From NCBI RefSeq assembly GCF_005848555.1, contig NZ_CP040518.1:1-64000 (forward strand): a stretch of DNA of 64,000 nt. The letters run 5' to 3'. A program made the translations under genes and the position numbers. The DNA is from Blautia sp. SC05B48 (GTDB taxonomy: Bacteria > Bacillota > Clostridia > Lachnospirales > Lachnospiraceae). The notes below the pieces were generated by a model that was not told where the DNA came from, made no database searches, and was given only the letters and a program-made list of their open reading frames with translations. Shown here one piece after another: positions 1 through 64,000 of this stretch; positions within the stretch are counted from its first letter, which is position 1, and every line of letters begins with the position of its first letter.

Positions 1-114
1 ATTACTGATCACAATATCTACTTTTGCATTTGTGATCTCTCCCGCATCAATAGCATCCAGGATCGCCTGAAGATTCGTTCCCCCACCGGAAACAAGAACA
101 CCGATCTTTAACAT
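1..114 (-). CDS. purN: Phosphoribosylglycinamide formyltransferase, N-terminal part (cut by window edge)
   Basis: Only the first 38 codons are in the window. The peptide begins [20 protein letters not shown], which is the N-terminal strand and glycine-rich loop of GAR transformylase PurN. This enzyme adds the formyl group of 10-formyl-tetrahydrofolate to GAR in purine synthesis. The ATG lies inside the last codons of purM (7-base overlap), so the two are probably translationally coupled. The rest of the gene lies beyond the left edge. Confidence 0.9.
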
Positions 115-1133
115 AAGGTCACTCCCTTTTCTCCCTCTTCAATGGTTCCTACCACATATGGCTTGTCACCGGTTTTACGGATAGCTTCCATTGTTTTGTC
201 AACATCTGCAGGATCTACTGCCAGGATCATTCCAAGACCCATATTATATGTATTATACATCATATGCTCATCAATATTTCCTTTTTCGGCAAGGAGCTTG
301 AAGATCGGAAGTACCGGATAGCTGTCTTTTTTGACAACGGCTCTGGTTCCGTCTTTCAGCATACGTGGGATATTCTCATAGAAGCCGCCACCTGTGATAT
401 GACTGCATGCATGAATCTGCACGCCAGACTCTCGAATGCTTTTCAGTGCTTTTACATAGATTCTGGTCGGTGCGATCAGCGCCTCTCCCAGAGTTGTTCC
501 AAGCTCTTCATAATAAGTATCAAGAGACTCTTTTGTCATGTCAAATACTTTACGTACAAGAGAAAATCCATTGCTATGAACACCTGTGGAAGCCATACCG
601 ATCAGGACATCTCCTGGTTTCAGGGCCTCTCCTGTAAGAAGATCTTTTTTGTCAACGACTCCTACCGCAAATCCGGCAAGGTCGTACTCATCTTCCGGCA
701 TAAGGCCAGGATGCTCTGCTGTCTCACCACCGATCAGAGCTGCCTCAGACTGTACACAGCCCTCTGCAACGCCTTTTACGATCTCTGCGATCTTTTCCGG
801 ATAATTTTTGCCGCAGGCAATGTAGTCCAGGAAAAACAATGGCTCGCCACCTGCACACGCAATATCATTTACGCACATGGCTACGGCATCAATTCCTATG
901 GTATCATGCTTGTCCATAACCATGGCTACCTTAACCTTGGTTCCACATCCGTCTGTTCCGGAAACCAGAGTAGGCTCTTCCATATCTTTGAATTTCTCCA
1001 TGGAAAATGCACCTGAGAATCCGCCGATTCCTCCAAGTACCTCCGGTCTCATCGTCTTGGCAATGTGCTTTTTCATCAGCTCTACTGATTTGTATCCTGC
1101 CTCAATATCTACGCCTGAAGTCTTGTAATCCAT
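108..1133 (-). CDS. purM: Phosphoribosylformylglycinamidine cyclo-ligase (AIR synthetase)
   Basis: Cytoplasmic enzyme that closes the imidazole ring of purines: FGAM plus ATP gives AIR. At 341 residues it has the usual PurM length. Visible family signatures are GGFSGAF near residue 37, [12 protein letters not shown] near 60, the GETAEHPG segment near 137, [16 protein letters not shown] near 180 and [13 protein letters not shown] near 245. The ATG at 1133 follows AAGGAGGACATT, a near-perfect ribosome binding site. It lies between purE (50 bp upstream) and purN (overlapping), giving a purE-purM-purN order as in Gram-positive purine operons. Confidence 0.97.
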
Positions 1134-1183
1134 AATGTCCTCCTTATGACAACACTTTTTTATTTTTATGGTAAAAGATTTAT

Positions 1184-1684
1184 TTAGTAATTTTTGTATC
1201 CAACTTCCTGAAGCCTTGCGTCTTTCTTCTCGACCTGCTCTTTCAGATCCTGACTGTAGGCTTTCAGTCTGGAAAGAAGCTCTGCGTCAGAAGTTGCAAG
1301 GATCTTGGCAGCAAGAAGTCCCGCATTGGCACCACCATTGATCGCTACTGTGGCAACCGGGATACCGCTTGGCATCTGTACGATTGAGTAAAGGGAATCT
1401 CTTCCTCCCAGAGATGTTGTATGCATCGGAATACCGATCACCGGCATTGGAAAGATCGCCGCGCACATTCCCGGAAGATGAGCTGCCATTCCTGCGCCTG
1501 CGATGATAACTTTGAAGCCTTTTTCTTCTGCTGTCTTTGCATACTCGAAAAATACATCCGGTTCTCTGTGTGCGGAAATGATCTTCATCTCATAATCAAT
1601 TCCCAGTTTCTCCAGGATATCTGCTGCTTTGCTCATAACCGGCATATCTGAATCACTACCCATTACAATTCCTACTTTTGCCAT
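1184..1684 (-). CDS. purE: N5-carboxyaminoimidazole ribonucleotide mutase (PurE class I)
   Basis: Converts N5-CAIR to CAIR in purine synthesis. The 166-residue length fits class I PurE. The N-terminus has the loop [10 protein letters not shown] (residues 8-17), and the catalytic histidine lies in SAHREPD near residue 42. The conserved [20 protein letters not shown] segment lies near 95-115. It is the first gene of the purE-purM-purN set and has its own promoter at 1750-1778. I looked for a guanine riboswitch in the short leader and saw none. Confidence 0.96.
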
Positions 1685-1749
1685 TGTGTTCTCCTTTCAT
1701 GGTACACTAACTGAATATTAACCTGTGTCCTTTGACTATTGTTATGGTT

Positions 1750-1778
1750 ATTCTACGTATATTCTCACTTTCTGTCAA
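1750..1778 (-). promoter_or_regulatory. Sigma-A-type promoter of purE-purM-purN
   Basis: On the minus strand TTGACA (1773-1778) is followed by exactly 17 bp and TAGAAT (1750-1755). The predicted start is near 1743, giving a leader of about 60 nt before purE. The match is by eye. Confidence 0.7.
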
Positions 1779-1807
1779 TACGATCGGAAAAACTGTAAAT
1801 TTACTAA

Positions 1808-3892
1808 TTAACTTATATTATTAATTAATGGAAGATTCTCAAAAGGACGGTTTAATTCCTCTGTTCCCGGAAGAACAAACCTTCCGTTTTCGATAATGGA
1901 AAGCATTTCTCCCTCATCATCGATCACACGGATGCTTCCAAGCTCATCATAGGGAATGGTAATATCTGTATGACAGCCATAATAAGCAAGGCTTACGTCA
2001 TCCTTTCGCATCTCGGAAATCTCATTATCCCTGGCGATGATTTCTTTTCCATCCGGATTATATACCGGTGTATCCTCTGCCCAGCTGTAACAGGTATCGC
2101 CCACAGCAAAATGCGGTCCCATTTTTTCTGCGATCAGGATCGGAAGCTTATCCGCAATTCCGTATTTCAGCGCCGCCACATAGGCTGTGGTATTTGTACC
2201 GATAGCAAACTCTCCCATGGGGATCTTCGGATGGTGGTGGAGGATATTATCTTCAATATATTTCCGGTTCTCTTCTTCGGTTTTAAAATTCGAACAGGTG
2301 TAATCAATAACCTGGCCGCAGTCAAATACCAGCTTCAGATCCCGGAACTGAAGACCGTTCAGATATACTTTTTTCACATGAAGGATTCCGCCTGTGCCTG
2401 CCAGCTGTGGAGATGTAAAGACTTCGCCCACCGGAATATTCACGTCTGCCACACAGTTCTCAAAATTCGTCTGTTTCTTCGGATCTGTCAGTTCATGAAG
2501 ATGAATCAGAAGATCCGTCTCATTGTCTCCACGTCCTTTGACTTCCACCCACTCACAGGTATCCAGGGTATTGATGATCGTCTGCTGGATTTCCTGATAG
2601 AGATGGTAATCCAATGTATTGATCTTTACGATCTCACGGAAAATTTCCTCATAATTTCCACCAATCTCAGGAACCGGATATGCAATGATCGTAAAACTTC
2701 TCTCATCACCTTTGATGTATCGGTTTACGATCTGTCCGGATTCATTGTCAAGCTCTGTCTGAAGCTTCTGCTGCATCTCGCTTAATGCATAAGCTTCCGG
2801 TTTACTTACCGGAGAGAAAGGATTTTCTCCAAATGTATCAATGCAGGCCGGACCACCATGTACTTCTGCCAGTTCTCTGTACTTCTCATAGGAAGTCTGC
2901 ATAGCCCGAAGTTTTCGCTGAACAAAATCCCCATCCAGGAACAATGCACTGTCCTGACGATGATCGTAATCGTACTGCGGATTGGCAACGCCGCCTGTAT
3001 AGCCTACTCTCACTGCCCCTCTCTTACTTACCACATGCGTTGCATGGCGATAGATTACCGGCTTCAGACCCATTTTTTCAAACTGAAGGATCGCTGCTTT
3101 TACCATCCGTTCGAAGCCAAGACTATATCGGATATTTACTGTTTTCTTTTTTGTGATATCCTTCCGTCCGGTGATAAATCCGATCCGATAGCCTTCTGTA
3201 TAGGTAAAAGCCATCTTATCGATTTCTTCCTGAGAAAGGGAGTTCAGAAACTCTGCAACTCCTGTTTCATTTTCTGAAACAAACTCGCCATAGCGATACA
3301 GATATCTCAGATCGGAAAGATCCGAATTCATGATGATATCTGCCGCAAAGTCAAGCTCCGGATCTACACCTTCCCGTATCCTCTGCTCCATCATATCCTG
3401 GCAGTAATCATTCACATAGGAACGGAGAATCCCTTCCACTGTTGCAGCCTCCGGAAGTTCTTCCTCGCAAAATGCAGAATATACTTCCAGAAACAGTTCC
3501 ATGGATACGATCATATCCCACAGCCTTTTCTCATGTGCATAAGCTACAGTTCCTGCGATCTCTGCATACAGAAAACTGAAGGCTTTTCCGTATTCTCCCA
3601 ACTGCTTTACTGCATACGCCGGATTTCCATAGCTGCTTTCATAATTTTCCGGGAGGATATCCTGATAAAAGCAATGATTTCTCTCCTTCAACTCCTCCAT
3701 CGTAAGCTCTGCTGAGCTCTCATCCATCACATCTGCTGCCATGGAAAGAAACTTTGCCCTGTTTCTGAAAAAATCTCCAAACGGTTTTTTTACGGTTTCT
3801 TCTGTTATGATCTCACGGATCCGTTCCTTCGCAAGTCCATAACGTTCTTTCATGCATTCTTCCAAGACTTCATCTCCCATCTTTTTCATCAT
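1808..3892 (-). CDS. M29-family aminopeptidase, large form
   Basis: A 694-residue protein whose C-terminal half has the features of the thermophilic aminopeptidase (M29, AmpS) family, dinuclear metalloenzymes that remove N-terminal residues from peptides. Likely ligand positions are in GEVFTSPQLAGTGG (about 500), MGEFAIGTN (about 575), KMGPHFAVGDT (about 600) and YGCHTDI (about 655). The first 280 residues are an acidic helical region absent from the classic 410-residue enzymes. The start is uncertain: ATG codons at 3892, 3889 and 3880 all lack a good ribosome binding site. It overlaps the end of the upstream HD-domain gene, so coupling is likely. No signal peptide, so cytoplasmic. Confidence 0.8.
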   Translation of the reverse strand: MMKKMGDEVLEECMKERYGLAKERIREIITEETVKKPFGDFFRNRAKFLSMAADVMDESSAELTMEELKERNHCFYQDILPENYESSYGNPAYAVKQLGEYGKAFSFLYAEIAGTVAYAHEKRLWDMIVSMELFLEVYSAFCEEELPEAATVEGILRSYVNDYCQDMMEQRIREGVDPELDFAADIIMNSDLSDLRYLYRYGEFVSENETGVAEFLNSLSQEEIDKMAFTYTEGYRIGFITGRKDITKKKTVNIRYSLGFERMVKAAILQFEKMGLKPVIYRHATHVVSKRGAVRVGYTGGVANPQYDYDHRQDSALFLDGDFVQRKLRAMQTSYEKYRELAEVHGGPACIDTFGENPFSPVSKPEAYALSEMQQKLQTELDNESGQIVNRYIKGDERSFTIIAYPVPEIGGNYEEIFREIVKINTLDYHLYQEIQQTIINTLDTCEWVEVKGRGDNETDLLIHLHELTDPKKQTNFENCVADVNIPVGEVFTSPQLAGTGGILHVKKVYLNGLQFRDLKLVFDCGQVIDYTCSNFKTEEENRKYIEDNILHHHPKIPMGEFAIGTNTTAYVAALKYGIADKLPILIAEKMGPHFAVGDTCYSWAEDTPVYNPDGKEIIARDNEISEMRKDDVSLAYYGCHTDITIPYDELGSIRVIDDEGEMLSIIENGRFVLPGTEELNRPFENLPLINNIS

Positions 3893-4481
3893 CGATCACA
3901 TGCCCCAGGGCAATGTGTTTGTCAACGAGTTCTTTCATATATTCCCAGATCACTTCAGAACCCTCTCCCGTTTTCCGGTTTCTCTTATAAATCTGACTTT
4001 TCTTCACCTGATGCTCTTCCCAGCTTTTCCCATTGGAAGCATCATTGAGAAACAATGGCTGACAATTATCCAGCACATGGGCAAATTTCGCCTCCGGGGT
4101 TTCGTAAGCCTCAAACTCCTCCCATAATGCTTTTAACCACTGTCCCTGATCTTCCGGCAATAGTCCGTAGATCCGTTCTGCAGCCTGCTTCTCCCTGTAT
4201 TCCTTGGTTGTCGCTCCTTTTTCATCATATGCATAGGTATCACCTGCATCGATTTCTACCAGGTCATGCACCAGTACCATAGGAATCACCTTCGAAAGAT
4301 CCACTTCCACATTGGAATATTCCTTCAAAAGCACTGCCATCAACGCCAGATGCCAGGAATGCTCCGCATCATTCTCTTTCCGCTTTCCGTCTGCAAGATA
4401 TGTCTGACGGAAAATATTCTTGACTTTATCTATTTCCATAATAAAGTCCAGCTGTTTTTTTAAGCGTTCTTTTTTATCCAT
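3870..4481 (-). CDS. HD-domain phosphohydrolase (YfbR/HDDC2-like)
   Basis: 203 residues. The metal-binding HD pattern is visible as ENDAEHSWHLALMA (first His near residue 42), VLVHDLVEIDAGD (HD near 72) and a later Asp in FAHVLDNCQP. This resembles the 5'-deoxynucleotidase YfbR/HDDC2 group, which dephosphorylates dNMPs; the substrate here is inferred, not shown. The gene is followed by the M29 aminopeptidase with a 23-bp overlap and preceded, 3 bp away, by the small membrane protein gene, so it sits in a compact operon. Confidence 0.8.
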   Translation of the reverse strand: MDKKERLKKQLDFIMEIDKVKNIFRQTYLADGKRKENDAEHSWHLALMAVLLKEYSNVEVDLSKVIPMVLVHDLVEIDAGDTYAYDEKGATTKEYREKQAAERIYGLLPEDQGQWLKALWEEFEAYETPEAKFAHVLDNCQPLFLNDASNGKSWEEHQVKKSQIYKRNRKTGEGSEVIWEYMKELVDKHIALGHVIDDEKDGR

Positions 4482-4484
4482 CTG

Positions 4485-4799
4485 TTATACCCCCGATAAA
4501 AAAAGTCCCAGCCAGATAACCAGGATCACTCCATTCAAAATAGACCCGACCATGCTCGTCCTGTGTTTCCGGTTTTCTTCCGAAAAGCTGGAAAGCCCCA
4601 GTGTAAACCCATATGCAGAAAGCAGCATGGCAAAAAGCCCGGTTCCGCCGATCAGGCCCCCGAGCTTTCCATCAAAAAAGAGTGCAAGCACAACTGCCGC
4701 GATAAACAGCACGAGGGAAGCCACCGCAAGTCCTACAGACCATTTTCCCTTGGAAGCTTCTCTTTTTTTTGCAAATACATATCTATATCTTCTTGCCAT
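4485..4799 (-). CDS. Small membrane protein, DUF6142-like
   Basis: 104 residues with a basic N-terminus (MARRYRYVFAKKREASKGKW) and three or four hydrophobic segments near residues 22-42, 48-66 and 85-102. It resembles small Lachnospiraceae proteins described as DUF6142, whose function is unknown. I chose the ATG at 4799 because AGGAG stands eight bases upstream; an in-frame ATG at 4847 lies inside the VanZ gene and would add 16 residues with no better site. It overlaps the end of the VanZ-like gene by 17 bp. Confidence 0.7.
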   Translation of the reverse strand: MARRYRYVFAKKREASKGKWSVGLAVASLVLFIAAVVLALFFDGKLGGLIGGTGLFAMLLSAYGFTLGLSSFSEENRKHRTSMVGSILNGVILVIWLGLFLSGV

Positions 4800-5256
4800 T
4801 AATTTTTCTCCTAATCCTGTCGCAGACTGCATAAATCCCATATCCAAGCGCTGCGCCCAGAGTATTCAATATCATATCATCCACATCAAAGCAGCCAACT
4901 TTTGTGATCAACTGGATCACTTCTATCGTCAGACTGATAACAAATCCGGATAATATGATAAAAAAGCTATTTCGCATTTTTCCGGTTATTACCGGAAGAA
5001 TAAATCCGTATGGCACAAATCCCAGCACATTTCCAAAAACATTTGTGAAAAGCGCAAATGTACCCACTATTTTTCGATAAGTCCAGAAACGCCTGATCTC
5101 CACAAACGGAACAAGATTATAACGGTATTCTCTTTCTGCATCCGCCACTCTTCCGTATCCTTCTGAAAAGAACAGAAGATACACAAGAACAAGAACATAC
5201 AGTACAAAAAAAGCTGTCCCGATTTTTTTTACTCTGCGTTTTGTCCCTTTTTCCAA
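4783..5256 (-). CDS. VanZ-family membrane protein
   Basis: About 157 residues with four hydrophobic segments. The family pattern is clear: YNLVPFVEI near residue 55, NVFGNVLGFVPYGFILP near 80 and an acidic EVIQ...GCFDVDDMILNTLGAALGY block near 120-140. VanZ was first met as an accessory teicoplanin-resistance protein, but most relatives in Firmicutes have no known role. I prefer a TTG start at 5256, preceded by GGGGAGAAT. The alternative GTG at 5292 would put the first codons inside a terminator-like hairpin. No van genes are nearby, so glycopeptide resistance is not implied. Confidence 0.75.
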   Translation of the reverse strand: MEKGTKRRVKKIGTAFFVLYVLVLVYLLFFSEGYGRVADAEREYRYNLVPFVEIRRFWTYRKIVGTFALFTNVFGNVLGFVPYGFILPVITGKMRNSFFIILSGFVISLTIEVIQLITKVGCFDVDDMILNTLGAALGYGIYAVCDRIRRKINGKKI

Positions 5257-5281
5257 TATTCTCCCCTGCTTAAATAGTCCG

Positions 5282-5311
5282 AAAAGCCACACGGAACAAC
5301 GTGCGGCTTTT
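5282..5311 (-). terminator. Hairpin terminator after the 50-residue protein gene
   Basis: Twelve-base arms (5282-5293 and 5300-5311) with one G-U pair and a six-base loop; on the minus strand the stem ends in CTTTT. The U tract is short, so termination may be partial and VanZ may be read through. Confidence 0.5.
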
Positions 5312-5320
5312 CAGATCATA

Positions 5321-5473
5321 TTAGATTAATATCTCTGATTTTCTTCTGAGCAGTCTCGCACCGTTCACGATCATCAGAATTCCTGTGACAAGTCCCGTCA
5401 CCAGAACGACAATACCGAGTGCAAGGCTTCCCGCCCCGCTGCTCGCCATAGTTTTATAAATTTTTTCATTCAT
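5321..5473 (-). CDS. Small membrane protein, 50 residues
   Basis: Short protein MNEKIYKTMASSGAGSLALG... with one long hydrophobic stretch (about residues 15-40) and a basic end (RLLRRKSE). The ATG at 5473 follows GGGAGGA at suitable spacing; the longer frame up to 5578 would run into pyrE and has no ribosome binding site. I think similar short proteins occur in other Lachnospiraceae; the function is unknown. It lies 70 bp downstream of pyrE and before a hairpin terminator, so it may be the last gene of the pyrimidine transcript. Confidence 0.6.
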   Translation of the reverse strand: MNEKIYKTMASSGAGSLALGIVVLVTGLVTGILMIVNGARLLRRKSEILI

Positions 5474-5543
5474 AAGGCTGCGTCCTCCCAGTAAAAGCGG
5501 ACCTTCGGAATCCGCCGCTCTTTTATGACCTTTTATAACAATA

Positions 5544-6218
5544 TTATTCTGCGCCGTACTGGTCATAATATGCATCAATGGCAGCTTTCAGCTTATCATC
5601 GATCACAACACGGCCTTTGTATTCTTTGTTGTAGAGATGCTCAACAACCTCTGCCATAGTTACAATAGCTGTAGTCTGAAGACCGTAGGTTTCCTCGATC
5701 TCTTTGAGCGCACTCTTTGTTCCCTGGCCACGTTCCATACGGTCAACAGAAACCACAAGGCCTATCGGATTTACATCTCCCTGTGCTTTGATGATCGGAA
5801 GTGTTTCTTTAATGGATGTTCCTGCGGTCGTAACATCCTCAATGATCACTACCTTATCCCCATCCTGGATCGGGCTGCCAAGAAGAATTCCTTTATCTCC
5901 GTGGTCTTTCACTTCTTTACGGTTGGAACAGTAACGGATATCCTTTCCGTACATTTCACTGATCTCCATAGTTGCTGCTACAGAAAGCGGAATTCCTTTG
6001 TATGCCGGTCCAAACAGCACATCAAAATCCAGTCCGAACTTGCTTTCTATCGCTTTTGCATAATACTGTCCCAGCTTGCGAAGCTGCGCACCGGTACGGT
6101 AAAATCCTGTATTTACAAAAAATGGTGTCTTTCTTCCTGATTTCGTAGTAAAATCTCCAAATTTCAGGACATTACAGTCAATCATAAATTCAATAAATTC
6201 CTGCTTATACTGTTCCAT
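5544..6218 (-). CDS. pyrE: Orotate phosphoribosyltransferase
   Basis: 224 residues; joins orotate and PRPP to make OMP. The PRPP-binding signature VVIIEDVTTAGTSI lies near residues 121-134, and the loop with basic residues (CSNRKEVKDHGDKG) precedes it. The start at 6218 has GGAGGATTAGATAA upstream. A 139-bp gap separates it from pyrD, longer than the other gaps in the cluster. I saw no convincing terminator there. Confidence 0.96.
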   Translation of the reverse strand: MEQYKQEFIEFMIDCNVLKFGDFTTKSGRKTPFFVNTGFYRTGAQLRKLGQYYAKAIESKFGLDFDVLFGPAYKGIPLSVAATMEISEMYGKDIRYCSNRKEVKDHGDKGILLGSPIQDGDKVVIIEDVTTAGTSIKETLPIIKAQGDVNPIGLVVSVDRMERGQGTKSALKEIEETYGLQTTAIVTMAEVVEHLYNKEYKGRVVIDDKLKAAIDAYYDQYGAE

Positions 6219-6357
6219 TTATCTAATCCTCCATGTTTTTCATATATACGACAAACCCAGAATCCACACTCTGCTGCAATTCCAGTGTAAAATCCCTTTA
6301 TTTATCCTGTTAATTCTAACATATGAACAACAGAATTGCAAATACGGCAATCCTCCG

Positions 6358-7263
6358 TTATTTCACTACTCCGATCAGCTCATTGATATCTTCCACTTTC
6401 TGTTTTTCAAGAAATGCCTGAATACCATCTGCGATCTCCACAGTAGCATAAGGGTTAAAAAAGTTTGCAGTTCCCACAGACACTGCAGTAGCACCTGCCA
6501 TAATAAATTCCAGAGCATCCTCAGCAGTTGCGATTCCTCCCATACCGATGATAGGAAGGGATACTGCATTTGCCACCTGATATACCATACGGACAGCTAC
6601 CGGTTTTACTGCAGGGCCAGACATTCCACCGGTTTTATTTGCCAGTGCAAATGTACGTCTGTTAATATCGATCTTCATGCCTGTCAGGGTATTGATAAGA
6701 GAAAGAACATCTGCACCGCCAGCTTCTGCTGCTTTCGCCATCTCGGTAATATCAGTTACATTTGGGCTCAGTTTCATGATCACCGGCTGTTTTGCATATT
6801 TCTTTACTTCTTTTGTGATCTCTTCAAGAGCTTTCGGATTCTGACCGAAGGCAATTCCGCCTTCCTTGACATTCGGGCAGGAAACATTGATCTCCAGCAT
6901 ATCCACAGGCTCGTTTCCAAGACGTTCTACAACCTCACAATAATCCCTTGCAGATTTGCCACAGACATTGACGATGATCTTTGTATCATATTTTTTAAGG
7001 AACGGAATATCTCTTTCACAGAAAACATCAATCCCTGGATTCTGAAGACCAATGGCATTGAGCATTCCGGATGCTGTCTCTGTCACTCTCGGTGTGGGAT
7101 TTCCCGGCCATGGTACATTTGCCACGCCCTTTGTCACAACCGCACCAAGTCTGTTCAGATCCACAAATTCACTGTATTCTGTTCCGGATCCAAATGTTCC
7201 GGACGCTGTCATCACCGGATTCTTAAGTTCTACGCCGGCAAGATTTACATTCATTCTGCTCAT
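6358..7263 (-). CDS. pyrD: Dihydroorotate dehydrogenase B, catalytic FMN subunit
   Basis: 301 residues, class 1B type. Catalytic cysteine is in NVSCPNVKEGG (about residue 130), typical of class 1 enzymes; FMN-binding segments are KLSPNVTDI near 165 and GMGGIATAEDALEFIMAGA near 243. Class 1B enzymes pass electrons to NAD+ through PyrK, and pyrK is the adjacent upstream gene with an ATGA overlap (7260-7263), which supports a PyrD2K2 complex. Confidence 0.96.
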   Translation of the reverse strand: MSRMNVNLAGVELKNPVMTASGTFGSGTEYSEFVDLNRLGAVVTKGVANVPWPGNPTPRVTETASGMLNAIGLQNPGIDVFCERDIPFLKKYDTKIIVNVCGKSARDYCEVVERLGNEPVDMLEINVSCPNVKEGGIAFGQNPKALEEITKEVKKYAKQPVIMKLSPNVTDITEMAKAAEAGGADVLSLINTLTGMKIDINRRTFALANKTGGMSGPAVKPVAVRMVYQVANAVSLPIIGMGGIATAEDALEFIMAGATAVSVGTANFFNPYATVEIADGIQAFLEKQKVEDINELIGVVK

Positions 7264-8054
7264 AGCTCTACCTCCGTGCTCAGGAATACAGGTCCGTCTT
7301 TACATACTCTCTTGTTATGAACATGAGAATGAGAATCCACATCTTTGGATTTGCACACACAGGCAAGACACGCGCCTACGCCACAGGCCATACGCTCTTC
7401 CATGGAGATCCAGCACGGAATTCCCTTTTCAAGCGCATATGCCTTGATGGCACGGAGCATCGGGGCAGGTCCGCAGGCAAAGATTGCATCTGCCTCAAGA
7501 TCGTTCTCACGGATGGCATCCATAACATTTCCCTTTGTTCCTGCAGAGCCGTCTTCTGTTGCCACATAGACATCTCCGTAAGCTTCAAATTCTTTATTCA
7601 AAAACAGCTCATCTCTGTATCCGAGAACCATGATCTTTTCTGCTTCCAGCTGTTTAGCAGTTTCCAGCATTGGCGGAATTCCGATTCCACCACCCATGAG
7701 AAACACTTTTTTGCCTTTTACTGCATCCAGTGGAAAGCCATTTCCCAGAGGTCCCATAGTCTCAATGGGGACCCCTGCATGAAGTCTGGAAAATTCCTCC
7801 GTACCGGTTCCTTTTCCTGTAACGCGATATACCAGTCTCAGTTTTCCTTCTGCTTTATCGATCTCACAGAGACTGATGGGTCTTGGCAGAAGTTTACCGC
7901 CATTACGGCTGTAAAGTGATACAAACTGTCCCGGCACTGCATTTTTTCCGATCTCACCTGCATCCAGCCACATACTGTAAATATCTGTACCAATACATTC
8001 CTGGCTGAGTATCTTACAGGGCTTTTTTGTTTTTTTATTTTCTGATGTACTCAT
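7260..8054 (-). CDS. pyrK: Dihydroorotate dehydrogenase B, electron transfer subunit
   Basis: 264 residues. FAD domain residues include LLPRPISLCE and an NAD-binding glycine motif FLMGGGIGIPPMLE near 115. The [2Fe-2S] cluster cysteines are at CGVGACLACVC in the C-terminal 40 residues. It carries electrons from PyrD FMN to NAD+. Start ATG at 8054 has AGGAGG upstream. The first 15 residues are very lysine-rich. Confidence 0.95.
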   Translation of the reverse strand: MSTSENKKTKKPCKILSQECIGTDIYSMWLDAGEIGKNAVPGQFVSLYSRNGGKLLPRPISLCEIDKAEGKLRLVYRVTGKGTGTEEFSRLHAGVPIETMGPLGNGFPLDAVKGKKVFLMGGGIGIPPMLETAKQLEAEKIMVLGYRDELFLNKEFEAYGDVYVATEDGSAGTKGNVMDAIRENDLEADAIFACGPAPMLRAIKAYALEKGIPCWISMEERMACGVGACLACVCKSKDVDSHSHVHNKRVCKDGPVFLSTEVEL

Positions 8055-8069
8055 AAAATGCCTCCTGTA

Positions 8070-8996
8070 TTATCTGTTCTCCAGCGCACCGCTGATATCC
8101 GCGATCATATCTTTTACTGCCGCTCTGGAAGCATCTGCGTAATTTTCAGCGCCAAACTCTTTATATTTCTCCTGCTTGTATGCAGCGATGATTCCTCTGG
8201 AAGAGTTTACGATAGCACCAAGTCCGTCTTCATTAAAGAAATGGACAAGATCTGCGCCCTTTCCACCCTGAGCACCATATCCGGGAACAAGGATAAATGT
8301 CTTCGGCATGATTTTTCTTAACACCTTTCCCATTTCCGGATAGGTCGCACCTACAACAGCACCAACATAACTATATCCATCACCCATAAGCTCATCGCCC
8401 CACTGTGCAACCTTCTCACCTACCAGCTCATAGAGCGGGCGGCCGTCGATGACACGATCCTGGAACTCACCACTTGATGGATTGGAAGTTTTGACCAGAA
8501 CAAAGATACCCTTTTTCTCTTCCTTGCATACGTCCATAAAAGGTTTCACACCATCAGAACCAAGGTATGGATTAACCGTTGCAAAATCCTCATCAAAACC
8601 TGCATATTTTTTTGAACCTACCTGAACCTGTCCCAGATGGCCAACTGCATATGCTGCAGATGTGGAACCGATATCACCTCTTTTGATATCACCGATCACA
8701 ACCAGATCTTTGGATTTACAATACTCAACCGTTTTCTTGTATGCGATCAGTCCCGGGATACCAAACTGCTCATACATGGCGATCTGTGGTTTCACTGCCG
8801 GGATCAGATCACAGGTCGCATCCACGATCCCTTTGTTATACTGCCAGATTGCTTCTGCAGCGCCCTCCAGAGTCTCTCCAAACTCTGCAAAAGCCTTCTT
8901 CTGGATATGCTCCGGAATATAATTCAGCATAGGATCCAGTCCTACAACGATTGGTGCATTTGTTTTGCGGATATTGCTGATCAGTTTGTTAATCAT
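8070..8996 (-). CDS. pyrF: Orotidine 5'-phosphate decarboxylase, long (subfamily 2) type
   Basis: 308 residues, longer than the approximately 240-residue common type. Substrate-binding VGLDPMLNYIP at residues 18-28 and the catalytic lysine segment GDIKRGDIGSTSAAY near 98-112 are present, as is a phosphate-binding VPGYGAQGGKG near 240. It decarboxylates OMP to UMP, the last step of UMP synthesis. It overlaps the end of pyrC by four bases and precedes pyrK by 15 bp. Confidence 0.95.
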   Translation of the reverse strand: MINKLISNIRKTNAPIVVGLDPMLNYIPEHIQKKAFAEFGETLEGAAEAIWQYNKGIVDATCDLIPAVKPQIAMYEQFGIPGLIAYKKTVEYCKSKDLVVIGDIKRGDIGSTSAAYAVGHLGQVQVGSKKYAGFDEDFATVNPYLGSDGVKPFMDVCKEEKKGIFVLVKTSNPSSGEFQDRVIDGRPLYELVGEKVAQWGDELMGDGYSYVGAVVGATYPEMGKVLRKIMPKTFILVPGYGAQGGKGADLVHFFNEDGLGAIVNSSRGIIAAYKQEKYKEFGAENYADASRAAVKDMIADISGALENR

Positions 8997-10291
8997 GATT
9001 CTTTCTCCTCCTGGTTTTTAAATACAATTTTTCCGTCACAGATGGTATAAAGCACTTTTCCCTTTACTTTCCAGCCATCAAACGGTGTGTTATGTCCTTT
9101 GGAAACAAATTTATTTTTATCGATAGCATACTCCTGCTCCGTATCCACGATGATCACATCTGCCGGATGGCCTTTCTGGAGAGTTCCTCTGTCAAGCCCG
9201 AGGATTTTCGCCGGATTCAGGCACATCTTCTCAACCATCTGTTTCAGTGTGATCACATCTTTTTCCACCAACTCTGTATAGGTGAGCGGAAGGCTTGTTT
9301 CCAGACCTACGATCCCAAATGGTGCATTCTTCATAGAACCTGTTTTTTCCTGTGTACTGTGCGGTGCATGGTCCGTGCTGATCACCTCGATGGTACCGTC
9401 TTTCAGGCCCTGTTTCAGTGCTTCCACATCCTTCGGTGTACGGAGTGGCGGATTCATCTTGTAATTCGGGTCATCTGTTTTAATATCATCTGATGAAAGG
9501 ATAAAATGGTGCGGGCATACTTCAGCTGTAATATTGTCGTATCCTTTTTCTTTTACGATCTTCATCATCTGGGCATCTCCATAAGTGGAACAGTGGCAGA
9601 GATGAAGATGGACTCCTGTCTCCAGCGCCAGAATGATATCTCTGGCTGTAATGGTATCTTCCACTGCATTGCAGATTCCGGGAAGCCCCAGTCTTTTGGC
9701 GTTCTCATCCTCATTCATGCATCCATCTCCACGCAGATCGATATCTTCACAATGGTCAAAAAACGGTACACCGCATTCTGCTGCGATCCTCATTGCTTCT
9801 TTACAAAGCGCTGTATTCATCACAGATTTACCATCCTCGGACACTGCCGGGATCCCCGCTTTCACCATTCCGGCAATATCTGCAAGTTCAGTACCTTTTT
9901 CTCCCATGGTGGCTGCACCTGCCTGAAGTACATGAATACCGGAAACCTGCGCAGCCTTGTTATGTACATAGTTTACCCGGTCCGGATTATCTATAGTGGG
10001 AGTTGTGTTTGGCATAGCAACTACAGTTGTCACACCACCACGTGCTGCCGCCGCCGCACCACTCTTGATATCTTCCTTATGTGTCTGGCCCGGATCACGA
10101 AAATGGACATGAAGGTCGATGATTCCCGGCATGACCAGCTTTCCTTTCGCATCGATCACACGGTCGCCATCTTTCTTTTTCAGCTTCTGACCTATTTCCG
10201 CAATGATTCCGTCTTCCAGATAAATATCGCCTGTTTTATCCGTATCTGTAGCCGCATCCACGATCCGGCCTCCTCGAATCAGAATCCCCAT
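8993..10291 (-). CDS. pyrC: Dihydroorotase, multifunctional-complex type
   Basis: 432 residues from the ATG at 10291, which has GAGGAGAACAGAA upstream; a further upstream frame to 10363 has no such site. Zinc ligands are seen in HVHFRDPGQTHKED near residue 60, the HCSTYGDAQ segment near 230, and STDHAPHS near 300. It makes dihydroorotate from carbamoyl aspartate. It heads the cluster pyrC-pyrF-pyrK-pyrD-pyrE. pyrB and the carbamoyl phosphate synthase genes are not in the window. I saw no PyrR-type attenuator in the upstream 150 bp. Confidence 0.95.
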   Translation of the reverse strand: MGILIRGGRIVDAATDTDKTGDIYLEDGIIAEIGQKLKKKDGDRVIDAKGKLVMPGIIDLHVHFRDPGQTHKEDIKSGAAAAARGGVTTVVAMPNTTPTIDNPDRVNYVHNKAAQVSGIHVLQAGAATMGEKGTELADIAGMVKAGIPAVSEDGKSVMNTALCKEAMRIAAECGVPFFDHCEDIDLRGDGCMNEDENAKRLGLPGICNAVEDTITARDIILALETGVHLHLCHCSTYGDAQMMKIVKEKGYDNITAEVCPHHFILSSDDIKTDDPNYKMNPPLRTPKDVEALKQGLKDGTIEVISTDHAPHSTQEKTGSMKNAPFGIVGLETSLPLTYTELVEKDVITLKQMVEKMCLNPAKILGLDRGTLQKGHPADVIIVDTEQEYAIDKNKFVSKGHNTPFDGWKVKGKVLYTICDGKIVFKNQEEKES

Positions 10292-10443
10292 TTCTGTTCT
10301 CCTCTCATCCTGTATTTTCAAAGCAGATTCTTCAATCCGCTTGCATTCTACTATATCATACACGATATTTCTCTATTTATAAAGATTTTTTTACAAAGCA
10401 ATTTCGCCCCTTTTTACACCCCGGAATTGTTGGAATTTTCTCC

Positions 10444-10472
10444 TTGACATTTCAAAACACGGGTTATATAAT
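10444..10472 (+). promoter_or_regulatory. Consensus sigma-A promoter of the cold-shock gene
   Basis: TTGACA (10444-10449), 17-bp spacer, TATAAT (10467-10472): a perfect consensus match. The predicted start near 10479 gives a leader of about 137 nt, long for a 66-residue protein. The stretch 10292-10443, between the divergent pyrC and this promoter, shows nothing else I can name. Confidence 0.85.
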
Positions 10473-10497
10473 CAGAGCATGGCAAGATATTTAATGT

Positions 10498-10561
10498 AAA
10501 ATCACTAGTTTTTAGAGATTATATTTACATGAATATAGTCTGTGAAATCTGGTGATTTTTT
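10498..10561 (+). promoter_or_regulatory. Structured leader of the cold-shock mRNA, terminator-like
   Basis: Arms AAAATCACTAG (10498-10508) and CTGGTGATTTT (10549-10559) can pair along 11 bases with one G-U. The second arm runs into a T tract (10556-10561). Inside is a smaller AATAT/ATATT hairpin. The structure could be a transcription attenuator or a temperature-sensitive cold-shock leader; the sequence alone does not decide. Confidence 0.5.
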
Positions 10562-10615
10562 ATTATCATCAGAAGGCTATTTTAATTTTTTTTATTTTTA
10601 TGGAGGTAACACAAA

Positions 10616-10816
10616 ATGAACAAGGGAACTGTAAAATGGTTCAACGCAGAAAAAGGTTATGGTTTTATCACAGGTGAGGACGGACAGGATGTATTCGTAC
10701 ACTTCTCCGCTATCAATGGTGAAGGCTTCAAATCTCTTGAAGAAGGACAGGCTGTATCCTACGACTTAACAGAGGGCGCTCGCGGAATGCAGGCTGCTAA
10801 CGTTACAAAGTTATAA
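10616..10816 (+). CDS. Cold-shock protein (CspA/CspB family)
   Basis: 66 residues, one OB-fold cold-shock domain. RNA-binding motifs RNP1 (KGYGFIT, residues 14-20) and RNP2 (VFVHFSAI, 27-34) are intact. It is an RNA chaperone that melts mRNA structure. The start has TGGAGGTAACACAAA upstream. It is transcribed alone from its own promoter, divergent from pyrC, and ends in its own terminator. Confidence 0.96.
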
Positions 10817-10844
10817 TTCTATAACCATAAAAAACGTATAAGTC

Positions 10845-10878
10845 AAAACGGGGCTGCTTTATGGCAGACCCGTTTTTT
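10845..10878 (+). terminator. Terminator of the cold-shock gene
   Basis: Stem AAAACGGG-CTGC / GCAG-CCCGTTTT with one internal mismatch, then six T residues (10873-10878), 29 bp after the stop codon. Confidence 0.85.
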
Positions 10879-10904
10879 ATTGTATTATAATTTATCCTGT
10901 ATAT

Positions 10905-10937
10905 AAAAATCCCCGGGATGCTTCAACCCATCCCGGG
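10905..10937 (-). terminator. Terminator of the 84-residue membrane protein gene
   Basis: Perfect nine-base arms CCCGGGATG / CATCCCGGG (10912-10920 and 10929-10937), followed on the minus strand by GATTTTTAT. It faces the cold-shock terminator. Confidence 0.8.
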
Positions 10938-10961
10938 AACCCATCACTTCATATGTGTTTT

Positions 10962-11216
10962 CTATTCCGCACTGTCTGAAGATAATCCGGAAATATAATC
11001 TGTCAATGCAGAAGTATCCATCACAGTATCCACCTTCACACTGGCTTCCTTCGCCTGGATCTTGGCGTATGCGGAATATCCGATCCAGCCCACAAGCAGA
11101 ACCGCGATGAGGATCCATGCCGCCATCTCAAGTACAAATTCTGCGCGCTCCTTCTTCAGGGCACTGTTTCGCGAGTATTTACTGTTTTTATATTTGTCAA
11201 CTTTCTTCTGGCTCAT
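10962..11216 (-). CDS. Small single-pass membrane protein of unknown function
   Basis: 84 residues. A strongly basic N-terminus (MSQKKVDKYKNSKYSRNSAL) is followed by one hydrophobic segment (about residues 30-52) and a 30-residue polar tail, which predicts a type II or tail-exposed protein. The ATG at 11216 has AAAGGAG seven bases upstream, so the longer frame to 11252 was not used. No enzyme motif. It is monocistronic with its own terminator. Confidence 0.65.
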   Translation of the reverse strand: MSQKKVDKYKNSKYSRNSALKKERAEFVLEMAAWILIAVLLVGWIGYSAYAKIQAKEASVKVDTVMDTSALTDYISGLSSDSAE

Positions 11217-11333
11217 TGTCTTTCTCCTTTGCCGCTTCAATACTTCGTTCATTATAGCACACTTGTTTTCAAAAGGAAAGCAGCAACTCCCTGAAGAAAT
11301 GTGATAATTTTCTGAACTGGAGATTTTCTCTGA

Positions 11334-12173
11334 TCAGACTGCTACGATAACGCCACCATCATTGGCATACATACTGCTGACACCGGCAGTATCCATAACT
11401 ACGATCTTTGCAGGATTCAGTTTCTCACGGATAGCCTCCTCCAGCATCTTCGCTCTTTCCGGACAATTGCAGTGAGTGATGGCAACTGTCTTTTCCGGAA
11501 TGTTGATTCCCTTCTCTCCAATGTGATCCACCATTTTTACGATTGCTTTATTCATGCCTCTTGCCTGGTCCAGCTGACAGATCGTTCCTTCCGGAGTAGA
11601 TCCCATAACCGGCTTGATCTTCAGCGCACTGGCCACCAGAGCTTTCACTCTGCTCAAACGTCCGTTCTTGCGCAGAGTTTCCAGATTCTCCAACACAAAA
11701 AATGTGCTCATCTCTTCAATATATTTCTCTACTTCACTTACTACTTCTCCAAAAGAAAGTCCCTTTTCTTCACACTCCATGATCTTCATGGCAATCAGAC
11801 TCTGACCACCGGATGCAGATTTGGAATTAAATACATGAACCTTTTTCTCCGGCTGCTCTTCCAGGAACAGGTTTTTTCCAAGAATTGCACTGTTATAGGA
11901 ACCGCTCAATTCTGACGAAAGTGTCACCGCATAAATATGTTCCGCATCACACTCATATGCCTTCATATAGCGTTCCGGAGAAGGGCATGCAGACTTGGGG
12001 CATTCCGGGCAGGCCGCAACCTTCTTTAAAAAATCTTTCTGATCGAAATTCTCATCATCTATAATATTCTCACCACCCACCGTCAACGTCAGTGGTATGG
12101 ATTCAATCCTGCCGTCATTTTTCCATTCATCTAAAAGCTCCCCACAGCTATCTATCGCAATCTTATAGCTCAA
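11334..12173 (-). CDS. DegV family fatty-acid-binding protein
   Basis: 279 residues. DegV proteins bind a fatty acid in a two-domain EDD fold and some (FakB) present it to a fatty acid kinase. Signatures seen: SSELSGSYNSA near residue 86, SKSASGGQ near 116, ENLETLRKNGRLSR near 155 and the final ANDGGVIVAV. Unusually the N-terminal half has a CPECPKSACPSP cluster of cysteines near 54-64, in the place where DegV proteins have a STSQPS-like ligand loop. No fatty acid kinase gene (fakA) is nearby. Confidence 0.9.
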   Translation of the reverse strand: MSYKIAIDSCGELLDEWKNDGRIESIPLTLTVGGENIIDDENFDQKDFLKKVAACPECPKSACPSPERYMKAYECDAEHIYAVTLSSELSGSYNSAILGKNLFLEEQPEKKVHVFNSKSASGGQSLIAMKIMECEEKGLSFGEVVSEVEKYIEEMSTFFVLENLETLRKNGRLSRVKALVASALKIKPVMGSTPEGTICQLDQARGMNKAIVKMVDHIGEKGINIPEKTVAITHCNCPERAKMLEEAIREKLNPAKIVVMDTAGVSSMYANDGGVIVAV

Positions 12174-12332
12174 TTATATCGTCCTCTTTTCCATTATATG
12201 TAGTATTCAATACCACATCTATCGTATCACATAAACAGATATTTGAAAAGAGTTTTTTAAAAAGTCTGTCCTTTTTTCTTTATCTGAGATATAATGTCTA
12301 CACGCGATCACATAAAAGAAAGGAAGTGCGGC

Positions 12333-12836
12333 ATGCTTGCATTAAGGATCACTGATATCCGGGATTTCACAAACAAACTTTTTATAGGAGAAGTATTTGA
12401 TAAATTCTGTCTGTCCGAAGCGACTGTGACTACTTTTAATACTTTTACCATTGATGGAAGGCTTCAGAAAGATTTTTTTGATACAGACAGCATGAACAGA
12501 TTTGCAGAGCACGGCCGGACACATTCTCTCTGGAAGGACATCAGACCTTTCTGCTGGTCTGTGATCCGCGGTAAGCGTACACCCTTAAGCTTCAGGATCG
12601 TGCTGCATTTAAGTCGGAGCGGAGTTGAAGCCGCAATGAGAAATACAGATTTCGGAATTTCCTCCGAACAGATAGACGGACTATTCTTAAATCTTCAATT
12701 TAAAAATAACAGCCTTCTTTGTACTACCGGAACCTCGCTCAAAACATTCTCTATGGATAAACGCCCGGAGCAGTTCTGGGATGATATGATCCTGAGCTTT
12801 CTGTCCAGGAATCAGATTCTTTTTGAAAGGCTGTAG
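12333..12836 (+). CDS. DUF5721-like protein
   Basis: 167 residues from the ATG at 12333, chosen because AAAGGAAG precedes it; in-frame ATG at 12294 has none. It begins MLALRITDIRDFTNKLFIGE and contains TTFNTFTIDG near residue 32, which resembles Lachnospiraceae proteins grouped as DUF5721. It has no signal peptide, membrane segment or catalytic motif that I recognise. It is transcribed divergently from the DegV gene and converges on the Spo0A-type gene with no gap (the stop codons abut). Confidence 0.7.
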   Translation: MLALRITDIRDFTNKLFIGEVFDKFCLSEATVTTFNTFTIDGRLQKDFFDTDSMNRFAEHGRTHSLWKDIRPFCWSVIRGKRTPLSFRIVLHLSRSGVEAAMRNTDFGISSEQIDGLFLNLQFKNNSLLCTTGTSLKTFSMDKRPEQFWDDMILSFLSRNQILFERL

Positions 12837-13169
12837 TCAATTCTCTTCTTCTATTTCCCTCAGGTAATACGCAAGCATATCAATAAATTCACTGTTGGTA
12901 GGCTTGTATTCCAGAGGATATCCTGCAATCTCATCCAGCAGTTTTTTATTTCCTTCCCAACACACATTTACCATTGTTCTGATATCATGCTCAATATTGG
13001 TAGGTGTTGATCTGTACTTCCGTGCCAGGCATGGATAAATGTCCTTTGTGATCCGCAATGGTTTACACTGATCCCCCATAGAAATCTTTACCGCTTCCGC
13101 AACGAAAAAATATCCTTTGTATTTCGAATTTGCGCCAAGTCTTCTGATCAATCCGTACACCTTTTTCAT
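12837..13169 (-). CDS. Stand-alone Spo0A-type C-terminal DNA-binding protein
   Basis: 110 residues from the ATG at 13169 (GGAGG upstream). The sequence YPCLARKYRSTPTNIEHDIR near residues 45-64 followed by VNVCWEGN matches the trans-activation/DNA-binding domain of Spo0A, whose recognition helix binds 0A boxes. The receiver domain that normally controls Spo0A is missing, and there is no truncated receiver upstream, so this looks like a natural single-domain protein. It could bind 0A-like sites independently of phosphorylation. A full-length spo0A is not in the window. Confidence 0.8.
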   Translation of the reverse strand: MKKVYGLIRRLGANSKYKGYFFVAEAVKISMGDQCKPLRITKDIYPCLARKYRSTPTNIEHDIRTMVNVCWEGNKKLLDEIAGYPLEYKPTNSEFIDMLAYYLREIEEEN

Positions 13170-13388
13170 ACATTTGTTCCTCCATTTCATTCTTTTCTCT
13201 TTTCAAAAGCACTCCCTTACATATAATACGACACTTATCTATATTTTTCGCTTTCTTCTGAAAATTTATTTTATACATATTAGATACTAATTTAAATTTT
13301 TAGTCATATTTTACAGGTTATTTTTATTTAATATCTATTATTTTATTTAAATTTCCTTGAATTGTGTTAAAGATACGCATATTGTTAT
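13170..13388 (-). other. AT-rich upstream region of the Spo0A-type gene, no gene seen
   Basis: About 220 bp, very rich in A and T. I saw no open frame with a ribosome binding site, no clear promoter with consensus boxes, and no RNA motif. It must hold the promoter of the minus-strand gene, since the next element upstream is the htpG terminator. Confidence 0.4.
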
Positions 13389-13429
13389 AAAAAAAGCAAA
13401 GGCTTCGCCCCATTACGGGCGAAGCCTTT
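13389..13429 (-). terminator. Terminator of htpG
   Basis: Perfect 13-base arms AAAGGCTTCGCCC / GGGCGAAGCCTTT (13398-13410 and 13417-13429), loop of six, then GCTTTTTTTAT on the minus strand. Confidence 0.9.
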
Positions 13430-13449
13430 CGATCGTTTTGTATGTCGTT

Positions 13450-15504
13450 TTATTTTGTAAGAACCATAAGGATATCGTTGCTTCTCTTTACAAATTTTGT
13501 CATTTCCTCCGGAGAAAGCTGTTTATGACTCATCATTGCAAGATCATAAAGCTGTTCACAGATCACCGGAACATACTCTGACCCCTGATTTTCTGCTATA
13601 AATCTTACAAGAGGATGATTTGCATTCAGTACAAGTACTTCCTGACCGCCGAACATATTCGGATCCATTCCGTACATATTGTACATTTTCATCATATCCT
13701 GCATACGGCGACTCTCCTCAGGAAGAGTGATCATCGCTGCAGTTCCCTCATTTTTCAGCTTCTCCACTTTTACTTCAAGTTTATCCTTGCCAAGATTCTT
13801 ACGGAACACTTCAGTAAGTGTCTTGACTGTTGTTTCATCCGTTTCTCCGTCTTCACGAAGCTCTTCTGTCAGATCTGCATCAATTCTCTTGAACTGGATC
13901 GTCTGATCCTGCTGTTCAAGATGGGAAATAAACTGTGAATCGATCACATGCTTCAGCAGTACAGCATCTTTACCCGCTTCACGGAACATATTAATGTACT
14001 GGCTCTGCTGTACCTCATCGGTCACGTAATAGATGACCGTTTTTTCCGGTTCCTCATTCTGGGATCCTTCGGAAGCTTTCTCCTCTGTCTTCTCCTCTTC
14101 AACTGCTTTTGTTTCTTCTTTTTTATTTTCCTCAATGCAATCTTTCAGGGTAAGATATTTGCCGTCCAGATTCTTAAAGAGGATATAATCGTTCATCTTC
14201 TCACCAAATTTCGCATCCTTGATGCATCCAAATTTGATAAATGGGCTGATATCATCCCAGTACTTCTCATAAGACTCCCTGTCTGTCTTGCACATTCCGG
14301 TGAGCTTATCTGCTACTTTCTTGGTGATGTATTCAGAAATCTTTTTCACAAAACCATCATTCTGCAGCGCAGAACGGGAAACATTCAGTGGAAGATCCGG
14401 GCAGTCGATCACACCTTTCAGAAGAAGAAGGAATTCCGGAATCACCTCTTTGATGTTATCTGCAATAAATACCTGATTATTATAAAGCTTGATGGTTCCC
14501 TCAATGGAATCATACTCTGTCCTGATCTTCGGGAAATACAGGATACCCTTCAGGTTGAACGGATAGTCCATATTCAGATGAATCCAGAACAGCGGCTCCT
14601 TGTAATCCATAAATACCTTACGGTAAAATTCTTTATATTCTTCATCCGTACACTCATTTGGATGCTTCATCCAGAGCGGCTGTGTATCGCTTAAGGATAC
14701 CGGCCGTTTATTGATCTTTACTTTATCTTTGGCAGGAGAAACTTCCACAACTTCTTTCTCGCCTTTATCATTCTCCTTTTCCTCTGTCTTAGCATCCTCA
14801 TGGATATGCTCAACTACCACATCATCTTCACGGAGATCTGCCTCATCGATCGTTTCATACTCCTGTTCAGCATTTGCTTTGGAAAGATAGATATTTACCG
14901 GCATAAAAGAACAGTACTTCTCAATAACCTCTCTCATACGATATTCATTGGCAAACTCCAGGCTTTCCTCATTGAGGAAAAGAGTGATCTCTGTTCCCGG
15001 TTCTGTTTTGTTTCCGTCTGCCATCTCATACTCTGTACCGCCGTCACAGGTCCAATGTACCGGTGTGGAACCCTCTTTGTAAGAGAGAGTATCGATATGA
15101 ACTTCATCTGCAACCATAAATGCAGAATAAAATCCAAGTCCGAAATGACCGATCATCTGATCATCGGTTGTTTTATCCTTATATTTCTCAAGGAACTCTG
15201 TAGCACCGGAAAAAGCGATCTGTGTGATATATTCCTCTACTTCATCTGCTGTCATACCAATACCGTTATCGATAAACTTCAGGGTTTTCTGATCCGGATC
15301 AACGATAACATTTACAGCCGGTTTGTAACCTTCCGGGAATGTATAATCTCCCATAACTTCCAGCTTTCTCAGTTTGGTGATCGCATCGCATCCGTTGGAG
15401 ATCATCTCTCTTACAAAAATATCATGGTCGGAATATAACCATTTCTTGATGATCGGAAAAATATTTTCACTGTTGATTGATAAACTGCCATGTTTTGCTG
15501 ACAT
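13450..15504 (-). CDS. htpG: Molecular chaperone HtpG (Hsp90)
   Basis: 684 residues, start ATG at 15504 with AAAGGAG upstream. The GHKL ATP-binding motifs are visible: EMISNGCDA near residue 33, FIDNGIGMT near 80 and GHFGLGFYSAFMV near 122. The protein is longer than the usual 620-630 residues because of two highly charged inserts: one near residues 225-255, like the linker of eukaryotic Hsp90, and one near 490-520 rich in Glu and Lys. It is a cytosolic ATP-dependent chaperone. It is monocistronic, controlled by a promoter overlapped by a CIRCE operator, and closed by a strong terminator. Confidence 0.97.
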   Translation of the reverse strand: MSAKHGSLSINSENIFPIIKKWLYSDHDIFVREMISNGCDAITKLRKLEVMGDYTFPEGYKPAVNVIVDPDQKTLKFIDNGIGMTADEVEEYITQIAFSGATEFLEKYKDKTTDDQMIGHFGLGFYSAFMVADEVHIDTLSYKEGSTPVHWTCDGGTEYEMADGNKTEPGTEITLFLNEESLEFANEYRMREVIEKYCSFMPVNIYLSKANAEQEYETIDEADLREDDVVVEHIHEDAKTEEKENDKGEKEVVEVSPAKDKVKINKRPVSLSDTQPLWMKHPNECTDEEYKEFYRKVFMDYKEPLFWIHLNMDYPFNLKGILYFPKIRTEYDSIEGTIKLYNNQVFIADNIKEVIPEFLLLLKGVIDCPDLPLNVSRSALQNDGFVKKISEYITKKVADKLTGMCKTDRESYEKYWDDISPFIKFGCIKDAKFGEKMNDYILFKNLDGKYLTLKDCIEENKKEETKAVEEEKTEEKASEGSQNEEPEKTVIYYVTDEVQQSQYINMFREAGKDAVLLKHVIDSQFISHLEQQDQTIQFKRIDADLTEELREDGETDETTVKTLTEVFRKNLGKDKLEVKVEKLKNEGTAAMITLPEESRRMQDMMKMYNMYGMDPNMFGGQEVLVLNANHPLVRFIAENQGSEYVPVICEQLYDLAMMSHKQLSPEEMTKFVKRSNDILMVLTK

Positions 15505-15622
15505 ATATGTCACTCTCCTTTTGTTTTTATTTTTATTTCTGATGTTCCGGCAGAGCCGGAAACCTGTTGTTCTTTTCAATAAATATATACTAATACGACT
15601 TTTTACAAAAGTCAAGAAAAAT

Positions 15623-15649
15623 TTAGCACTCATCATTATAGAGTGCTAG
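15623..15649 (-). promoter_or_regulatory. CIRCE operator (HrcA site) of htpG
   Basis: TTAGCACTC, nine bases, GAGTGCTAG: the CIRCE inverted repeat with one mismatch in 18 arm positions (consensus TTAGCACTC-N9-GAGTGCTAA). HrcA represses through this element until heat shock. Confidence 0.9.
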
Positions 15650-15663
15650 TAACAGCATGTAAA
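15635..15663 (-). promoter_or_regulatory. htpG promoter with -10 box inside the CIRCE spacer
   Basis: On the minus strand TTTACA (15658-15663), 17 bp, TATAAT (15635-15640). The TATAAT falls within the nine-base CIRCE spacer, so bound HrcA would cover the -10 box directly. A second possible pair, TTGACT (15610-15615) and TAGTAT (15587-15592), also 17 bp apart, lies downstream of CIRCE. Confidence 0.8.
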
Positions 15664-15680
15664 ACGGATCTCTATGTGCA

Positions 15681-15715
15681 AAAAAATCCCTCCGTACGTT
15701 TTTTTGTACGGAGGG
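15681..15715 (-). terminator. Terminator of the surface protein gene
   Basis: Perfect ten-base arms CCCTCCGTAC / GTACGGAGGG (15688-15697 and 15706-15715), followed on the minus strand by ATTTTTTT. Confidence 0.9.
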
Positions 15716-15745
15716 TGCTGTAAAACAATCTTCTACATTCTGTTC

Positions 15746-18682
15746 TTATTTTTTCTTTTTACGATATACAAGAATTCCTCCAATGCATACCACAGCCACG
15801 ATCAAAATGATCACAAATGTCATGATCGGTGTACTGTCTCCCGTCTGCACTGCAGATTTCTGATTTGTCTGTGTCACTGCCGGACTCGGAGTCGCAGTAA
15901 GAACTGCTGCCTGTGATACCGTAAAAGTAACCGTACTTTCTGACTGTGTACCGGTATCCTTCCAGCTGGAGCCGTCATATTTCTGCTGTCCAAAGGTAAC
16001 TTTCAGAGTATATTTTCCCGGCTTGCTGACACGGAATGTTGCGGTATAAGGTTCTCCATCCCAGGTACGGGTCTCTGTGATCTTCCAGCTCTTCGGCTGA
16101 TATCTGGTATCTCCTTTACGCGGGTTTGTATTATCCATCCCTGCGCCAGCTGCTGTAAAGGTAATCTTTGTATTGGTATCATACTTGCCATTGGAATCAA
16201 TTCCTGTGATCTTATTGTCCGATGCAGCGGCTTCCGTGCCCTGATATCCGTTTACTGTAATACTTACTGCGATCACTGTACTGATCTTGTTGGGATTCTT
16301 AACCCCATCCGGAAGAATGACAGTACCTTTTACATTAAATATCTGACGTTCTGCAGAAGACGGATCATAAGAAGATCCCTTAACATCCCATTTAACAGAT
16401 GCCTTCTGCTCTCCCTTTGTTGTAGTGATCTTTACTGTTCCCGGAAGCTTCAGGGCTTTCTGGGTTTTCTGGGTTCCATTAGGAAGATCTTTGATATCGG
16501 ATGGTTTTTTGATGCCTGTAAGGTTATTCGCTTTCTCACCGTTATCTGCTTTTTTCTTTGTAACGCTGAAATGGACATTTACATAAGCTTCCACATTTGC
16601 ATCATTGGCGATCACAATGTCTTCCAGATATTCCCCCTGTGAAAGTCCGCTGACCGGCTGTACGCTAAAGGTTGCATTATCTCCTGCTTCCAGCTCTGTG
16701 GCAGAAAGTGTACCAATTGTATATGCATTTGATGATGGCTGTTTCAGAACGATCTTTGTATTTCCGGTATTGGTAACTGTAACTGTCTGCTCATCAGGAA
16801 GTTCCTTATAGCCTTCTTCTTTGGTTCCAAACTCCAGACTGTCTGTTACCGAAAGACCTGGCTCTGGATCCGGTTCCGGTTCCGAAACTGTAAATTCAAG
16901 CCGGACTTCGGCCAGTGTGTTTCCGGTATTCTGATCTGTCACAGAAATCATACCGCTGTGATCTCCGGCCTGAAGACCTGTCTTGGGCTGTACGGTAAAG
17001 GTTGCCGCCTCGTCTCCGGGATTGAGCACTTCCGCAGAAGGCTCTCCCACCACATAATCCTCCGGAACAGAAAGCTGGATTCGGATAGCCTCTGTGCCTG
17101 TATTCTTTACAGTTACAGGCTGTGCATCCGGTGCGGTCTCATAGCCCTGTTCCAGTGTTCCAAAAGACAGAGGACCTTCCGGTTTCACTGTTGCAGTAAC
17201 TGTTTTTGGTGTTTCTGTCTTTACCATAACCGAAGCCGTCACTGTAGCAGATGCTTCAGTGCTTTCATCAGAAGCAAATACAAGTTCTTCCACGTATGGA
17301 TCATCTTTTGCAGAGAGTCCAAGTTTAGGCTGTACGGTAAAGGTCTGCTCTCCTCCCTGCGCCAACTGGATATTTCCGCTGCTCTCCACTTCACTGACCG
17401 GCGCAATATCAAAAAACTCCGACTCAGGCTGTACTAACGTCACAGCTTCTGTACCTTCGTTTTTGATCGTGACTGTACTTGTTGTTTCTACCTTTTCATA
17501 ACCGGCAGTCAGATCATCAAAAGGCAGTTCTGTCGGATTCGCAGTTAGCTTGTATATTTTTTCCGTTGCAGGGTCCGATGTTTCCCCGGGATCTGTCTGC
17601 TCATTATTTTCATTATCTTCGACTTTTTTATTTTCCGGTTCTTTTACTGTAAAGTCCGCTTCAAAGAAGACATCGGCACCTTCTTCTGTCTGATACGTGA
17701 TCAGATCTTTGTATTCTCCAGCCTTCAGACCTTCTCGTGGTTTTACCCACACAGTAACACTTTCACCACTCTTTAATGGCGCATCATCAATATCTGCAGC
17801 CATGAAATTCTCCGGGGCGATCTCTTTAAAATTAAGATCTCCGGTTCCGGAATTTGTGATAGTAACCATCTGTGCTTCCGGAATTTCCGTATATCCTTCT
17901 TCCACGGAACCAAAATCCAGAATTCCACTTCCATCTTCCGTATATGCAGATGCCGAATATGTCGGTTCCTCATTTTTTTCGGAAGCGTCTGCTGCTGTAT
18001 CTGCGGAATCCGGTGTCTCTGTCTGACTATCTCCGGATGCATCTGTTTCATCGGTATTCTGAGACCCTGACTGTTCTCCGTTTCCGTTTACTTCTACAAC
18101 AGGATTTTCTGCTGGTTCCTGGGTATCTGTGGATTCCTGCTCATCTGTGGAACCCTGTGTGCCGGTATTTTCCTGTACATCCGCAGACTCTGTTTCTTCT
18201 GCCGGCTCTATGGTTTCCTCAGGCTGAGCACTGTCAGGTTCCTCTGACGTTCCCGCTGCTTTGGCTTCTTCCTTTTTCTTTTCTGCCAATGCTTTGGCTT
18301 CCTCTTCTGTTTCGGAAACTTCCTGGGTCGTCACCGTAAGCTCACCACTGACTCCCGTTTCTTCTTTTCCGGTAATCTTCAGAACGATCGGAAGACCCAG
18401 ATCTTTTTCATCAATTTTATAAGTCTTGTCAGTTCCTACTTCTGTAAGTAGATCTCCGTCCTTTAATGACCAGGAAAAACTCACATTATCATCTGTGATC
18501 CCCTCCGGCTTGACCTTTGAGTAATCTGCACTTAAAGTAGACCCGATCGCAAGTGTTCCTTTGACCTTCAGCTTTCCATCAAGAGTTCCCGATGGAGCTG
18601 CAGTGGCAAATACCATCGATGGAAGCAGCGTTACCATCATAAGCACAGCCATGATGACTGCCAGCACTCTGCTTTTTTTCAT
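15746..18682 (-). CDS. Large repeat-containing cell-surface protein with C-terminal anchor
   Basis: 978 residues. An N-terminal signal peptide (basic MKKSRVLAVIMAVLMM, cleavage near VFATAAP) is followed by one Ig-like region, an acidic Glu/Thr/Ser-rich linker (about 130-245), and four tandem beta-sandwich repeats (about 252-710). The repeats share the pattern F-x5-GY, VTxxNxGT and VxPxxGLxxG. Then come a bacterial Ig-like domain with VKWDVKGSSYD near 780, a final sandwich domain, and a C-terminal AVQTGDSTPI plus 20-residue hydrophobic stretch and RKKKK. That end has the order of a sortase signal, but the motif is QTGD rather than LPXTG, so wall anchoring is likely but not certain. No enzyme motif; an adhesin or scaffold role is inferred. 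Confidence 0.8.
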   Translation of the reverse strand: MKKSRVLAVIMAVLMMVTLLPSMVFATAAPSGTLDGKLKVKGTLAIGSTLSADYSKVKPEGITDDNVSFSWSLKDGDLLTEVGTDKTYKIDEKDLGLPIVLKITGKEETGVSGELTVTTQEVSETEEEAKALAEKKKEEAKAAGTSEEPDSAQPEETIEPAEETESADVQENTGTQGSTDEQESTDTQEPAENPVVEVNGNGEQSGSQNTDETDASGDSQTETPDSADTAADASEKNEEPTYSASAYTEDGSGILDFGSVEEGYTEIPEAQMVTITNSGTGDLNFKEIAPENFMAADIDDAPLKSGESVTVWVKPREGLKAGEYKDLITYQTEEGADVFFEADFTVKEPENKKVEDNENNEQTDPGETSDPATEKIYKLTANPTELPFDDLTAGYEKVETTSTVTIKNEGTEAVTLVQPESEFFDIAPVSEVESSGNIQLAQGGEQTFTVQPKLGLSAKDDPYVEELVFASDESTEASATVTASVMVKTETPKTVTATVKPEGPLSFGTLEQGYETAPDAQPVTVKNTGTEAIRIQLSVPEDYVVGEPSAEVLNPGDEAATFTVQPKTGLQAGDHSGMISVTDQNTGNTLAEVRLEFTVSEPEPDPEPGLSVTDSLEFGTKEEGYKELPDEQTVTVTNTGNTKIVLKQPSSNAYTIGTLSATELEAGDNATFSVQPVSGLSQGEYLEDIVIANDANVEAYVNVHFSVTKKKADNGEKANNLTGIKKPSDIKDLPNGTQKTQKALKLPGTVKITTTKGEQKASVKWDVKGSSYDPSSAERQIFNVKGTVILPDGVKNPNKISTVIAVSITVNGYQGTEAAASDNKITGIDSNGKYDTNTKITFTAAGAGMDNTNPRKGDTRYQPKSWKITETRTWDGEPYTATFRVSKPGKYTLKVTFGQQKYDGSSWKDTGTQSESTVTFTVSQAAVLTATPSPAVTQTNQKSAVQTGDSTPIMTFVIILIVAVVCIGGILVYRKKKK

Positions 18683-18802
18683 ATTCCATCCTCCTTTACA
18701 TCATTTTATTTTCCCCACATTTACCCTTTCTACGCAGGGCTTTCTTTTTGCTGATGCAAGTTTATCATATTTAATTTTCAGAGGTGTAATCCCTGCTTTC
18801 CG

Positions 18803-19060
18803 TCAGCCTTCTACGATCATATATTTTCCGTCCGGAAGTTTGAACACTTCACTTTCTTCTTCCAGTTCCTTCAGAGAAAGCCCATCCACATCTGCGCCCA
18901 TTCCATCCAGATATTTTTTTACATCCTTCAGGGAATCCAGCACAACTGCCATGCAATCCTCGAGGAACTCCTCTGCCTCCTCAAAATCCTCTGCTACCGG
19001 CTCATCAAAAAGCTGACCCTGTTTTTCCAGAAATGTCTGGACATATTCTTTCTTGTACAT
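18803..19060 (-). CDS. Conserved acidic small protein, function unknown
   Basis: 85 residues, very acidic (EDFEEAEEFLEDC near residues 24-36), ending in the pattern FKLPDGKYMIVEG. The ribosome binding site AAAGGAGG is close to consensus. The gene starts 2 bp from the end of the HAD phosphatase gene, so the two are probably co-transcribed. I have a weak memory of relatives in gut Clostridia carrying a glyoxalase label, but I see no glyoxalase metal ligands here and do not adopt it. Confidence 0.6.
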   Translation of the reverse strand: MYKKEYVQTFLEKQGQLFDEPVAEDFEEAEEFLEDCMAVVLDSLKDVKKYLDGMGADVDGLSLKELEEESEVFKLPDGKYMIVEG

Positions 19061-19061
19061 A

Positions 19062-19865
19062 TTAAAGTACCTCCTTTATATCTCCGCCCGCCGCGATCAG
19101 TCTGCGAAGTACTGGTTCCACCTTCTCTGTTTCGTAGGAAGCAACCGCCTTTACCCCAGGCTTCGCATGCTTCATGGCAAAGCTGTATTTTACAGATTTC
19201 ATCATTTCAATATCATTGTATTCATCCCCAAACACCATGCATTCATCCGGTCCGATTCCCAGAAGTTCCTGGTATTTACGGATCCCTTTTGCTTTGTTCG
19301 TGGTAAATGGAACAAAATCCACCCACGCAAATCCGGATGTCACAACAGTACATCTATCCTTGAACCGTTCCCTCCAATACCGGATGGATTCCTCCGTCAT
19401 TCCTTCTTTCTCGTAAACCGCAACCTTCATACAAGGCTCTGTGATCTCATCAAAACTCTTTATGATCTTACACTGGTTTTTTACTTCCTCGATCATCAGA
19501 TGGCGATAATGTTCTGTCTTGGGCATGATATAATAAAAATCCTTTGTAGAACAGGAAAATTCCGCTCCGGGCTTTTCCCATATCGCCTGAATGATCTCAC
19601 TGACCAGTTCTTTGTCGAAGCTGTCGCAGTACAGAAGTTTCTCATTCTGAACAGCAAGCCCGCCATTTTCACTGATAAATGCCATATCGTCCTTTACCGG
19701 CACAAAAAGATTCCTCATATTGGCATACTGTCTGCCGCTGGCTGCCACAAAAAGGATTCCCATTTTTTTCAGTTCCTTTACCAGCGAAAATATCTCTTCC
19801 GGCAGCGTCTGTCTTCCACCGATGAGCAGCGTTCCATCCAGATCACTGGCAACCATCTTAATCAT
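19062..19865 (-). CDS. Cof-type HAD-superfamily phosphatase
   Basis: 267 residues from the ATG at 19865 (GAGGAGAAGCAGC upstream). HAD motif I is DLDGTLL (residues 6-12, nucleophile Asp); motif II is FVAASGR near 43; the lysine of motif III lies in NKAKGIRKY near 187; motif IV is FGDEYNDIEMM near 210. The C2-type cap places it with Cof/YidA sugar-phosphate or flavin phosphatases. The exact substrate cannot be read from sequence. It overlaps the second HAD gene by 8 bp. Confidence 0.9.
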   Translation of the reverse strand: MIKMVASDLDGTLLIGGRQTLPEEIFSLVKELKKMGILFVAASGRQYANMRNLFVPVKDDMAFISENGGLAVQNEKLLYCDSFDKELVSEIIQAIWEKPGAEFSCSTKDFYYIMPKTEHYRHLMIEEVKNQCKIIKSFDEITEPCMKVAVYEKEGMTEESIRYWRERFKDRCTVVTSGFAWVDFVPFTTNKAKGIRKYQELLGIGPDECMVFGDEYNDIEMMKSVKYSFAMKHAKPGVKAVASYETEKVEPVLRRLIAAGGDIKEVL

Positions 19866-20535
19866 GCTGCTTCTCCTCATAAATAGTAAACAGATCACCA
19901 GGTACAGCTGCTACAATATCTGCACCGTTATTTTCAAGCTCTTCTCTGTCGCGGAATCCCCACAACGCACCAACGGTATACATTCCGGCAGCATTTCCTG
20001 TCTGCATATCAGTCTTTGTATCTCCGATATACATACATTCTTCCGGCTTTACGCCAAAATCTCCCGCGATTTTCAGTGGTCCATCCGGCGCCGGCTTTCT
20101 GCGGATCCCTTCCTGCTGTCCCATCACCTCATCAAACAGATCGCCATAGATCGCCTTTACCACTTTCTGTGCCGCAATATGAGGCTTATTGGAGCATACA
20201 GCCATCTTAAGGCCTGCATGTTTCAGCTTCTGAAGAGTTTCCGGCATATCTTTGTATGGCACAACTTTATACAGTGGATCTTCATCAAATTTCCTGCGAT
20301 AAAGTTCCCTGACTTCTTCGTAGTGTACCAGTTCCGGATCTCCTGCATCGATCAGGCATCTTCTGATCAGCATATCTGCACCTTCACCGCTGTAATAACG
20401 AAAATTATCTGTCGGCTGTGGTTTCAGGGAAAACTTTTCCATGATCTCATTCGCCACATATGCCATGGATTCCAGTGTATCCGCAATTGTTCCATCCAGA
20501 TCAAATATACAAGCTTTTATCATTTTATCTTTCAT
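19858..20535 (-). CDS. HAD hydrolase of the phosphoglycolate phosphatase type
   Basis: 225 residues. Motif I FDLDGTIADT (residues 10-19), motif II CSNKPH near 117, a lysine in RRKPAPDG near 150 and motif IV YIGDTKTDMQTG near 172 fit the Gph/PpaX group with a helical cap. Typical members hydrolyse phosphoglycolate or pyrophosphate. The ATG at 20535 overlaps the maf stop codon (ATGA); an ATG at 20523 is an alternative start. Confidence 0.88.
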   Translation of the reverse strand: MKDKMIKACIFDLDGTIADTLESMAYVANEIMEKFSLKPQPTDNFRYYSGEGADMLIRRCLIDAGDPELVHYEEVRELYRRKFDEDPLYKVVPYKDMPETLQKLKHAGLKMAVCSNKPHIAAQKVVKAIYGDLFDEVMGQQEGIRRKPAPDGPLKIAGDFGVKPEECMYIGDTKTDMQTGNAAGMYTVGALWGFRDREELENNGADIVAAVPGDLFTIYEEKQHD

Positions 20536-21137
20536 CCTCTCAGGTTCATTCCCAGTTTTTTTGTCTCATAGATCAGTCTTGCCACAGGCAGTCCCACCAC
20601 GTTGTTGTAATCACCACGGATTCCCTTCACATAGGCTCCCCAGGCGCCCTGGATCCCATAGCTTCCGGCTTTATCCATTGGGTCTTTGCTGTTTACATAT
20701 TCCTTTATTTCTTCCTCTGTCGCCGGATAAAAGCTCACATCCGTGCACTCATGAAAGGTATGAGCTTCCCATCTCTCTTCTTCTCTTATCAGTAAAGTTA
20801 CACCGGTATATACCTGATGCGTGTTCCCCTGCAGCATAGCGAGCATCTCTATTGCAGCTGTCTCATCTGCCGGTTTACCTAAGATCTTGCCCTCATAAGA
20901 TACAACGGTATCTGCACCGATCACAACCACATCTCTCAGCTCCCGGTTCCTCTCTTCCTCCAGCGCATATGCCGTAAACATAGCTTTCTGACGAGAAAGT
21001 TCCTCCACCACTTTCGCAGGCTCTGCACTGGTGATCAGTTCTTCCCCGCTGGCAGGCTTCACTTCAAAGGTGATTCCTACCTGGCTTAAAAGTTCCCGCC
21101 TCCTGGGAGATGCGGAAGCAAGCACGATTTTCTTCAT
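20532..21137 (-). CDS. maf: Maf-family nucleoside triphosphate pyrophosphatase
   Basis: 201 residues. N-terminal LASASPRRRELLSQVGI is the Maf signature; VVIGADTVVSYEGKILGKP near 76 and SYGIQGAWGAYVKGIRGDYNNVVGLP near 160-185 complete it. Maf proteins hydrolyse modified or canonical nucleotides such as dTTP or UTP to monophosphates, a housekeeping role. The start at 21137 has GAGAGGAATTACAC upstream; the longer frame to 21263 runs into the glnS terminator. Confidence 0.93.
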   Translation of the reverse strand: MKKIVLASASPRRRELLSQVGITFEVKPASGEELITSAEPAKVVEELSRQKAMFTAYALEEERNRELRDVVVIGADTVVSYEGKILGKPADETAAIEMLAMLQGNTHQVYTGVTLLIREEERWEAHTFHECTDVSFYPATEEEIKEYVNSKDPMDKAGSYGIQGAWGAYVKGIRGDYNNVVGLPVARLIYETKKLGMNLRG

Positions 21138-21207
21138 GTGTAATTCCTCTCTTTCCTGTGTTATCAGTATAACCGTTTCTGTAAACGGGCGCAACCGAAA
21201 TGATGAC

Positions 21208-21258
21208 GATAAAACAAAACAAGCAGTACACCCTGATACCTGTTCACGGTGTACTGCT
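21208..21258 (-). terminator. Terminator of glnS
   Basis: Perfect 11-base arms AGCAGTACACC / GGTGTACTGCT (21222-21232 and 21248-21258), followed on the minus strand by TGTTTTGTTTTAT. Confidence 0.8.
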
Positions 21259-21289
21259 GTCATATGTTTCGTATTCTTTTTGACAGTTT

Positions 21290-22957
21290 TTATGCTTTCG
21301 GTAATTTGAAAGAGCTCTTCAGAGATACAATGCGGTTAAATACCGGTGCTCCCTCCCTGGAATCATGGATATCTGCGCAGAAGAAACCGTTACGTACAAA
21401 CTGATAGCTGTCATAGCCTTTTGCTTTCAGAAGCTCCGGCTCTACATAAGCACTTGTTACCGTAAGAGAATTTGGATTTACATTAAGAGAACCATCTTCT
21501 TTATTGTAAACACCTTTTTCTTCATCTACGATATTTTCGTAAAGCCTTACCTCAACTTTACCTGCATTGGATGCTTCCACCCAGTGGATCGTTCCTTTTA
21601 CCTTACGTCCGTCCGGTGCATTTCCACCCTTGGTCTCCGGATCATAAGTACAGTGGACTACACGGATCGTTCCGTCGTCATCTGCCTCGTAACCTGTACA
21701 GGTTACAAAATATGCATTCATAAGACGAACTTCATTTCCAATATAGAGACGTTTGTATTTCTTAGGAGGCTCTGCCATGAAATCATCACGTTCAATGTAA
21801 AGTTCTCCACTGAACGGGATCTTTCTGGTTCCAAGTTCCTCGTTCTCCATATTATTCGGAGCTTCCAGATACTCAACCTGTCCTTCCGGATAGTTATCGA
21901 TCACAAGTTTGATCGGATCAAGAATCGCCATCATACGCGGACGTTTCAGCTTCAGGTCCTCGCGGATGCAGTACTCAAGCATTGCATAATCTACAGAACT
22001 GTTAGCCTTTGAAACACCACAGAGTTCTACAAATTTACGGATGGATTCCGGTGTAAATCCACGGCGGCGGAGTGCAGCAATGGATACAAGTCTTGGATCA
22101 TCCCATCCATCTACGATGCCGTCCTCAACAAGTTTCTTGATATAACGTTTACCCGTAACAACATTGGTCAGGTACAGCTTTGCAAACTCGATCTGCTTCG
22201 GTGGGTGCGGATATTCCAGTTCCTTTACAACCCAGTCATAAAGCGGTCTGTGGTCTTCAAACTCCAGAGTACAGATAGAATGTGTCACACCCTCGATGGC
22301 ATCCTCGATCGGATGAGCAAAGTCGTACATCGGATAGATGCACCATTTATCACCTGTATTGTGATGTGTCATGCGGGCTACACGGTAGATGACCGGGTCA
22401 CGCATGTTCATATTCGGTGACGCCATATCGATCTTGGCGCGGAGAACCTTCTCGCCATCTCCGTATTTGCCCTCACGCATCTCTTCAAAAAGCTGAAGAT
22501 TCTCTTCTACAGTACGGTTTCTGTACGGGCTCTCTTTACCCGGCTCTGTAAGAGTTCCTCGGTACTCACGGATCTGGTCTGCAGTCAGGTCGCAGACAAA
22601 GGCCTTGCCCTTCTTAATAAGCTTCACTGCCGCCTCATACATCTGGTCAAAATAATCAGATGCAAAGAAAAGTCTGTCTTCCCAGTCTGCACCAAGCCAT
22701 TTCACGTCAGCCTTGATGGACTCTACAAATTCGGATTTCTCCTTTGTAGGGTTGGTATCATCAAAACGGAGATTGAATTTTCCGTTGTATTTCTGAGCCA
22801 ATCCATAATTTAAAAGAATGGATTTCGCATGTCCGATATGAAGATAGCCGTTAGGTTCCGGTGGGAAACGTGTATGCACGGTGTCATAAACGCCTTCTTC
22901 AAGATCTTTGTCTATAATATTTTCAATAAAGTTTTTGGAAACTGTTTCGTTCTCCAT
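21290..22957 (-). CDS. glnS: Glutaminyl-tRNA synthetase
   Basis: 555 residues, class I synthetase of the GlnRS type, not GluRS. The HIGH motif is in [15 protein letters not shown] near residues 33-47, and GlnRS-specific blocks [21 protein letters not shown] near 290 and LEYCIREDL near 330 are present. The KMSKS loop is degenerate ([11 protein letters not shown] near 270). The C-terminal half has the two beta-barrel anticodon-binding domains ([14 protein letters not shown] near 395). It charges tRNA-Gln directly. It is monocistronic, with a possible weak promoter (TATGAT or TAAGAT boxes near 22995). Confidence 0.95.
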
Positions 22958-23071
22958 TGCTTTCCCTCCTAAATATCATCCTGATGTTTTATCTTATCAT
23001 AAATCCGGAGTTTTTGAAACCCGCAAAACCTGTATTTAAACAAAAAATTGTCTGTTTTTGGACACAAAAAA

Positions 23072-23144
23072 AGCTGCTGACGGGAATCGAACCCGTGACC
23101 TCCGCCTTACCAAGGCGACGCTCTACCGACTGAGCCACAGCAGC
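23072..23144 (-). tRNA. tRNA-Thr (anticodon GGT)
   Basis: A full cloverleaf of 73 nt on the minus strand: acceptor GCTGCTG/CAGCAGC, D-stem GCTC/GAGC, anticodon stem TCGCC/GGCGG with loop TTGGTAA (anticodon GGT), five-base variable loop AGGTC, and T-arm ACGGG-TTCGATT-CCCGT. The discriminator base is T. CCA is not encoded; a T7 run follows directly and may help termination. Confidence 0.97.
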
Positions 23145-23179
23145 TTGTTTCGCGACGTTTATGTCGCTCACAGTTGTTT

Positions 23180-23208
23180 ATATTATCAGATGATTGTTAT
23201 ATTGTCAA
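23180..23208 (-). promoter_or_regulatory. Promoter of tRNA-Thr
   Basis: TTGACA (23203-23208), 17 bp, TAATAT (23180-23185) on the minus strand, about 35 bp before the mature 5' end. Confidence 0.8.
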
Positions 23209-23256
23209 TACATTATTTTTATTTTTTTAAAAATTCATATTTTCATGATTATAGCA

Positions 23257-23302
23257 CAAAAAATCCTGTGTGCTGTCGCTCACAGACACAGCACGCAGGA
23301 TT
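23257..23302 (-). terminator. Terminator of the 119-residue acidic protein gene
   Basis: Fifteen-base arms (23262-23276 and 23288-23302) with a single G-U position, followed on the minus strand by a TTTTTT run. Confidence 0.9.
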
Positions 23303-23308
23303 CTCTTT

Positions 23309-23668
23309 TTACTCTTCTGTCTTTGTCTCTTCTGTTTCTGTCTCTTCTGTTTCTTCTGTTTCGGCCTCCGATTCATCATCAGCAGGTGTTTCCTCTTCTG
23401 CTTCTGTTGGTGCCTCTTCAGCATCCTCTGCCTCTTTGGAAACTTCTACAGTCTCAGATGCAGTCTTGTCCCAGTCCTGGAAAACTTCTTTCTCTTCTTT
23501 TTCTTCCTTCTTCTCGTGATCCTTGAAATCATCAAGATCTTCGAAATCATCCTCAAAGTCTTCTTCGCATACGGATCGTCTGGATACAAGTGCTGCGATA
23601 GCTCCTGCTGCGGCGGCGGTAAGCGCTCCTACTGCAACAAGTCCCCAGTATTTATTGATCTTTGCCAT
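23309..23668 (-). CDS. Membrane-anchored protein with long acidic low-complexity tail
   Basis: 119 residues. A single N-terminal hydrophobic segment (residues 8-27, VAVGALTAAAAGAIAALV) is followed by about 85 residues made largely of Glu, Asp, Thr and Lys, ending in many TEE/TEET repeats. The tail is predicted to be disordered. The overall form recalls YtxH-like small stress proteins, but no clear family match can be stated. Strong ribosome binding site (AAAGGAGG) and own terminator suggest good expression. It follows sigH after an 84-bp gap. Confidence 0.65.
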   Translation of the reverse strand: MAKINKYWGLVAVGALTAAAAGAIAALVSRRSVCEEDFEDDFEDLDDFKDHEKKEEKEEKEVFQDWDKTASETVEVSKEAEDAEEAPTEAEEETPADDESEAETEETEETETEETKTEE

Positions 23669-23752
23669 AATTTGGCCTCCTTTCTTATTCTGCTCCTTAT
23701 GAGTATTATTTTAATACTTTTACATTCAAAAGGAAAGAGGTATTTACTCTTC

Positions 23753-24337
23753 TCAAAAATAGCTTTTAATTTTCCCACGGATCCTCTGCAGTGCATTATC
23801 AATGGATTTCGGTGTTTTTCCAAGGATCCGGGCAATATCCATATATCCATTTCCATCCAGATACAATTGCAGTATCCTGTTTTCCAGAGGGCTCAGGCTC
23901 TTTTTTATTTCATTTTCGAGAGCCGCCACATTTTCCCGGTCGATCAGGATCGATTCCGGATTATCATACTCCACACAGGAATCTCTGAAACTTTCTTCCG
24001 CCTCTCCGTCGCTTAAAGACACATAAGTGTTCAGTGGCTGATGTTTCTGGCGGTTTGAACTTTTAATGGCAGTATAGATTTGTCTGTCAATACATATATT
24101 TGCAAAAGACTGAAAAGACGCCTCCCTGTCTGGCTGGTAATCACGGACTGCCTTAAACAGTCCGATCATCCCCTCCTGTATCAGATCATCCGTGTCTCCG
24201 CCTATCAGAAACATGGCACGAGCCTTTTTTCTGACCAGACCTTTATACTTTTCCATCAGATAATCTGCAATTGCAGATTCCCCTGCACGAAGTCTTTCGA
24301 TAAGAGCTTCATCCGTCATCTCATTATATCGGCACAT
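23753..24337 (-). CDS. sigH: RNA polymerase sporulation sigma factor SigH
   Basis: 194 residues. Region 2 is clear: a core-binding DYLMEKYKGLVRKKAR near residues 25-40 and the -10 recognition block DDLIQEGMIGLFKAVRDY near 50-68. Region 4 has a helix-turn-helix near 165-190 (GYMDIARILGKTPKSIDNAL). SigH directs early stationary-phase and sporulation genes, including spo0A in Bacillus. Gene order cysS-mrnC-rlmB-sigH is a conserved Firmicutes arrangement and supports the call. The start at 24337 has GGAG upstream. Confidence 0.93.
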   Translation of the reverse strand: MCRYNEMTDEALIERLRAGESAIADYLMEKYKGLVRKKARAMFLIGGDTDDLIQEGMIGLFKAVRDYQPDREASFQSFANICIDRQIYTAIKSSNRQKHQPLNTYVSLSDGEAEESFRDSCVEYDNPESILIDRENVAALENEIKKSLSPLENRILQLYLDGNGYMDIARILGKTPKSIDNALQRIRGKIKSYF

Positions 24338-24373
24338 TTTTTCTCCGAACAGCTATGGCTGTATTTGATGTAT

Positions 24374-25108
24374 TTATTTTGACAGTCTCTGTCTTACGAT
24401 CTCAAAAGCAAGGACTCCTGCAGCTACAGAAGCGTTAAGGGAATCGATATCCCCCTTCATCGGGATCGCGGTAGTAAAATCACATTTCTCTTTTACAAGG
24501 CGGCTTACACCATTTCCCTCATTTCCGATCACAAGGCCAATAGGCCCTGTCAGATTCTGACGATACATCACCTCTCCGTCCATATCTGCACATACGAACC
24601 AGATGCCTTTTTCTTTCAGTTCATCAATAGTCTGTCCCAGATTAGCAACCTTGGCAACCGGTGTATAATTCAGTGCGCCTGCCGACGTCTTGGCAACCGT
24701 AGCAGTCAGTCCTACTGCTCTGTGTTTGGGAATGATCACACCATGAGCACCTGCAAGATTTGCGGTACGGATGATAGCTCCCAGATTATGAGGATCCTCA
24801 ATATTATCAAGAAGAATGATAAACGGAGGCTCTCCTTTATCTTCTGCTTTCTTTAAGATATCCTCTACTGTGGAATAATCATAAGCCGCAACCTGTGCGA
24901 TCACTCCCTGATGCGCACCTGTCTCGCTCATGGAATCCAATCGTTCCTTTGGAACAAATTTTACAATGGTATCATGTTTTCTGGCTTCTCTTGCGATGGT
25001 GCGGACCGGTCCGTCCTGACAGCCATCCAGAATAAACAGTTTATCAACACATTTACCGGAACGAAATGCCTCAAGTACCGCATTTCTTCCTTCTATCATT
25101 TCAGTCAA
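24374..25108 (-). CDS. rlmB: 23S rRNA (guanosine-2'-O)-methyltransferase RlmB (SpoU family)
   Basis: 244 residues if started at TTG 25108, which has AAGGAGGAAATTTAAA at ideal spacing; the next ATG (25099) is too far from that site. SPOUT motifs are visible: LLDNIEDPHNLGAIIRTANLAGA (motif 1, near 105-127, shown here in part), GLVIGNEGNGVSRL (motif 2, near 192) and SLNASVAAGVLAFEIVRQR (motif 3, near 220). An N-terminal L30e-like domain binds RNA. It methylates a guanosine in 23S rRNA domain V. Confidence 0.93.
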   Translation of the reverse strand: MTEMIEGRNAVLEAFRSGKCVDKLFILDGCQDGPVRTIAREARKHDTIVKFVPKERLDSMSETGAHQGVIAQVAAYDYSTVEDILKKAEDKGEPPFIILLDNIEDPHNLGAIIRTANLAGAHGVIIPKHRAVGLTATVAKTSAGALNYTPVAKVANLGQTIDELKEKGIWFVCADMDGEVMYRQNLTGPIGLVIGNEGNGVSRLVKEKCDFTTAIPMKGDIDSLNASVAAGVLAFEIVRQRLSK

Positions 25109-25109
25109 T

Positions 25110-25535
25110 TTAAATTTCCTCCTTCTCAAGTCCTGCATGGACCAGTTCCAGTATCCTTGAAAAATCCTCTTTCAGGTAAAGATATCCCATCAGCGCCTCA
25201 AAACCTGTAGCACGCCGATAATCCGCCATGGTGGCATGTTTGGCCATGGTAGCGGAATGGGCATTTCTTCCTCTTCGATATACACTTTTTTCTTCTTCTG
25301 TCAAAAGTGGTTCGAGGATCTCCATCATACCCGACTGTGCAGATGCTTTTACAAGGCTGCTGGCTTTTTTGTGGAGACGATTTACCGGACAGTTCGCTTT
25401 TTTCACAAGAATAGTACGGATCACCAGCTCATAAACACCATCCCCGATATAGGCCAGTGTCAGCGGCGAATAAGTCCGAAGGTCTGCGTCTTTCAGATCA
25501 AACAGCTCTTTAAGTTTCTTTAAGCTCTCTGCCAT
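25110..25535 (-). CDS. mrnC: Mini-ribonuclease III
   Basis: 141 residues. RNase III catalytic domain without a double-stranded RNA-binding domain. The signature LTLAYIGDGVYELVIRTIL near residues 27-45 has the catalytic Asp; the second acidic site is near the C-terminal GFEALMGYLYL. In Bacillus, Mini-III matures 23S rRNA. The gene overlaps the end of cysS by 16 bp and ends 2 bp before the rlmB start, as in the cysS-mrnC-rlmB cluster of Firmicutes. Confidence 0.94.
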   Translation of the reverse strand: MAESLKKLKELFDLKDADLRTYSPLTLAYIGDGVYELVIRTILVKKANCPVNRLHKKASSLVKASAQSGMMEILEPLLTEEEKSVYRRGRNAHSATMAKHATMADYRRATGFEALMGYLYLKEDFSRILELVHAGLEKEEI

Positions 25536-26929
25536 TTCACACCTTCTCTTGTATCTTTGAGGATGATACCTTTTTTCAGGAGCTCATCACGGATCTCATC
25601 TGCTCTCTTGAAATCCTTTGCCTTTCTTGCAGCCTGGCGCTCCTGGATCAGATCCTCGATCTCTTTGTCAAGAATCTCTTCTTTTTTCTCGATTTTCAAT
25701 CCCAGCACATCACTGAGCTTAAAAAGTTCCTCATAAAGGCCACCTGCAAACTCTTTTGAGCTGTTCTCATCTACGTTTGTGTTGGCAAATTTAACAAGCT
25801 CAAAAATTGCCGCAAGCGCATCTGCGGTATTAAAATCATCATCCATGGCCGCTTCAAATTTGGTAACAAAACCTTCTGCCTCTTTGAGAAGCGCAAGCTC
25901 TTCCTCTGTGATATTCTCTGACGCCCCATTGTCTTTACGGTCACTGAGCTTGCCTGCCGCCTCAAGGATACGCTCCAGAGAGTTCTTTGCTGCTTCCATA
26001 AGATCTGCGCTGAAGTTCAGCGGACTTCTGTAATGTGCGTTCAGCATAAAGAAACGAAGGACCTGAAGATCATACTGTTCACCGATCTGACGAACGGTAC
26101 GGAAGTTTCCGAGAGATTTGGACATCTTGCGGTTATCGATGTTCAGGAAACCATTATGCATCCAGTATCTTGCAAAAATTTTACCATTGCAGCACTCACT
26201 CTGTGCGATCTCATTCTCATGATGCGGGAAGATCAGATCCTCACCGCCTGCATGGATATCGATCTCTTCTCCAAGATATTTCTTAGACATAACAGAGCAC
26301 TCAATATGCCAGCCAGGACGTCCGTCGCACCACGGTGACGGCCAGGACGGCTCGCCCTCTTTCTTTGGTTTCCAGAGCACAAAGTCTAACGGATCTTCCT
26401 TCTGATCCTCACCGGATACCTTAAGAGAACGGAATCCCGACTGGAGATCATCCAGGTTCTTATGAGAAAGCTTGCCATAATCTTTGAATTTCTTTACACG
26501 GAAATAAACGGTCCCGTCAGCTGCCGGATATGCATATCCTTTATCAATAAGAGTCTGGATCATGTCGATCATGCCCTGGATCTCCTGTGTAGCCTGGGGT
26601 GCAGTTGTAGCAGGTTTTACATTCATATCTGCCATATCTTTCTTGCACTCTTTGATATAACGGGTAGAGATTTCCTCTGCGGAAACACCCTCTTCAATGG
26701 CCTTCTTGATGATCTTGTCATCTACATCGGTAAAGTTGGATACATAATTTACTTCATATCCTTTATATTCCATATATCTGCGCACCGTATCAAAAATGAT
26801 CATAGGACGGGCATTTCCGATATGGATCAGATTGTATACCGTAGGTCCGCAGACATACATTTTAACTTTTCCTTCTTCCAGAGGTACAAATTCCTCTTTT
26901 CTGCGTGTCAGTGTGTTAAAAATCTTCAT
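25520..26929 (-). CDS. cysS: Cysteinyl-tRNA synthetase
   Basis: 469 residues from the ATG at 26929 (GGAGGAAGAGTAAC upstream). Class I motifs: [18 protein letters not shown] (first zinc Cys and HIGH-like HIGN, residues 21-38) and KMSKSLGN near 270. Zinc-binding residues C and H occur in WHIECSVM and [10 protein letters not shown] near 205-240. It charges tRNA-Cys. I looked for a T-box leader and found none, since ispF ends directly upstream. Confidence 0.97.
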
Positions 26930-26930
26930 G

Positions 26931-27434
26931 TTACTCTTCCTCCAATTTCCCGATTCTGTACAGGGAGCAGATCGCCTGTGAGGAGATACCCTCTCCCTGT
27001 CCTGTAAATCCAAGGCCTTCCTCTGTTGTCGCCTTGATATTCAGCTGTGATATTTTAATCCCAAGTGCTTCTGCGATATTTTCTCTCATCTTCGGAATAT
27101 GCGGCGCCATCTTCGGTTTCTGAGCAATGATGGTAGCATCTATATTTCCGATCGCATAGTCGTTCTCCTTCAGTAATCCGGCAACATGCACCAGAAGTTT
27201 CACACTGGAGATTCCCTTATATGCAGGATCTGTATCCGGAAAATGCTTTCCGATATCTCCAAGAGCCGCAGCTCCCAGAAGTGCATCCATGATCGCATGG
27301 ATCAGAACATCCGCATCCGAATGGCCCAAAAGACCTTTTTCCCAGGGAATATCAACACCACCAAGGATCAGCTTCCTGCCCTCTGTCAGTTTATGTACAT
27401 CATATCCCATTCCTACTCTCATCAAACCGTTCAT
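26931..27434 (-). CDS. ispF: 2-C-methyl-D-erythritol 2,4-cyclodiphosphate synthase
   Basis: 167 residues; makes MEcPP in the MEP isoprenoid pathway. Metal ligands and active site are seen in GMGYDVHKL near residue 9, [21 protein letters not shown] near 35-55 and DIGKHFPD near 60, and in [16 protein letters not shown] near the end. A GTG at 27437 directly precedes the ATG at 27434, and either could start. cysS begins 1 bp after its stop. Other MEP genes are not in the window. Confidence 0.96.
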
Positions 27435-27493
27435 CACTGCCTTTCCTGAAAATTTATGTCAAGTCAAAAGAACCTTTTATGAGCTGTTCCCGC

Positions 27494-28759
27494 TCAGTAT
27501 GTGAGCATTTTCCGGAGTCTTAAAAGGCTCAGCCTTCTTCTTGTATACGGTGCAAGTCTGAGACTTTCCTCGATTGCTTTTCCCGGCAGTCCGATATCCC
27601 GGACTCTGCTTATGCAGCCGACGATACTCATCATCTCCTGCATATCTGTAACTGCCGGAAGAAAATCTATGATCTTAAGGATTTCCGGAAGTGCACCGGA
27701 AAGTGTTTCTATGCTCACATCATCCAGAAGTTCCGGAGTGTTTTCTTTTTCAAGTGCTCCAAGAATCCCTTTTCTGCCGAAGGTCTCCTGCAGGAGTTCT
27801 CTGTCTCCGTCTGCAAAAGCATGCACTCTGCAGGTTCCTCTTCTGATAGCATCTGCAAGCTTTTTATATTCCAGAAGGACCAACATGGTTGCTGCAGAAA
27901 CCTTCTCCCCGTGAAGAGCATTCAGGTGGCCATTGACCACTTCCATATCCCAGAGGTGGACCATATGGTGTTCCGCTCCGGATGCCGGTCTGGAGTTTCC
28001 TGTCATCTGCATGGCCAGTCCGGAAAGGATCAGTGCATACATCAGCTTCTCACATGCATCTTTCTCTCCTGCTGCGATTTCTTTCAGATTATCCTTAACA
28101 GTCCGGATCGCTTTTGTTTCCAGATTTACCACCTCTGTACAATAGTATTCATTCATAAGAATACTTGCTATCTTCCAGTCTGCCAGCGCAATGTATTTTC
28201 CCAGAATATCCGACACCCCGGCTGCTGTAAGCCTTGCAGGCGCCTCTGCAAAAATATCTGTATCCGCAAAGACAAAAAGCGGCGCAGATGCCTGAAATAC
28301 TTTTTTTACACCATTCCAGGTCATGTCTGCTACTGTGGAAGTAAATCCGTCTGAACTGGCTGCGGTGGGCACAGAGACAAAAGGGATCCGGTACTGATGG
28401 GCGACAAAACGACTGAGATCATGGATCGTCCCTGCTCCAACTGCAAGAACAAGATCGATGTCCTCTTCCATATAATTCTCCACGATCTCCACGGCACGCT
28501 CATCTGCCTCAAGACCTTCAGCATCCAGGATCAGTACCTGACACCGGTCATAGATATCCTCCATCAGTTCCTCTGTAGCTTTGTAACTGTTCGTGTCACA
28601 GATCAGAAGCGGGGAAATATATTCTTTCAGATCACCGTCTGACATTTCCTTTTCCAGTTTCCCGATAGCTCCTGATTCAATTACAATTTCTCTAACGTCT
28701 ATGTGGTGCTCCCTCCCGCAGCTGCAAGGTCGGGCAAAATCGTCCGCATCGACTCGCAT
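27494..28759 (-). CDS. sn-Glycerol-1-phosphate dehydrogenase (AraM/EgsA family)
   Basis: 421 residues. It has the iron-alcohol-dehydrogenase/dehydroquinate-synthase fold: nucleotide-binding LVLAVGAGTIHDLSRF near 101-116, VPTAASSDGFTS near 128, and metal ligands in SGAEHHMVHLWDM near 262-274 and ALHGEK near 283. The family reduces dihydroxyacetone phosphate to sn-glycerol-1-phosphate, the stereoisomer of archaeal lipids; the Bacillus AraM feeds heptaprenylglyceryl phosphate synthesis. No PcrB homologue is seen here. AGGAGG precedes the ATG. It stands first in an apparent araM-ispF-cysS-mrnC-rlmB-sigH transcript. Confidence 0.88.
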   Translation of the reverse strand: MRVDADDFARPCSCGREHHIDVREIVIESGAIGKLEKEMSDGDLKEYISPLLICDTNSYKATEELMEDIYDRCQVLILDAEGLEADERAVEIVENYMEEDIDLVLAVGAGTIHDLSRFVAHQYRIPFVSVPTAASSDGFTSTVADMTWNGVKKVFQASAPLFVFADTDIFAEAPARLTAAGVSDILGKYIALADWKIASILMNEYYCTEVVNLETKAIRTVKDNLKEIAAGEKDACEKLMYALILSGLAMQMTGNSRPASGAEHHMVHLWDMEVVNGHLNALHGEKVSAATMLVLLEYKKLADAIRRGTCRVHAFADGDRELLQETFGRKGILGALEKENTPELLDDVSIETLSGALPEILKIIDFLPAVTDMQEMMSIVGCISRVRDIGLPGKAIEESLRLAPYTRRRLSLLRLRKMLTY

Positions 28760-28840
28760 GTACTTATGTCCTCCTGACTTCTTTTAATGATTCACAGCGT
28801 ATTTCTCTGTTCGCTGAATGATACAATATTACAGTTTGGT

Positions 28841-28869
28841 ATTATACAGGATTTTTTTTTAGAACGCAA
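28841..28869 (-). promoter_or_regulatory. Promoter of the araM-ispF-cysS cluster
   Basis: TTGCGT (28864-28869), 17 bp containing an A9 tract, TATAAT (28841-28846) on the minus strand. The boxes start only 20 bp after the end of the histidine kinase gene, and I see no terminator between, so read-through from the signalling operon is possible. Confidence 0.65.
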
Positions 28870-28888
28870 TAACAGGCTTTAACTTGTT

Positions 28889-31741
28889 TCATCCTATATA
28901 TTTTGCGATGACAGATATTAAAATACTCAGATCAACCGGCTTTGCAATATGGTCATTCATTCCGGCTGCAACAGCATCCCGCTTATCTTCTTCAAATGCA
29001 TTTGCCGTCATTGCAATGATCGGTATACACGCTTTATCCTTATCTGGCAAGTGTCTGATTTCCTGTGTTGCTTTATAACCATTCATTTGGGGCATTTGTA
29101 TATCCATGAGGATCATATCATATGTTCTTGCCGGCATTTTTGTTATCCTGTTTACACACTGAATGCCATCCTCCACACGTTCAACCTTAAGACCGGCACG
29201 CTCAAGTATTGCTTCTGCAATCTCTGCATTCAGATCATTGTCCTCTGCCAAAAGGATATTCCTGCCTTCAAGGATTTCACTGGCTGTTCCCGAGCTTTCA
29301 TCGTGTTTTTTCACATAATAGCTTTCATCCGCTATCCTGTGTTTTAATGTTACAGTAAAGGTGCTGCCCTTTCCAGGCTCACTCTCCACATCTATTGTTC
29401 CGCCGAGCTGATCAACATATTTCTTTACGATTGACATTCCCAATCCGCTTCCTGTGATTTTGCTCTTTGTAGTGTTTCGCTCACGCGTGAATGCGTCAAA
29501 AATCTTTGTCAGATAATCCTGGCTCATACCGATTCCGGTATCGCTCACCCTGGTCCTTACCATCATGTACCCGGGCTCATCACATACTAATTCGTCTATG
29601 TTTACCATAACAGAACCACCGGATGGAGTATATTTTATGGCATTGCTCAGGATATTGGCAAATATTTCTTTTACCTTGGTAGTATCTGTCAGTATATGTT
29701 CATGCTCTACATTTATTGTGTAATGAAGTGCAATATTCTTTTTCTTTGCTTCATCATCAAATATTTCAAATAAAGTCTGCCGAATATCTTCAATCCGGCC
29801 ATAGTTCTCATCAATTTCCATCTTTCCGCTCTCAATCCGGGCCATATCAAGTACATTATTTATGATAGACAGAAGAAGATTTCCTGACTGCCGCAATTTT
29901 TCCAGATGATCTGAAGTTTCAGGCAGATCCTTTCCTTTTAGTTCTTCCTCCATAAGCTGTGCATAACCCAGAATTGCATTCATAGGAGTACGGATGTCAT
30001 GAGACATATTGTTAAGAAAACGAGTCTTTGCCAGACTGGCATCCTCTGCTTTTTTCAAAGCGATTTCCAGTTTGTCATTAAGTTTTTTTGTATTCTTTGC
30101 CGCAAGCTTTGCGACAGCTTCTGCTTTCTTTGCCTTCCGCAAAAGTACGAGGATAATACCAATGATAGTGAGTACAGAAAGTCCTGCTGTAACAAAAAAA
30201 GCGAGCATATTGTCTTTTATAAAGTCCAAAAATGTTACTTTATCTGCAGTACTGTCATAGATAGCAAGTGCACTTGTAAGCATGTCAGACGGCATAGCCT
30301 TTATAGTTTTATTCAGTATTGACAAAAGGCTTCCCTCTCCACCTCTTACAGCAAAGCATGCCTCCATTGTTTTTGTAAGTGGAACACTCTTGAAGTTTTG
30401 ACTGTTATCATATATCAGCGCCTGGCTTGCTCCCATGAGGAAACAGTCTGCTTTTTCTTGGATGACCATATCTGCTGCATTGTCAAGCGAATCACAATCT
30501 ACGATCTTCCATTCGGGATAGCTGAATGCAATATGCTGTTTTAAGGCATATTTTTCCTTTGGCACAGCTACAGTATACACCTTATTTTCATCAAATTTTT
30601 TCTCATCGGTTACGGCCATCAAACTGTAAGTCCAGGCTGTGTTTGTAAGTGCATATCCGTTTTGTTCTGCAAAATATGGATTCCTGCCGACATAAAAAAT
30701 CATGTCAATCTCACGGTTCTGCAGCGCCTGAATCATTTCATCATAATTATCATATGCCTGTATATTAAATTCCAGTGTCTGATTTCCCAGACAATCTTTG
30801 GCATAGGAGGTATATTCCGCCAGCATACCGGTAAGTTTTCCAGTCTCTTCATCCATGGAAAAGATTGCCGGATCATTGTTCAAAAATCCTATCCGGATAC
30901 CTCCATGCTCTTCCACCCAGATCTTTTCTTTCCCTGTAAGAACCTGAATATAATCAAGTGTAAAATACTTCTTATACAGATCTGTCTTAAAAAAGGGACT
31001 ATCCTGTTCCAGTTGACGCATAGCATAGTCCAGCTCCGTCTTGATATCGCTGCGTTCTTTATTTATTGCAAAATATATGCCTGATTTGCCAATCGTGGTA
31101 ACGGATGATATTCCCTGTTCAGACCAGATAGATTCCTCCAGAGATACAAAACAGTCGATCTCATGATTTGCTAATTTCTTTTCGACATCATCATTATTAT
31201 TCACATTTACATGTTCTGTATGTATGCCATTCTTATTTTCCCATTCTGTCAGCATGAGCTCAGGTTCTGTATCCATGAGCACACCTACACGTTTCCCATC
31301 CAGAGACTTGAGATCAGACATTCCAATATCCGTATCCGATAAATCAGCATAAAGGATATATTTTTCCTCCCCCATCGGTTCATCCGGGAAAAGCATCTTT
31401 TGTGCACGTTCATCGGTGTAAGAGATATCACCCATGATATCAATCTCACCATTTTCAAGCTTATCAAAACAGTCAGACCAGTCACATTTCACATACTCAA
31501 GTTTCCATCCGGTGTAACCTGCCAGAGCCTGCATGAGTTCGTATCCATATCCTCGTCTTACACCGTTTTTATCGACATAATTAAAGGTATCCTCAAATGA
31601 GCCGACACGGATGATCCGTGACTGCTTTTCATCGTTATTCGTCTCGGCAGCCCGGCATGGTACCGTCAATACCATCCATATTCCTAAAACCACAAATATA
31701 CCAGCACATAGTACGATTGATTTTTTTCTACTTTTATCCAT
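28889..31741 (-). CDS. BvgS-like hybrid histidine kinase with two solute-binding sensor domains
   Basis: 950 residues from the ATG at 31741 (AAAGGAAAT upstream). Order: hydrophobic signal/anchor (8-25), two type-3 solute-binding domains outside the membrane (about 38-255 and 270-490), transmembrane helix (about 500-525), coiled linker, HisKA with phospho-His in NNMSHDIRTPMNA (His 581), HATPase (DTGIGMS and GSGLGMS near 735-770), and a C-terminal receiver with DMILMDIQMP (Asp 880). The tandem flytrap layout is that of BvgS/EvgS and suggests sensing of amino acids or similar solutes. No Hpt domain is present in the protein; a free Hpt is encoded 6.5 kb upstream. Last gene of the signalling locus. 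Confidence 0.92.
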   Translation of the reverse strand: MDKSRKKSIVLCAGIFVVLGIWMVLTVPCRAAETNNDEKQSRIIRVGSFEDTFNYVDKNGVRRGYGYELMQALAGYTGWKLEYVKCDWSDCFDKLENGEIDIMGDISYTDERAQKMLFPDEPMGEEKYILYADLSDTDIGMSDLKSLDGKRVGVLMDTEPELMLTEWENKNGIHTEHVNVNNNDDVEKKLANHEIDCFVSLEESIWSEQGISSVTTIGKSGIYFAINKERSDIKTELDYAMRQLEQDSPFFKTDLYKKYFTLDYIQVLTGKEKIWVEEHGGIRIGFLNNDPAIFSMDEETGKLTGMLAEYTSYAKDCLGNQTLEFNIQAYDNYDEMIQALQNREIDMIFYVGRNPYFAEQNGYALTNTAWTYSLMAVTDEKKFDENKVYTVAVPKEKYALKQHIAFSYPEWKIVDCDSLDNAADMVIQEKADCFLMGASQALIYDNSQNFKSVPLTKTMEACFAVRGGEGSLLSILNKTIKAMPSDMLTSALAIYDSTADKVTFLDFIKDNMLAFFVTAGLSVLTIIGIILVLLRKAKKAEAVAKLAAKNTKKLNDKLEIALKKAEDASLAKTRFLNNMSHDIRTPMNAILGYAQLMEEELKGKDLPETSDHLEKLRQSGNLLLSIINNVLDMARIESGKMEIDENYGRIEDIRQTLFEIFDDEAKKKNIALHYTINVEHEHILTDTTKVKEIFANILSNAIKYTPSGGSVMVNIDELVCDEPGYMMVRTRVSDTGIGMSQDYLTKIFDAFTRERNTTKSKITGSGLGMSIVKKYVDQLGGTIDVESEPGKGSTFTVTLKHRIADESYYVKKHDESSGTASEILEGRNILLAEDNDLNAEIAEAILERAGLKVERVEDGIQCVNRITKMPARTYDMILMDIQMPQMNGYKATQEIRHLPDKDKACIPIIAMTANAFEEDKRDAVAAGMNDHIAKPVDLSILISVIAKYIG

Positions 31742-31790
31742 ATTTTTTATTTCCTTTATTTGTGTGGTTTTTCTGATACTCCGAACACCT
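31731..31790. repeat. Duplicated leader, copy A
   Basis: This 60-bp stretch, covering the first codons and upstream region of the BvgS-like kinase gene, matches 38111-38170 at 52 of 60 positions. The first 29 bases are identical and the matches continue through the non-coding part. See copy B. Confidence 0.85.
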
Positions 31791-34731
31791 AATCCAGGTT
31801 CTTCTGCAGGATGCTGATCAATTCCTCTATGACAATTGGTTTGGACAGGAACCCATCCATACCACATTTCAGTGCTTTCTTTCTGTCCTCATCAAAGGCA
31901 TTGGCAGTCATGGCAAGAATAGTAATTCCTGCCAGCGCCGGATCATCCAGCGCACGGATCTGTTTCGTGGCCTCATATCCGTTCATTACAGGCATCTGCA
32001 CATCCATCAGCACAAGATCATAATTACCCGGTGTAGAATTTCGGACTTTCTGCACTGCCTCGACACCATTTTCGGCAGTATCAACCAGGAATCCATATTC
32101 ATTAAGGATTTCCACAGCAATTTCGCTGTTCAGTTCGTTGTCTTCCACAAGCAGTATACATCTGCCCCTGAAATCCGAATCTACTGACGGAAGGATTGTA
32201 TCCTCTGCCAGCTTCTGGCCGATAGCACTCATCAAGGTATTTCTGATATCTGACATGAACATTGGTTTTGCACAGAAAGCAGTCACTCCGGCCGCCCTGG
32301 CTTCCACTTCGATATCTGACCAGTCATATGCAGTCAGGATAATGATTGGCGTATCATCGCCGAGGCTGCGGATCTGGCGGGTAACTTCAATGCCATTCAT
32401 ATCCGGCAGACGCCAGTCGATGATATAAGCATGGAACGCATCTCCCAGTTCCATAGACTGCCGTGCACGTAGAACAGCTTCCTTGCCGGAAAGTGTCCAT
32501 TCCGAACGCATTCCAACCCTCACAAGCATTTTTGTCACGCTGTCACAGGTATTAAAATCGTCGTCTACAACTAATGCTTTAAGTCCTTCCAGTTCTGCGA
32601 TCTTCTCTATACGTTGATGCTCAGACTGAATCCGAAATGGCAGACGAACAATAAATTCAGTACCTTTTCCCTGTTCTGTATGAACCTCAATGGTACCGCC
32701 CATCATATTCACAATGTTCTTGGTAATGGCCATACCAAGCCCTGTGCCCTGGGTCCTGCTGACAGTGGAAGTCCGCTCTCTCTCAAAGGGAGAAAATATC
32801 TTCTTCACAAATTCCTGACTCATGCCAATTCCGTTATCCTTTACCCGGATTTCGTACAGTCCACTGCCTTTCTGTGTCCCAGGACACTGTCTGATCCGGA
32901 CAGAGACGGTTCCTCCGGCTGGTGTAAACTTGACTGCATTAGACAAAAGATTCAGCAGTATCTGGTTCAGTCGCGTCTTGTCACAATAAACATCCTCATT
33001 GGTAACATCCATGGCATCCATATAAAGTTCCAGCTGCTTCGCATGGATCTGCCCACTGATGATCGTCTTCAGGTCATGAAGTACATCTGACAGACTGACC
33101 TCTGTTTCTTCCAGATGGATCTTTCCGCTCTCAATCCGGCTCATATCCAGGATATCGTTGATCAGTGAAAGCAAATGGTTACTGGAGGAAAGGATCTTAC
33201 CCAGATAATCCCTGACTCTTTTCTTATCATCAATATTACTTACAGCCAGTGTCGTAAAGCCGATGATCGCATTCATTGGCGTCCGGATATCGTGAGACAT
33301 ATTGGAAAGGAAATTACTCTTAGCCCTGTTTGCTGTCTCCGCAGCACGTACTGCCTCAGAAAGTGCCTGATTCATATTCCTGTCAGAGGTACGGTCCGAC
33401 ATAACCAGAATATATTTCTTCTTCCGGTTCACCTCACTGCCCATTGCCACAATATGAAACCAACGCCGTTCTCCTGTTTTCTGATGAACATATTCAAAAT
33501 CCCATTCCTTCTGTTCCGAAGTCTGGATTCCCTCCAGATAATTCTTCTTCGGATTCTTAGAATCCCGTGGATGCAGTTTTCCCAGAACATAAATATCCTT
33601 CCGGATCTGCTCTACCGTAAATCCCAACAGTTTTTCCACATTCGGGCTGACATAATCTGCCTCATATGTTTTGGCATCCAGCATCAGGAAAACATCATCC
33701 ACATTCATTGACAGCTTTTGAAACAGCTCATCCCTGTACAGGATCTCTGTATCTTTTCTCCTGAGACTTGCCCTGCTTTTTTGAATGATAAGGCTGATAA
33801 AAAAGGCGGCAATACAGAGCACGATCATGCCAACAAGAAGCATTGTACTACGCTGCAGGCTATTCATACTGGCATTGACAATATCCGCCTGGACAAGTCC
33901 CAGAAACATCCAGTCCTGGATATCTGATTTTTCATAGACCAGATAGTAGCTCCTTCCATCCAGATTCACCAGCATCGCATCGGTACGTCCTGCTTTAAAC
34001 TTTTCCGAAAGCTTATTGATCTCTTTTTCAGACATATCGGAATTCTCTCTCAGAACACCGAAGAAATTATACACATTCCCCCATGACTCAAAAGAATGAT
34101 CGACCACAACACGGCCATCCGGATGAACAATAAAACTCTGGGCATTTCCATTAAAAGCAGAAATATCCAGTACATCTATGATATCAGAGTTTTCATAAGC
34201 AATGGCAATCGCATCATATTCAAATCCCTGATAAATTCCATGAGCCCTGGGTGTAGCAAAAACAAGTAGCTGGGATTTTCCGGGAACTGCTGCATTTGCT
34301 ATCACATCATTTCCCTGCCGGATCTCCTCTTCAATATTTTCCTGTAATCCAAGATACCCGGTTTCGCCTGTTATCACCTTATAGTTCCCGTCAGCTGACA
34401 GAAAATAAAATTCTAAAAATCCTGCATCTTCCTGCGCTTTCTTTATATAATCACGAATTTCTTCTTCACTGGCGGTATTCTGCAGATTCTCACCCCACAT
34501 ATGAAGATAGGTCAGGTTCTTATCTGTCAGTTCTCTCAGCATATTATCAGACTGATGAAAAACCTCCGTCAGATGAGATACACTTTCCTCATAAATAGTT
34601 TTCGACACAAATCCAAAATATTGGAAAACCATCAAAGCAATTCCCACCAAAACAGCTATAAAGACAGCTGCCTTTAATTGTTTTCTCCTGACAGGCTTCT
34701 TTCTATCTGTATTATGATTCTTAATATCCAT
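31789..34731 (-). CDS. Cache/PAS hybrid histidine kinase with two receiver domains
   Basis: 980 residues from the ATG at 34731, whose ribosome binding site GAGGTG lies in the end of the upstream gene; a GTG at 34740 is also in frame. Order: transmembrane helix (about 18-40), extracellular dCache-like domain (about 41-295), second helix (about 300-322), PAS (about 340-455, with RRWFHIV), HisKA with SNMSHDIRTPMNA (His 480), HATPase (KDNGIGMS, GTGLGMA), receiver 1 (IIDWRLPDMNG, Asp 772) and receiver 2 (VLMDVQMPVMNG, Asp 910). Receiver 1 has Trp after the phospho-Asp. Stop-start overlap with the lipoprotein gene implies coupled synthesis and probably a shared stimulus. Confidence 0.92.
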   Translation of the reverse strand: MDIKNHNTDRKKPVRRKQLKAAVFIAVLVGIALMVFQYFGFVSKTIYEESVSHLTEVFHQSDNMLRELTDKNLTYLHMWGENLQNTASEEEIRDYIKKAQEDAGFLEFYFLSADGNYKVITGETGYLGLQENIEEEIRQGNDVIANAAVPGKSQLLVFATPRAHGIYQGFEYDAIAIAYENSDIIDVLDISAFNGNAQSFIVHPDGRVVVDHSFESWGNVYNFFGVLRENSDMSEKEINKLSEKFKAGRTDAMLVNLDGRSYYLVYEKSDIQDWMFLGLVQADIVNASMNSLQRSTMLLVGMIVLCIAAFFISLIIQKSRASLRRKDTEILYRDELFQKLSMNVDDVFLMLDAKTYEADYVSPNVEKLLGFTVEQIRKDIYVLGKLHPRDSKNPKKNYLEGIQTSEQKEWDFEYVHQKTGERRWFHIVAMGSEVNRKKKYILVMSDRTSDRNMNQALSEAVRAAETANRAKSNFLSNMSHDIRTPMNAIIGFTTLAVSNIDDKKRVRDYLGKILSSSNHLLSLINDILDMSRIESGKIHLEETEVSLSDVLHDLKTIISGQIHAKQLELYMDAMDVTNEDVYCDKTRLNQILLNLLSNAVKFTPAGGTVSVRIRQCPGTQKGSGLYEIRVKDNGIGMSQEFVKKIFSPFERERTSTVSRTQGTGLGMAITKNIVNMMGGTIEVHTEQGKGTEFIVRLPFRIQSEHQRIEKIAELEGLKALVVDDDFNTCDSVTKMLVRVGMRSEWTLSGKEAVLRARQSMELGDAFHAYIIDWRLPDMNGIEVTRQIRSLGDDTPIIILTAYDWSDIEVEARAAGVTAFCAKPMFMSDIRNTLMSAIGQKLAEDTILPSVDSDFRGRCILLVEDNELNSEIAVEILNEYGFLVDTAENGVEAVQKVRNSTPGNYDLVLMDVQMPVMNGYEATKQIRALDDPALAGITILAMTANAFDEDRKKALKCGMDGFLSKPIVIEELISILQKNLD

Positions 34732-34736
34732 TCTTC

Positions 34737-36587
34737 TCACCTCAGAGTCATATAATCTTCAGGTTCTGCAAGAATGGCATCACGATCTGAAACATATCCT
34801 GTCCAGGTATCTTTCACAGTGGTATCTCCTCCATCAAACACAATATTCTCATCTGCCGGATAAGCCTCCATGTATTTTGGTGTCGCAAGACAGGTTACCG
34901 TGAAAGTATCCTCATCCTGAATTTGTTTTCCGCCCGTTGTAACTTTGCTCAATGAGTAACCATCTTCTGTTTCCTTGATTTCCACAGAAATACCACTGAC
35001 CACCGGCAGAGAGCCACGGTTAAACGGATTAAAGCCTCCCTCATAGCCTTCTACAAAGTTTTTAACTATCTCTTTCAGTTCAGCACCGCTCATCTTGCTG
35101 CTGTAAGCTGCCAGACCATTTGGCATGATCATATCACCTGCCATTTTTTCTGTATAACCGGCTTTCAGCACATTTCCGGTAAAGCTGTTTCCGGTTGCGA
35201 TCAGTACATCCGTCCCATAGATGCCGCGCAGGGTGTTAGCCATAACAGAATAGGCTTCATTGCCTCCACCGGTATGGAAGCGATTGGAATAAGTTTTCTT
35301 TGAATCCAGCACAATATTCTCAGAAGTGGATTTTTTTTCAAGAAGCTGGGAATTAAATGACTGATAAGCCTGCTCTGCATCATATTCTCCTGAGATCATC
35401 TTAGAAACCACATCCTTGGAAACAGAGAAAAAGTCATTTGACGCAATACGGATATACATGTGGTTTTCCTCTATCACAGGTTTCACATCTTTCATATATT
35501 CCGTAAGATGGATATCCACATCCTGACTGTAGCTTAACAGATCCTGTCCATCACTAATGATCCGGTTCTGCGCATCCTCCGAAAGCATTGTGTTCAGTAC
35601 CTTCATTGCTTTCTTTCGACGTGTCTCATCCTGTGTCAGATTGCGGTTTAAAGCCACCTGGAAATATGGTGTAGTCATAATCCACTTTTCACCGTTTTCC
35701 TGAAAGAATGGAAGAAACGTTGTGTTAATACCCTGATCCTGAAACATTTTTACACTGGCAGAGCTGCCAAAGTACATGGCAAGTCTGTTACTTTGATACA
35801 TCTCAACTATATCATCATAAGTCATGTTCAGATCATCCTGGCTAAGCCCTGTATCCTGGATGAACTGTTTCATACGTTCAAAAGCCCCCGGCCAGACGGA
35901 ACTGTCCAGACCTTCTCTCTCTGTATTATCCGGGCCACTGTAGGTAGTACGCCACTTACGTCCGGCCACAGAAGACAACTCTGATGCAGACAGCCCCTGC
36001 AACATCTCCATACAGGTATAATCATAATAATAATCTGCCGTAAACCCGCAAATCCCCACTTTGTCAAATTCCTGGCAGGCAGAGACAAAGCTTTCGTAAT
36101 CTGTCGGAAGAGGGATATCATATTTTTCAAAAAGGTCTTTGTTCACTACAAAACCATGTGCATCCGCACACACGGGAAGCCAGTTTACGCTTCCATCCTC
36201 ATTCATAAAATTGCTGAGGTATGTATCATAGACAGCCCCTGCCGCATTTGTTGTGGAAAGATCCATCAAACTGTCTTTCAGAGGATTTGCATCATGCAGT
36301 GAAAAACGACAGCAGGTTATAATATCCGGCAATCCATCATTTTCCTTAAGGAACTTGTAGAAATCCAGATCATTATTCCCTACTACAAATTCAACATTGA
36401 TATCCGGGAGCTGTTCCTGGATGTATGGTGCATATTTTTCATACAGGTTTGTGCTCCACAAATACACCGTGATCGTATCTGCATCTTCTTTTTCCGCGCT
36501 CTTCCCGCCACAGCCTGACAAAAGTGATATAACTGCCACCATCACCAGGAACACCGGCAAAACTTTGTTCCATTTTTTCTTTTTCAT
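34737..36587 (-). CDS. Lipoprotein: solute-binding domain fused to 5'-nucleotidase C-terminal domain
   Basis: 616 residues from the ATG at 36587 (AAGGAGGATCCCA). A lipobox LSGC puts the lipidated Cys at 26, so the protein is anchored outside the membrane. Residues about 40-420 resemble family-1 extracellular solute-binding proteins (TITVYLWSTN, GLPDIITC, AMYFGSSA). Residues about 430-600 resemble the substrate-binding C-terminal domain of 5'-nucleotidases (EAYSVMANTLRGIYGTDV, IATGNSFTGNVLKAGYT, KMSGAELKEIVKNF), but the metallophosphatase domain is absent. No ABC permease genes are nearby. With the kinase gene overlapping its stop, a role as ligand-binding co-sensor is more likely than transport; this is inference. 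Confidence 0.8.
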   Translation of the reverse strand: MKKKKWNKVLPVFLVMVAVISLLSGCGGKSAEKEDADTITVYLWSTNLYEKYAPYIQEQLPDINVEFVVGNNDLDFYKFLKENDGLPDIITCCRFSLHDANPLKDSLMDLSTTNAAGAVYDTYLSNFMNEDGSVNWLPVCADAHGFVVNKDLFEKYDIPLPTDYESFVSACQEFDKVGICGFTADYYYDYTCMEMLQGLSASELSSVAGRKWRTTYSGPDNTEREGLDSSVWPGAFERMKQFIQDTGLSQDDLNMTYDDIVEMYQSNRLAMYFGSSASVKMFQDQGINTTFLPFFQENGEKWIMTTPYFQVALNRNLTQDETRRKKAMKVLNTMLSEDAQNRIISDGQDLLSYSQDVDIHLTEYMKDVKPVIEENHMYIRIASNDFFSVSKDVVSKMISGEYDAEQAYQSFNSQLLEKKSTSENIVLDSKKTYSNRFHTGGGNEAYSVMANTLRGIYGTDVLIATGNSFTGNVLKAGYTEKMAGDMIMPNGLAAYSSKMSGAELKEIVKNFVEGYEGGFNPFNRGSLPVVSGISVEIKETEDGYSLSKVTTGGKQIQDEDTFTVTCLATPKYMEAYPADENIVFDGGDTTVKDTWTGYVSDRDAILAEPEDYMTLR

Positions 36588-36621
36588 TGGGATCCTCCTT
36601 CTGAGCCTCCTTTGCATTTTT

Positions 36622-38121
36622 CTATTTTACAATATTAAAATATCCAACGACCCCGATGTATCCATCCTTCTTTAAAGGCGACCACAATGTATGCAACTTC
36701 AGTTTATACATTTGGCGGACATTCTCCACCGTTGCTTTTATCTGCACAGAGATTTCTTTATTTTGTACAGATGTCTGATGTAATAAAGCCTGAATATGAT
36801 GAACATCTTCTTCATTTACTCCGAATTCTTTGAACAGATTGAAATTCGGATTATTTCTCTGACATAATATCTGCTGCTTTCCGTTTAATATAGTCAGCTG
36901 ACCTGAAATTGTATTGTACTCAATTGAATTCATGCCACTGTTCGATTTGAAGAAATCGAGTTTTTCCTTCATGACCCTGACAACATTCTGTGAATAATTA
37001 TGATTCGGTAAAGATCTGTCGCTGAGTATCTCATTTGAAAGTCTCTGTACTTCATGGTAATAGCTAGTATCATCCATCTCTTTATCAATCATTTTTGAAA
37101 GCTGAAGACTCAGTTCTTTCAGACACATAAGGAGGATGGGGTTAAATTGTCCACATTGCCCATCCAGGATCATTTGAATCGCTGTGTCATGATCAAATGC
37201 TTTCTTATAACATCTTTCACTTGTAAGTGCGTCATAAACATCGACAATCGACACCACCTGTGCGGAGATTGGTATTTCTTCTCCTTTCAGGCCATCCGGA
37301 TAGCCTTTTCCATCCCATCTTTCATGATGCCATCTGCAGATTTCCCATGAAGCACGTACCAATGAATTGTCTTTTGGGAAATGCATATCCCGGATCATAT
37401 CTGCACCAAGCTCACTATGAGTTTTCATAATCTTGAATTCTTCATCGGTAAGTCTGCCGGGTTTGTTCAGAATTTCTTCCGAAATACGGATCTTACCAAT
37501 ATCATGAAGAGAAGATGCTGTTGTGATCAAAGAAATATCTGCCTCTGTCATAGGATAAGCATCTGTTATTTTTACCAGTTGTCTCAGCATCATTTCCGTT
37601 GCTGTTTTAATATGCAGGATGTGTTCTCTGCTCTCACTGTTACGTGATCCCAATACATTACTCAGAATCCGGATCATAATATTATTATTTTCTTCTTTTT
37701 CGTAAACCTGATCATAAACCACATTGATCAGATGCTTTTGCTTCATATAGAGTCCAAGGGTATTCTGAACTCTTTTCTTTACAATCACAGAATCAAACGG
37801 TCGTGTGATATAATCCGTGATTCCCAGCTCATATGCCTTACGCATCGTATCAACAGCATCTTCAGAAGATATCATGATTACCGGAGTTTCATCTATACAC
37901 CGACTTTGGTTCATCCATTTCAGAACTTCAAAACCATTCATCTGTGGCATATTGATATCTAAAAGCATCAGATCGATTCCCGGATTTTCTCCCATAATCT
38001 GAATTGCCTGATTTCCATTTTCAGCTTCCAGGTAATTATAAGTTTCTCTGAGAATCTCCTTCAACATATCCCTGTTAAATTCTGAATCGTCTACGATCAG
38101 GATCTTTTGTCTTTTATCCAT
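36622..38121 (-). CDS. Response regulator with HD-GYP c-di-GMP phosphodiesterase domain and PAS-like C-terminus
   Basis: 499 residues. Receiver (5-125): acidic pair Asp 11/12, phospho-Asp 55 in LLDINMPQMNG, but the usual Lys after beta-5 is Arg 107 (DYITRPF). HD-GYP (about 145-335): HDIGK with His 206-Asp 207, then HHERWDGKGYP with GYP at 273-275 and DVYDALTS, all intact, so hydrolysis of c-di-GMP is expected. The final 160 residues end like a PAS domain (LHTLWSPLKKDGYIGVVGYF). It lies between the free Hpt gene and the lipoprotein gene and is the likely output of the relay. A c-di-GMP riboswitch heads the locus. Confidence 0.92.
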   Translation of the reverse strand: MDKRQKILIVDDSEFNRDMLKEILRETYNYLEAENGNQAIQIMGENPGIDLMLLDINMPQMNGFEVLKWMNQSRCIDETPVIMISSEDAVDTMRKAYELGITDYITRPFDSVIVKKRVQNTLGLYMKQKHLINVVYDQVYEKEENNNIMIRILSNVLGSRNSESREHILHIKTATEMMLRQLVKITDAYPMTEADISLITTASSLHDIGKIRISEEILNKPGRLTDEEFKIMKTHSELGADMIRDMHFPKDNSLVRASWEICRWHHERWDGKGYPDGLKGEEIPISAQVVSIVDVYDALTSERCYKKAFDHDTAIQMILDGQCGQFNPILLMCLKELSLQLSKMIDKEMDDTSYYHEVQRLSNEILSDRSLPNHNYSQNVVRVMKEKLDFFKSNSGMNSIEYNTISGQLTILNGKQQILCQRNNPNFNLFKEFGVNEEDVHHIQALLHQTSVQNKEISVQIKATVENVRQMYKLKLHTLWSPLKKDGYIGVVGYFNIVK

Positions 38122-38170
38122 ATTTTTTATTTCCTTTATCCATGTGGGTTTTATGATATTCCGGACACCC
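38111..38170. repeat. Duplicated leader, copy B
   Basis: Matches 31731-31790 at 52 of 60 positions, including the ribosome binding site, the poly-T/A block and 40 bp of non-coding DNA upstream of the HD-GYP regulator gene. Both genes start with Met-Asp-Lys. The coding sequences then differ completely, so this is a duplicated control region and not a gene duplication. Confidence 0.85.
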
Positions 38171-38200
38171 GGTCATAAACAGAAAGTCGTGTCGCATCAC

Positions 38201-38560
38201 TTAATTCGACAGTCCCTTCTTTATTTCTTCAATCATCATTTCATATACTTCTGTTACTTTTTCCATTGCCTCCGATATCCCCGGCTGCGCTCCGGTTCTA
38301 TCTCTCAAAAGTTCTGTTAACTCATTACTAACCTCATACAGACGGTCAAAAGAAAGATTCTGACAAACCCCTTTCAATGTGTGTGCACTGCGGAAAGCAT
38401 CTTCATAATTTCTATTCTTCAATGCCAGTTTTAACTGCGGGTAACTCTGATCCTCAAGGAACTTTAATGTAAATTTCCGAATCAGTGCTTCGCTTCGAAG
38501 GCGTCCTAAAACATCTTCATAATTTCCTCCGATAGCTTCATAGCATTCCTGTATTGTCAT
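38201..38560 (-). CDS. Free histidine phosphotransfer (Hpt) protein
   Basis: 119 residues, a single four-helix Hpt domain. The phosphorylatable His is His 60 in RSAHTLKGVCQNLSF, the standard Hpt motif, with helix-forming sequence on both sides. Free Hpt proteins shuttle phosphate between the receiver of a hybrid kinase and that of a response regulator. Both hybrid kinases of this locus end in receivers and lack an Hpt domain, and the HD-GYP regulator has a receiver, so this protein completes the relay. Confidence 0.9.
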   Translation of the reverse strand: MTIQECYEAIGGNYEDVLGRLRSEALIRKFTLKFLEDQSYPQLKLALKNRNYEDAFRSAHTLKGVCQNLSFDRLYEVSNELTELLRDRTGAQPGISEAMEKVTEVYEMMIEEIKKGLSN

Positions 38561-38607
38561 AATTTTGTCCTCCTATTATGTTTCACTGCTTATTTATCAT
38601 TGCTACA

Positions 38608-38814
38608 TCAATTACATTCCACCAATTTATGAATTACTTTTATCAGTAATCCCAGATCAACAGGCTTAACAATATGTTCATCCATCCCTGCTTTTTTTGC
38701 TCTTATTCTGTCCTCCGTGAATGCATTTGCTGTCATTGCAATGATCGGTATTGTCTTTGCAACTTCATAACCATTCATTACCGGCATCATAATGTCCATA
38801 AGAATGACTTTCGA
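38608..38814 (-). pseudogene. Remnant of a receiver domain, probably of a lost hybrid kinase
   Basis: Only the C-terminal half of a receiver survives, from KVILMDIMMPVMNGYEV to the end. An in-frame stop (38815-38817) precedes it. It lacks the acidic pair and first strands, and about a dozen residues are missing between MNGYEVAK and TIPIIAMTANAF compared with the receiver of the BvgS-like kinase at 28889. The closest visible relative is that kinase (shared MTANAF and HIxKPVDLxxLI). The break point abuts a dispersed hairpin repeat. It stands where the first gene controlled by the riboswitch would be expected. Confidence 0.8.
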
Positions 38815-38820
38815 TCACAG

Positions 38821-38856
38821 CGGATATTCGCAATCCGCTTCGCTGCTTGTTCATAA
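38821..38856. repeat. Dispersed hairpin repeat, copy 1
   Basis: 36 bp starting CGGATATTCGCAATCCGC; matches 44262-44297 at 32 of 36 positions. It contains the inverted repeat GCGGAT/ATCCGC. It sits between the riboswitch terminator and the receiver remnant, four bases from the truncation point. Confidence 0.75.
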
Positions 38857-38870
38857 CCGAATAACACCAT

Positions 38871-38897
38871 AAAAAAGCACCGTCTCACAGACAGTGC
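38871..38897 (-). terminator. Expression-platform terminator of the c-di-GMP riboswitch
   Basis: On the minus strand GCACTGTCT-GTG-AGACGGTGC (one G-U) followed by six T residues. It begins 8 nt after the aptamer and ends about 60 bp before the receiver remnant. Ligand binding presumably alters formation of this hairpin; whether c-di-GMP turns expression on or off is not settled by inspection. Confidence 0.85.
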
Positions 38898-38904
38898 ACG
38901 TCAT

Positions 38905-38980
38905 TTCATGCAACTGGCTGCCATTTTACAGGCCCTGTAGCTTTGCGTCCCAGATTTTCATCTGGTTTGCCGATCATCCT
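38905..38980 (-). ncRNA. c-di-GMP-I (GEMM-I) riboswitch
   Basis: The minus strand shows the GEMM-I core in order: GGCAAACC, a stem closed by a GAAA tetraloop (AGAT-GAAA-ATCT), GGGACGCAAAGC, GGGCCT as tetraloop-receptor partner, then AATGG and AGCC leading to the second stem. Spacing matches the known aptamer. It has a promoter upstream and a terminator directly downstream. It controls, at least in part, the locus containing the HD-GYP phosphodiesterase. Confidence 0.93.
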
Positions 38981-39018
38981 TATTATAGCTTTTACACGTA
39001 TACCAAAAAACTGGTCTT

Positions 39019-39047
39019 ATTATACTATAGCGCTCTACTGTACACAA
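39019..39047 (-). promoter_or_regulatory. Promoter of the riboswitch transcript
   Basis: TTGTGT (39042-39047), 17 bp, TATAAT (39019-39024) on the minus strand; start near 39012, about 32 nt before the aptamer. A second TATAAT at 38982-38987 lies just before the aptamer but has no good -35 box. The DNA from 39048 to 39126 shows nothing else. Confidence 0.7.
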
Positions 39048-39126
39048 GAAAAATATTACCGTTTCAACACCTGAAAACAAAAAAGGAGTGCACTCCAGAA
39101 CAGAGAAAAATACTTTATCCCCACGA

Positions 39127-39170
39127 AAAAAATCCCCGCTGTCTGACTGAAATCAGACAACAGGGATTTT
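39127..39170 (-). terminator. Terminator of ridA
   Basis: Near-perfect stem built on AAATCCC...GTCTGA / TCAGAC...GGGATTT (39131-39168) with T runs at the minus-strand 3' end. Confidence 0.85.
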
Positions 39171-39181
39171 TTATCAAATCA

Positions 39182-39553
39182 TCAGATTGCTGCGATCACT
39201 TCTACCTCGCAGAGAACGTTCTTTGGCAGTGTCTTGACTGCAACACAGGAACGTGCAGGTTTATTTACGAAATATTTGGCATATACTTCATTAAATGCCG
39301 CAAAATCGTTCATATCTGCAAGGAAGCATACTGTCTTGACTGCATTCTCATAGCTGGAACCGGCAGCTTCCAGAACTGCTCCGAGATTCTTCATAACACG
39401 GTCAGCCTGCTCCTCGATGGTTGTTCCAACTACCTCTCCGGTTGCCGGATCCACCGGGATCTGACCGGATGTGTAAAGCGTATCTCCATGGATAATAGCC
39501 TGGGAGTATGGTCCGATTGCTGCAGGTGCTTTGTCTGTATGTACTGTCTTCAT
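39182..39553 (-). CDS. ridA: RidA-family enamine/imine deaminase
   Basis: 123 residues, small trimeric enzyme that hydrolyses reactive enamines such as 2-aminoacrylate from amino acid dehydratases. Family marks: IGPYSQAI near residues 13-20, TSGQIPVDPATGEVVG near 29-44, and the C-terminal RSCVAVKTLPKNVLCEVEVIA with the substrate-binding Arg near 103. Start has AAAGGAG upstream. It has its own promoter and terminator. Confidence 0.95.
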   Translation of the reverse strand: MKTVHTDKAPAAIGPYSQAIIHGDTLYTSGQIPVDPATGEVVGTTIEEQADRVMKNLGAVLEAAGSSYENAVKTVCFLADMNDFAAFNEVYAKYFVNKPARSCVAVKTLPKNVLCEVEVIAAI

Positions 39554-39632
39554 AATAGAATTCTCCTTTCACGAACATTTCGGATACTTCTCTGTCGGAA
39601 ATATCCATCAGGATCTTGCTCAGCTGTTTTTT

Positions 39633-39661
39633 ATTCTAACTCACAGATCACCCCTGGTCAA
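39633..39661 (-). promoter_or_regulatory. Promoter of ridA
   Basis: TTGACC (39656-39661), 17 bp, TAGAAT (39633-39638) on the minus strand. The -35 box overlaps the last codons of the serine hydrolase gene. Confidence 0.6.
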
Positions 39662-41114
39662 GGTCCATATTCAGATAATTATAAACAATACCGGAAATAT
39701 CCCGGATATGCGAAACTGCGTCCCCAGGTTTACAGTCTTCTGACATCACACAGAGGATATATGTAGTCTTTTTTCCATATACAATGGCGATATCATGCTG
39801 GTCCGTATCCGTTTCTCCAGTCTTATTTGCAATTTCCACGGACGCAGATATCCCGCTGGGGATCTTAGTAGTAACCTGCTGGTTCAGAAGCAGATTACGC
39901 ATAGCCTCCGAAGCTTCTTTCGATACACATTCTCCTTTATAGATCCGGAAAAGAAGCTCTGCGCAGTCTTTTACGGAAGTGGTGTTCCTGCCGCCGAGGC
40001 CGACGTCCTTTGACGAGGACGGGCTTAAGATGTGCTGAACGGAAGTATCTGCAAATTTCTGTTCCGCAAGAAATCCATTTACAGCCTGCGCTCCGTCCTT
40101 AAAAACACCCGATGCTGTCTGCAGACGTACCAGCTCATTAAAGGATTCATTGTCACTGACTGTGATCATATTCCAGAGAAGATCATTGACCTTTGTGGAT
40201 ACGGACGGATCTGTAACATCTTTTTTCATTTTTGCCGCTTCGCTCTGAAGGACTGTATCCATGTTGGCATAGGTCTGGGCCATGACAAACACTTTGATCA
40301 GACTGGCTGAGTACAGCGACTGGCTGTTCTGTTCAAACTCCTGACCACTGGTCAGATCCTTTACATAAACGCTCCATGTACCCTCATAGGTTCCAAGAAG
40401 ATCCGCAAGCCGTTTCTCAAGGCCATCCATTCCCAGATCTTTAGTCTCGACTTTTCCGGATGCATCAACGGAAAATCCCTCCGGAGTCTCTCCCTCTTCC
40501 TGGAGCAGAACGCCGTTTTCTCCGCCAAAATAATAATATCCGTCAAACATCTGTCCTGCAGCATTCATTTCCAGATAATGGATACCCGGATCCGTAACCA
40601 TTTTTCCATATTCATCAAAATAATACAGCCCGTTGTACGTTGTTTTGTCCACCACCAGATTATCCATATAACGTACCTGTGGAGAGGCGCTGAGCTTTCC
40701 CAGATTGTTTACCATATAACAGCCGTCAAAAGAAACTTCCGCACCGCTGCCGTCTTTTGCCGGCGCCTTCAGATCGGTGATCTGGACCATATGCGAGTTT
40801 CCCGCTGTAAACTTACCGCTTTCGTCGTGATAATAATATCCATCAAAAACCGTTCCGTCGATCTCAAAATGATCAAAATAATACACTGCCGGAGTATTTT
40901 CTTTGGTTCCATCTTCATTCAGGCAGTAAAAGCCATTGCTTTTCAGAATATATTTCCCGCTTTCACCGGGAATTGGAAGTATCTGGGACTCCTCCGTAAC
41001 AGAACCAAGGCTTCCCTGTGCCGTCTGCTGCACTGTTGTCGCAAAAACCGGCTGTGCGAGCATCACTGTGCTCAGACAAAATGCCAATACTTTATATATT
41101 TTTTTTCGTCTCAT
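39648..41114 (-). CDS. Secreted class A beta-lactamase-like serine hydrolase with N-terminal repeats
   Basis: 488 residues. Signal peptide (MRRKKIYKVLAFCLSTVMLA, cleavage near VFATT). Residues about 50-215 hold four or five aromatic repeats with patterns such as FDGYYYHDESGK, FDGCYMVNNLGK and YNGLYYFDEYGK, which recall choline/glucan-binding repeats but are looser. The catalytic domain (about 235-488) has SASLIK (SxxK), SDNESFNEL (SDN) and NKTGE (KTG), so the penicillin-recognising triad is complete. Family members cleave beta-lactams or peptidoglycan-like substrates; no clear Glu166 region was recognised, so antibiotic resistance is not claimed. Cell-wall binding is inferred. Confidence 0.82.
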   Translation of the reverse strand: MRRKKIYKVLAFCLSTVMLAQPVFATTVQQTAQGSLGSVTEESQILPIPGESGKYILKSNGFYCLNEDGTKENTPAVYYFDHFEIDGTVFDGYYYHDESGKFTAGNSHMVQITDLKAPAKDGSGAEVSFDGCYMVNNLGKLSASPQVRYMDNLVVDKTTYNGLYYFDEYGKMVTDPGIHYLEMNAAGQMFDGYYYFGGENGVLLQEEGETPEGFSVDASGKVETKDLGMDGLEKRLADLLGTYEGTWSVYVKDLTSGQEFEQNSQSLYSASLIKVFVMAQTYANMDTVLQSEAAKMKKDVTDPSVSTKVNDLLWNMITVSDNESFNELVRLQTASGVFKDGAQAVNGFLAEQKFADTSVQHILSPSSSKDVGLGGRNTTSVKDCAELLFRIYKGECVSKEASEAMRNLLLNQQVTTKIPSGISASVEIANKTGETDTDQHDIAIVYGKKTTYILCVMSEDCKPGDAVSHIRDISGIVYNYLNMDLDQG

Positions 41115-41237
41115 ATACTTCTTTCACTTTTCTTATGATCCTGTTTTACAGTTTCCTGTCCTGATCCGGCATCCACGCATTCCTCCAGCGATTTTCCAGA
41201 TAAAGACTCTATCAGTATATCGGATTTCTCAGTTCTG

Positions 41238-43604
41238 TCAAGTAAACCTCTTCCAGAATGTCTCCACTGCGCCTTCTACCGTATCCAGCCTGCAGCCTGT
41301 ACGGTCCTGCCATTCCCGGGGAAAGATTTCCTGGTAATCTCGGTCCCAGAAGCGGTCATCCAGAAGCAATATCACGCCTTTATCCTCTTTTGTGCGGATC
41401 ACGCGCCCGGCGGCCTGAAGCACCTTGTTCATACCCGGATAGCGATATGCATAATCAAAACCACAGTGATTCTTTTTATCGTAATACTCTTTCAGGATCT
41501 CACGCTGACTGCCGATCTGGGGAAGTCCGGTTCCTACGATCACTGCCCCGATCAGACTTTCCCCTGTCAGATCAACACCCTCGGAAAAAATCCCTCCAAG
41601 GACACAGAACCCTACCAGGGTACCTTCCCGTTCCTGAAATTCCTCCAAAAATCCTTCCCGTTCCTTTTCTGTCATATCCGGTGTCTGACACACGCAGCGC
41701 ACCCAGTCTACGGAAAATTCTTCCTCATAAACCTGCAGTACGTCTTCCATAAGACGATACGACGGAAAAAACACCATATAATTTCCCGGCCTCTGCCAGA
41801 CACACCTGGCAATATATCCGGCGATCTTCCGGTATTCTGCACGATTTCTCCGGGTATACCGGCTGCTTACATCGCTGCCGATAAGAATCCTGCGGTTTTC
41901 TTTTGGGAAAGGAGACTGCACATAAATCCCATAGGCATCACGGTCTGTTGTCAAAAGCTCCCGGTAATAGAGCATTGGAAACATTGTAGCTGAAAAGAAA
42001 ATAGCACTTCTCCCTTTTTTCAGGTATTCTCCCAGATTTTCTGCCGGGTTCACACAGAACAATCTCAGGCGAAATCCTTCTTCCACGTGGTTTTCGGTAT
42101 ACACCACATAATTTTCATCTACCAGTTCTGAAACATTTAAAAAATCACGCACTATAAAATAAAATTCCAGGATTTCCCTGCGCAGTTCTTCTTCCAGCTC
42201 TTTTTCCTCCAGGATTTCTTCCAGTTCACCTGATATTGTAAGAAATGTGATCGGCAGTACTCCGGGATTGGGCAGCACCTGATACCCTTTTCCCGTTTCC
42301 GCAAGGTTCTCTTCCAGTTCCATCATCTGGCGATTTGCTTTGTCCAGCGTTCTGGCCAGTTTTGAAAAACGCTTTTTTATCTTCTTTCGAAGGGCGACCA
42401 GACTCCGACGGGAAATACCGGCACTGTACATCTCTCTGCCACGTTCTACCAGATTATGGGCCTCATCGATCAGAAAAATATGATCCCCGGAAATATTTTC
42501 CCCGAAAAAACGTTTCAGATGAACATTGGGATCAAACACGTAATTATAATCACAGATGATCCCGTCTACCCAGATTGAGAGATCCAGACACATTTCAAAA
42601 GGGCATACATGCCATTTTTCTGCATGAGCACGGATCACTTCTCTGGAATATACCTCTTCTGTGGTCCAGAGCTCATAAACCGCATCATTTACCCGGTCAA
42701 AATGTCCCTTTGCATAAGGACATTTCTCCGGTGTACATTCCGGAGTATCCTGAAAACACAGTTTTTCCTTTGCCGTGATCGCCGTCACCTTGAATTTCAG
42801 ACCTTTTTCCCGCAGGATATGGAATGCCTCCTGCGCCACAGTTCCTGTGATGGTTTTTGCGGTAAGATAAAAAAGTGTTTCCCCTTTTCCCTCACCGATA
42901 GCGCGCACCGAAGGAAAAATGGCAGACATGGTTTTTCCCACGCCGGTAGGTGCCTGGACAAATAAGGTCTTCCCGCTGGAAACCGTATGGTACACACCAC
43001 TAACGATATCCCGCTGTCCCTCTCTATATGGAAACGGAAACTGCAGATCCTTCATGGATGCATTCCTCTCTTTTTTCCAGTTAAGGGAATATGCGATCCA
43101 TTTGTGATAGGCATCCAGAAGCTTCTGATACCAGCCTTTAAGCTCCTCTATGGAAAAATCCTCACGAAATCTCCTGGTTTCTTCCGTCTCAAGATGAGCG
43201 TAGGTCATCTGAATGTGGATTTCTGAAATCCCCTCTTTTTCTCCCCAGATCAGTCCGTAACACATAGCCTGGGCACGGTGAACCGCTACTGGTATGTCCA
43301 TTGCCTGGACATTTCCGTAAGTTCCCTTGATCTCGTCAATATAAACGGCTCCGTCCTCTGTAAAGATCCCGTCTGCACGGCCCTCAACCTGAATGACCAC
43401 ATCGTCGTATTCACTTTCTTTTTTCAGAGAAACCTCTGCCTGATAATCGCCCTTCATACTCCGCTGTATCTTGCGGTGAAGCCTTCCGCCTTTTAACATG
43501 GCTTCCTTATCTCCGGATGTCCCACTGCTGTTATCCAGATCTCCGCTCCTCAGTATAAATTCCACAAGATTTCTGACAGAAATCCGTACTCTTGGTTTTT
43601 CCAT
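41238..43604 (-). CDS. Rad3/XPD-DinG-type DNA helicase fused to a PD-(D/E)XK nuclease-like domain
   Basis: 788 residues from the ATG at 43604 (GGGAGTG upstream). Residues about 1-190 have the RecB/Cas4-type nuclease pattern: LHRKIQ, GRADGIF...VYIDEIKG (D and ExK) and HRAQAMCYG (Q-x-x-x-Y). The helicase follows: Walker A APTGVGKT near 222, four Cys for a 4Fe-4S cluster (LCF, PEC, EKC and HVCPFEMC, about 280-350), DEAH box LIDEAHNL near 385, and motif VI QAAGRVIRT near 735. A 5'-3' repair or recombination helicase is expected. Whether the nuclease is active is not known. No phage or defence genes adjoin it. Confidence 0.85.
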   Translation of the reverse strand: MEKPRVRISVRNLVEFILRSGDLDNSSGTSGDKEAMLKGGRLHRKIQRSMKGDYQAEVSLKKESEYDDVVIQVEGRADGIFTEDGAVYIDEIKGTYGNVQAMDIPVAVHRAQAMCYGLIWGEKEGISEIHIQMTYAHLETEETRRFREDFSIEELKGWYQKLLDAYHKWIAYSLNWKKERNASMKDLQFPFPYREGQRDIVSGVYHTVSSGKTLFVQAPTGVGKTMSAIFPSVRAIGEGKGETLFYLTAKTITGTVAQEAFHILREKGLKFKVTAITAKEKLCFQDTPECTPEKCPYAKGHFDRVNDAVYELWTTEEVYSREVIRAHAEKWHVCPFEMCLDLSIWVDGIICDYNYVFDPNVHLKRFFGENISGDHIFLIDEAHNLVERGREMYSAGISRRSLVALRKKIKKRFSKLARTLDKANRQMMELEENLAETGKGYQVLPNPGVLPITFLTISGELEEILEEKELEEELRREILEFYFIVRDFLNVSELVDENYVVYTENHVEEGFRLRLFCVNPAENLGEYLKKGRSAIFFSATMFPMLYYRELLTTDRDAYGIYVQSPFPKENRRILIGSDVSSRYTRRNRAEYRKIAGYIARCVWQRPGNYMVFFPSYRLMEDVLQVYEEEFSVDWVRCVCQTPDMTEKEREGFLEEFQEREGTLVGFCVLGGIFSEGVDLTGESLIGAVIVGTGLPQIGSQREILKEYYDKKNHCGFDYAYRYPGMNKVLQAAGRVIRTKEDKGVILLLDDRFWDRDYQEIFPREWQDRTGCRLDTVEGAVETFWKRFT

Positions 43605-43707
43605 ATTTTCACTCCCGGCAGCTGCCGGAATTCCAGCCCGGCAACTATTCTTTTTCCATGCTATACCAGAATTATACCATAAAATATGATCCGAAAGCTC
43701 CCCATAA

Positions 43708-43751
43708 TAAAAAGGACGCATGTTCTGCTTTTCTTCTCATGAACTGCGCCC
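43708..43751 (-). terminator. Terminator of the HPr-like gene
   Basis: Eleven paired bases with one bulged A and a G-U (GGGCGCA-GTTC / GAACATGCGTCC), then TTTTTATT on the minus strand. Confidence 0.75.
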
Positions 43752-43782
43752 TTTTATCACCGTTTTTCCTTATTCATATTTC

Positions 43783-44004
43783 TCAACCTACTGCATACTT
43801 GGAAAGAACACGGTTAAAATCCTCATCTTCTCCGTAACACTTTACTGTCAGAGTCTTTGTCAGATCCAGACTCAAAAGTCCGAGGATCGACTTTGCGTCA
43901 ATGATAATACGGTTATAAAATACATCAATATCAAATTTACATTTGCTGGCTGCACTGACAAACTCCTGTGCACTTTTTTCATCCAGTTTGATCTGTTTCT
44001 CCAT
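43783..44004 (-). CDS. HPr-like protein lacking the phosphorylatable histidine
   Basis: 73 residues. The sequence from VSAASKCKFDIDV to AKSILGLLSLDL and the end aligns with HPr residues about 20-80. The N-terminal loop that carries His 15 in HPr (GIHARPA) is missing; KSAQEF stands there. The regulatory Ser 46 block KSILGLLSL is kept. It therefore cannot accept phosphate from EI in the usual way and may act as a Crh-like regulator through Ser phosphorylation. Own promoter and terminator. The catalytic-type HPr is encoded at 49324. Confidence 0.8.
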   Translation of the reverse strand: MEKQIKLDEKSAQEFVSAASKCKFDIDVFYNRIIIDAKSILGLLSLDLTKTLTVKCYGEDEDFNRVLSKYAVG

Positions 44005-44041
44005 GGCTGACTGCCTGCCTTTCTGATTTTTTTATATGTCA

Positions 44042-44070
44042 GTTTTACACAAAAGTTAAGTTTTTGTCAA
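44042..44070 (-). promoter_or_regulatory. Promoter of the HPr-like gene
   Basis: TTGACA (44065-44070), 17 bp, TAAAAC (44042-44047) on the minus strand. The DNA from 44071 to 44169 upstream shows no gene or motif. Confidence 0.65.
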
Positions 44071-44169
44071 TACTGTTTATTTCATATCAAGCATTTTTCG
44101 ACACAATGTACAATATCTTTGTCTTTCCTTTGGAAATCCTGTTGAATTTGATTGTATTATTTTTAGTCC

Positions 44170-44217
44170 AAAAAAATCCGCCGCCGGACGTGTAATATAC
44201 TGTCCTGCGACGGATTT
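44170..44217 (-). terminator. Second terminator downstream of aspartokinase
   Basis: Arms AAATCCGTCGC...GGAC / GTCC...GGCGGCGGATT with a T7 run (plus-strand A run 44171-44176) on the minus strand. It lies about 110 bp after a first hairpin at 44296-44323. Confidence 0.8.
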
Positions 44218-44229
44218 AATCAATCGGAT

Positions 44230-44318
44230 ATAAACAAAATCCGTTTCCGGATTTAATCGATCGGATATTCGGAATCCGCTTCGCTACTTCCTCATAAACA
44301 AAATCCGTTTCCGGATTT
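44230..44318. repeat. Direct repeat pair and dispersed hairpin repeat copy 2
   Basis: A 25-bp sequence (ATAAACAAAATCCGTTTCCG and five more) occurs at 44230-44254 and again at 44294-44318. Between them, 44262-44297 is the second copy of the repeat at 38821. The flanking TTAATC(A/G)ATCGGATAT also occurs twice (44216 and 44253). The region looks like a small array of hairpin units built up behind the aspartokinase gene. Confidence 0.75.
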
Positions 44319-44323
44319 TGTTT
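44296..44323 (-). terminator. Hairpin directly after the aspartokinase stop codon
   Basis: Perfect 12-base arms AAACAAAATCCG / CGGATTTTGTTT with a GAAA tetraloop on the minus strand; it overlaps the stop codon. The T tract is short (GTTTAT). Confidence 0.65.
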
Positions 44324-45641
44324 ATATTCGTGTCAGAACAAAAATATCGTAGATTGCTCTGACTGCTTTTTCGAAATCACGGTTCTCTACACCGATGATG
44401 ATATTCAGCTCACTGGAACCCTGGTCGATCATTTTTACATTTACATTTGCATGGGCAAGAGCAGAGAAGATCCTTCCTGCAGTGCCTCTCTGGGATTTCA
44501 TTCCACGACCAACAACTGCGATCAGTGCAAGGTCAGATTCCATCTCCACAAAATCAGGCTGTACCAGACGGTGGATACCTGCGATAACCTGCTGCTCTTT
44601 CTCCTCAAATTCGTCCTGATGAACATATACAGTCATGGTATCGATTCCGGATGGTACATGCTCAAAGCTGATCCCCTGATCTTCAAATACCTGAAGTACC
44701 TTGCGTCCGAACCCAATCTCACTGTTCATCATGGATTTCTCGATATTAATAGAGCAGAAGCCTTTCTTTCCGGCGATACCGGTAATAGTAAATTTCGGCT
44801 TCTTACAGGTGCTCTCTACGATCAGAGTACCTTTATCCTCCGGGCTGTTTGTGTTACGGATATTGATCGGAATTCCCTCTTTACGAACCGGGAAAATGGC
44901 ATCCTCATGAAGAACAGTAGCTCCCATGTAGGAAAGCTCACGAAGTTCTCTGTATGTGATTGCCTCGATAGGCTCCGGATTGTGAACGATGCGTGGATCT
45001 GTTACAAGAAAACCGGAAACGTCCGTCCAGTTCTCATAAATATCTGCATGAATAGCTTTTGCAACCAGAGATCCGGTCACATCAGAACCACCTCTGGAAA
45101 ATGTCTTTACCGTGCCATCTGCACATGCGCCGTAAAATCCCGGAATAACCGCATGCTGGGATTTGCTGAGTTTTTTGGAAAGGAGTTTATTGGTCTCCTC
45201 CGCTTCCAGATTACCAGCTTTATCAAAACGGATCACAGAAGCTGCATCCACAAAATCATATCCAAGGTATGCAGCCATGATCTTACCATTGAGGAACTCT
45301 CCTCTGGATGCCGCATACTGGATTCCTGCCTGTGCACGGAAATCTTCATCGATTTTCTTGAACTCCTCCTCAAGAGAAAGGCTCAGTCCGAGACCCTTGA
45401 TGATCTCATAATATCGCGCCTTGATCGCATTAATCTTCTCAGTGATATCCTCCCCTTTAGATGCTGCGTCATAACATCCATAAAGCATATCAGTCACTTT
45501 GATATCATCGTCAAATCTCTTTCCCGGAGCTGACGGAACTACATAACGGCGGCTCTCATCACTACGGATAATATCGCCCACTTTCTGGAACTGCTCCGCA
45601 TTTGCAAGAGAACTTCCACCGAATTTTACAACTTTTTTCAT
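44322..45641 (-). CDS. Aspartate kinase
   Basis: 439 residues from the ATG at 45641 (GAGAGGTGTTATC). Kinase motif KFGGSSLA at residues 5-12; SRGGSDVTGSL near 200 and DPRIV near 230 are the catalytic blocks; two C-terminal ACT domains follow from about 300 (ITGIAGKKGFCSINIEKS; ALIAVVGRGMKSQRGTAGRI). It phosphorylates aspartate, the first step to lysine, threonine and methionine. This single-chain form with a long ACT region resembles the ThrA/LysC-3 type and is likely feedback-controlled by lysine or threonine. No lysine riboswitch is present in its leader. Confidence 0.93.
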   Translation of the reverse strand: MKKVVKFGGSSLANAEQFQKVGDIIRSDESRRYVVPSAPGKRFDDDIKVTDMLYGCYDAASKGEDITEKINAIKARYYEIIKGLGLSLSLEEEFKKIDEDFRAQAGIQYAASRGEFLNGKIMAAYLGYDFVDAASVIRFDKAGNLEAEETNKLLSKKLSKSQHAVIPGFYGACADGTVKTFSRGGSDVTGSLVAKAIHADIYENWTDVSGFLVTDPRIVHNPEPIEAITYRELRELSYMGATVLHEDAIFPVRKEGIPINIRNTNSPEDKGTLIVESTCKKPKFTITGIAGKKGFCSINIEKSMMNSEIGFGRKVLQVFEDQGISFEHVPSGIDTMTVYVHQDEFEEKEQQVIAGIHRLVQPDFVEMESDLALIAVVGRGMKSQRGTAGRIFSALAHANVNVKMIDQGSSELNIIIGVENRDFEKAVRAIYDIFVLTRI

Positions 45642-45726
45642 GATAACACCTCTCACCTGTAATTTCGACTTCCAGCGCTGCATTTTCACCATTCACTGCA
45701 ACGCTTTACCACAGAAACCTACGGCT

Positions 45727-45755
45727 ATTTTATTGAATAATTTGTAGTTTTGCAA
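45727..45755 (-). promoter_or_regulatory. Promoter of aspartokinase
   Basis: TTGCAA (45750-45755), 17 bp, TAAAAT (45727-45732) on the minus strand. The 80-nt leader has an eight-base hairpin GCGTTGCA/TGCAGCGC but no T tract. Confidence 0.6.
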
Positions 45756-45823
45756 GCCTTTCTGTAACATTTCTGCAAAAAAAGTCAAATTATACAAGAG
45801 AAAAGTATCTCCTGACCGGTTTC

Positions 45824-46105
45824 TTATGCACAGTACTGCTTCAGAATGTTCTCAAGAGCTGCAGCGCTGCTTGTATGACAGCGGCATACCGGAATGGATT
45901 TTTTCTTTGCTTCTTCAACTGCGCAGTTTACCATTTTGTGGGAAACAGTACTTGTGAACAGGATCATCAGATCCGGCACCCCGATCTTTTTCTTCATGGC
46001 TCCTTTTTCCTTGGCAAAGACTTTCGCCTTGCATCCGAAGCCTTTACAGATATCCTCATACTGACATACCATTCTTTCATTACCGCCTACAATTACAACG
46101 CTCAT
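45824..46105 (-). CDS. DUF2325 protein
   Basis: 93 residues with an N-terminal MSVVIVGGNERM, the DUF2325 start, and VPDLMILFTSTVSHKMV near residue 43-59. Cys residues occur in CQYEDICKGFGC, CAVEEA, CRCHTSS and QYCA. The family is a small Rossmann-like domain of unknown function, found near metal-uptake or redox genes; that link is from memory of genomic contexts. It is transcribed alone from a promoter with an inverted repeat at its start site. Confidence 0.85.
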   Translation of the reverse strand: MSVVIVGGNERMVCQYEDICKGFGCKAKVFAKEKGAMKKKIGVPDLMILFTSTVSHKMVNCAVEEAKKKSIPVCRCHTSSAAALENILKQYCA

Positions 46106-46182
46106 AATTCACTCTCCTTTGATCTCTGAACTTTTATATGACTGTTTCAATGTTATTTTAAACTAACTTCATTTTCAAAATA

Positions 46183-46206
46183 ATGAGTTAGTGTTTGCTA
46201 ACTCAT
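46183..46206. promoter_or_regulatory. Perfect inverted repeat at the DUF2325 start site (operator candidate)
   Basis: ATGAGTTAG-TGTTTG-CTAACTCAT: nine-base perfect arms. It lies 5 bp downstream of the -10 box, over the predicted start point, where a repressor would act. A looser half-site AACTAACTT is at 46161. The TTAG/CTAA half-sites recall DtxR/IdeR-type metal boxes, a weak analogy. Confidence 0.65.
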
Positions 46207-46211
46207 TTATT

Positions 46212-46240
46212 ATAATATCATCACTTAAAAAGTTTGTCAA
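46212..46240 (-). promoter_or_regulatory. Promoter of the DUF2325 gene
   Basis: TTGACA (46235-46240), 17 bp, TATTAT (46212-46217) on the minus strand. The -35 box lies only 9 bp beyond the end of the trmO gene. Confidence 0.75.
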
Positions 46241-46248
46241 AGGTATTT

Positions 46249-46938
46249 TTAAATTTTGTCTGATTTTTTATATTCTGTGATCTCACATACTGTAAGTATG
46301 CCGTTTTTTACCTGAAAACGAACATCCATCCCTGCAAAAGGCATTCCGTATATCCTCTCCGGATCTTTCTGGTAGGCAGGCCTCGGATCTTCTCTGAGCA
46401 CACCTTCCAATGCAGAAAGCTTGTCCTCCGGGATCCTTGCCTTCCATTCTTCCGGGATTTCCACCTGTAGAAACTGCTGCTCCACCTTCGTCGCAAAGCC
46501 GCCCAGTGCTTCCGGATGACAGTCTGCCACAGGCAGATATGGCTTGATATCATAGATGGGGGTTCCGTCCATCAGGTCCGCACCGGATACGATCAGTACA
46601 GGAGCTTCTTTACTTTCCATGTCGATCTTTTCAAGCTTCACACAGGATAAGCCTACAGGATTAGGGCGGAAGGGCGATCTGGTGGCAAATACACCCATCC
46701 TTTCATTTCCGCCCAGACGTGGCGGACGTACCGTAGGGGACCAGTTCTCACGGATTGACTGTGAAAACTCCCACAGCAGCCAGATATGCGAAAAATCTTC
46801 CAGTCCCTTTACCGCTTCACGCACCCGGTATTCCGGTTCAAAAACAATACAGGCTGCCAGTTCTTCCACTCGGCCGCTCTGACGTGGGATTCCGAATTTT
46901 GTCGGAAAATCACTTCTGATCCTTGCGATTATCTTCAT
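46249..46938 (-). CDS. trmO: tRNA (N6-threonylcarbamoyl-A37) N6-methyltransferase TrmO
   Basis: 229 residues of the TrmO/TsaA (YaeB) family. It uses SAM to methylate t6A37 of tRNA-Thr. Marks: FGIPRQSG near residue 16, FSHIWLLWEF near 49, PRLGGNERMGVFATRSPFRP near 73-92 and NPVGLSCVKL. The C-terminal part (from about 150) is the extra lobe of the full-length bacterial type. A substrate, tRNA-Thr(GGT), is encoded at 23072. Confidence 0.92.
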   Translation of the reverse strand: MKIIARIRSDFPTKFGIPRQSGRVEELAACIVFEPEYRVREAVKGLEDFSHIWLLWEFSQSIRENWSPTVRPPRLGGNERMGVFATRSPFRPNPVGLSCVKLEKIDMESKEAPVLIVSGADLMDGTPIYDIKPYLPVADCHPEALGGFATKVEQQFLQVEIPEEWKARIPEDKLSALEGVLREDPRPAYQKDPERIYGMPFAGMDVRFQVKNGILTVCEITEYKKSDKI

Positions 46939-47024
46939 ATCGCCCTTCTCCTTTTACCTGCCAAAGAAATATCTCTTGCGTCTGTTACATAATTCTGCCT
47001 CCAATGGCTGTTCTGCCATTCCCG

Positions 47025-47891
47025 TCAGATCCGCTTGTAAGCAACACAGTTTTTTTGCCGCTTGGCCTGATAGAGAAGCTTGTCCGCTTCTACCACTCCA
47101 TCTCTGACCTTACAGTTTCCATATACACCTCCCACGCTCGTGGAAAGCCGGATTTCTTTGTATTCCGGCACATCTGCCATTGCGATCTCTTTCCGGATAT
47201 CTTCCAGCTTCTGCTGAAATACCTTTTCCGGAATTTCTTCAAACATCAGAAGAAATTCGTCTCCTCCATAACGCAGTACCACGTCATTTGCCCGCACATG
47301 ATCAAAAATCGTTCTGACAATGGTGCACAACGCCTCATCTCCGGCTACATGGCCATAGCTGTCATTGATCTGTTTAAAATTATCCACGTCGATCATAGCT
47401 ATAGCCACCATCTTATCCAGGGGTTTCAGCTGTTCCTCAAAATACCTCCGGTTTCTGGCACCAGTCAGCGGATCTTCATATAATTCCCGGTTGAATTTGC
47501 TGATCTTATCGATCAGAGGCCCGCTTCCGTAAGCTCCCAGAAAAATCTTATCCGTCATTTTAAAGACCATTTCCATAACAAGAGGTGTCCCGTCTATAAC
47601 CACATATTTGGCGATCACCTGATAAATGTCATCATTGACGAACTCAAATTTCGTCATTCTGTTTTTGCGGGCAAAAACTTTGGCAGAAATACAGTTCTCA
47701 CATCTTCTGTTTTTATTCCACACTGCAAAGCATTTATGTTCTGCTTCATAAGAGCAATCATCTGAGCCAATATTTACCGGAGCTGTACGGCTGACATCCA
47801 CCAGTCTTACAATGTCAAAAACCGTCTTTAGAATTTCTATTTCTTTATTTACTTCCTGGGCAGTCATAAATACGCCCTTATCTTTATTCAT
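47025..47891 (-). CDS. GGDEF diguanylate cyclase with cysteine-containing sensor domain
   Basis: 288 residues from the ATG at 47891 (CAGGAAAATACT). The upstream extension to 47948 lies inside a palindromic element, so it was not used. The N-terminal 130 residues hold DDCSYEAEHKCFAVW and RRCENCISAK, a Cys pattern that could bind a metal or cluster, followed by a PAS-like strand set. The GGDEF domain (about 140-288) has the intact signature RYGGDEF and an RAND inhibitory I-site five residues before it, so active, product-inhibited c-di-GMP synthesis is expected. No membrane segment. Confidence 0.92.
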   Translation of the reverse strand: MNKDKGVFMTAQEVNKEIEILKTVFDIVRLVDVSRTAPVNIGSDDCSYEAEHKCFAVWNKNRRCENCISAKVFARKNRMTKFEFVNDDIYQVIAKYVVIDGTPLVMEMVFKMTDKIFLGAYGSGPLIDKISKFNRELYEDPLTGARNRRYFEEQLKPLDKMVAIAMIDVDNFKQINDSYGHVAGDEALCTIVRTIFDHVRANDVVLRYGGDEFLLMFEEIPEKVFQQKLEDIRKEIAMADVPEYKEIRLSTSVGGVYGNCKVRDGVVEADKLLYQAKRQKNCVAYKRI

Positions 47892-47936
47892 AGTATTTTC
47901 CTGCGTTTCTGAAATATTATATACATCCATGATAAC

Positions 47937-48081
47937 ATTACTGTTCACCCCGTTCTCAGTAACACGCTTCGCGATGCACAGAATTTATGCTGATCGCATA
48001 AATTCGCGCAGTATGTCTCGGGTTTTCTGTGACCTTCGCTCACAAAAAACACATCGCGGAATATTACCAGTGAACAGTAAT
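47937..48081. repeat. 145-bp nested palindromic element
   Basis: Outer arms ATTACTGTTCAC / GTGAACAGTAAT (47937-47948, 48070-48081) are perfect 12-base inverted repeats. Inside lie a second near-pair TTCGCGATG / CATCGCGGAA, a perfect ten-base hairpin GAATTTATGC / GCATAAATTC around 47981-48005, and TGTGA-ccttcg-TCACA near 48030. It carries no gene. The layout is that of a MITE or REP-like element, or of a structured RNA. Confidence 0.7.
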
Positions 48082-48179
48082 ATGATAACACATCGTACAT
48101 TAATTCACAATTGTATTTCATCGTCGTTTGTGCTATTGTATAGTATATAAGAAGTAATATTTTTATCAGGAGGTTTCAT

Positions 48180-48434
48180 ATGGCACAGAGACGTACAAAG
48201 ATAGAAGTACTCAATGAGAAAATTTCCAAAGTAGATTCCAAGATTGCTGCCTACACCGAAAAGATAGCAGCGCTGGAGGATGAAAAAACTGCACTGGCAG
48301 CTCAGCTGGATGAGATCCGCAAAGCTGAGCAAAAAGCAAAGGAAGCTACCGAACTGAAACGTCTGCTCAAGCTGATGCACAAAAAAGATATTTCCGTGGA
48401 AGATCTGGAATCCATGATCTCCAAGGAAGATTGA
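48180..48434 (+). CDS. Small coiled-coil protein of unknown function
   Basis: 84 residues. Almost the whole chain (about residues 8-60) is a charged heptad pattern (VDSKIAAYTEKIAALEDEKTAL), so a two-stranded coiled coil is predicted. The C-terminal 25 residues (HKKDISVEDLESMIS) resemble a short helix hairpin. Strong ribosome binding site AGGAGGTTTCAT. A possible promoter is TTGTAT (48111) with TATTGT (48134) at 17 bp. It ends in a bidirectional terminator. Confidence 0.65.
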   Translation: MAQRRTKIEVLNEKISKVDSKIAAYTEKIAALEDEKTALAAQLDEIRKAEQKAKEATELKRLLKLMHKKDISVEDLESMISKED

Positions 48435-48452
48435 GACAGATCCTTAACGAAT

Positions 48453-48496
48453 AAAAAACCGGTTTACGAAGAATTTTTCTTCCAAACCGGTTTTTT
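48453..48496. terminator. Bidirectional terminator
   Basis: Perfect 13-base arms AAAAAACCGGTTT / AAACCGGTTTTTT (48453-48465, 48484-48496) with an inner GAAGAA/TTCTTC hairpin. T runs at both ends serve the coiled-coil gene (plus) and the fructose operon (minus). Confidence 0.9.
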
Positions 48497-48509
48497 ATTT
48501 GTGATCTTT

Positions 48510-49253
48510 CTATGATACGATCTGTATATTTCTGCAATCTTTATATTCTTTGGAACAGCTTTCCGTCAGAATTACCGCTCCGTCAAATGAAAAGAATGTC
48601 ACCGCACTGATCTGTCCGAATTTGGAGCTGTCAGACACCACGTACTTTTCCAGACACTGCTCCATGGCTGTTCGCTTTACCAGTGCCTCATTGGATTCCG
48701 GCGTGGTAAAACCTTCTCTCTGAGTCATCCCATTGGTCCCGAAAAAGCCCTTGGTAAAATGATAATTCTTCAGCATCTGCATGGCCTGACTTCCGATCAC
48801 AGCTTCCGTAGATCCCTTCAGCTCTCCGCCGATCAGCAATACACGAACTCCCATCTGAGCCAGAGCCCTGGCATGGGAAACACCATTGGTGACAAAAGTC
48901 GCCCCGGAGCCTTCCAGATGTTCCAACATATATCCGGTAGTCGTTCCCGCGTCCAGATACACAAAATCTTCCGGACGGATCAGAGCTGCCGCATAGGCTG
49001 CGATCTTCTTTTTTTCTTCAATATTCAGCTCAACTTTCTGGGCTACGGTAGGCTCATAGGCATTGACAGTATGTTCCAGCGCTACCGCACCGCCAAAAAC
49101 CCTGGTCAGCCTCCCCGCCTTGTAAAGCGCCGTGATGTCTCTGCGGACCGTAGATTCCGATGCATCCAGGATATCTTTCAGCTCTGTTACCGTAACACTG
49201 TTTTTTTCTCTGAGAAGGCCGAGTATGATCTCGTATCTCTGCTCCGTCAGCAT
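48510..49253 (-). CDS. fruR: DeoR-family transcriptional regulator of the fructose operon
   Basis: 247 residues from the ATG at 49253 (AAGGAGGAAAAGGA). N-terminal DeoR helix-turn-helix (VTVTELKDILDASESTVRRD, residues 20-39) and a C-terminal sugar-phosphate isomerase-like sensor domain with YLDAGTTTGYM near 95 and KGFFGTNG near 165. Such FruR proteins sense fructose-1-phosphate and repress the fruRKA genes. Here it is the last gene of its operon and not the first. Confidence 0.88.
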   Translation of the reverse strand: MLTEQRYEIILGLLREKNSVTVTELKDILDASESTVRRDITALYKAGRLTRVFGGAVALEHTVNAYEPTVAQKVELNIEEKKKIAAYAAALIRPEDFVYLDAGTTTGYMLEHLEGSGATFVTNGVSHARALAQMGVRVLLIGGELKGSTEAVIGSQAMQMLKNYHFTKGFFGTNGMTQREGFTTPESNEALVKRTAMEQCLEKYVVSDSSKFGQISAVTFFSFDGAVILTESCSKEYKDCRNIQIVS

Positions 49254-49323
49254 TCCTTTTCCTCCTTCAAAAAAAACATCCCGATCACCGGACCGGGATG
49301 CCTTCTGTTCACTCATTCTGAGA

Positions 49324-49581
49324 TTACAGGTTCTCCTGCATGAATTTGCTTACTGCCTCGTATGCTGCATCCTCGTCTGCACCATCGAATGTAAAGGTAA
49401 CCTCATGGCCCTTCTTTACGCCAAGTCCCATAAGTGCAAGAAGCTTTCTGCACTCTACAGTCTTGCCATCCTTCTCGATAGTGATCTTGGACTCGAAACC
49501 TTTTACAAGCTTCACAAGCTCTCCGGCCGGACGTGCATGGATTCCTTCGTTATCTGTCACTACATACTTGAATTCTTTCAT
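49324..49581 (-). CDS. HPr phosphocarrier with Ser46 replaced
   Basis: 85 residues. The active-site loop GIHARPAGELVKL keeps the phosphorylatable His (residue 15). The regulatory site, KSIMGLMSL in typical Firmicutes HPr, reads CRKLLALMGL, so Ser 46 is Lys. This form can pass phosphate from EI to the fructose EIIA but should be blind to HPr kinase, so it would not join CcpA control. It lies between fruA and fruR, which suggests an operon-dedicated FPr-like carrier. Confidence 0.9.
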   Translation of the reverse strand: MKEFKYVVTDNEGIHARPAGELVKLVKGFESKITIEKDGKTVECRKLLALMGLGVKKGHEVTFTFDGADEDAAYEAVSKFMQENL

Positions 49582-49622
49582 TTCTTTATCCTCCAGGTTT
49601 TTTATTTTTAATTTTAAAAAAT

Positions 49623-51536
49623 TTAAGCAACCTTTTTCTTCAGTACACCGAGAAGCATAGCTGAGATCAGAGTTCCCACAACCAATGCGACCAGATACAT
49701 CAGTGCATTACCTACAACCGGGAATACGAAGATTCCACCGTGTGGTGCCATCAATGTACAGTTGAAGAACATGGAGATCGCTCCGGCTACTGCGGAACCA
49801 ACGATACAGGACGGAAGTACATGGATCGGGTCAGATGCCGCAAAAGGAATCGCACCTTCTGTGATAAATGCAAGTCCCATAATAAAGTTGGTCGGTCCTG
49901 CCTCACGCTCTTCTTTTGTAAATTTGTCTTTAAACAGCAGAGATGCAAGTGCGATGGCACACGGAGGAGTCATACCTCCTACCATAACTGCTGCCATAAT
50001 GTCATAGTTTCCTGCCGCAATAGCTGCTGTACCAAATACATATGCTGCCTTGTTGAACGGACCACCCATATCAATGGCCATCATACCACCGAGAATCAGC
50101 CCTAAAATTACTTTACTTGAATTTCCCATACCTGTCAAGGCATTATTTAATCCTGTATTGATACCACCCATGATCGGCTCTACAATAAAGGTCATACAAA
50201 GTCCCATAAGGAGGACACCAACGACCGGATAGATCAGTACAGGCGCTATTTTTTCCAGTGCTTCCGGAAGCTTATCACAAACCTTACGAAGTCCGAGGAT
50301 CAGATATCCTGCAAGGAAGCCTGCAAGAAGAGCTCCAAGGAAACCGGATTTTCCGTTTGCCGCGATCATACCGCCCACAAGTCCAACTGCAAGTGCCGGT
50401 CTGTCACCGATGGCCATTGCGATAAATCCTGCCAGGATCGGAAGCATAAAACCAAACGCAGTGCCACCAATACTTTTCAGAACAGCCGCTGCCGGTGTGA
50501 TTGTACCAAAGTTTGCTCTCTGGTCTGCAGGAAGGGAATTTAAATCTATACTTAAACCATCAATCAGGAACGCAAGAGCGATCAGGATACCACCGCCTAC
50601 AACCAACGGAAGCATGTGAGATACACCGTTCATCAGCTGCATATAGATCTTGTGGCCTGCTCCGCCGCCTGCTTTTGTATTTGAGGAAGAGCTCTGACTG
50701 CCTGCTGCCGCATGATATACCGGAACATCTCCGGAAATCGCACGTTCAACAAGCTGGTCCGCTTTGCTGATTCCATCAGAAACCTGACATTCGATGACTT
50801 TCTTTCCATCGAAACGATCCATAGGAACCTTGGCATCTGCTGCTACGATGATGCAGTCTGCCTCCCGGATCTCCTGATCCGTAAGTACATTTTTTGCTCC
50901 GCCGGAGCCTCGTGTCTCTATTTTAATGAAACAGTCTTTCGCCTTCGCTGCTTTTTCCAGTCCCTCTGCTGCCATGTAGGTGTGGGCAATACCTGTGGGG
51001 CAGGAGGTAACTGCCAGCAGTTTAGCTCGGGCTCCTTCGGAACTTCCTGTATCTGCCAGTCTTTCATCAATATCTTTTTTCTCATCATCTGCCTTGTCGA
51101 TGATCTCCATAAATTCATCTACAGAATCTGCGTTGCGTAAGGACTCTGTAAAATTATCATCCATCAGCATTACGGAAAGCTTGCTGAGTACATCCAGATG
51201 AATGTTATCTTCTGTATTCGGTGCTGCGATCAGGAAAAGAAGGGTAACCGGCTCATCATCCAGTGCCTCAAATTCCACACCGTTTTTTACTACCATGGCA
51301 GCAAGTCCCGGTTTCTTTACCGCATCACATTTTCCATGAGGAATGGCGATTCCCTCACCGATTCCTGTCGTACTTTCTTCCTCTCTTAAATACACCTGTT
51401 TCCGATAAGCTTCCCTGTCGCTGATCTTTTCGCTTTTTACCATAAGATCTACGGCCATGTCCAGCGCTTCGGATTTCGTCTTCGGTGCCGCATCCAGTGA
51501 TATGCTTCTTTTGTCAAGCAAATCTGTGATTCTCAT
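49623..51536 (-). CDS. fruA: PTS fructose transporter, EIIABC
   Basis: 637 residues. EIIA (about 1-150) with active His in GIAIPHGK near 67; EIIB (about 170-270) with active Cys in AVTSCPTGIAHTYMAAE near 177; EIIC (about 300-637) with eight or more hydrophobic helices, MLPLVVGGGILIALAF near 312 and PFAASDP near 580. It imports fructose as fructose-1-phosphate. A Ser/Gly/Ala-rich linker joins B and C. It lies between fruK and the HPr gene, with spacing of 20 and 41 bp. Confidence 0.96.
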   Translation of the reverse strand: MRITDLLDKRSISLDAAPKTKSEALDMAVDLMVKSEKISDREAYRKQVYLREEESTTGIGEGIAIPHGKCDAVKKPGLAAMVVKNGVEFEALDDEPVTLLFLIAAPNTEDNIHLDVLSKLSVMLMDDNFTESLRNADSVDEFMEIIDKADDEKKDIDERLADTGSSEGARAKLLAVTSCPTGIAHTYMAAEGLEKAAKAKDCFIKIETRGSGGAKNVLTDQEIREADCIIVAADAKVPMDRFDGKKVIECQVSDGISKADQLVERAISGDVPVYHAAAGSQSSSSNTKAGGGAGHKIYMQLMNGVSHMLPLVVGGGILIALAFLIDGLSIDLNSLPADQRANFGTITPAAAVLKSIGGTAFGFMLPILAGFIAMAIGDRPALAVGLVGGMIAANGKSGFLGALLAGFLAGYLILGLRKVCDKLPEALEKIAPVLIYPVVGVLLMGLCMTFIVEPIMGGINTGLNNALTGMGNSSKVILGLILGGMMAIDMGGPFNKAAYVFGTAAIAAGNYDIMAAVMVGGMTPPCAIALASLLFKDKFTKEEREAGPTNFIMGLAFITEGAIPFAASDPIHVLPSCIVGSAVAGAISMFFNCTLMAPHGGIFVFPVVGNALMYLVALVVGTLISAMLLGVLKKKVA

Positions 51537-51556
51537 CTTCCCTTCCCCTTTCTTAT

Positions 51557-52468
51557 TTACTCCTCTGTCACCTGTTCATATACAGCCTGAATCTCTTCCC
51601 TTGTGGCAAGATTTTCAGAAAATGCACTTGCGCTTCCTGCGGAAATTCCCATGTGAAATGCATATTCGTGATCCTGTTTTTCCATCCAGCCTGCCATAAA
51701 GCCTGCTACCATGGAATCTCCGGCTCCTACGCCGTTTACCAGTGTTCCTTTCGGTGCCGGTTTCTCAAATACCTGACCATCTTCCGCTACCAGGACAGCT
51801 CCCTCTCCGGCCATTGAGATCAGCACATTTCTGGCTCCTTTTTCCTGGAGCTTCTTTCCGTAAGGAATCACATCCTGACGGGTCTTAAGCTCTACGCCAA
51901 AGATTTCTCCAAGCTCATGGTTATTGGGCTTCACCAGGAACGGATGATACTTCAGTACATTCACAAGAAGATCTCTCGTTGCATCCACAACGATCATCAC
52001 ACCTTTCCCGTCCAGTCTCGCCATGATCTTCTCATACATGTCATCCGGCATGGATGATGGAATGCTTCCTGCCAGGAAAAGCACATCTCCTTCTTTCAGT
52101 GTGTCAAGCTTTTCCATCAGCTCCTGAACTTTTTCTGCGCTGATCTCCGGTCCCATTCCGTTGATCTCGGTTCCGTCAATGGATTTCAGTTTCAGATTAA
52201 TCCTGGAAACACCTTCCGGGATCCTGATAAAATCGGATTTTACTCCCATTTCCTCAAGTTTTCTTACGATTTCATCTCCAACGAATCCTGCCATAAAACC
52301 AAGTGCGGTATTCTCAATCCCGAGGTTCATCAGCACTGTGGAAACATTGATTCCTTTTCCGCCCGGAAGCATCAGCTCGGAACTGGTCCGGTTGGTAAGC
52401 CCCAGTTTGAAGTTTTCTACGGAAACGATATAGTCCAGAGATGGATTAAAAGTAACGGTACAGATCAT
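51557..52468 (-). CDS. fruK: 1-Phosphofructokinase
   Basis: 303 residues of the PfkB family. Motifs: N-terminal NPSLDYIV near residues 8-15, PGGKGINVSTVL near 36 and the catalytic GAGDSMVAGFMAGW near 248 (base Asp). It turns fructose-1-phosphate, delivered by FruA, into fructose-1,6-bisphosphate. First gene of fruK-fruA-ptsH-fruR; the promoter lies at 52555-52583. Confidence 0.95.
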   Translation of the reverse strand: MICTVTFNPSLDYIVSVENFKLGLTNRTSSELMLPGGKGINVSTVLMNLGIENTALGFMAGFVGDEIVRKLEEMGVKSDFIRIPEGVSRINLKLKSIDGTEINGMGPEISAEKVQELMEKLDTLKEGDVLFLAGSIPSSMPDDMYEKIMARLDGKGVMIVVDATRDLLVNVLKYHPFLVKPNNHELGEIFGVELKTRQDVIPYGKKLQEKGARNVLISMAGEGAVLVAEDGQVFEKPAPKGTLVNGVGAGDSMVAGFMAGWMEKQDHEYAFHMGISAGSASAFSENLATREEIQAVYEQVTEE

Positions 52469-52554
52469 TTCTTTCTCCTCCCTATTTGTTAAGCGGGTAT
52501 TCGCATTTCTGCGGGTCTCTGACCGCTTTTTGTTGTTCCTTATTTGTTGAACTT

Positions 52555-52622
52555 AGTATACTTCCAAATTCGTTCAAAGTCAACCAAACTACTTCACAAA
52601 ATTTATGACCGATTTTGGTTGA
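52555..52622 (-). promoter_or_regulatory. Promoter and inverted repeat upstream of the fructose operon
   Basis: TTGACT (52578-52583), 17 bp, TATACT (52555-52560) on the minus strand. A nine-base perfect inverted repeat TCAACCAAA / TTTGGTTGA (52580-52588 and 52614-52622) begins at the -35 box, a fair candidate for the FruR operator. The leader from 52554 to 52469 shows nothing else. Confidence 0.65.
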
Positions 52623-52630
52623 GTCTGCAC

Positions 52631-52672
52631 AAAAAAAGTGCATCATCCCTAGTATTTCCAGGTTGATGCACC
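52631..52672 (-). terminator. Terminator of the pab operon
   Basis: Arms GTGCATCA / TGATGCAC with further partial pairing, then CTTTTTTTGTG on the minus strand. From here to the pabC stop (52673-52836) I see no gene or motif. Confidence 0.75.
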
Positions 52673-52836
52673 TTTATCCCTGATTGTCTTGGTCATATTC
52701 TGTCAAATTCCGTTATCATTCTATGTATCATTTCGAATTCCTGATTATACTTCCGCCATCTTCAAGTACATTTCTCAGAAATCAGCTATCCACATTTTAT
52801 TTCTCATTCCGGAATGTGATGGTTTCGCAATAACCT

Positions 52837-53631
52837 TTATCCGACTTGTTTCTTATTCACAGTATCTCTGACCATCTTCTGATATTTTCCCATCAGCTCC
52901 TTCGTCACTTTGTCTTCCTCGAACCGGATTCCCTCAATCTGGCGCACCGGCATGATCCCCATCAGGGAATTGGTGACAAAGCATTCCTGATACCATTTAA
53001 GATCCTGAACATAGATATAGGTTTCTTCCACCTCTTCCGTGTCACAAAGGTATTCACGGAGGATTCCCGGGAGAAGTCCGCAGCTAACTTTTGGTGTATA
53101 GATCACGCCTTTTCGCACAAAGAATACATTGCTTACTGTCCCTTCAGATATCTGTTTCTTTGTATTCAGAAACAACCGTTCATCCATTCCTGCAACTGCT
53201 GCATTTCGTTTTTCCAGGATACAGTCCCCGTAATTCATGGTTTTATGATATACAAGAGGCGATGTTTCATTCCGTTTCACCTTGCTGACATCCATGGTAA
53301 AGCCTTTTTCATAATTCTCCGGCGTATAATGATTGGCACGAAGAGAATACACTGCATTTTCCTTTGTGAGCATGAGCTTCAGCGCACAGTGTTCCAGTCC
53401 GTCAAATTCTTTTTGCACCTCCGGACGTTTTTTTTGTTCTTTCAGATACTCTTCAATCTTCCCGGCTGTGATCCCCCGTACTGTCGGATCACCCAGCTTC
53501 AGGAAATCTGCCGCCCGTTCCAGTCTTTTCAGATGCTTTTCAAGAAGTATGGGGGTTCCCTGCTCTATTCCTATGGTCTCAAATGCTCCCAGACCAAACT
53601 GAAAACATTCGTCTAAGGTTATGTTGTTCAT
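52837..53631 (-). CDS. pabC: Class IV aminotransferase-fold protein, probable aminodeoxychorismate lyase
   Basis: 264 residues of the PLP fold type IV family. FGLGAFETIG near residues 12-21 and SEGTVSNVFFVRKG near 175-188 are family marks; the PLP lysine is expected in LVYHKTMNYGD near 130. The position directly after pabA and pabB supports the lyase, which frees pyruvate and p-aminobenzoate, over a branched-chain or D-amino acid transaminase, which share the fold. Confidence 0.87.
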   Translation of the reverse strand: MNNITLDECFQFGLGAFETIGIEQGTPILLEKHLKRLERAADFLKLGDPTVRGITAGKIEEYLKEQKKRPEVQKEFDGLEHCALKLMLTKENAVYSLRANHYTPENYEKGFTMDVSKVKRNETSPLVYHKTMNYGDCILEKRNAAVAGMDERLFLNTKKQISEGTVSNVFFVRKGVIYTPKVSCGLLPGILREYLCDTEEVEETYIYVQDLKWYQECFVTNSLMGIMPVRQIEGIRFEEDKVTKELMGKYQKMVRDTVNKKQVG

Positions 53632-53721
53632 CTCCTCTGACCTCCCTCCTTATGAAGTATCCTTGTCAGATTCTCTGATCTTTCTACAGAGCCTTTTACT
53701 TTTACCGTTCTGTATGTTTCT

Positions 53722-55143
53722 CTACTGTAGCGCATCCAGGATCGCTTTCGCCTTCTGCAGTGTTTCCTCGTACTCAAATTCCAGATCTGACTCTGCTGTG
53801 ATCCCGCCGCCGACGCCAAGGTGATATTTTCCGTTTTTATGAAGAGCTGTACGAATCACGATGTTGAAATCGCAGCTTCCATCCAGGGTCAGATAGCCGA
53901 TAGAGCCTGTATAAAGATTTCGCTTGCCGTGTTCCAGCTCGTCAATGATCTCCATGGCACGATATTTCGGCGCACCGGTAATAGAACCGCCGGGGAATGC
54001 AGCCTCCAGAAGATCCATAACATTTTTTCCGTCTTCCAGTTTTCCTTCAATATCCGATACCAGATGAAAAACCGTAGCGTATGCTTCCACTGTAAAAAGC
54101 TCGGTTACCTTCACGCTTCCCGGTGTACACACCCGGTTCAGATCATTTCGCTCCAGATCTACGATCATAAGAAGTTCACTCTTATCTTTTCCTGAATCCT
54201 GAAGCTCCCGACGGAGCATTTCATCTTCCTCAGATGTTACGCCACGTTTTCTTGTTCCCTTTATAGGACGAGTATTTACATGACGGTCTTTCATCTTCAG
54301 AAAACGTTCCGGAGAGGCACAGACGATCTGATAGTCTCCGAAATCCAGATATCCGCCGAAAGGAGACGGATTATTTTTTCGAAGATCATAAAAAACATCC
54401 AGAGGCGGTTTTTCGCTTTCAATAGTCAGCTGCTGCGTCATGTTGGCAATATAGATATCACCCTCTATAATATACCGGATCATCCGGTTTACTGCCTGTT
54501 TGTATTCTTCTTTTTCAAAATTGGGATGAACCTGGATCCTGAATTTCTCACGGTGAGAATTTTCCGTGACCATACTGTTTCCGGATTCCTTTTTTTCTCC
54601 TGTTTCCGATCCTTCCTTTTTCCCCGCCTCTGTAAATTCCCGGATTGCTTTTTCCATCGCTCCGATTTCTGCTGCAGCGTCTTCACTGATTCCATTTGAC
54701 ACAAGATAAGTTCTTTTTTCCTGACAGTCTTCTACAATAAAACAGTCATAAAACGTCAGAACTGCCTCCGGAACGGTCACAAGCTCCTTTTCTCCGGATG
54801 GTACTCCCATCTGTTTTCTTCCGTAATCATAGGAAAAATACCCTACTGCTCCGGATACGATGGGAAGTCCGCTGTTATTTTTGTCCTCATGGGTATTCAA
54901 ATATTCCCGCATATAGTCTTCAAAGGTTGTCTCTGTTTCCGGTCTTCCATTGATAGTAAAGGTCTCTCCGTCCTTTACCAGCTTCAGATACGGACATCTT
55001 CCGATCACGGAATACCGTCCCAGATCGTTAACAAGGGAAGAATCCAGAAAAGCGGCTCCCAGTTCCTTTTCGTAGATCCGGAAGATCTCTGCTGCCGGAA
55101 TATATGTGTCCAGTTTCTTTATGATACGATGATCTCTGTACAT
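53722..55143 (-). CDS. pabB: Aminodeoxychorismate synthase component I
   Basis: 473 residues, chorismate-utilising fold. The C-terminal half has FLKMKDRHVNTRPIKGTRKR near 280, DLERNDLNRVC near 330, SDIEGKL, FPGGSITGAPKYRAMEIIDE near 390 and GSIGYLTLDG. An insert near residues 170-205 is rich in Glu, Gly and Lys. TrpE is the alternative, but the PIKGTxxR form and the pabA/pabC neighbours favour PabB. The ATG at 55143 with AGGAG was chosen over a TTG six bases upstream. Confidence 0.9.
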   Translation of the reverse strand: MYRDHRIIKKLDTYIPAAEIFRIYEKELGAAFLDSSLVNDLGRYSVIGRCPYLKLVKDGETFTINGRPETETTFEDYMREYLNTHEDKNNSGLPIVSGAVGYFSYDYGRKQMGVPSGEKELVTVPEAVLTFYDCFIVEDCQEKRTYLVSNGISEDAAAEIGAMEKAIREFTEAGKKEGSETGEKKESGNSMVTENSHREKFRIQVHPNFEKEEYKQAVNRMIRYIIEGDIYIANMTQQLTIESEKPPLDVFYDLRKNNPSPFGGYLDFGDYQIVCASPERFLKMKDRHVNTRPIKGTRKRGVTSEEDEMLRRELQDSGKDKSELLMIVDLERNDLNRVCTPGSVKVTELFTVEAYATVFHLVSDIEGKLEDGKNVMDLLEAAFPGGSITGAPKYRAMEIIDELEHGKRNLYTGSIGYLTLDGSCDFNIVIRTALHKNGKYHLGVGGGITAESDLEFEYEETLQKAKAILDALQ

Positions 55144-55179
55144 GTTCAAGCTCCTATTTATTTCCCGTATTTTCTCTGC

Positions 55180-55794
55180 TCAGGCTGTTTTTTCTATAGC
55201 TACCCTTTCCTGCTCCTGCTGAAATCTTTCCGCGATTTTGCAGAAATTCTCAAGAAGCTCATGACCGTATTCCGTAAGGACTGCTTCCGGATGAAACTGT
55301 ACCCCGTATAACGGAAGGATTTTGTGGGAAATTCCCATCACTGCCCCGTCTTTGGAAACTGCATCTACCTGATATTCTTCCGGAAGACTTTCTCCACGGA
55401 CAATCAGGGAATGGTATCTTGTCACTTTAAATTCTTCCGGCAGACCGGCAAACACTCCGGTTCCATAGTTGCGAATCTCTGTCACCTTTCCGTGCATGGG
55501 ACGTTTTCCCTTTTCTACCACCGCACCTGCGCAGTGTCCCAACACCTGATGTCCCAGACAGACTCCTAAGATCGGAACCCTTCCCTGAAATCTGTTTACG
55601 GTTTCCACACAAAGGGCTGCGTCCCAGGGGCGTTTGGGGCCCGGAGAAAGAATGATTCCTTCCGGCTTCAGTTCCTCCAGTTCTTCCAGGGTGATCTCGT
55701 CGCAGCGCTTTACAAGGATCTCACGCCCCAGTTCCTCAAAATACGCTTTTAGATTATAAACAAACGAATCAAAATTGTCGATCATTACATACAT
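55180..55794 (-). CDS. pabA: Glutamine amidotransferase of aminodeoxychorismate/anthranilate synthase
   Basis: 204 residues from the ATG at 55794 (GGAGGAAAACACC). Class I GATase: IDNFDSFVYNL near residue 5-15, oxyanion LSPGPKRPWDA near 50, nucleophile Cys in PILGVCLGHQVLGH near 80, and catalytic His-Glu in YGVQFHPEAVLTEYG near 172. It supplies ammonia to PabB for folate synthesis. The same type can serve tryptophan synthesis; no trp genes are nearby. Confidence 0.92.
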   Translation of the reverse strand: MYVMIDNFDSFVYNLKAYFEELGREILVKRCDEITLEELEELKPEGIILSPGPKRPWDAALCVETVNRFQGRVPILGVCLGHQVLGHCAGAVVEKGKRPMHGKVTEIRNYGTGVFAGLPEEFKVTRYHSLIVRGESLPEEYQVDAVSKDGAVMGISHKILPLYGVQFHPEAVLTEYGHELLENFCKIAERFQQEQERVAIEKTA

Positions 55795-55828
55795 GGTGTT
55801 TTCCTCCGCTTTTCCGTATAAAACGTGT

Positions 55829-55887
55829 AAAAAAAATAAGGGATAACAACGGCATGTCAAAAAAACATGCACAGTCGTTATCCCTTA
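55829..55887 (-). terminator. Long hairpin terminator between the DUF1858 gene and pabA
   Basis: Outer arms TAAGGGATAAC / GTTATCCCTTA (11 bp) and inner CATGT / ACATG stem with a T-rich loop, then ATTTTTTTTA on the minus strand. It ends the DUF1858 transcript, and being only 35 bp before the pabA start it could also serve as an attenuator for the pab genes. Confidence 0.85.
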
Positions 55888-55915
55888 CGGTCCGTAATCT
55901 GTACGTTTCTGTTAT

Positions 55916-56125
55916 TTATTTCTGGTTCTTGGTCTCTTCATAGTGATGGATGTCTGCCAGTACAGCGTTTACATCAAGTCCGTGTACCATACATGCCTCC
56001 TCAAGAGACTCACCGATAGAAGACGGACAGCCGATGCAGTGCATTCCTTCCTGCATAAGAATGTATGCAATCTTCTCATCGTATGCAAGCATCTCGCCCA
56101 TTGTTGTTTCCTTTGTGATTTCCAT
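55916..56125 (-). CDS. DUF1858 (hybrid-cluster-protein-associated disulfide domain) protein
   Basis: 69 residues. The sequence MHCIGCPSSIGESLEEA (residues 28-44) is the CxxC core of DUF1858, small redox domains often found fused to or near hybrid cluster protein genes. No hcp gene lies in the window, so a role in nitrosative or oxidative stress is inference. Single gene with a promoter overlapped by a large palindrome and a strong terminator. Confidence 0.9.
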   Translation of the reverse strand: MEITKETTMGEMLAYDEKIAYILMQEGMHCIGCPSSIGESLEEACMVHGLDVNAVLADIHHYEETKNQK

Positions 56126-56190
56126 GATCTATATTCTCCCTTCTGGATCTGTAATCTTACCCGGAATCCCGGTTTCCTGGTTTTTTTCCG

Positions 56191-56231
56191 CAGTTATAAT
56201 ATCATTATAACTGTATCTTCCATAATTGCAA
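56191..56231 (-). promoter_or_regulatory. DUF1858 promoter overlapped by a palindromic operator
   Basis: TTGCAA (56226-56231), 16 bp, TATAAT (56204-56209) on the minus strand. Positions 56191-56213 form a perfect palindrome, CAGTTATAAT-ATC-ATTATAACTG. Its TTATAAT half-sites are those of the PerR box, but the gap is three bases where PerR/Fur boxes have one. Confidence 0.75.
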
Positions 56232-56270
56232 GCCTAAATTTATTCTTTTCATTTTCTGTATTATGCCCAC

Positions 56271-57632
56271 TCAGGCAACAGTTTCCTTTTTTCCCCTGCT
56301 CCACTTTTTCATCACATAAATATAATACGGAATCAGCGGGATCAGTGCCGCGATCCATGCAGCAGGATCCGCCAGACATACACCGGCAAAACTTGTTTTT
56401 CCTGCAACAAACATAACGATCGCACTTCTTGCCACCAGTTCAAACACACCGCCCAGCATGGGAACCAGGCCATATCCCAGTCCCTGAAGGCCGTTTCTGT
56501 AAAGGAAGATACTTCCAAGGAACGGATATGCCCAGAATACAGTATGAAAATAAGTAACAGAAACATTAATAACATCTGTCTGGGACTTGTCAATAAATAA
56601 CCAGGTCATGTACTTTCCGAAAAAGAACATTATGATCATAGTGATCACACTCCAGATCAAGACCATGATCTGGGTATATTTCATTCCTTCTTTTACACGG
56701 TCCATCTTTCCGGCGCCACGGTTCTGTCCTACAAAGGTTGCCATCGTCGCACCAAAAGCTACAAATACAGTTACAATGATATTCTGTAGTTTTCCCGCAG
56801 CGGAAAATCCTGCCATGTATACAGAACCGTAAATATTTACAGCACCCTGTACAATAATGGTTCCGATCGCTGTGATGGAAAACTGAAGTCCCATGGGAAT
56901 ACCAAGGGCCAGCAGATAACGGAAGCTGGTAAAAGAAATTTCAAAGTTTTCTTTCTTCAGATGCAGGATCGGGAACTTTTTGATAATATAGATCAGGCAG
57001 CAGACTGCGGAAATTGCCTGTGCGATAACCGTAGCATAAGCACAGCCTTCCACTCCCATTCCGATTTTTACAATAAAAAGAATATCCAGGAACACATTGA
57101 TCACTGCCGAAATGATCAGAAAATACAGCGGAGATTTTGAATCTCCAAGTGCGCGGAGAAACGCTGCCAGTGAATTATATGCCGCTGTTACGATCAGGCC
57201 TGCATAAATAATTCCCATATATCCCTTCACAGATCCCATCAGATCCTCCGGCGAATTCATCAGTCGTAGGATCGGTTCATTCAAAGCCTCAAAGCCAATG
57301 GTCATCACAATGGCAAAGGCTGCTGCCAAACAGATGGACATAGCTACGTAATGACGCATCTTATCATATTGCTTCGCCCCGAACCACTGGGATACCAGAA
57401 TGGCAAAACCACTGCTCAGTCCGTTAAGCCATCCGGTAACAAAAAACATCAGTGAACCGGTGCTTCCGATCGCAGCCAGCGCATCTACTCCCAGGAACTG
57501 ACCCGCAACAATGGAATCCGCAATATTATAAAACTGCTGAAAAATATTTCCAAGGCACATGGGAATCATAAACCGGATGATCAGGCTCACCGGATTCCCT
57601 ACAGTCATATCATTTGTCTTGTCCTTTGTCAA
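56271..57632 (-). CDS. MATE-family efflux transporter
   Basis: 453 residues, about twelve hydrophobic helices. N-terminal MTVGNPVSLIIRFMIPMCLG near residue 9-28, QQFYNIADSIVAGQFLG near 33-49 and the repeat-like GAGKMDRVKEGMKY near 300 are typical of Na+/drug antiporters. I take a TTG start at 57632 because AAAGGAG precedes it and the start then fits the family (MTKDxT); the ATG at 57608 is possible. The substrate cannot be predicted. The gtrA-like gene ends 38 bp upstream. Confidence 0.92.
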   Translation of the reverse strand: MTKDKTNDMTVGNPVSLIIRFMIPMCLGNIFQQFYNIADSIVAGQFLGVDALAAIGSTGSLMFFVTGWLNGLSSGFAILVSQWFGAKQYDKMRHYVAMSICLAAAFAIVMTIGFEALNEPILRLMNSPEDLMGSVKGYMGIIYAGLIVTAAYNSLAAFLRALGDSKSPLYFLIISAVINVFLDILFIVKIGMGVEGCAYATVIAQAISAVCCLIYIIKKFPILHLKKENFEISFTSFRYLLALGIPMGLQFSITAIGTIIVQGAVNIYGSVYMAGFSAAGKLQNIIVTVFVAFGATMATFVGQNRGAGKMDRVKEGMKYTQIMVLIWSVITMIIMFFFGKYMTWLFIDKSQTDVINVSVTYFHTVFWAYPFLGSIFLYRNGLQGLGYGLVPMLGGVFELVARSAIVMFVAGKTSFAGVCLADPAAWIAALIPLIPYYIYVMKKWSRGKKETVA

Positions 57633-57670
57633 TTTCAGTTCAACTCCTTTCCTGCAAATATAAATATCTT

Positions 57671-58135
57671 TTATTTTTTAAAAACAATTAATTTACTGAT
57701 CACATAATTCAATACGATCACGACCACCTGAGCGACAAGCTTCACTGCCATGCTGTTAAATCCAAGCCAGGTGATAAATACCGCAAGGATTGCTTCCTCC
57801 ACAACCAGCGTAAAGAGCCGGCCTCCGAAAAACGAAGCCATCTGCTTTAAAAATCCGGCAGCAGAATCCACCTGCCCGTCGAATACCCATGTCCTGTTTG
57901 TAAAATACTGGAACAATACACAGACCACCCAACAAATCACATTGGCGATCAGCGCATTCATACCCAGCCCCTTATCCAGCCATGCATACAACGCAATGTT
58001 CAGAAAAAATGTGAGCCCTCCAAAGAACAGATACATCAGAACTTCCTTATGTTTCTTATAAAAAGGTTCAAATATATTCAGCACCGGAAGATGCATCAGT
58101 TTATCAAAAATGTCCTTCTTTTCCTCCACATCCAT
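57671..58135 (-). CDS. GtrA-family membrane protein
   Basis: 154 residues from the ATG at 58135 (AGGAGAAAGGAT). Four hydrophobic helices with FFGGLTFFLNIALYAWLD near 38-55 and QYFTNRTWVF near 85, the GtrA pattern. Family members are thought to flip or assist export of lipid-linked sugars in glucosylation of surface polymers. No glycosyltransferase gene is adjacent. Confidence 0.85.
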   Translation of the reverse strand: MDVEEKKDIFDKLMHLPVLNIFEPFYKKHKEVLMYLFFGGLTFFLNIALYAWLDKGLGMNALIANVICWVVCVLFQYFTNRTWVFDGQVDSAAGFLKQMASFFGGRLFTLVVEEAILAVFITWLGFNSMAVKLVAQVVVIVLNYVISKLIVFKK

Positions 58136-58197
58136 ATCCTTTCTCCTATTCAGTTTAAGCCGCAGCTTTATCATATGTAAACTTATATAACATAGCA

Positions 58198-58234
58198 AAA
58201 AAAATCCCGGATGTCAACGCATTCCAGGATTTTT
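58198..58234 (-). terminator. Terminator after the RsmH-like gene
   Basis: Arms AAATCC-GGA / TCC-GGATTT with one mismatch, then a T8 run on the minus strand. Confidence 0.65.
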
Positions 58235-58270
58235 CTGTTTCTGTATCAGAACTGCTCTTTCACTCTTCAC

Positions 58271-59323
58271 TCAGGCCTTCACAGCCCAGCGCATCTTCGT
58301 GGATCTGGCGCGGCCATTCTGTGCACATTCCTGTGCGGAAGGACGGATCACATCTTTTGAATAGTCGGAATAGATGCCGTCTTTATAGCCCTGCTTTAAG
58401 GCTTTCTTTACCAGCTTGTCCTCTCCGGAATGGAAGGTAAGGATCGCTACACGGCCGCCTGGCTTCAGCGCTCCAGGAAGTTTTTCCATAAAATCATAGA
58501 GGACCTCGAATTCCCGGTTCACATCAATACGCAGTGCCTGGAAAACTCTCTGGCATGTTTTTTTCACCGTGTCTTTCCTCTCTTTTTCAGGAAGGAAAGA
58601 CAATGTCTTCTCAATGACTTCACGAAGCTTCGTAGTAGTATCTATGTGGTTTCCTCTTCGGATCTCATCTGTGATGGCCTTCGCGATCTCCTCACAATAC
58701 GGCTCATCGGAATTCTCATCCAACATTCCGGCAAGCTCTTCTCTCGAAATGGTATCCAGCCGTTCCGCTGCGCTGATCCCGGTTTCCTGGTTCAGCCTTA
58801 AATCCAGAGGACCATCCACCTTAAAGGAAAACCCTCTCTTGGGATTGTCGATCTGCATGGAAGACACCCCAAGATCCGCCAGGATAAAATCAAAGCCACC
58901 AACTTCCTCTGCGATCTCATCAATAGTACAGAAATTCTGGAGTTTAATTGTCAGGATATCTTCTCCGAATCCCTGTTCTGCCAGACGTTTCCTTGTCTTG
59001 GCAGATTCTTCCGGGTCCACATCCGTAGCGTACATGTGTCCCTGACCTTTCAGGCATTCCAGCATGGCCTTTGTATGCCCACCGTAACCAAGTGTAGCAT
59101 CAAATCCAACCTGCCCCGGCTTAATCTCCAGAAAATCAATGATCTCTTTCACCATAATGGAAATATGCATTCCAGCCGGTGTATTCCCCTTGCTGATCAC
59201 ATGTTCAATGGTATCTTTATATTTCTCAGGCTGAAGCTCTTTATATTTCTCCTCAAATTTCTTCGGATATTTTCCTTTATATCGTACCCGCCTCTTATGT
59301 GGTGTCTGTGATTCCTGGTTCAT
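58271..59323 (-). CDS. RsmH-like rRNA (cytosine-N4)-methyltransferase, divergent form
   Basis: 350 residues from the ATG at 59323 (AAGGAGAATTTT). The fold blocks are those of 16S rRNA m4C1402 methyltransferase: FDATLGYGGHTKAML near 77-91, DFILADLGVSSMQIDN near 155, GFSFKVDGPLDLRLN near 175 and a CQRVFQALRIDVNREF segment near 265. Differences: a basic 45-residue N-terminal extension, HISIM in place of HxPVL, and FHSGEDK in place of FHSLEDR. It lies alone, away from mraZ/ftsL/pbp genes. It may be a paralogue of the cell-division-cluster rsmH or the only copy. Confidence 0.83.
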   Translation of the reverse strand: MNQESQTPHKRRVRYKGKYPKKFEEKYKELQPEKYKDTIEHVISKGNTPAGMHISIMVKEIIDFLEIKPGQVGFDATLGYGGHTKAMLECLKGQGHMYATDVDPEESAKTRKRLAEQGFGEDILTIKLQNFCTIDEIAEEVGGFDFILADLGVSSMQIDNPKRGFSFKVDGPLDLRLNQETGISAAERLDTISREELAGMLDENSDEPYCEEIAKAITDEIRRGNHIDTTTKLREVIEKTLSFLPEKERKDTVKKTCQRVFQALRIDVNREFEVLYDFMEKLPGALKPGGRVAILTFHSGEDKLVKKALKQGYKDGIYSDYSKDVIRPSAQECAQNGRARSTKMRWAVKA

Positions 59324-59426
59324 AAAATTCTCCTTATCCTCTGGCATTCTCTGCCCTGTTTCTTTCATGATACCATGAATCCTATTTTTCGTAAACCGTC
59401 GGAATACTTCAAAAAATATCATAAAG

Positions 59427-59473
59427 AAAAAAACTCCTGACAATCTGTATTTCTACAGACTGCCAGAAGTTTT
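59427..59473 (-). terminator. Terminator of ppdK
   Basis: Imperfect stem of about 20 bp (AAAACT-CTGACA-TCTGTA / TACAGA-TG-CAGAAGTTTT) with AGTTTTTTTC on the minus strand, 44 bp after the stop codon. Confidence 0.85.
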
Positions 59474-59516
59474 ATATATGCTCAGACTGAAATTTCAGCC
59501 TGAAATGTATTCTTAC

Positions 59517-62147
59517 TTATGCGTTCTTCTTAGCGATTGCTGCCTGTGCTGCTGCAAGACGAGCGATCGGTACACGGAACGGTGAGCAGGATACATAGTC
59601 AAGTCCGATCTCGTTGCAGAACTCTACGGAAGACGGATCTCCGCCGTGCTCACCGCAGATACCTACGTGAAGTTTCGGGTTAACCGGTTTTCCAAGCTCG
59701 ATAGCCATCTTCATAAGTTTGCCGACACCTGTCTGGTCAAGCTTAGCGAATGGATCGTTCTCGAAGATCTTAGCATCATAGTATGCGTTAAGGAACTTAC
59801 CAGCGTCATCACGGGAGAATCCGTATGTCATCTGTGTAAGGTCGTTTGTACCGAAGCAGAAGAAGTCAGCCTCTTTAGCGATATCATCAGCTGTAAGAGC
59901 TGCTCTCGGGATCTCGATCATAGTACCAACCTCGTACTCAAGGTCAGAACCAGCTGCTTTGATCTCAGCGTCTGCTGTCTCTACAACGAATTTCTTAACG
60001 TATTTAAGCTCTTTAATGTCACCAACAAGCGGAATCATGATCTCCGGTTTGATGTTCCAATCCGGATGATTCTTCTTAACGTTGATAGCTGCACGGATAA
60101 CAGCGCTTGTCTGCATCTTAGCGATCTCTGGGTAAGTAACAGCAAGACGGCATCCACGATGTCCCATCATCGGGTTGAACTCGTGAAGGGAAGCGATGAT
60201 TGTCTTGATCTGCTCTACAGTCTTGCCCTGAGCGTCAGCCAGTTTCTTGATGTCCTCTTCCTCTGTAGGAACGAACTCATGAAGTGGCGGATCAAGGAAA
60301 CGGATGGTTACAGGATTTCCTTCAAGTGCCTCATAGAGTTTCTCGAAGTCTCCCTGCTGCTCCGGAAGGATCTTAGCAAGTGCTGCTTCTCTCTCCTCTA
60401 CTGTCTCAGAGCAGATCATCTCACGGAATGCGTCGATTCTGTTGCCCTCGAAGAACATATGCTCTGTACGGCAAAGACCGATTCCCTCTGCACCAAGCTC
60501 ACGAGCTTTCTTAGCATCAGCAGGAGTATCAGCATTTGTACGAACTTTCATTGTTCTGTACTTGTCAGCCCATCCCATGATACGTCCGAACTCACCAGCG
60601 ATCTGAGCATCTACAGTCGGGATAAGTCCGTCATAGATGTTACCTGTTGTACCATCGATGGAGATTGCATCTCCCTCATGGAACTCTTTACCAGCAAGTG
60701 TGAATTTCTTATTCTCCTCGTCCATAGCGATGTCACCGCATCCGGATACACAGCAGGATCCCATTCCACGAGCAACTACAGCTGCGTGAGATGTCATACC
60801 ACCACGAACTGTCAGGATACCCTGAGCAGCTTTCATACCTGTGATATCCTCTGGGGATGTCTCAAGACGAACAAGAACAACCTTCTCTCCTCTTGCAGCC
60901 CACTCAACAGCATCCTCTGCTGTGAATACAACTTTACCGCAAGCAGCTCCAGGAGAAGCGCCAAGGCCTTTGCCCATCGGTGTAGCAGCCTTAAGAGCAG
61001 CTGCATCGAACTGCGGATGAAGAAGGGTATCAAGGTTACGAGGATCGATCATTGCAACAGCCTCTTCCTCAGATCTCATTCCCTCATCAACGAGGTCACA
61101 AGCGATCTTAAGAGCAGCCTGTGCAGTTCTCTTACCATTACGTGTCTGAAGCATATACAGTTTACCATGCTCTACAGTAAACTCCATATCCTGCATATCT
61201 CTGTAGTGTTTCTCCAGAGTCTCGCAAACCTGTTTGAACTGTACGAATGCTTCCGGGAACTTCTGCTCCATCTCGGAGATGTGCATTGGTGTACGAACAC
61301 CGGCAACTACGTCCTCGCCCTGTGCATTAGTAAGGAACTCACCGAACAGGCCGTTAGCACCTGTAGCAGGGTCACGTGTGAAGGCAACACCTGTACCACA
61401 GTCATCACCCATGTTACCGAATGCCATCATCTGTACGTTAACAGCTGTACCCCAGGAATATGGGATATCATTGTCACGACGATATACGTTCGCACGTGGG
61501 TTGTCCCAGGAACGGAATACGGCTTTGATCGCACCAACCAGCTGCTCCTTCGGATCAGTTGGGAAATCAGAACCGATTTTGGATTTATACTCAGCTTTGA
61601 ACTGGTCAGCAAGCTCATGCAGGTCAGCAGCTGTAAGCTCAACGTCCTGCTTAACACCTCTCTTAGTCTTCATCTCATCGATGAGCTCCTCGAAGTATTT
61701 CTTACCAACTTCCATAACTACGTCAGAATACATCTGGATGAATCTTCTGTAGCAGTCCCAAGCCCAACGCTCATTGCCGGATTTCTCAGCAAGAGTGTTA
61801 ACAACTTCTTCATTTAAACCAAGGTTGAGGATTGTGTCCATCATACCAGGCATAGATGCTCTCGCACCAGAACGAACGGATACAAGCAGAGGATTTTCTT
61901 TGTCACCGAATTTCTTACCGGTAACTCCTTCCATCTTGGTAATTGCTTCCATGATCTGAGCCATGATCTCATCATTGATGGATCTGCCATCCTCGTAGTA
62001 CTGTGTGCAGGCCTCTGTTGTGATTGTGAAGCCCTGCGGTACAGGAAGACCGAGGTTTGTCATCTCAGCAAGGTTGGCACCTTTGCCGCCCAGAAGATTT
62101 CTCATAGTAGCATTACCTTCTGTAAACATGTAAACCCATTTTGCCAT
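59517..62147 (-). CDS. ppdK: Pyruvate, phosphate dikinase
   Basis: 876 residues, full length. N-terminal ATP-grasp domain (LLGGKGANLAEMTNLGLPVP near 18-37; SVRSGARASMPGMMDTILNLG near 90), phosphohistidine swivel domain with GGMTSHAAVVARGMG near 448-462 (catalytic His about 454), and PEP/pyruvate TIM barrel with CRTEHMFF near 562, DPPLHEF and GICGEHGGDPSS near 828. It interconverts pyruvate, ATP and Pi with PEP, AMP and PPi, which is common in PPi-using anaerobic glycolysis. The low content of rare codons and the strong start AGGAGGAAAATGTAAA suggest high expression. The associated regulatory kinase gene is not here. Confidence 0.97.
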   Translation of the reverse strand: MAKWVYMFTEGNATMRNLLGGKGANLAEMTNLGLPVPQGFTITTEACTQYYEDGRSINDEIMAQIMEAITKMEGVTGKKFGDKENPLLVSVRSGARASMPGMMDTILNLGLNEEVVNTLAEKSGNERWAWDCYRRFIQMYSDVVMEVGKKYFEELIDEMKTKRGVKQDVELTAADLHELADQFKAEYKSKIGSDFPTDPKEQLVGAIKAVFRSWDNPRANVYRRDNDIPYSWGTAVNVQMMAFGNMGDDCGTGVAFTRDPATGANGLFGEFLTNAQGEDVVAGVRTPMHISEMEQKFPEAFVQFKQVCETLEKHYRDMQDMEFTVEHGKLYMLQTRNGKRTAQAALKIACDLVDEGMRSEEEAVAMIDPRNLDTLLHPQFDAAALKAATPMGKGLGASPGAACGKVVFTAEDAVEWAARGEKVVLVRLETSPEDITGMKAAQGILTVRGGMTSHAAVVARGMGSCCVSGCGDIAMDEENKKFTLAGKEFHEGDAISIDGTTGNIYDGLIPTVDAQIAGEFGRIMGWADKYRTMKVRTNADTPADAKKARELGAEGIGLCRTEHMFFEGNRIDAFREMICSETVEEREAALAKILPEQQGDFEKLYEALEGNPVTIRFLDPPLHEFVPTEEEDIKKLADAQGKTVEQIKTIIASLHEFNPMMGHRGCRLAVTYPEIAKMQTSAVIRAAINVKKNHPDWNIKPEIMIPLVGDIKELKYVKKFVVETADAEIKAAGSDLEYEVGTMIEIPRAALTADDIAKEADFFCFGTNDLTQMTYGFSRDDAGKFLNAYYDAKIFENDPFAKLDQTGVGKLMKMAIELGKPVNPKLHVGICGEHGGDPSSVEFCNEIGLDYVSCSPFRVPIARLAAAQAAIAKKNA

Positions 62148-62213
62148 TTTACATTTTCCTCCTAATTATTGTTCTTTAAAACATAAAAATGTATGTTTTC
62201 TACGCACATAATT

Positions 62214-62242
62214 ATTGTATAGATTTCTCCTTCATTAGTCAA
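62214..62242 (-). promoter_or_regulatory. Promoter of ppdK
   Basis: TTGACT (62237-62242), 17 bp, TACAAT (62214-62219) on the minus strand; leader of about 60 nt. Confidence 0.75.
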
Positions 62243-62417
62243 GGTTATTCTTCCAAAAAACAGCAATTTCTCTTGGTAAATCTGACAGATTTTCCAGTTA
62301 TTTTTTCCATGGATCGTATTTTTCTCGTTATCGTCTGTAAAATGTGCTAAAATAGAAAAAAACATGCAGCAATTCCGGGGTAATATTACCCGAATGCTGT
62401 CATACAGGAGGTTTATC

Positions 62418-63296
62418 ATGACACGAACGATTGAAAACAGCTTTCTTAAGATTTCCGTTTCCGACCACGGTGCTGAACTCACCGGAATCTATGACAAGAC
62501 TAATGACAGGGAGATCCTCTGGCAGGCAGATCCGGCTTACTGGAAACGCCATGCGCCTGTACTTTTTCCCAACGTGGGACGTAACTACAAAGATATCTGG
62601 CGTCTGAACGGAAAGGAATATCCTTCCAGACAGCACGGCTTTGCAAGGGACAGCGATTTTATCTGCACGGATATTACCGATACTTCCCTTTCCTTTGTCC
62701 TTAAGTCCTCCGAAGAAACCCTGAAGGTTTATCCGTTTGCTTTCGCTCTGAAGATCACCTACACTCTGAAGGAGCATGACCTGGACGTATGCTGGGAAGT
62801 AGTTAATAATGATTCTGAAACTATGTATTTTACCATCGGCGGCCATCCGGCATTCCGTGTTCCGGTACGTGAAGGAGAATCCCAGAGCGATTACCGTCTT
62901 GCTTTTGAAGGCCTGGACGTTCTTACCTATCTCCTCATCGATACGTCTGCAGGAACAGTCATTGCTGACGAGCCACATACACTTTCCCTTGAAAACGGAA
63001 CCTGTTCCATTGCTCCTCATATGTTTGATAAAGACGCTCTTGTTTTTGATAACGGCCAGATCCAAAAGGCCGGTATCCTCTTCCCGGACGGAACTCCATA
63101 TCTGACACTTACCAGTGAGGGCTTCCCGAATTTCGGTATCTGGTCCGTACCCGGTGCTCCCTTTGTATGCCTGGAGCCGTGGATGGGACGCTGTGATGAC
63201 TGTGGTTTTGAAAAATCGCTCTCTGAAAAAAATAATATCAACGTTCTGAAACCGGATGAAGAGTTTATTAAAAGCTATCAGATTACCGTCCACTGA
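62418..63296 (+). CDS. Aldose 1-epimerase family protein
   Basis: 292 residues from the ATG at 62418 (CAGGAGGTTTATC). Galactose mutarotase-like fold: LFPNVGRNYKD near residue 50-60 (binding Arg/Asn), RQHGFARDSDF near 70-80 (catalytic-type His), TIGGHPAFRVP near 140-150 (second His) and a C-terminal Glu in FVCLEPWMGRCD near 252. It acts on the anomeric carbon of a sugar or sugar phosphate. Divergent from ppdK; convergent with the alpha-galactosidase gene. Confidence 0.92.
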   Translation: MTRTIENSFLKISVSDHGAELTGIYDKTNDREILWQADPAYWKRHAPVLFPNVGRNYKDIWRLNGKEYPSRQHGFARDSDFICTDITDTSLSFVLKSSEETLKVYPFAFALKITYTLKEHDLDVCWEVVNNDSETMYFTIGGHPAFRVPVREGESQSDYRLAFEGLDVLTYLLIDTSAGTVIADEPHTLSLENGTCSIAPHMFDKDALVFDNGQIQKAGILFPDGTPYLTLTSEGFPNFGIWSVPGAPFVCLEPWMGRCDDCGFEKSLSEKNNINVLKPDEEFIKSYQITVH

Positions 63297-63341
63297 TCTT
63301 ATAATTCTCAGAATACATAATATTTCATCACAAACGATCAA

Positions 63342-63398
63342 AAAATCCGCCGATCAGACAGTTATCAGAGAACTGTTCGATCCGGCGGATCTTTTATT
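63342..63398. terminator. Bidirectional terminator
   Basis: Stem AATCCGCCG-GATC / GATC-CGGCGGAT with an inner ACAGTT/AACTGT stem, A run on one side and CTTTTATTTT on the other. It closes the epimerase gene and, on the minus strand, the alpha-galactosidase gene. Confidence 0.8.
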
Positions 63399-63432
63399 TT
63401 ATCTTTATTTCACAGATTAAAAAGGCTCTGTT

Positions 63433-63999
63433 TTATTCTCGCACAAAATGATACTGATAAGCTCTGTACTCCCCAAACTCTGCTGGAAGCGGCATTCCAC
63501 CATGCATCAGAGCAGCTCCGGAATAGATCCTGCCGGTAGCCTGTTCCTTATACAGAGCACTCTCATCAAGTCCGCGAAGCTGCACATAATTCACAGTCAT
63601 GTTTCCATGGATCTCCTCCATGACAACATTGAGCAGAACTTCTTCCTGAGAATTTCCAACGATCTCCCATGCACAGATCTCACTCTTAAACGGATCTGTC
63701 AGGCGATAGTATCGTCCGTTCTGGATCAGTGGCGCATACTTACGGAATTCCCCGATCTGGCTGCGGACCTCGTCTTTTTCTTCCTCAGTCAGCTTCAGAA
63801 GATCCAGCTCGTAGCCGAAGGTTCCGGACATGGCAACCACACCTCTGGTATGTAACGGAGTGATCCTTCCTGTCTGATGGTTCGGCACTGCAGACACATG
63901 TGCTCCCATGGCCGATACCGGATATCCGAAGGAAGTGCCATACTGGATTCGAAGCCTGTCAACAGCATCAGAGTTGTCGCTGCACCAGATCTGCGGTGT
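63433..63999 (-). CDS. Alpha-galactosidase (GH36), C-terminal part, cut by window edge
   Basis: 189 C-terminal residues are visible; the frame is open to the right edge. The visible start TPQIWCSDNSDAVDRLRIQY holds the general acid/base Asp of GH36 (SDN), followed by GTSFGYPVSAMGAHVSAVPN and the C-terminal beta-sandwich ending in YQYHFVRE. It hydrolyses alpha-1,6-galactosides such as raffinose or melibiose, here probably in the cytoplasm. Confidence 0.93.
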   Translation of the reverse strand, partial: TPQIWCSDNSDAVDRLRIQYGTSFGYPVSAMGAHVSAVPNHQTGRITPLHTRGVVAMSGTFGYELDLLKLTEEEKDEVRSQIGEFRKYAPLIQNGRYYRLTDPFKSEICAWEIVGNSQEEVLLNVVMEEIHGNMTVNYVQLRGLDESALYKEQATGRIYSGAALMHGGMPLPAEFGEYRAYQYHFVRE

Positions 64000-64000
64000 G

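Follow-up and report, generated by a model that had tools for sequence, protein, structure and literature searches.

The LuxP–LuxQ and TorT–TorS systems pair a hybrid histidine kinase with a periplasmic binding protein that presents the ligand to it. Both differ from the locus reported here in the families of their solute-binding proteins and in their ectodomains, and to our knowledge neither involves a fusion protein or a c-di-GMP riboswitch; the core of the Cache kinase described below scores best against the TorS and LuxQ models, far under their cut-offs. In the three-component system CuaD–CuaS–CuaR of Ruminiclostridium cellulolyticum, the solute-binding protein CuaD binds the kinase CuaS and sharpens sugar sensing, and its gene adjoins the sensor kinase gene, as at our locus (PMC10384115). 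No nucleotidase-type domain is described for that system, and its target is an uptake operon (PMC10384115), whereas our locus has a Cache hybrid kinase, Hpt and HD-GYP neighbors, and a c-di-GMP riboswitch. In NspS–MbaA of Vibrio and Sinorhizobium, the solute-binding protein NspS senses polyamines and is coupled to a membrane protein by which c-di-GMP is altered (PMC9993111); the partner in our locus is instead a hybrid kinase. The closest parallel to NspS–MbaA is a distant homologue of our locus, L057, in which the lipoprotein gene stands beside that of a Cache-GGDEF-EAL protein. We know of no C-terminal nucleotidase-type domain in NspS. Finally, CmrRST of Clostridioides difficile resembles our locus in that a c-di-GMP riboswitch governs a two-component system, but its switch is of class II and of the ON type, and no solute-binding partner is described for it (PMC11477304).

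We analyzed the first 64,000 nucleotides of contig NZ_CP040518.1 from Blautia sp. SC05B48 (hereafter the window), which encode a lipoprotein that fuses a solute-binding domain to a 5'-nucleotidase C-terminal-type domain. Solute-binding proteins that feed sensor kinases are known as a general kind; this one is set apart by the fusion, by the constancy of the Cache partner, by its predicted riboswitch control, and by its probable lateral spread. Literature searches, in which subscription journals were thinly covered, found no paper on a fusion of this kind and none on c-di-GMP riboswitches that precede kinases of this type in Lachnospiraceae. The features of the locus, in the order of transcription within an encompassing block, are as follows.

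28876..39187, no strand assigned: 10.3-kb block, missing in the congener G534, where the flanks are joined
38906..38981, minus: c-di-GMP-I riboswitch aptamer in the operon leader (RF01051, 59.8 bits against a gathering score of 35, E = 9.1e-11)
38877..38897, minus: predicted intrinsic terminator serving as expression platform, GCACTGTCTGTGAGACGGTGC-TTTTTT, 9 pairs
38605..38805, minus: receiver-domain remnant between riboswitch and Hpt gene, in frame from MDIMMPVMNGYEVAK to IVKPVDLGLLIKVIHKLVECN and a stop
38201..38560, minus: Hpt phosphotransfer protein, 119 aa (PF01627, E = 3.3e-10; AHTLKG motif)
36622..38121, minus: REC-HD-GYP response regulator, predicted c-di-GMP phosphodiesterase, 499 aa
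34737..36587, minus: gene of the fusion lipoprotein, 616 aa, ATG at 36587; the subject of this report
36510..36587, minus: signal peptide and lipobox LLSGC26 of the fusion, from its sequence
35343..36479, minus: solute-binding domain of the fusion, about residues 37–415 (PF13416/PF01547, Foldseek)
34740..35315, minus: 5'-nucleotidase C-terminal-type domain of the fusion, about residues 425–616, nucleotide pocket lost (profile, fold, and pocket alignment)
31789..34740, minus: Cache hybrid histidine kinase (dCache, PAS, HisKA, HATPase, two receivers)
28889..31741, minus: SBP_bac_3 (SBP3) hybrid histidine kinase, likely start ATG 31741, 47 nt past the previous stop

The five genes thus run, all on the minus strand, in the order Hpt, REC-HD-GYP, fusion, Cache hybrid kinase, and SBP3 hybrid kinase. 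The REC-HD-GYP protein matches Response_reg (E = 6.2e-26) and HD_5 (E = 9.2e-28), and its HD and HHExxDGxGYP motifs are intact, the latter reading HHERWDGKGYP at residue 265. In the hybrid kinase that follows the fusion, two transmembrane segments flank the Cache region, which gives a match to Pfam dCache_1 below the cut-off. The preliminary description had the fusion stop codon overlapping the start of this kinase gene. This holds, with an overlap of 4 nt, if translation begins at GTG 34740; it does not hold for ATG 34730, which is well placed after AGGTGAG, leaves a gap of 6 nt, and may be the true start. The receiver remnant is 97% identical over 32 nt to the receiver of the SBP3 kinase and is probably the leftover of a deleted or decayed hybrid-kinase gene. 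In relatives (L037 and L038), an SBP3 gene and a kinase lie upstream of the fusion.

The domain architecture of the fusion was confirmed by profile searches and structure prediction. A Shine–Dalgarno-like GGAGG lies just 5' of its start codon, and the lipobox cysteine, Cys26, is invariant across 18 homologues. Within the first 345 residues, Pfam reports SBP_bac_8 (PF13416; E = 1.9e-11, 44.8 bits against a cut-off of 27) and SBP_bac_1 (PF01547; E = 4.6e-10, 40.4 bits against 26), the profile of a family-1-type solute-binding protein. The C-terminal match to 5_nucleotid_C (PF02872) covers residues 448–565 at E = 1.7e-4 and 22.2 bits, just under the curated threshold of 23.6. No metallophosphatase domain was found in the fusion in the Pfam scan, and no NCBIfam model matched it. 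An AlphaFold2 model of the full-length protein (pLDDT 87, pTM 0.84) shows a predicted two-lobed solute-binding fold. The nearest folds to the N-terminal domain in Foldseek are family-1 and oligosaccharide-binding proteins (3quf, E = 2e-21, TM score 0.80 on the target), so that a sugar or oligosaccharide appears the likeliest ligand class for this domain on structural grounds.

The Foldseek top 50 for the full-length model consisted of solute-binding proteins only, many of them maltose-binding protein fusions, and the C-terminal domain was therefore modeled alone. This model (pLDDT 90.5) retrieved 5'-nucleotidases, NadN, YunD, SoxB, and CD73 as its top 50 matches and nothing else. A profile built from 21 such C-terminal domains and run against PDB sequences found UshA, NadN, and the Thermus thermophilus 5'-nucleotidase with E values of 3e-5 to 3e-11. 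A fusion paralogue from this genome reaches 28.6 bits for PF02872, over the 23.6 cut-off, and distant full-length homologues of the same architecture score 95–107 bits (up to 106.6). When the genome was searched with PF02872 at E ≤ 0.001, the paralogue and one 5'-nucleotidase of metallophosphatase length were recovered; the window copy was not reported, in line with its sub-threshold score. Given the scores of the paralogue and distant homologues, the PDB profile matches, and the predicted fold, we take the C-terminal assignment to be real and the weak score of the window copy not to be due to chance. The preliminary description, which read the first 400 or so residues as a family-1 solute-binding protein, the last 180 as 5'-nucleotidase-like, and the metallophosphatase half as missing, is thereby upheld. 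Of the analyses it proposed, structure prediction returned both folds as claimed, and the profile search agreed for PF01547 and PF13416, with PF02872 falling just short; it had named a C-terminus lacking PF02872 or a 5'-nucleotidase fold as evidence against itself, and that fold is present in the model.

The C-terminal domain thus resembles those of UshA, CD73, and NadN in fold and distantly in sequence; in contrast to these enzymes, the fusion has no metallophosphatase domain and has lost the substrate residues. We rejected a reading of the fusion as a nucleotidase, as the catalytic metallophosphatase domain is absent. The pocket was compared with that of Escherichia coli UshA, whose residue identities were checked in its sequence and in which R379, R410, F429, and N431 contact the phosphates and base of the nucleotide. 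The alignment places R379 opposite a gap in the window protein and the rest of its clade, with Thr at the position of R410, Pro at that of F429, and Leu at that of N431, and the GGDGY loop is missing; the UshA pocket set R375, R379, R410, F429, and N431 is absent from this clade. The fold and an S-G core motif are retained despite this loss. Window-clade proteins therefore probably no longer bind nucleotides in the manner of UshA, as judged from the alignment, and we rejected a nucleotide pocket in the window protein on the loss of these residues. A distant clade (L103, L106, L108, L110, and L112) keeps R379, R410, and G458, with an aromatic residue at the position of F429 and Asn or Asp at that of N431. 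Because the pocket residues survive there, nucleotide binding may hold for that clade.

We then considered the genes around the fusions. Homologues are present in 18 of 250 genomes of the family, and profile searches found further ones in other genomes of the order, class, and phylum, the order-level tally taking in plain solute-binding proteins as well. The neighbor census covered 66 fusion genes with readable surroundings, called as longest open reading frames and classified with home-made kinase, permease, and Cache profiles, so that errors of a few genes are possible; because some loci overlap, second counts were made after near-identical copies were dropped, leaving 39 distinct fusions at 80% identity. 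A kinase or GGDEF/EAL gene directly adjoins the fusion in 60 of 66 cases (33 of the 39 distinct ones), and the neighbor is a Cache-type protein in 60/66. Every kinase encoded immediately downstream of a fusion has a Cache-like ectodomain (51/51, by a profile iterated on these same loci), as against 4 of 35 kinases elsewhere in the loci, and the gap between the two genes runs from −38 to +57 nt with a median of −4 nt. No permease gene was found within three genes of any of the 66 fusions, whereas 23 of 25 plain solute-binding genes from the same searches have permeases nearby; the fusion operons thus lack the permease genes of an ABC importer. The preliminary description had reported no permease at this locus, had asked whether the fusion co-occurs with Cache kinases, and had considered homologues regularly beside ABC permeases as evidence against it. 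The census bears it out on each point, and no permease adjoins the fusion in the window.

At L057 (9517–13725), a distant fusion adjoins a dCache-GGDEF-EAL protein and has no kinase partner. Because of this case, we conclude that the constant partner is a Cache membrane protein rather than the kinase core. HD-GYP genes occur in some fusion clusters only, and many clusters have another kinase instead. Two or three fusion genes stand in tandem or around one Cache kinase at L050, L053, L097, and L154, which suggests that several ligand-binding lipoproteins may serve one kinase. At L037 (7009–9973), and repeatedly at equivalent places in other loci, the fusion is immediately preceded by a separate SBP_bac_3 gene overlapping that of a hybrid kinase; this is a second kind of solute-binding protein–kinase pair in these clusters.

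The predicted terminator starts 8 nt past the end of the riboswitch aptamer and ends in six T, and the 3' strand of the aptamer can pair with the terminator 5' arm to give a competing antiterminator (−9.0 kcal/mol). In C. difficile, class-I c-di-GMP switches work as OFF switches at the level of transcription (PMC11477304). Terminator and antiterminator in the window have the layout of such a switch, and we predict an OFF direction here as well. Other Rfam matches in the leader (rli41, mir-255, and others) lay below their gathering scores and were taken as chance. Across 44 genomes, 20 of 57 fusions are preceded on their own strand, at a distance of up to 5 kb, by a c-di-GMP-I riboswitch, compared with 0 in a mirror-image control. 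The Blautia genome contains four such riboswitches. Each of its two fusion operons has one in front, and a third lies ahead of the gene for a hybrid kinase of 1068 aa, a type of kinase that neighbors fusions in relatives. The fourth (L202, G000:C1:1994000-2008000, at about 6150–6237) lies upstream of a run of overlapping open frames, followed by a rho gene. With 14 GGDEF hits in the genome, c-di-GMP signaling is present. Scans of the distant-clade loci and of several close riboswitch-less loci against all of Rfam returned only tRNAs. The scanned distant fusions and some close ones lack the riboswitch, so that control by c-di-GMP characterizes one part of the fusion family.

With moderate confidence, we propose that the lipoprotein is a ligand-binding co-receptor for the Cache hybrid kinase within a c-di-GMP circuit and not part of a transporter. 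Anchored outside the membrane through Cys26, it would use its solute-binding domain to capture a small ligand, probably a sugar or oligosaccharide. It would then dock on the Cache ectodomain of the hybrid kinase whose gene comes next and alter the activity of that kinase. The 5'-nucleotidase-type domain would be a former enzyme lobe, retained for docking or for a second act of recognition. Phosphate would pass from His to Asp to Hpt to Asp, reaching the REC-HD-GYP protein of the operon, which is predicted to degrade c-di-GMP; the second kinase of the operon could equally feed this protein. High c-di-GMP would turn the operon off through the leader riboswitch and low c-di-GMP would leave it on, perhaps forming a positive loop in which low c-di-GMP yields more phosphodiesterase and hence still lower c-di-GMP. 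The binding of CuaS by CuaD (PMC10384115) is a precedent for the proposed mechanism. Counting against the model, adjacency of such genes does not always denote a functional link, as neighboring solute-binding protein–kinase gene pairs in Pseudomonas aeruginosa showed no interaction (PMC11113362).

The preliminary description likewise saw a co-sensor that presents ligand to the Cache kinase, with two ligands, for example a sugar for the solute-binding domain and a nucleotide or nucleoside for the C-terminal one; the riboswitch, the Hpt and HD-GYP genes, and the lateral transfer do not figure in it. Gene pairing agrees with a role beside the Cache kinase, but a nucleotide or nucleoside as second ligand finds no support. 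The C-terminal domain does have the fold of nucleotide-binding lobes, and the distant clade keeps R379, R410, G458, the aromatic residue at 429, and Asn or Asp at 431, yet throughout the window clade the pocket is lost through the gap and substitutions described above and the GGDGY loop is gone. We regard such a two-ligand sensor as improbable. A narrower form of the co-receptor model confines all sensing to the solute-binding domain and makes the C-terminal domain purely structural, a docking platform or spacer. The retention of fold and S-G core motif alongside a lost pocket and the constancy of the Cache-protein pairing across the family both fit this form, although a remodeled pocket might hold an unrelated ligand, and we give it slightly less than an even chance.

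A further alternative is that the fusion is an orphan solute-binding protein for an ABC transporter encoded elsewhere and that its adjacency to a kinase is incidental. Orphan solute-binding proteins sharing distant permeases do occur, and the N-terminal fold is nearest to transporter-linked oligosaccharide-binding proteins. Against this, the permease control (0/66 fusions versus 23/25 plain solute-binding genes) and the Cache ectodomains of all 51 immediately downstream kinases, at gaps of −38 to +57 nt, make the orphan transporter component very improbable, and it was rejected on the permease control. The sign of the effect on the kinase could also be the reverse of activation by the loaded protein, with the ligand-free lipoprotein holding the kinase off (or on) and ligand releasing it. 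A ligand-free solute-binding protein controls the kinase in LuxP–LuxQ, but nothing in the sequence settles the sign, and we consider such a decoy or antagonist unlikely.

Under the co-receptor model, a kind of protein usually read as a transporter component is probably a receptor, as the gene context indicates, and it offers a possible route for outside nutrients into c-di-GMP signaling in such common commensals of the gut as Blautia, Fusicatenibacter, Anaerobutyricum, Coprococcus, and relatives. A pocket kept in one clade and lost in another would form an evolutionary series from enzyme lobe to sensor part, and through its links to riboswitches the circuit can be tested directly. More broadly, and tentatively, the fusions may constitute an undescribed Clostridia-wide family of kinase co-receptors that recruited a nucleotidase lobe for docking or second sensing, one clade keeping nucleotide sensing and another having changed its ligand, and that travel in gut Lachnospiraceae as transferable cassettes, many of them riboswitch-gated.

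The 10.3-kb block has likely been transferred laterally, as comparisons among genomes suggest. In the congener G534 (L190), the equivalents of window positions 28875 and 39188 lie 67 nt apart, with the flanking genes joined. In G466 the block occurs at another site, with 88% DNA identity, and the copies of the flanking genes adjoin without it. Fusion copies in nine other genomes, mostly of other genera, are 82–89% identical to the window protein, while RpoB of those genomes is 77.5% to 93% identical; in a close relative, RpoB is 99.7% identical but the fusion just 89.3%. The block is apparently also absent from the joined site in G466 and G468. At its edge, about 47 nt (38819–38865) recur as copies of approximately 90% identity, many of them in congeners (more than 15 in G384), and this segment is a dispersed repeat.

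Follow-up and report, generated by a model that had tools for sequence, protein, structure and literature searches.

A receiver remnant behind a c-di-GMP-I riboswitch in Blautia sp. SC05B48 and its probable origin from a hybrid kinase gene of a variable phosphorelay operon

Operons headed by a c-di-GMP-I (GEMM-I) riboswitch and SBP-linked (BvgS-like) hybrid kinase phosphorelays with a separate Hpt protein are the described systems closest to a locus in a 64,000-nucleotide stretch of the Blautia sp. SC05B48 genome (NZ_CP040518.1, positions 1 to 64,000), which is called the window throughout. With the first group the locus shares an RF01051 match above the gathering threshold and a terminator-like hairpin, both at the head of an operon, and with the second it shares HisKA, HATPase, receiver, Hpt, and a receiver-output protein encoded in a single operon. 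It departs from the riboswitch operons in that a broken kinase remnant now lies behind the riboswitch, and in that the nearest relative retains the riboswitch without any operon. It departs from the phosphorelays in that the output protein, encoded behind a c-di-GMP riboswitch, is a phosphodiesterase of the HD-GYP type, and in that the modules of window-type operons vary between genomes.

Among the entries listed by an open-licence PubMed Central search, nothing concerned this locus. Searches with the operon against plasmids and phages yielded no record covering 80% of the query (9 and 13 partial matches, respectively), and no relative was found in viral contigs.

Riboswitch leader and downstream genes

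Read on the minus strand, the locus runs from the riboswitch through the hairpin, repeat, remnant, Hpt, HD-GYP regulator, SBP, and HK983 to the BvgS-like kinase, as follows.

38906..38981, minus strand: c-di-GMP-I riboswitch aptamer (RF01051; 59.8 bits against a curated gathering threshold of 35, E 3.4e-9)
38877..38897, minus strand: intrinsic-terminator-like hairpin of the riboswitch leader, 9-pair stem followed by T6 (1 found; mean of 0.7 in shuffled sequences)
about 38819..38865, minus strand: one copy of a dispersed repeat with two hairpins, which lacks the left arm of the first and meets the leader within GTTATT (own-genome matches and leader alignment)
38608..38814, minus strand: receiver remnant of an HK734-type hybrid kinase gene (last 64 alignable codons; Pfam and alignment with relatives)
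38201..38560, minus strand: intact Hpt gene, 119 aa, with HTLKG and with AGGAGG before the ATG (PF01627, 40.5 bits, and sequence)
36622..38121, minus strand: response regulator with a receiver and an HD-GYP-type domain containing HHERWDGKGYP (PF00072 and PF13487)
34737..36617, minus strand: solute-binding protein, SBPa626 (PF13416/PF01547)
31789..34740, minus strand: hybrid histidine kinase with two receivers, HK983 (Pfam)
28889..31867, minus strand: BvgS-like hybrid kinase with SBP_bac_3, HisKA, HATPase, and receiver (Pfam)

The leader is conserved in all 12 leaders that were aligned, and AGTATAAT is identical in each of them. A promoter scan upstream of the riboswitch listed no site, and when the leader RNA was folded (z -1.85), no clear switch model emerged. 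The response regulator matches PF13487 with 97.5 bits and carries an HHExxxxGYP-like motif, which we take to be a mark of HD-GYP phosphodiesterases, and phosphodiesterase activity is predicted for it on these grounds.

The remnant and its intact relatives

The remnant, which reads SKVILMDIMMPVMNGYEVAK-TIPIIAMTANAF...LVECN-stop, matches Pfam Response_reg at profile positions 45-110 of 111 with 44.8 bits and E 1.6e-11, so the match is not due to chance. The N-terminal half of the receiver, and with it a complete domain having both the N-terminal acidic pair and the phospho-acceptor Asp, is absent; the likely phospho-acceptor Asp and the Thr and Lys of the remaining half are retained. A TGA codon at 38817-38815 lies immediately 5' of the remnant. 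Compared with five intact relatives, exactly 33 bp (11 codons) are missing in frame at about 38754/38755, and in some of these relatives, for example in L039, TGCAAAG flanks the lost stretch on both sides. The original observation of half a receiver, preceded by an in-frame stop and gapped by about a dozen residues, was therefore accurate in all three respects.

Its choice of the receiver of the BvgS-like kinase as closest relative was not borne out. Within the genome itself, a receiver at 413307 (66%) has a slightly higher score than that of the BvgS-like kinase at 28892 (63%), and outside this genome the orthologue is the receiver of HK734, with 73% identity over residues 660-734. Only these residues of HK734 align in the window, which holds no complete frame of HisKA, HATPase_c, and receiver of the HK734 type; all three are present in one frame in the HK734 of L039. 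A nucleotide comparison of the remnant, covering 36 of the 80 loci found, gave 75-80% identity to L035, L036, L038 (Eubacterium ramulus ATCC 29099), and L039 over 193-276 window bases, with L035 and L036 at about 80%.

Intact HK734, defined as an unbroken stretch of at least 733 of the 734 residues, was found in 9 of the 26 stretches of our module map, corresponding to 8 genomes, since L039 and L187 are from the same genome, which was counted once. A full-length HK734 lies between the riboswitch and the HD-GYP gene in Blautia sp. Marseille-P3087 (L039), E. ramulus 21 (L036), and Faecalibacillus intestinalis (L035), and the intact kinase that had been expected between the terminator and the Hpt gene thus exists in relatives, where it lies between the terminator and the Hpt or HD-GYP genes. 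The HD-GYP gene directly follows HK734 on the 3' side in L035, L036, and L039/L187. In L039 the order is riboswitch, SBP_bac_3, HK734, HD-GYP, SBP, HK983, and BvgS-like kinase, the last four genes being those of the window at 79-91% identity. The loss of a hybrid kinase is supported, but its supposed place directly behind the riboswitch has to be revised: where relatives have HK734, an SBP_bac_3 gene precedes it, and HK734 is the second gene or, in L035 and L036, where an SBP and another kinase precede the SBP_bac_3-HK734 pair, the fourth. The operon of L035 lies in a contig labelled F. intestinalis, which we take to be a distant lineage, with an integrase fragment downstream, a case of either transfer or mixed assembly.

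The alignment with E. ramulus 21 (window 38808-38533 against L036 7596-7902, 80%) begins in the receiver, spans the spacer, and ends in the opening codons of Hpt. There, at L036:7870-7930, the Hpt sequence jumps to its last codons, an internal deletion that leaves a 13-codon ORF, with an intact HK734 beside it and the HD-GYP gene after it. The order HK734, Hpt, HD-GYP would therefore most simply be ancestral to both loci, which would have lost opposite members: in the window the kinase is gone and Hpt is kept, and in E. ramulus 21 the kinase is whole and Hpt is deleted.

Among the 64 genus genomes searched, own included, the single genome matching across riboswitch, repeat, and remnant was that of SC05B48 itself, so the finding that would have argued against decay, the same fragment in all relatives, was not made. 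This absence from other genomes also counts against the idea that the fragment is a functional, truncated receiver-like small protein modulating the relay, which we consider very improbable. The internal deletion is in frame, the residues of the phosphorylation half are kept, 68 codons are open, and a coupled start is conceivable at an ATG that overlaps the stop codon of a 27-codon ORF located 3' of the terminator. However, the profile is covered from 45 to 110 only, the TGA stands immediately upstream, and no clear Shine-Dalgarno sequence precedes an in-frame ATG.

The private changes of the remnant also speak against such a protein. Over 64 codons, the remnant was compared with five intact HK734 genes (L040 was left out, its receiver lying outside the search pattern), and at columns unanimous in the five it showed 1 synonymous and 4 non-synonymous private changes; the same counts for the intact genes were 1:3, 1:2, 6:7, 3:2, and 2:2. 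The Ka/Ks of the remnant was 0.57 against L035 and 0.87 against L036, and 0.24-0.39 against L038, L039, and L188, the latter about the range among the ten intact pairs (0.14-0.36). These figures agree with recent decay without proving it, and because a comparison of 64 codons is too short, weak purifying selection on the remnant could not be rejected.

Broken modules were also seen in other arrays. In Blautia sp. MSJ-9 (L034 = L191), a contig of which is 100% identical over 12,977 bp to one of the genus genomes, the HK734-like gene behind the riboswitch is in pieces, and in the C42 array of G005 (L190:8300-9010) HD-GYP aligns only to residue 54, a Y1_Tnp (IS200-like) gene lies nearby, and Hpt is interrupted by in-frame stops. 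With decay this common in such arrays, the present case is less surprising.

The insertion site in close genomes

Two features were defined by comparison with other genomes.

28876..39187, no strand assigned: the complete inserted stretch, as judged against G016, in whose empty site the matched flanks are 67 bp apart
28876..28898, no strand assigned: what is probably left of an inserted element's right end, now fused with the BvgS-like gene at the end of that gene (common to G004 and G005, unmatched in the empty site of G016)

In G016, a genome of the same genus, window positions 26214-28875 correspond to L318 1-2660 and 39188-44220 to L318 2728-7781, which identifies the intervening sequence as inserted; riboswitch and operon lie inside this 10.3-kb insertion, between an araM-like and a RidA gene. 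In G005, the same araM-like gene has as its neighbour an element that encodes a relaxase and the C-terminus of an integrase; the end sequence of this element is common to G004 and, for about 23 bases, to the window. Domains of integrative elements comprise an integrase and a relaxase in G005 and an integrase tail in G004, and none were found in the insertion of the window. At L313:16714-17433, a single ORF combines a sigma-70 region-4 domain with an integrase C-terminus and looks like a deletion fusion within a decayed integrative element.

G004 is the nearest relative, with 96.5% identity in the flanks. There, 305 bp stand in place of window 28899-38822, made up of the tail of SBP592, the opening codons of the kinase gene after it, the final integrase codons, and the element end; SBP592 is whole behind riboswitches in G023, G078, and G079. 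Owing to this replacement, G004 has an orphan c-di-GMP-I riboswitch (L186:15541-15803), in which leader, terminator, and repeat are kept at 92%. The empty site, the partly eroded operon, and the orphan riboswitch occupy the same chromosomal position in close genomes, so the order of loss and the fate of an orphan can be studied directly.

The repeat junction and the course of the loss

A repeat of 36 bp had been described near the break and again at 44262. The second copy was confirmed, and the copy at the break extends further, over about 38819-38865.

44262..44302, minus strand: second copy of the dispersed repeat in the window (85% over 41 nt against 38821-38861)

In its own genome the repeat has 19 copies at E<=0.0012, that at the break included; a twentieth match at 426566 is a riboswitch leader. 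In the element, a conserved linker (TATGAGCAAGTAGCGAA) connects a first, variable hairpin with a second one (GCGGATTGCGAATATCCGC). Of 34 copies, 33 have a predicted ORF downstream, which in 30 of these 33 shares the orientation of the repeat, and the repeat is possibly a 5'-leader element. Four tandem copies with 71 bp spacing occur at G000:C1:819744-820002 (L012, L032). No Rfam family reached its gathering score over the repeat, either in the window or in the full copy of L036, and Clostridiales-1 RNA, at 18.5 against 48 bits over the junction, was far below its threshold and was discarded.

As a short dispersed palindromic repeat with GTAG beside a hairpin, the element resembles REP elements moved by RAYT (Y1_Tnp) proteins, in which GTAG next to a hairpin is a typical motif. 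Unlike these, it is not located beside Y1_Tnp genes: for 30 of the 38 Y1_Tnp matches in the 25 genomes searched, the surrounding locus was inspected and no flanking copy of the repeat was seen, the one clear repeat match among them being some 600 bp off rather than adjacent. Assignment to the RAYT/REP family was therefore rejected.

Other leaders read GTGTTATTTCA and full repeats read CAGTTATTCGGTT, which places the join within the 6-mer GTTATT, with the left arm of the repeat gone. The leader/repeat junction is common to the window and G004, and the gene tails beyond it differ (HK734 versus SBP592). Judged from these sequences, the join would most simply predate the split of window and G004, the truncation of the kinase being separate or later. 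A loss through the repeat, as originally proposed, is thus supported loosely, in that the break lies at a repeat, but a pairing of two copies is unsupported, and the repeat join, shared with G004 and its SBP592 tail, need not be the event that cut the kinase. Homologous recombination between a copy in the leader and one in the kinase gene seems to us improbable. A copy lies exactly at the junction and many more are present in the genome; yet no copy was found in the leader or HK734 of the intact relatives mapped (among the mapped stretches, the repeat matched only L186, L194, L036, L313, and the window). Moreover, the element has lost its left half and shares no more than the 6-bp GTTATT with the leader, which is better explained by end-joining or slippage.

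The shared junction with different tails could also mean that the kinase was not lost here. A block that began inside an HK734 receiver broken beforehand, and that continued through Hpt, HD-GYP, SBP, and two kinases, may have recombined into a G004-like leader-repeat site, a course of events that we regard as rather unlikely. The operon is indeed a mosaic, its HD-GYP gene being nearer to L034-L037 (85-86%) than to L039 (79%), and its SBP and HK983 genes being near to L039 (88% and 91%); moreover, none of the 26 mapped stretches holds both SBP592 and HK734. Against this, the broken receiver was not found elsewhere in the 64 genus genomes, the G004 locus ends in a deletion into an integrase tail, and long serial SBP-kinase arrays exist (L035, L036, L194), so that an ancestor could have had the two tails one after the other.

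We therefore consider it very likely that a kinase gene of the HK734 type was lost in place from an operon headed by a c-di-GMP riboswitch and that the remnant is its 3' end, now a pseudogene; with equal confidence, this operon of origin contained an SBP, the kinase, Hpt, the HD-GYP regulator, and further SBP and kinases. On this in-place loss, one or more deletions between leader and receiver would have removed the SBP and kinase genes, using short direct matches, with the dispersed repeat remaining where the ends joined; the 33 bp would have gone by another slip, between copies of TGCAAAG. With the upstream genes gone, the remaining transcript could still be read from the ribosome site of Hpt itself, so that the riboswitch would now directly head Hpt and the HD-GYP phosphodiesterase. 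It would then report c-di-GMP to a transcript encoding a likely c-di-GMP phosphodiesterase, forming a feedback loop, and relay input might arrive through Hpt from the two remaining downstream kinases. The fragment, which probably makes nothing useful, is an ordinary pseudogene in an unusually fluid locus.

More tentatively, and with somewhat less than even confidence, we suggest a mobile phosphorelay array of modular build, with the leader as its stable head. Leader and modules would travel from one chromosomal site or gut species to another, in part with integrative elements, and the sensor modules behind the leader would be exchanged and lost again and again, at times reciprocally; the remnant would be a footprint of this process. 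If so, the kinase lost and Hpt kept here, the reverse in E. ramulus, and the leader alone in G004 would be cases of such turnover. On either reading, the comparison shows a signalling operon under second-messenger control that exchanges its inputs and keeps its RNA switch and output enzyme. Separately, L041 and L042 are 99.95% identical over 15.6 kb in contigs labelled Thomasclavelia saccharogumia DSM 17460 and Dorea phocaeensis, which reflects either recent transfer or assembly contamination.
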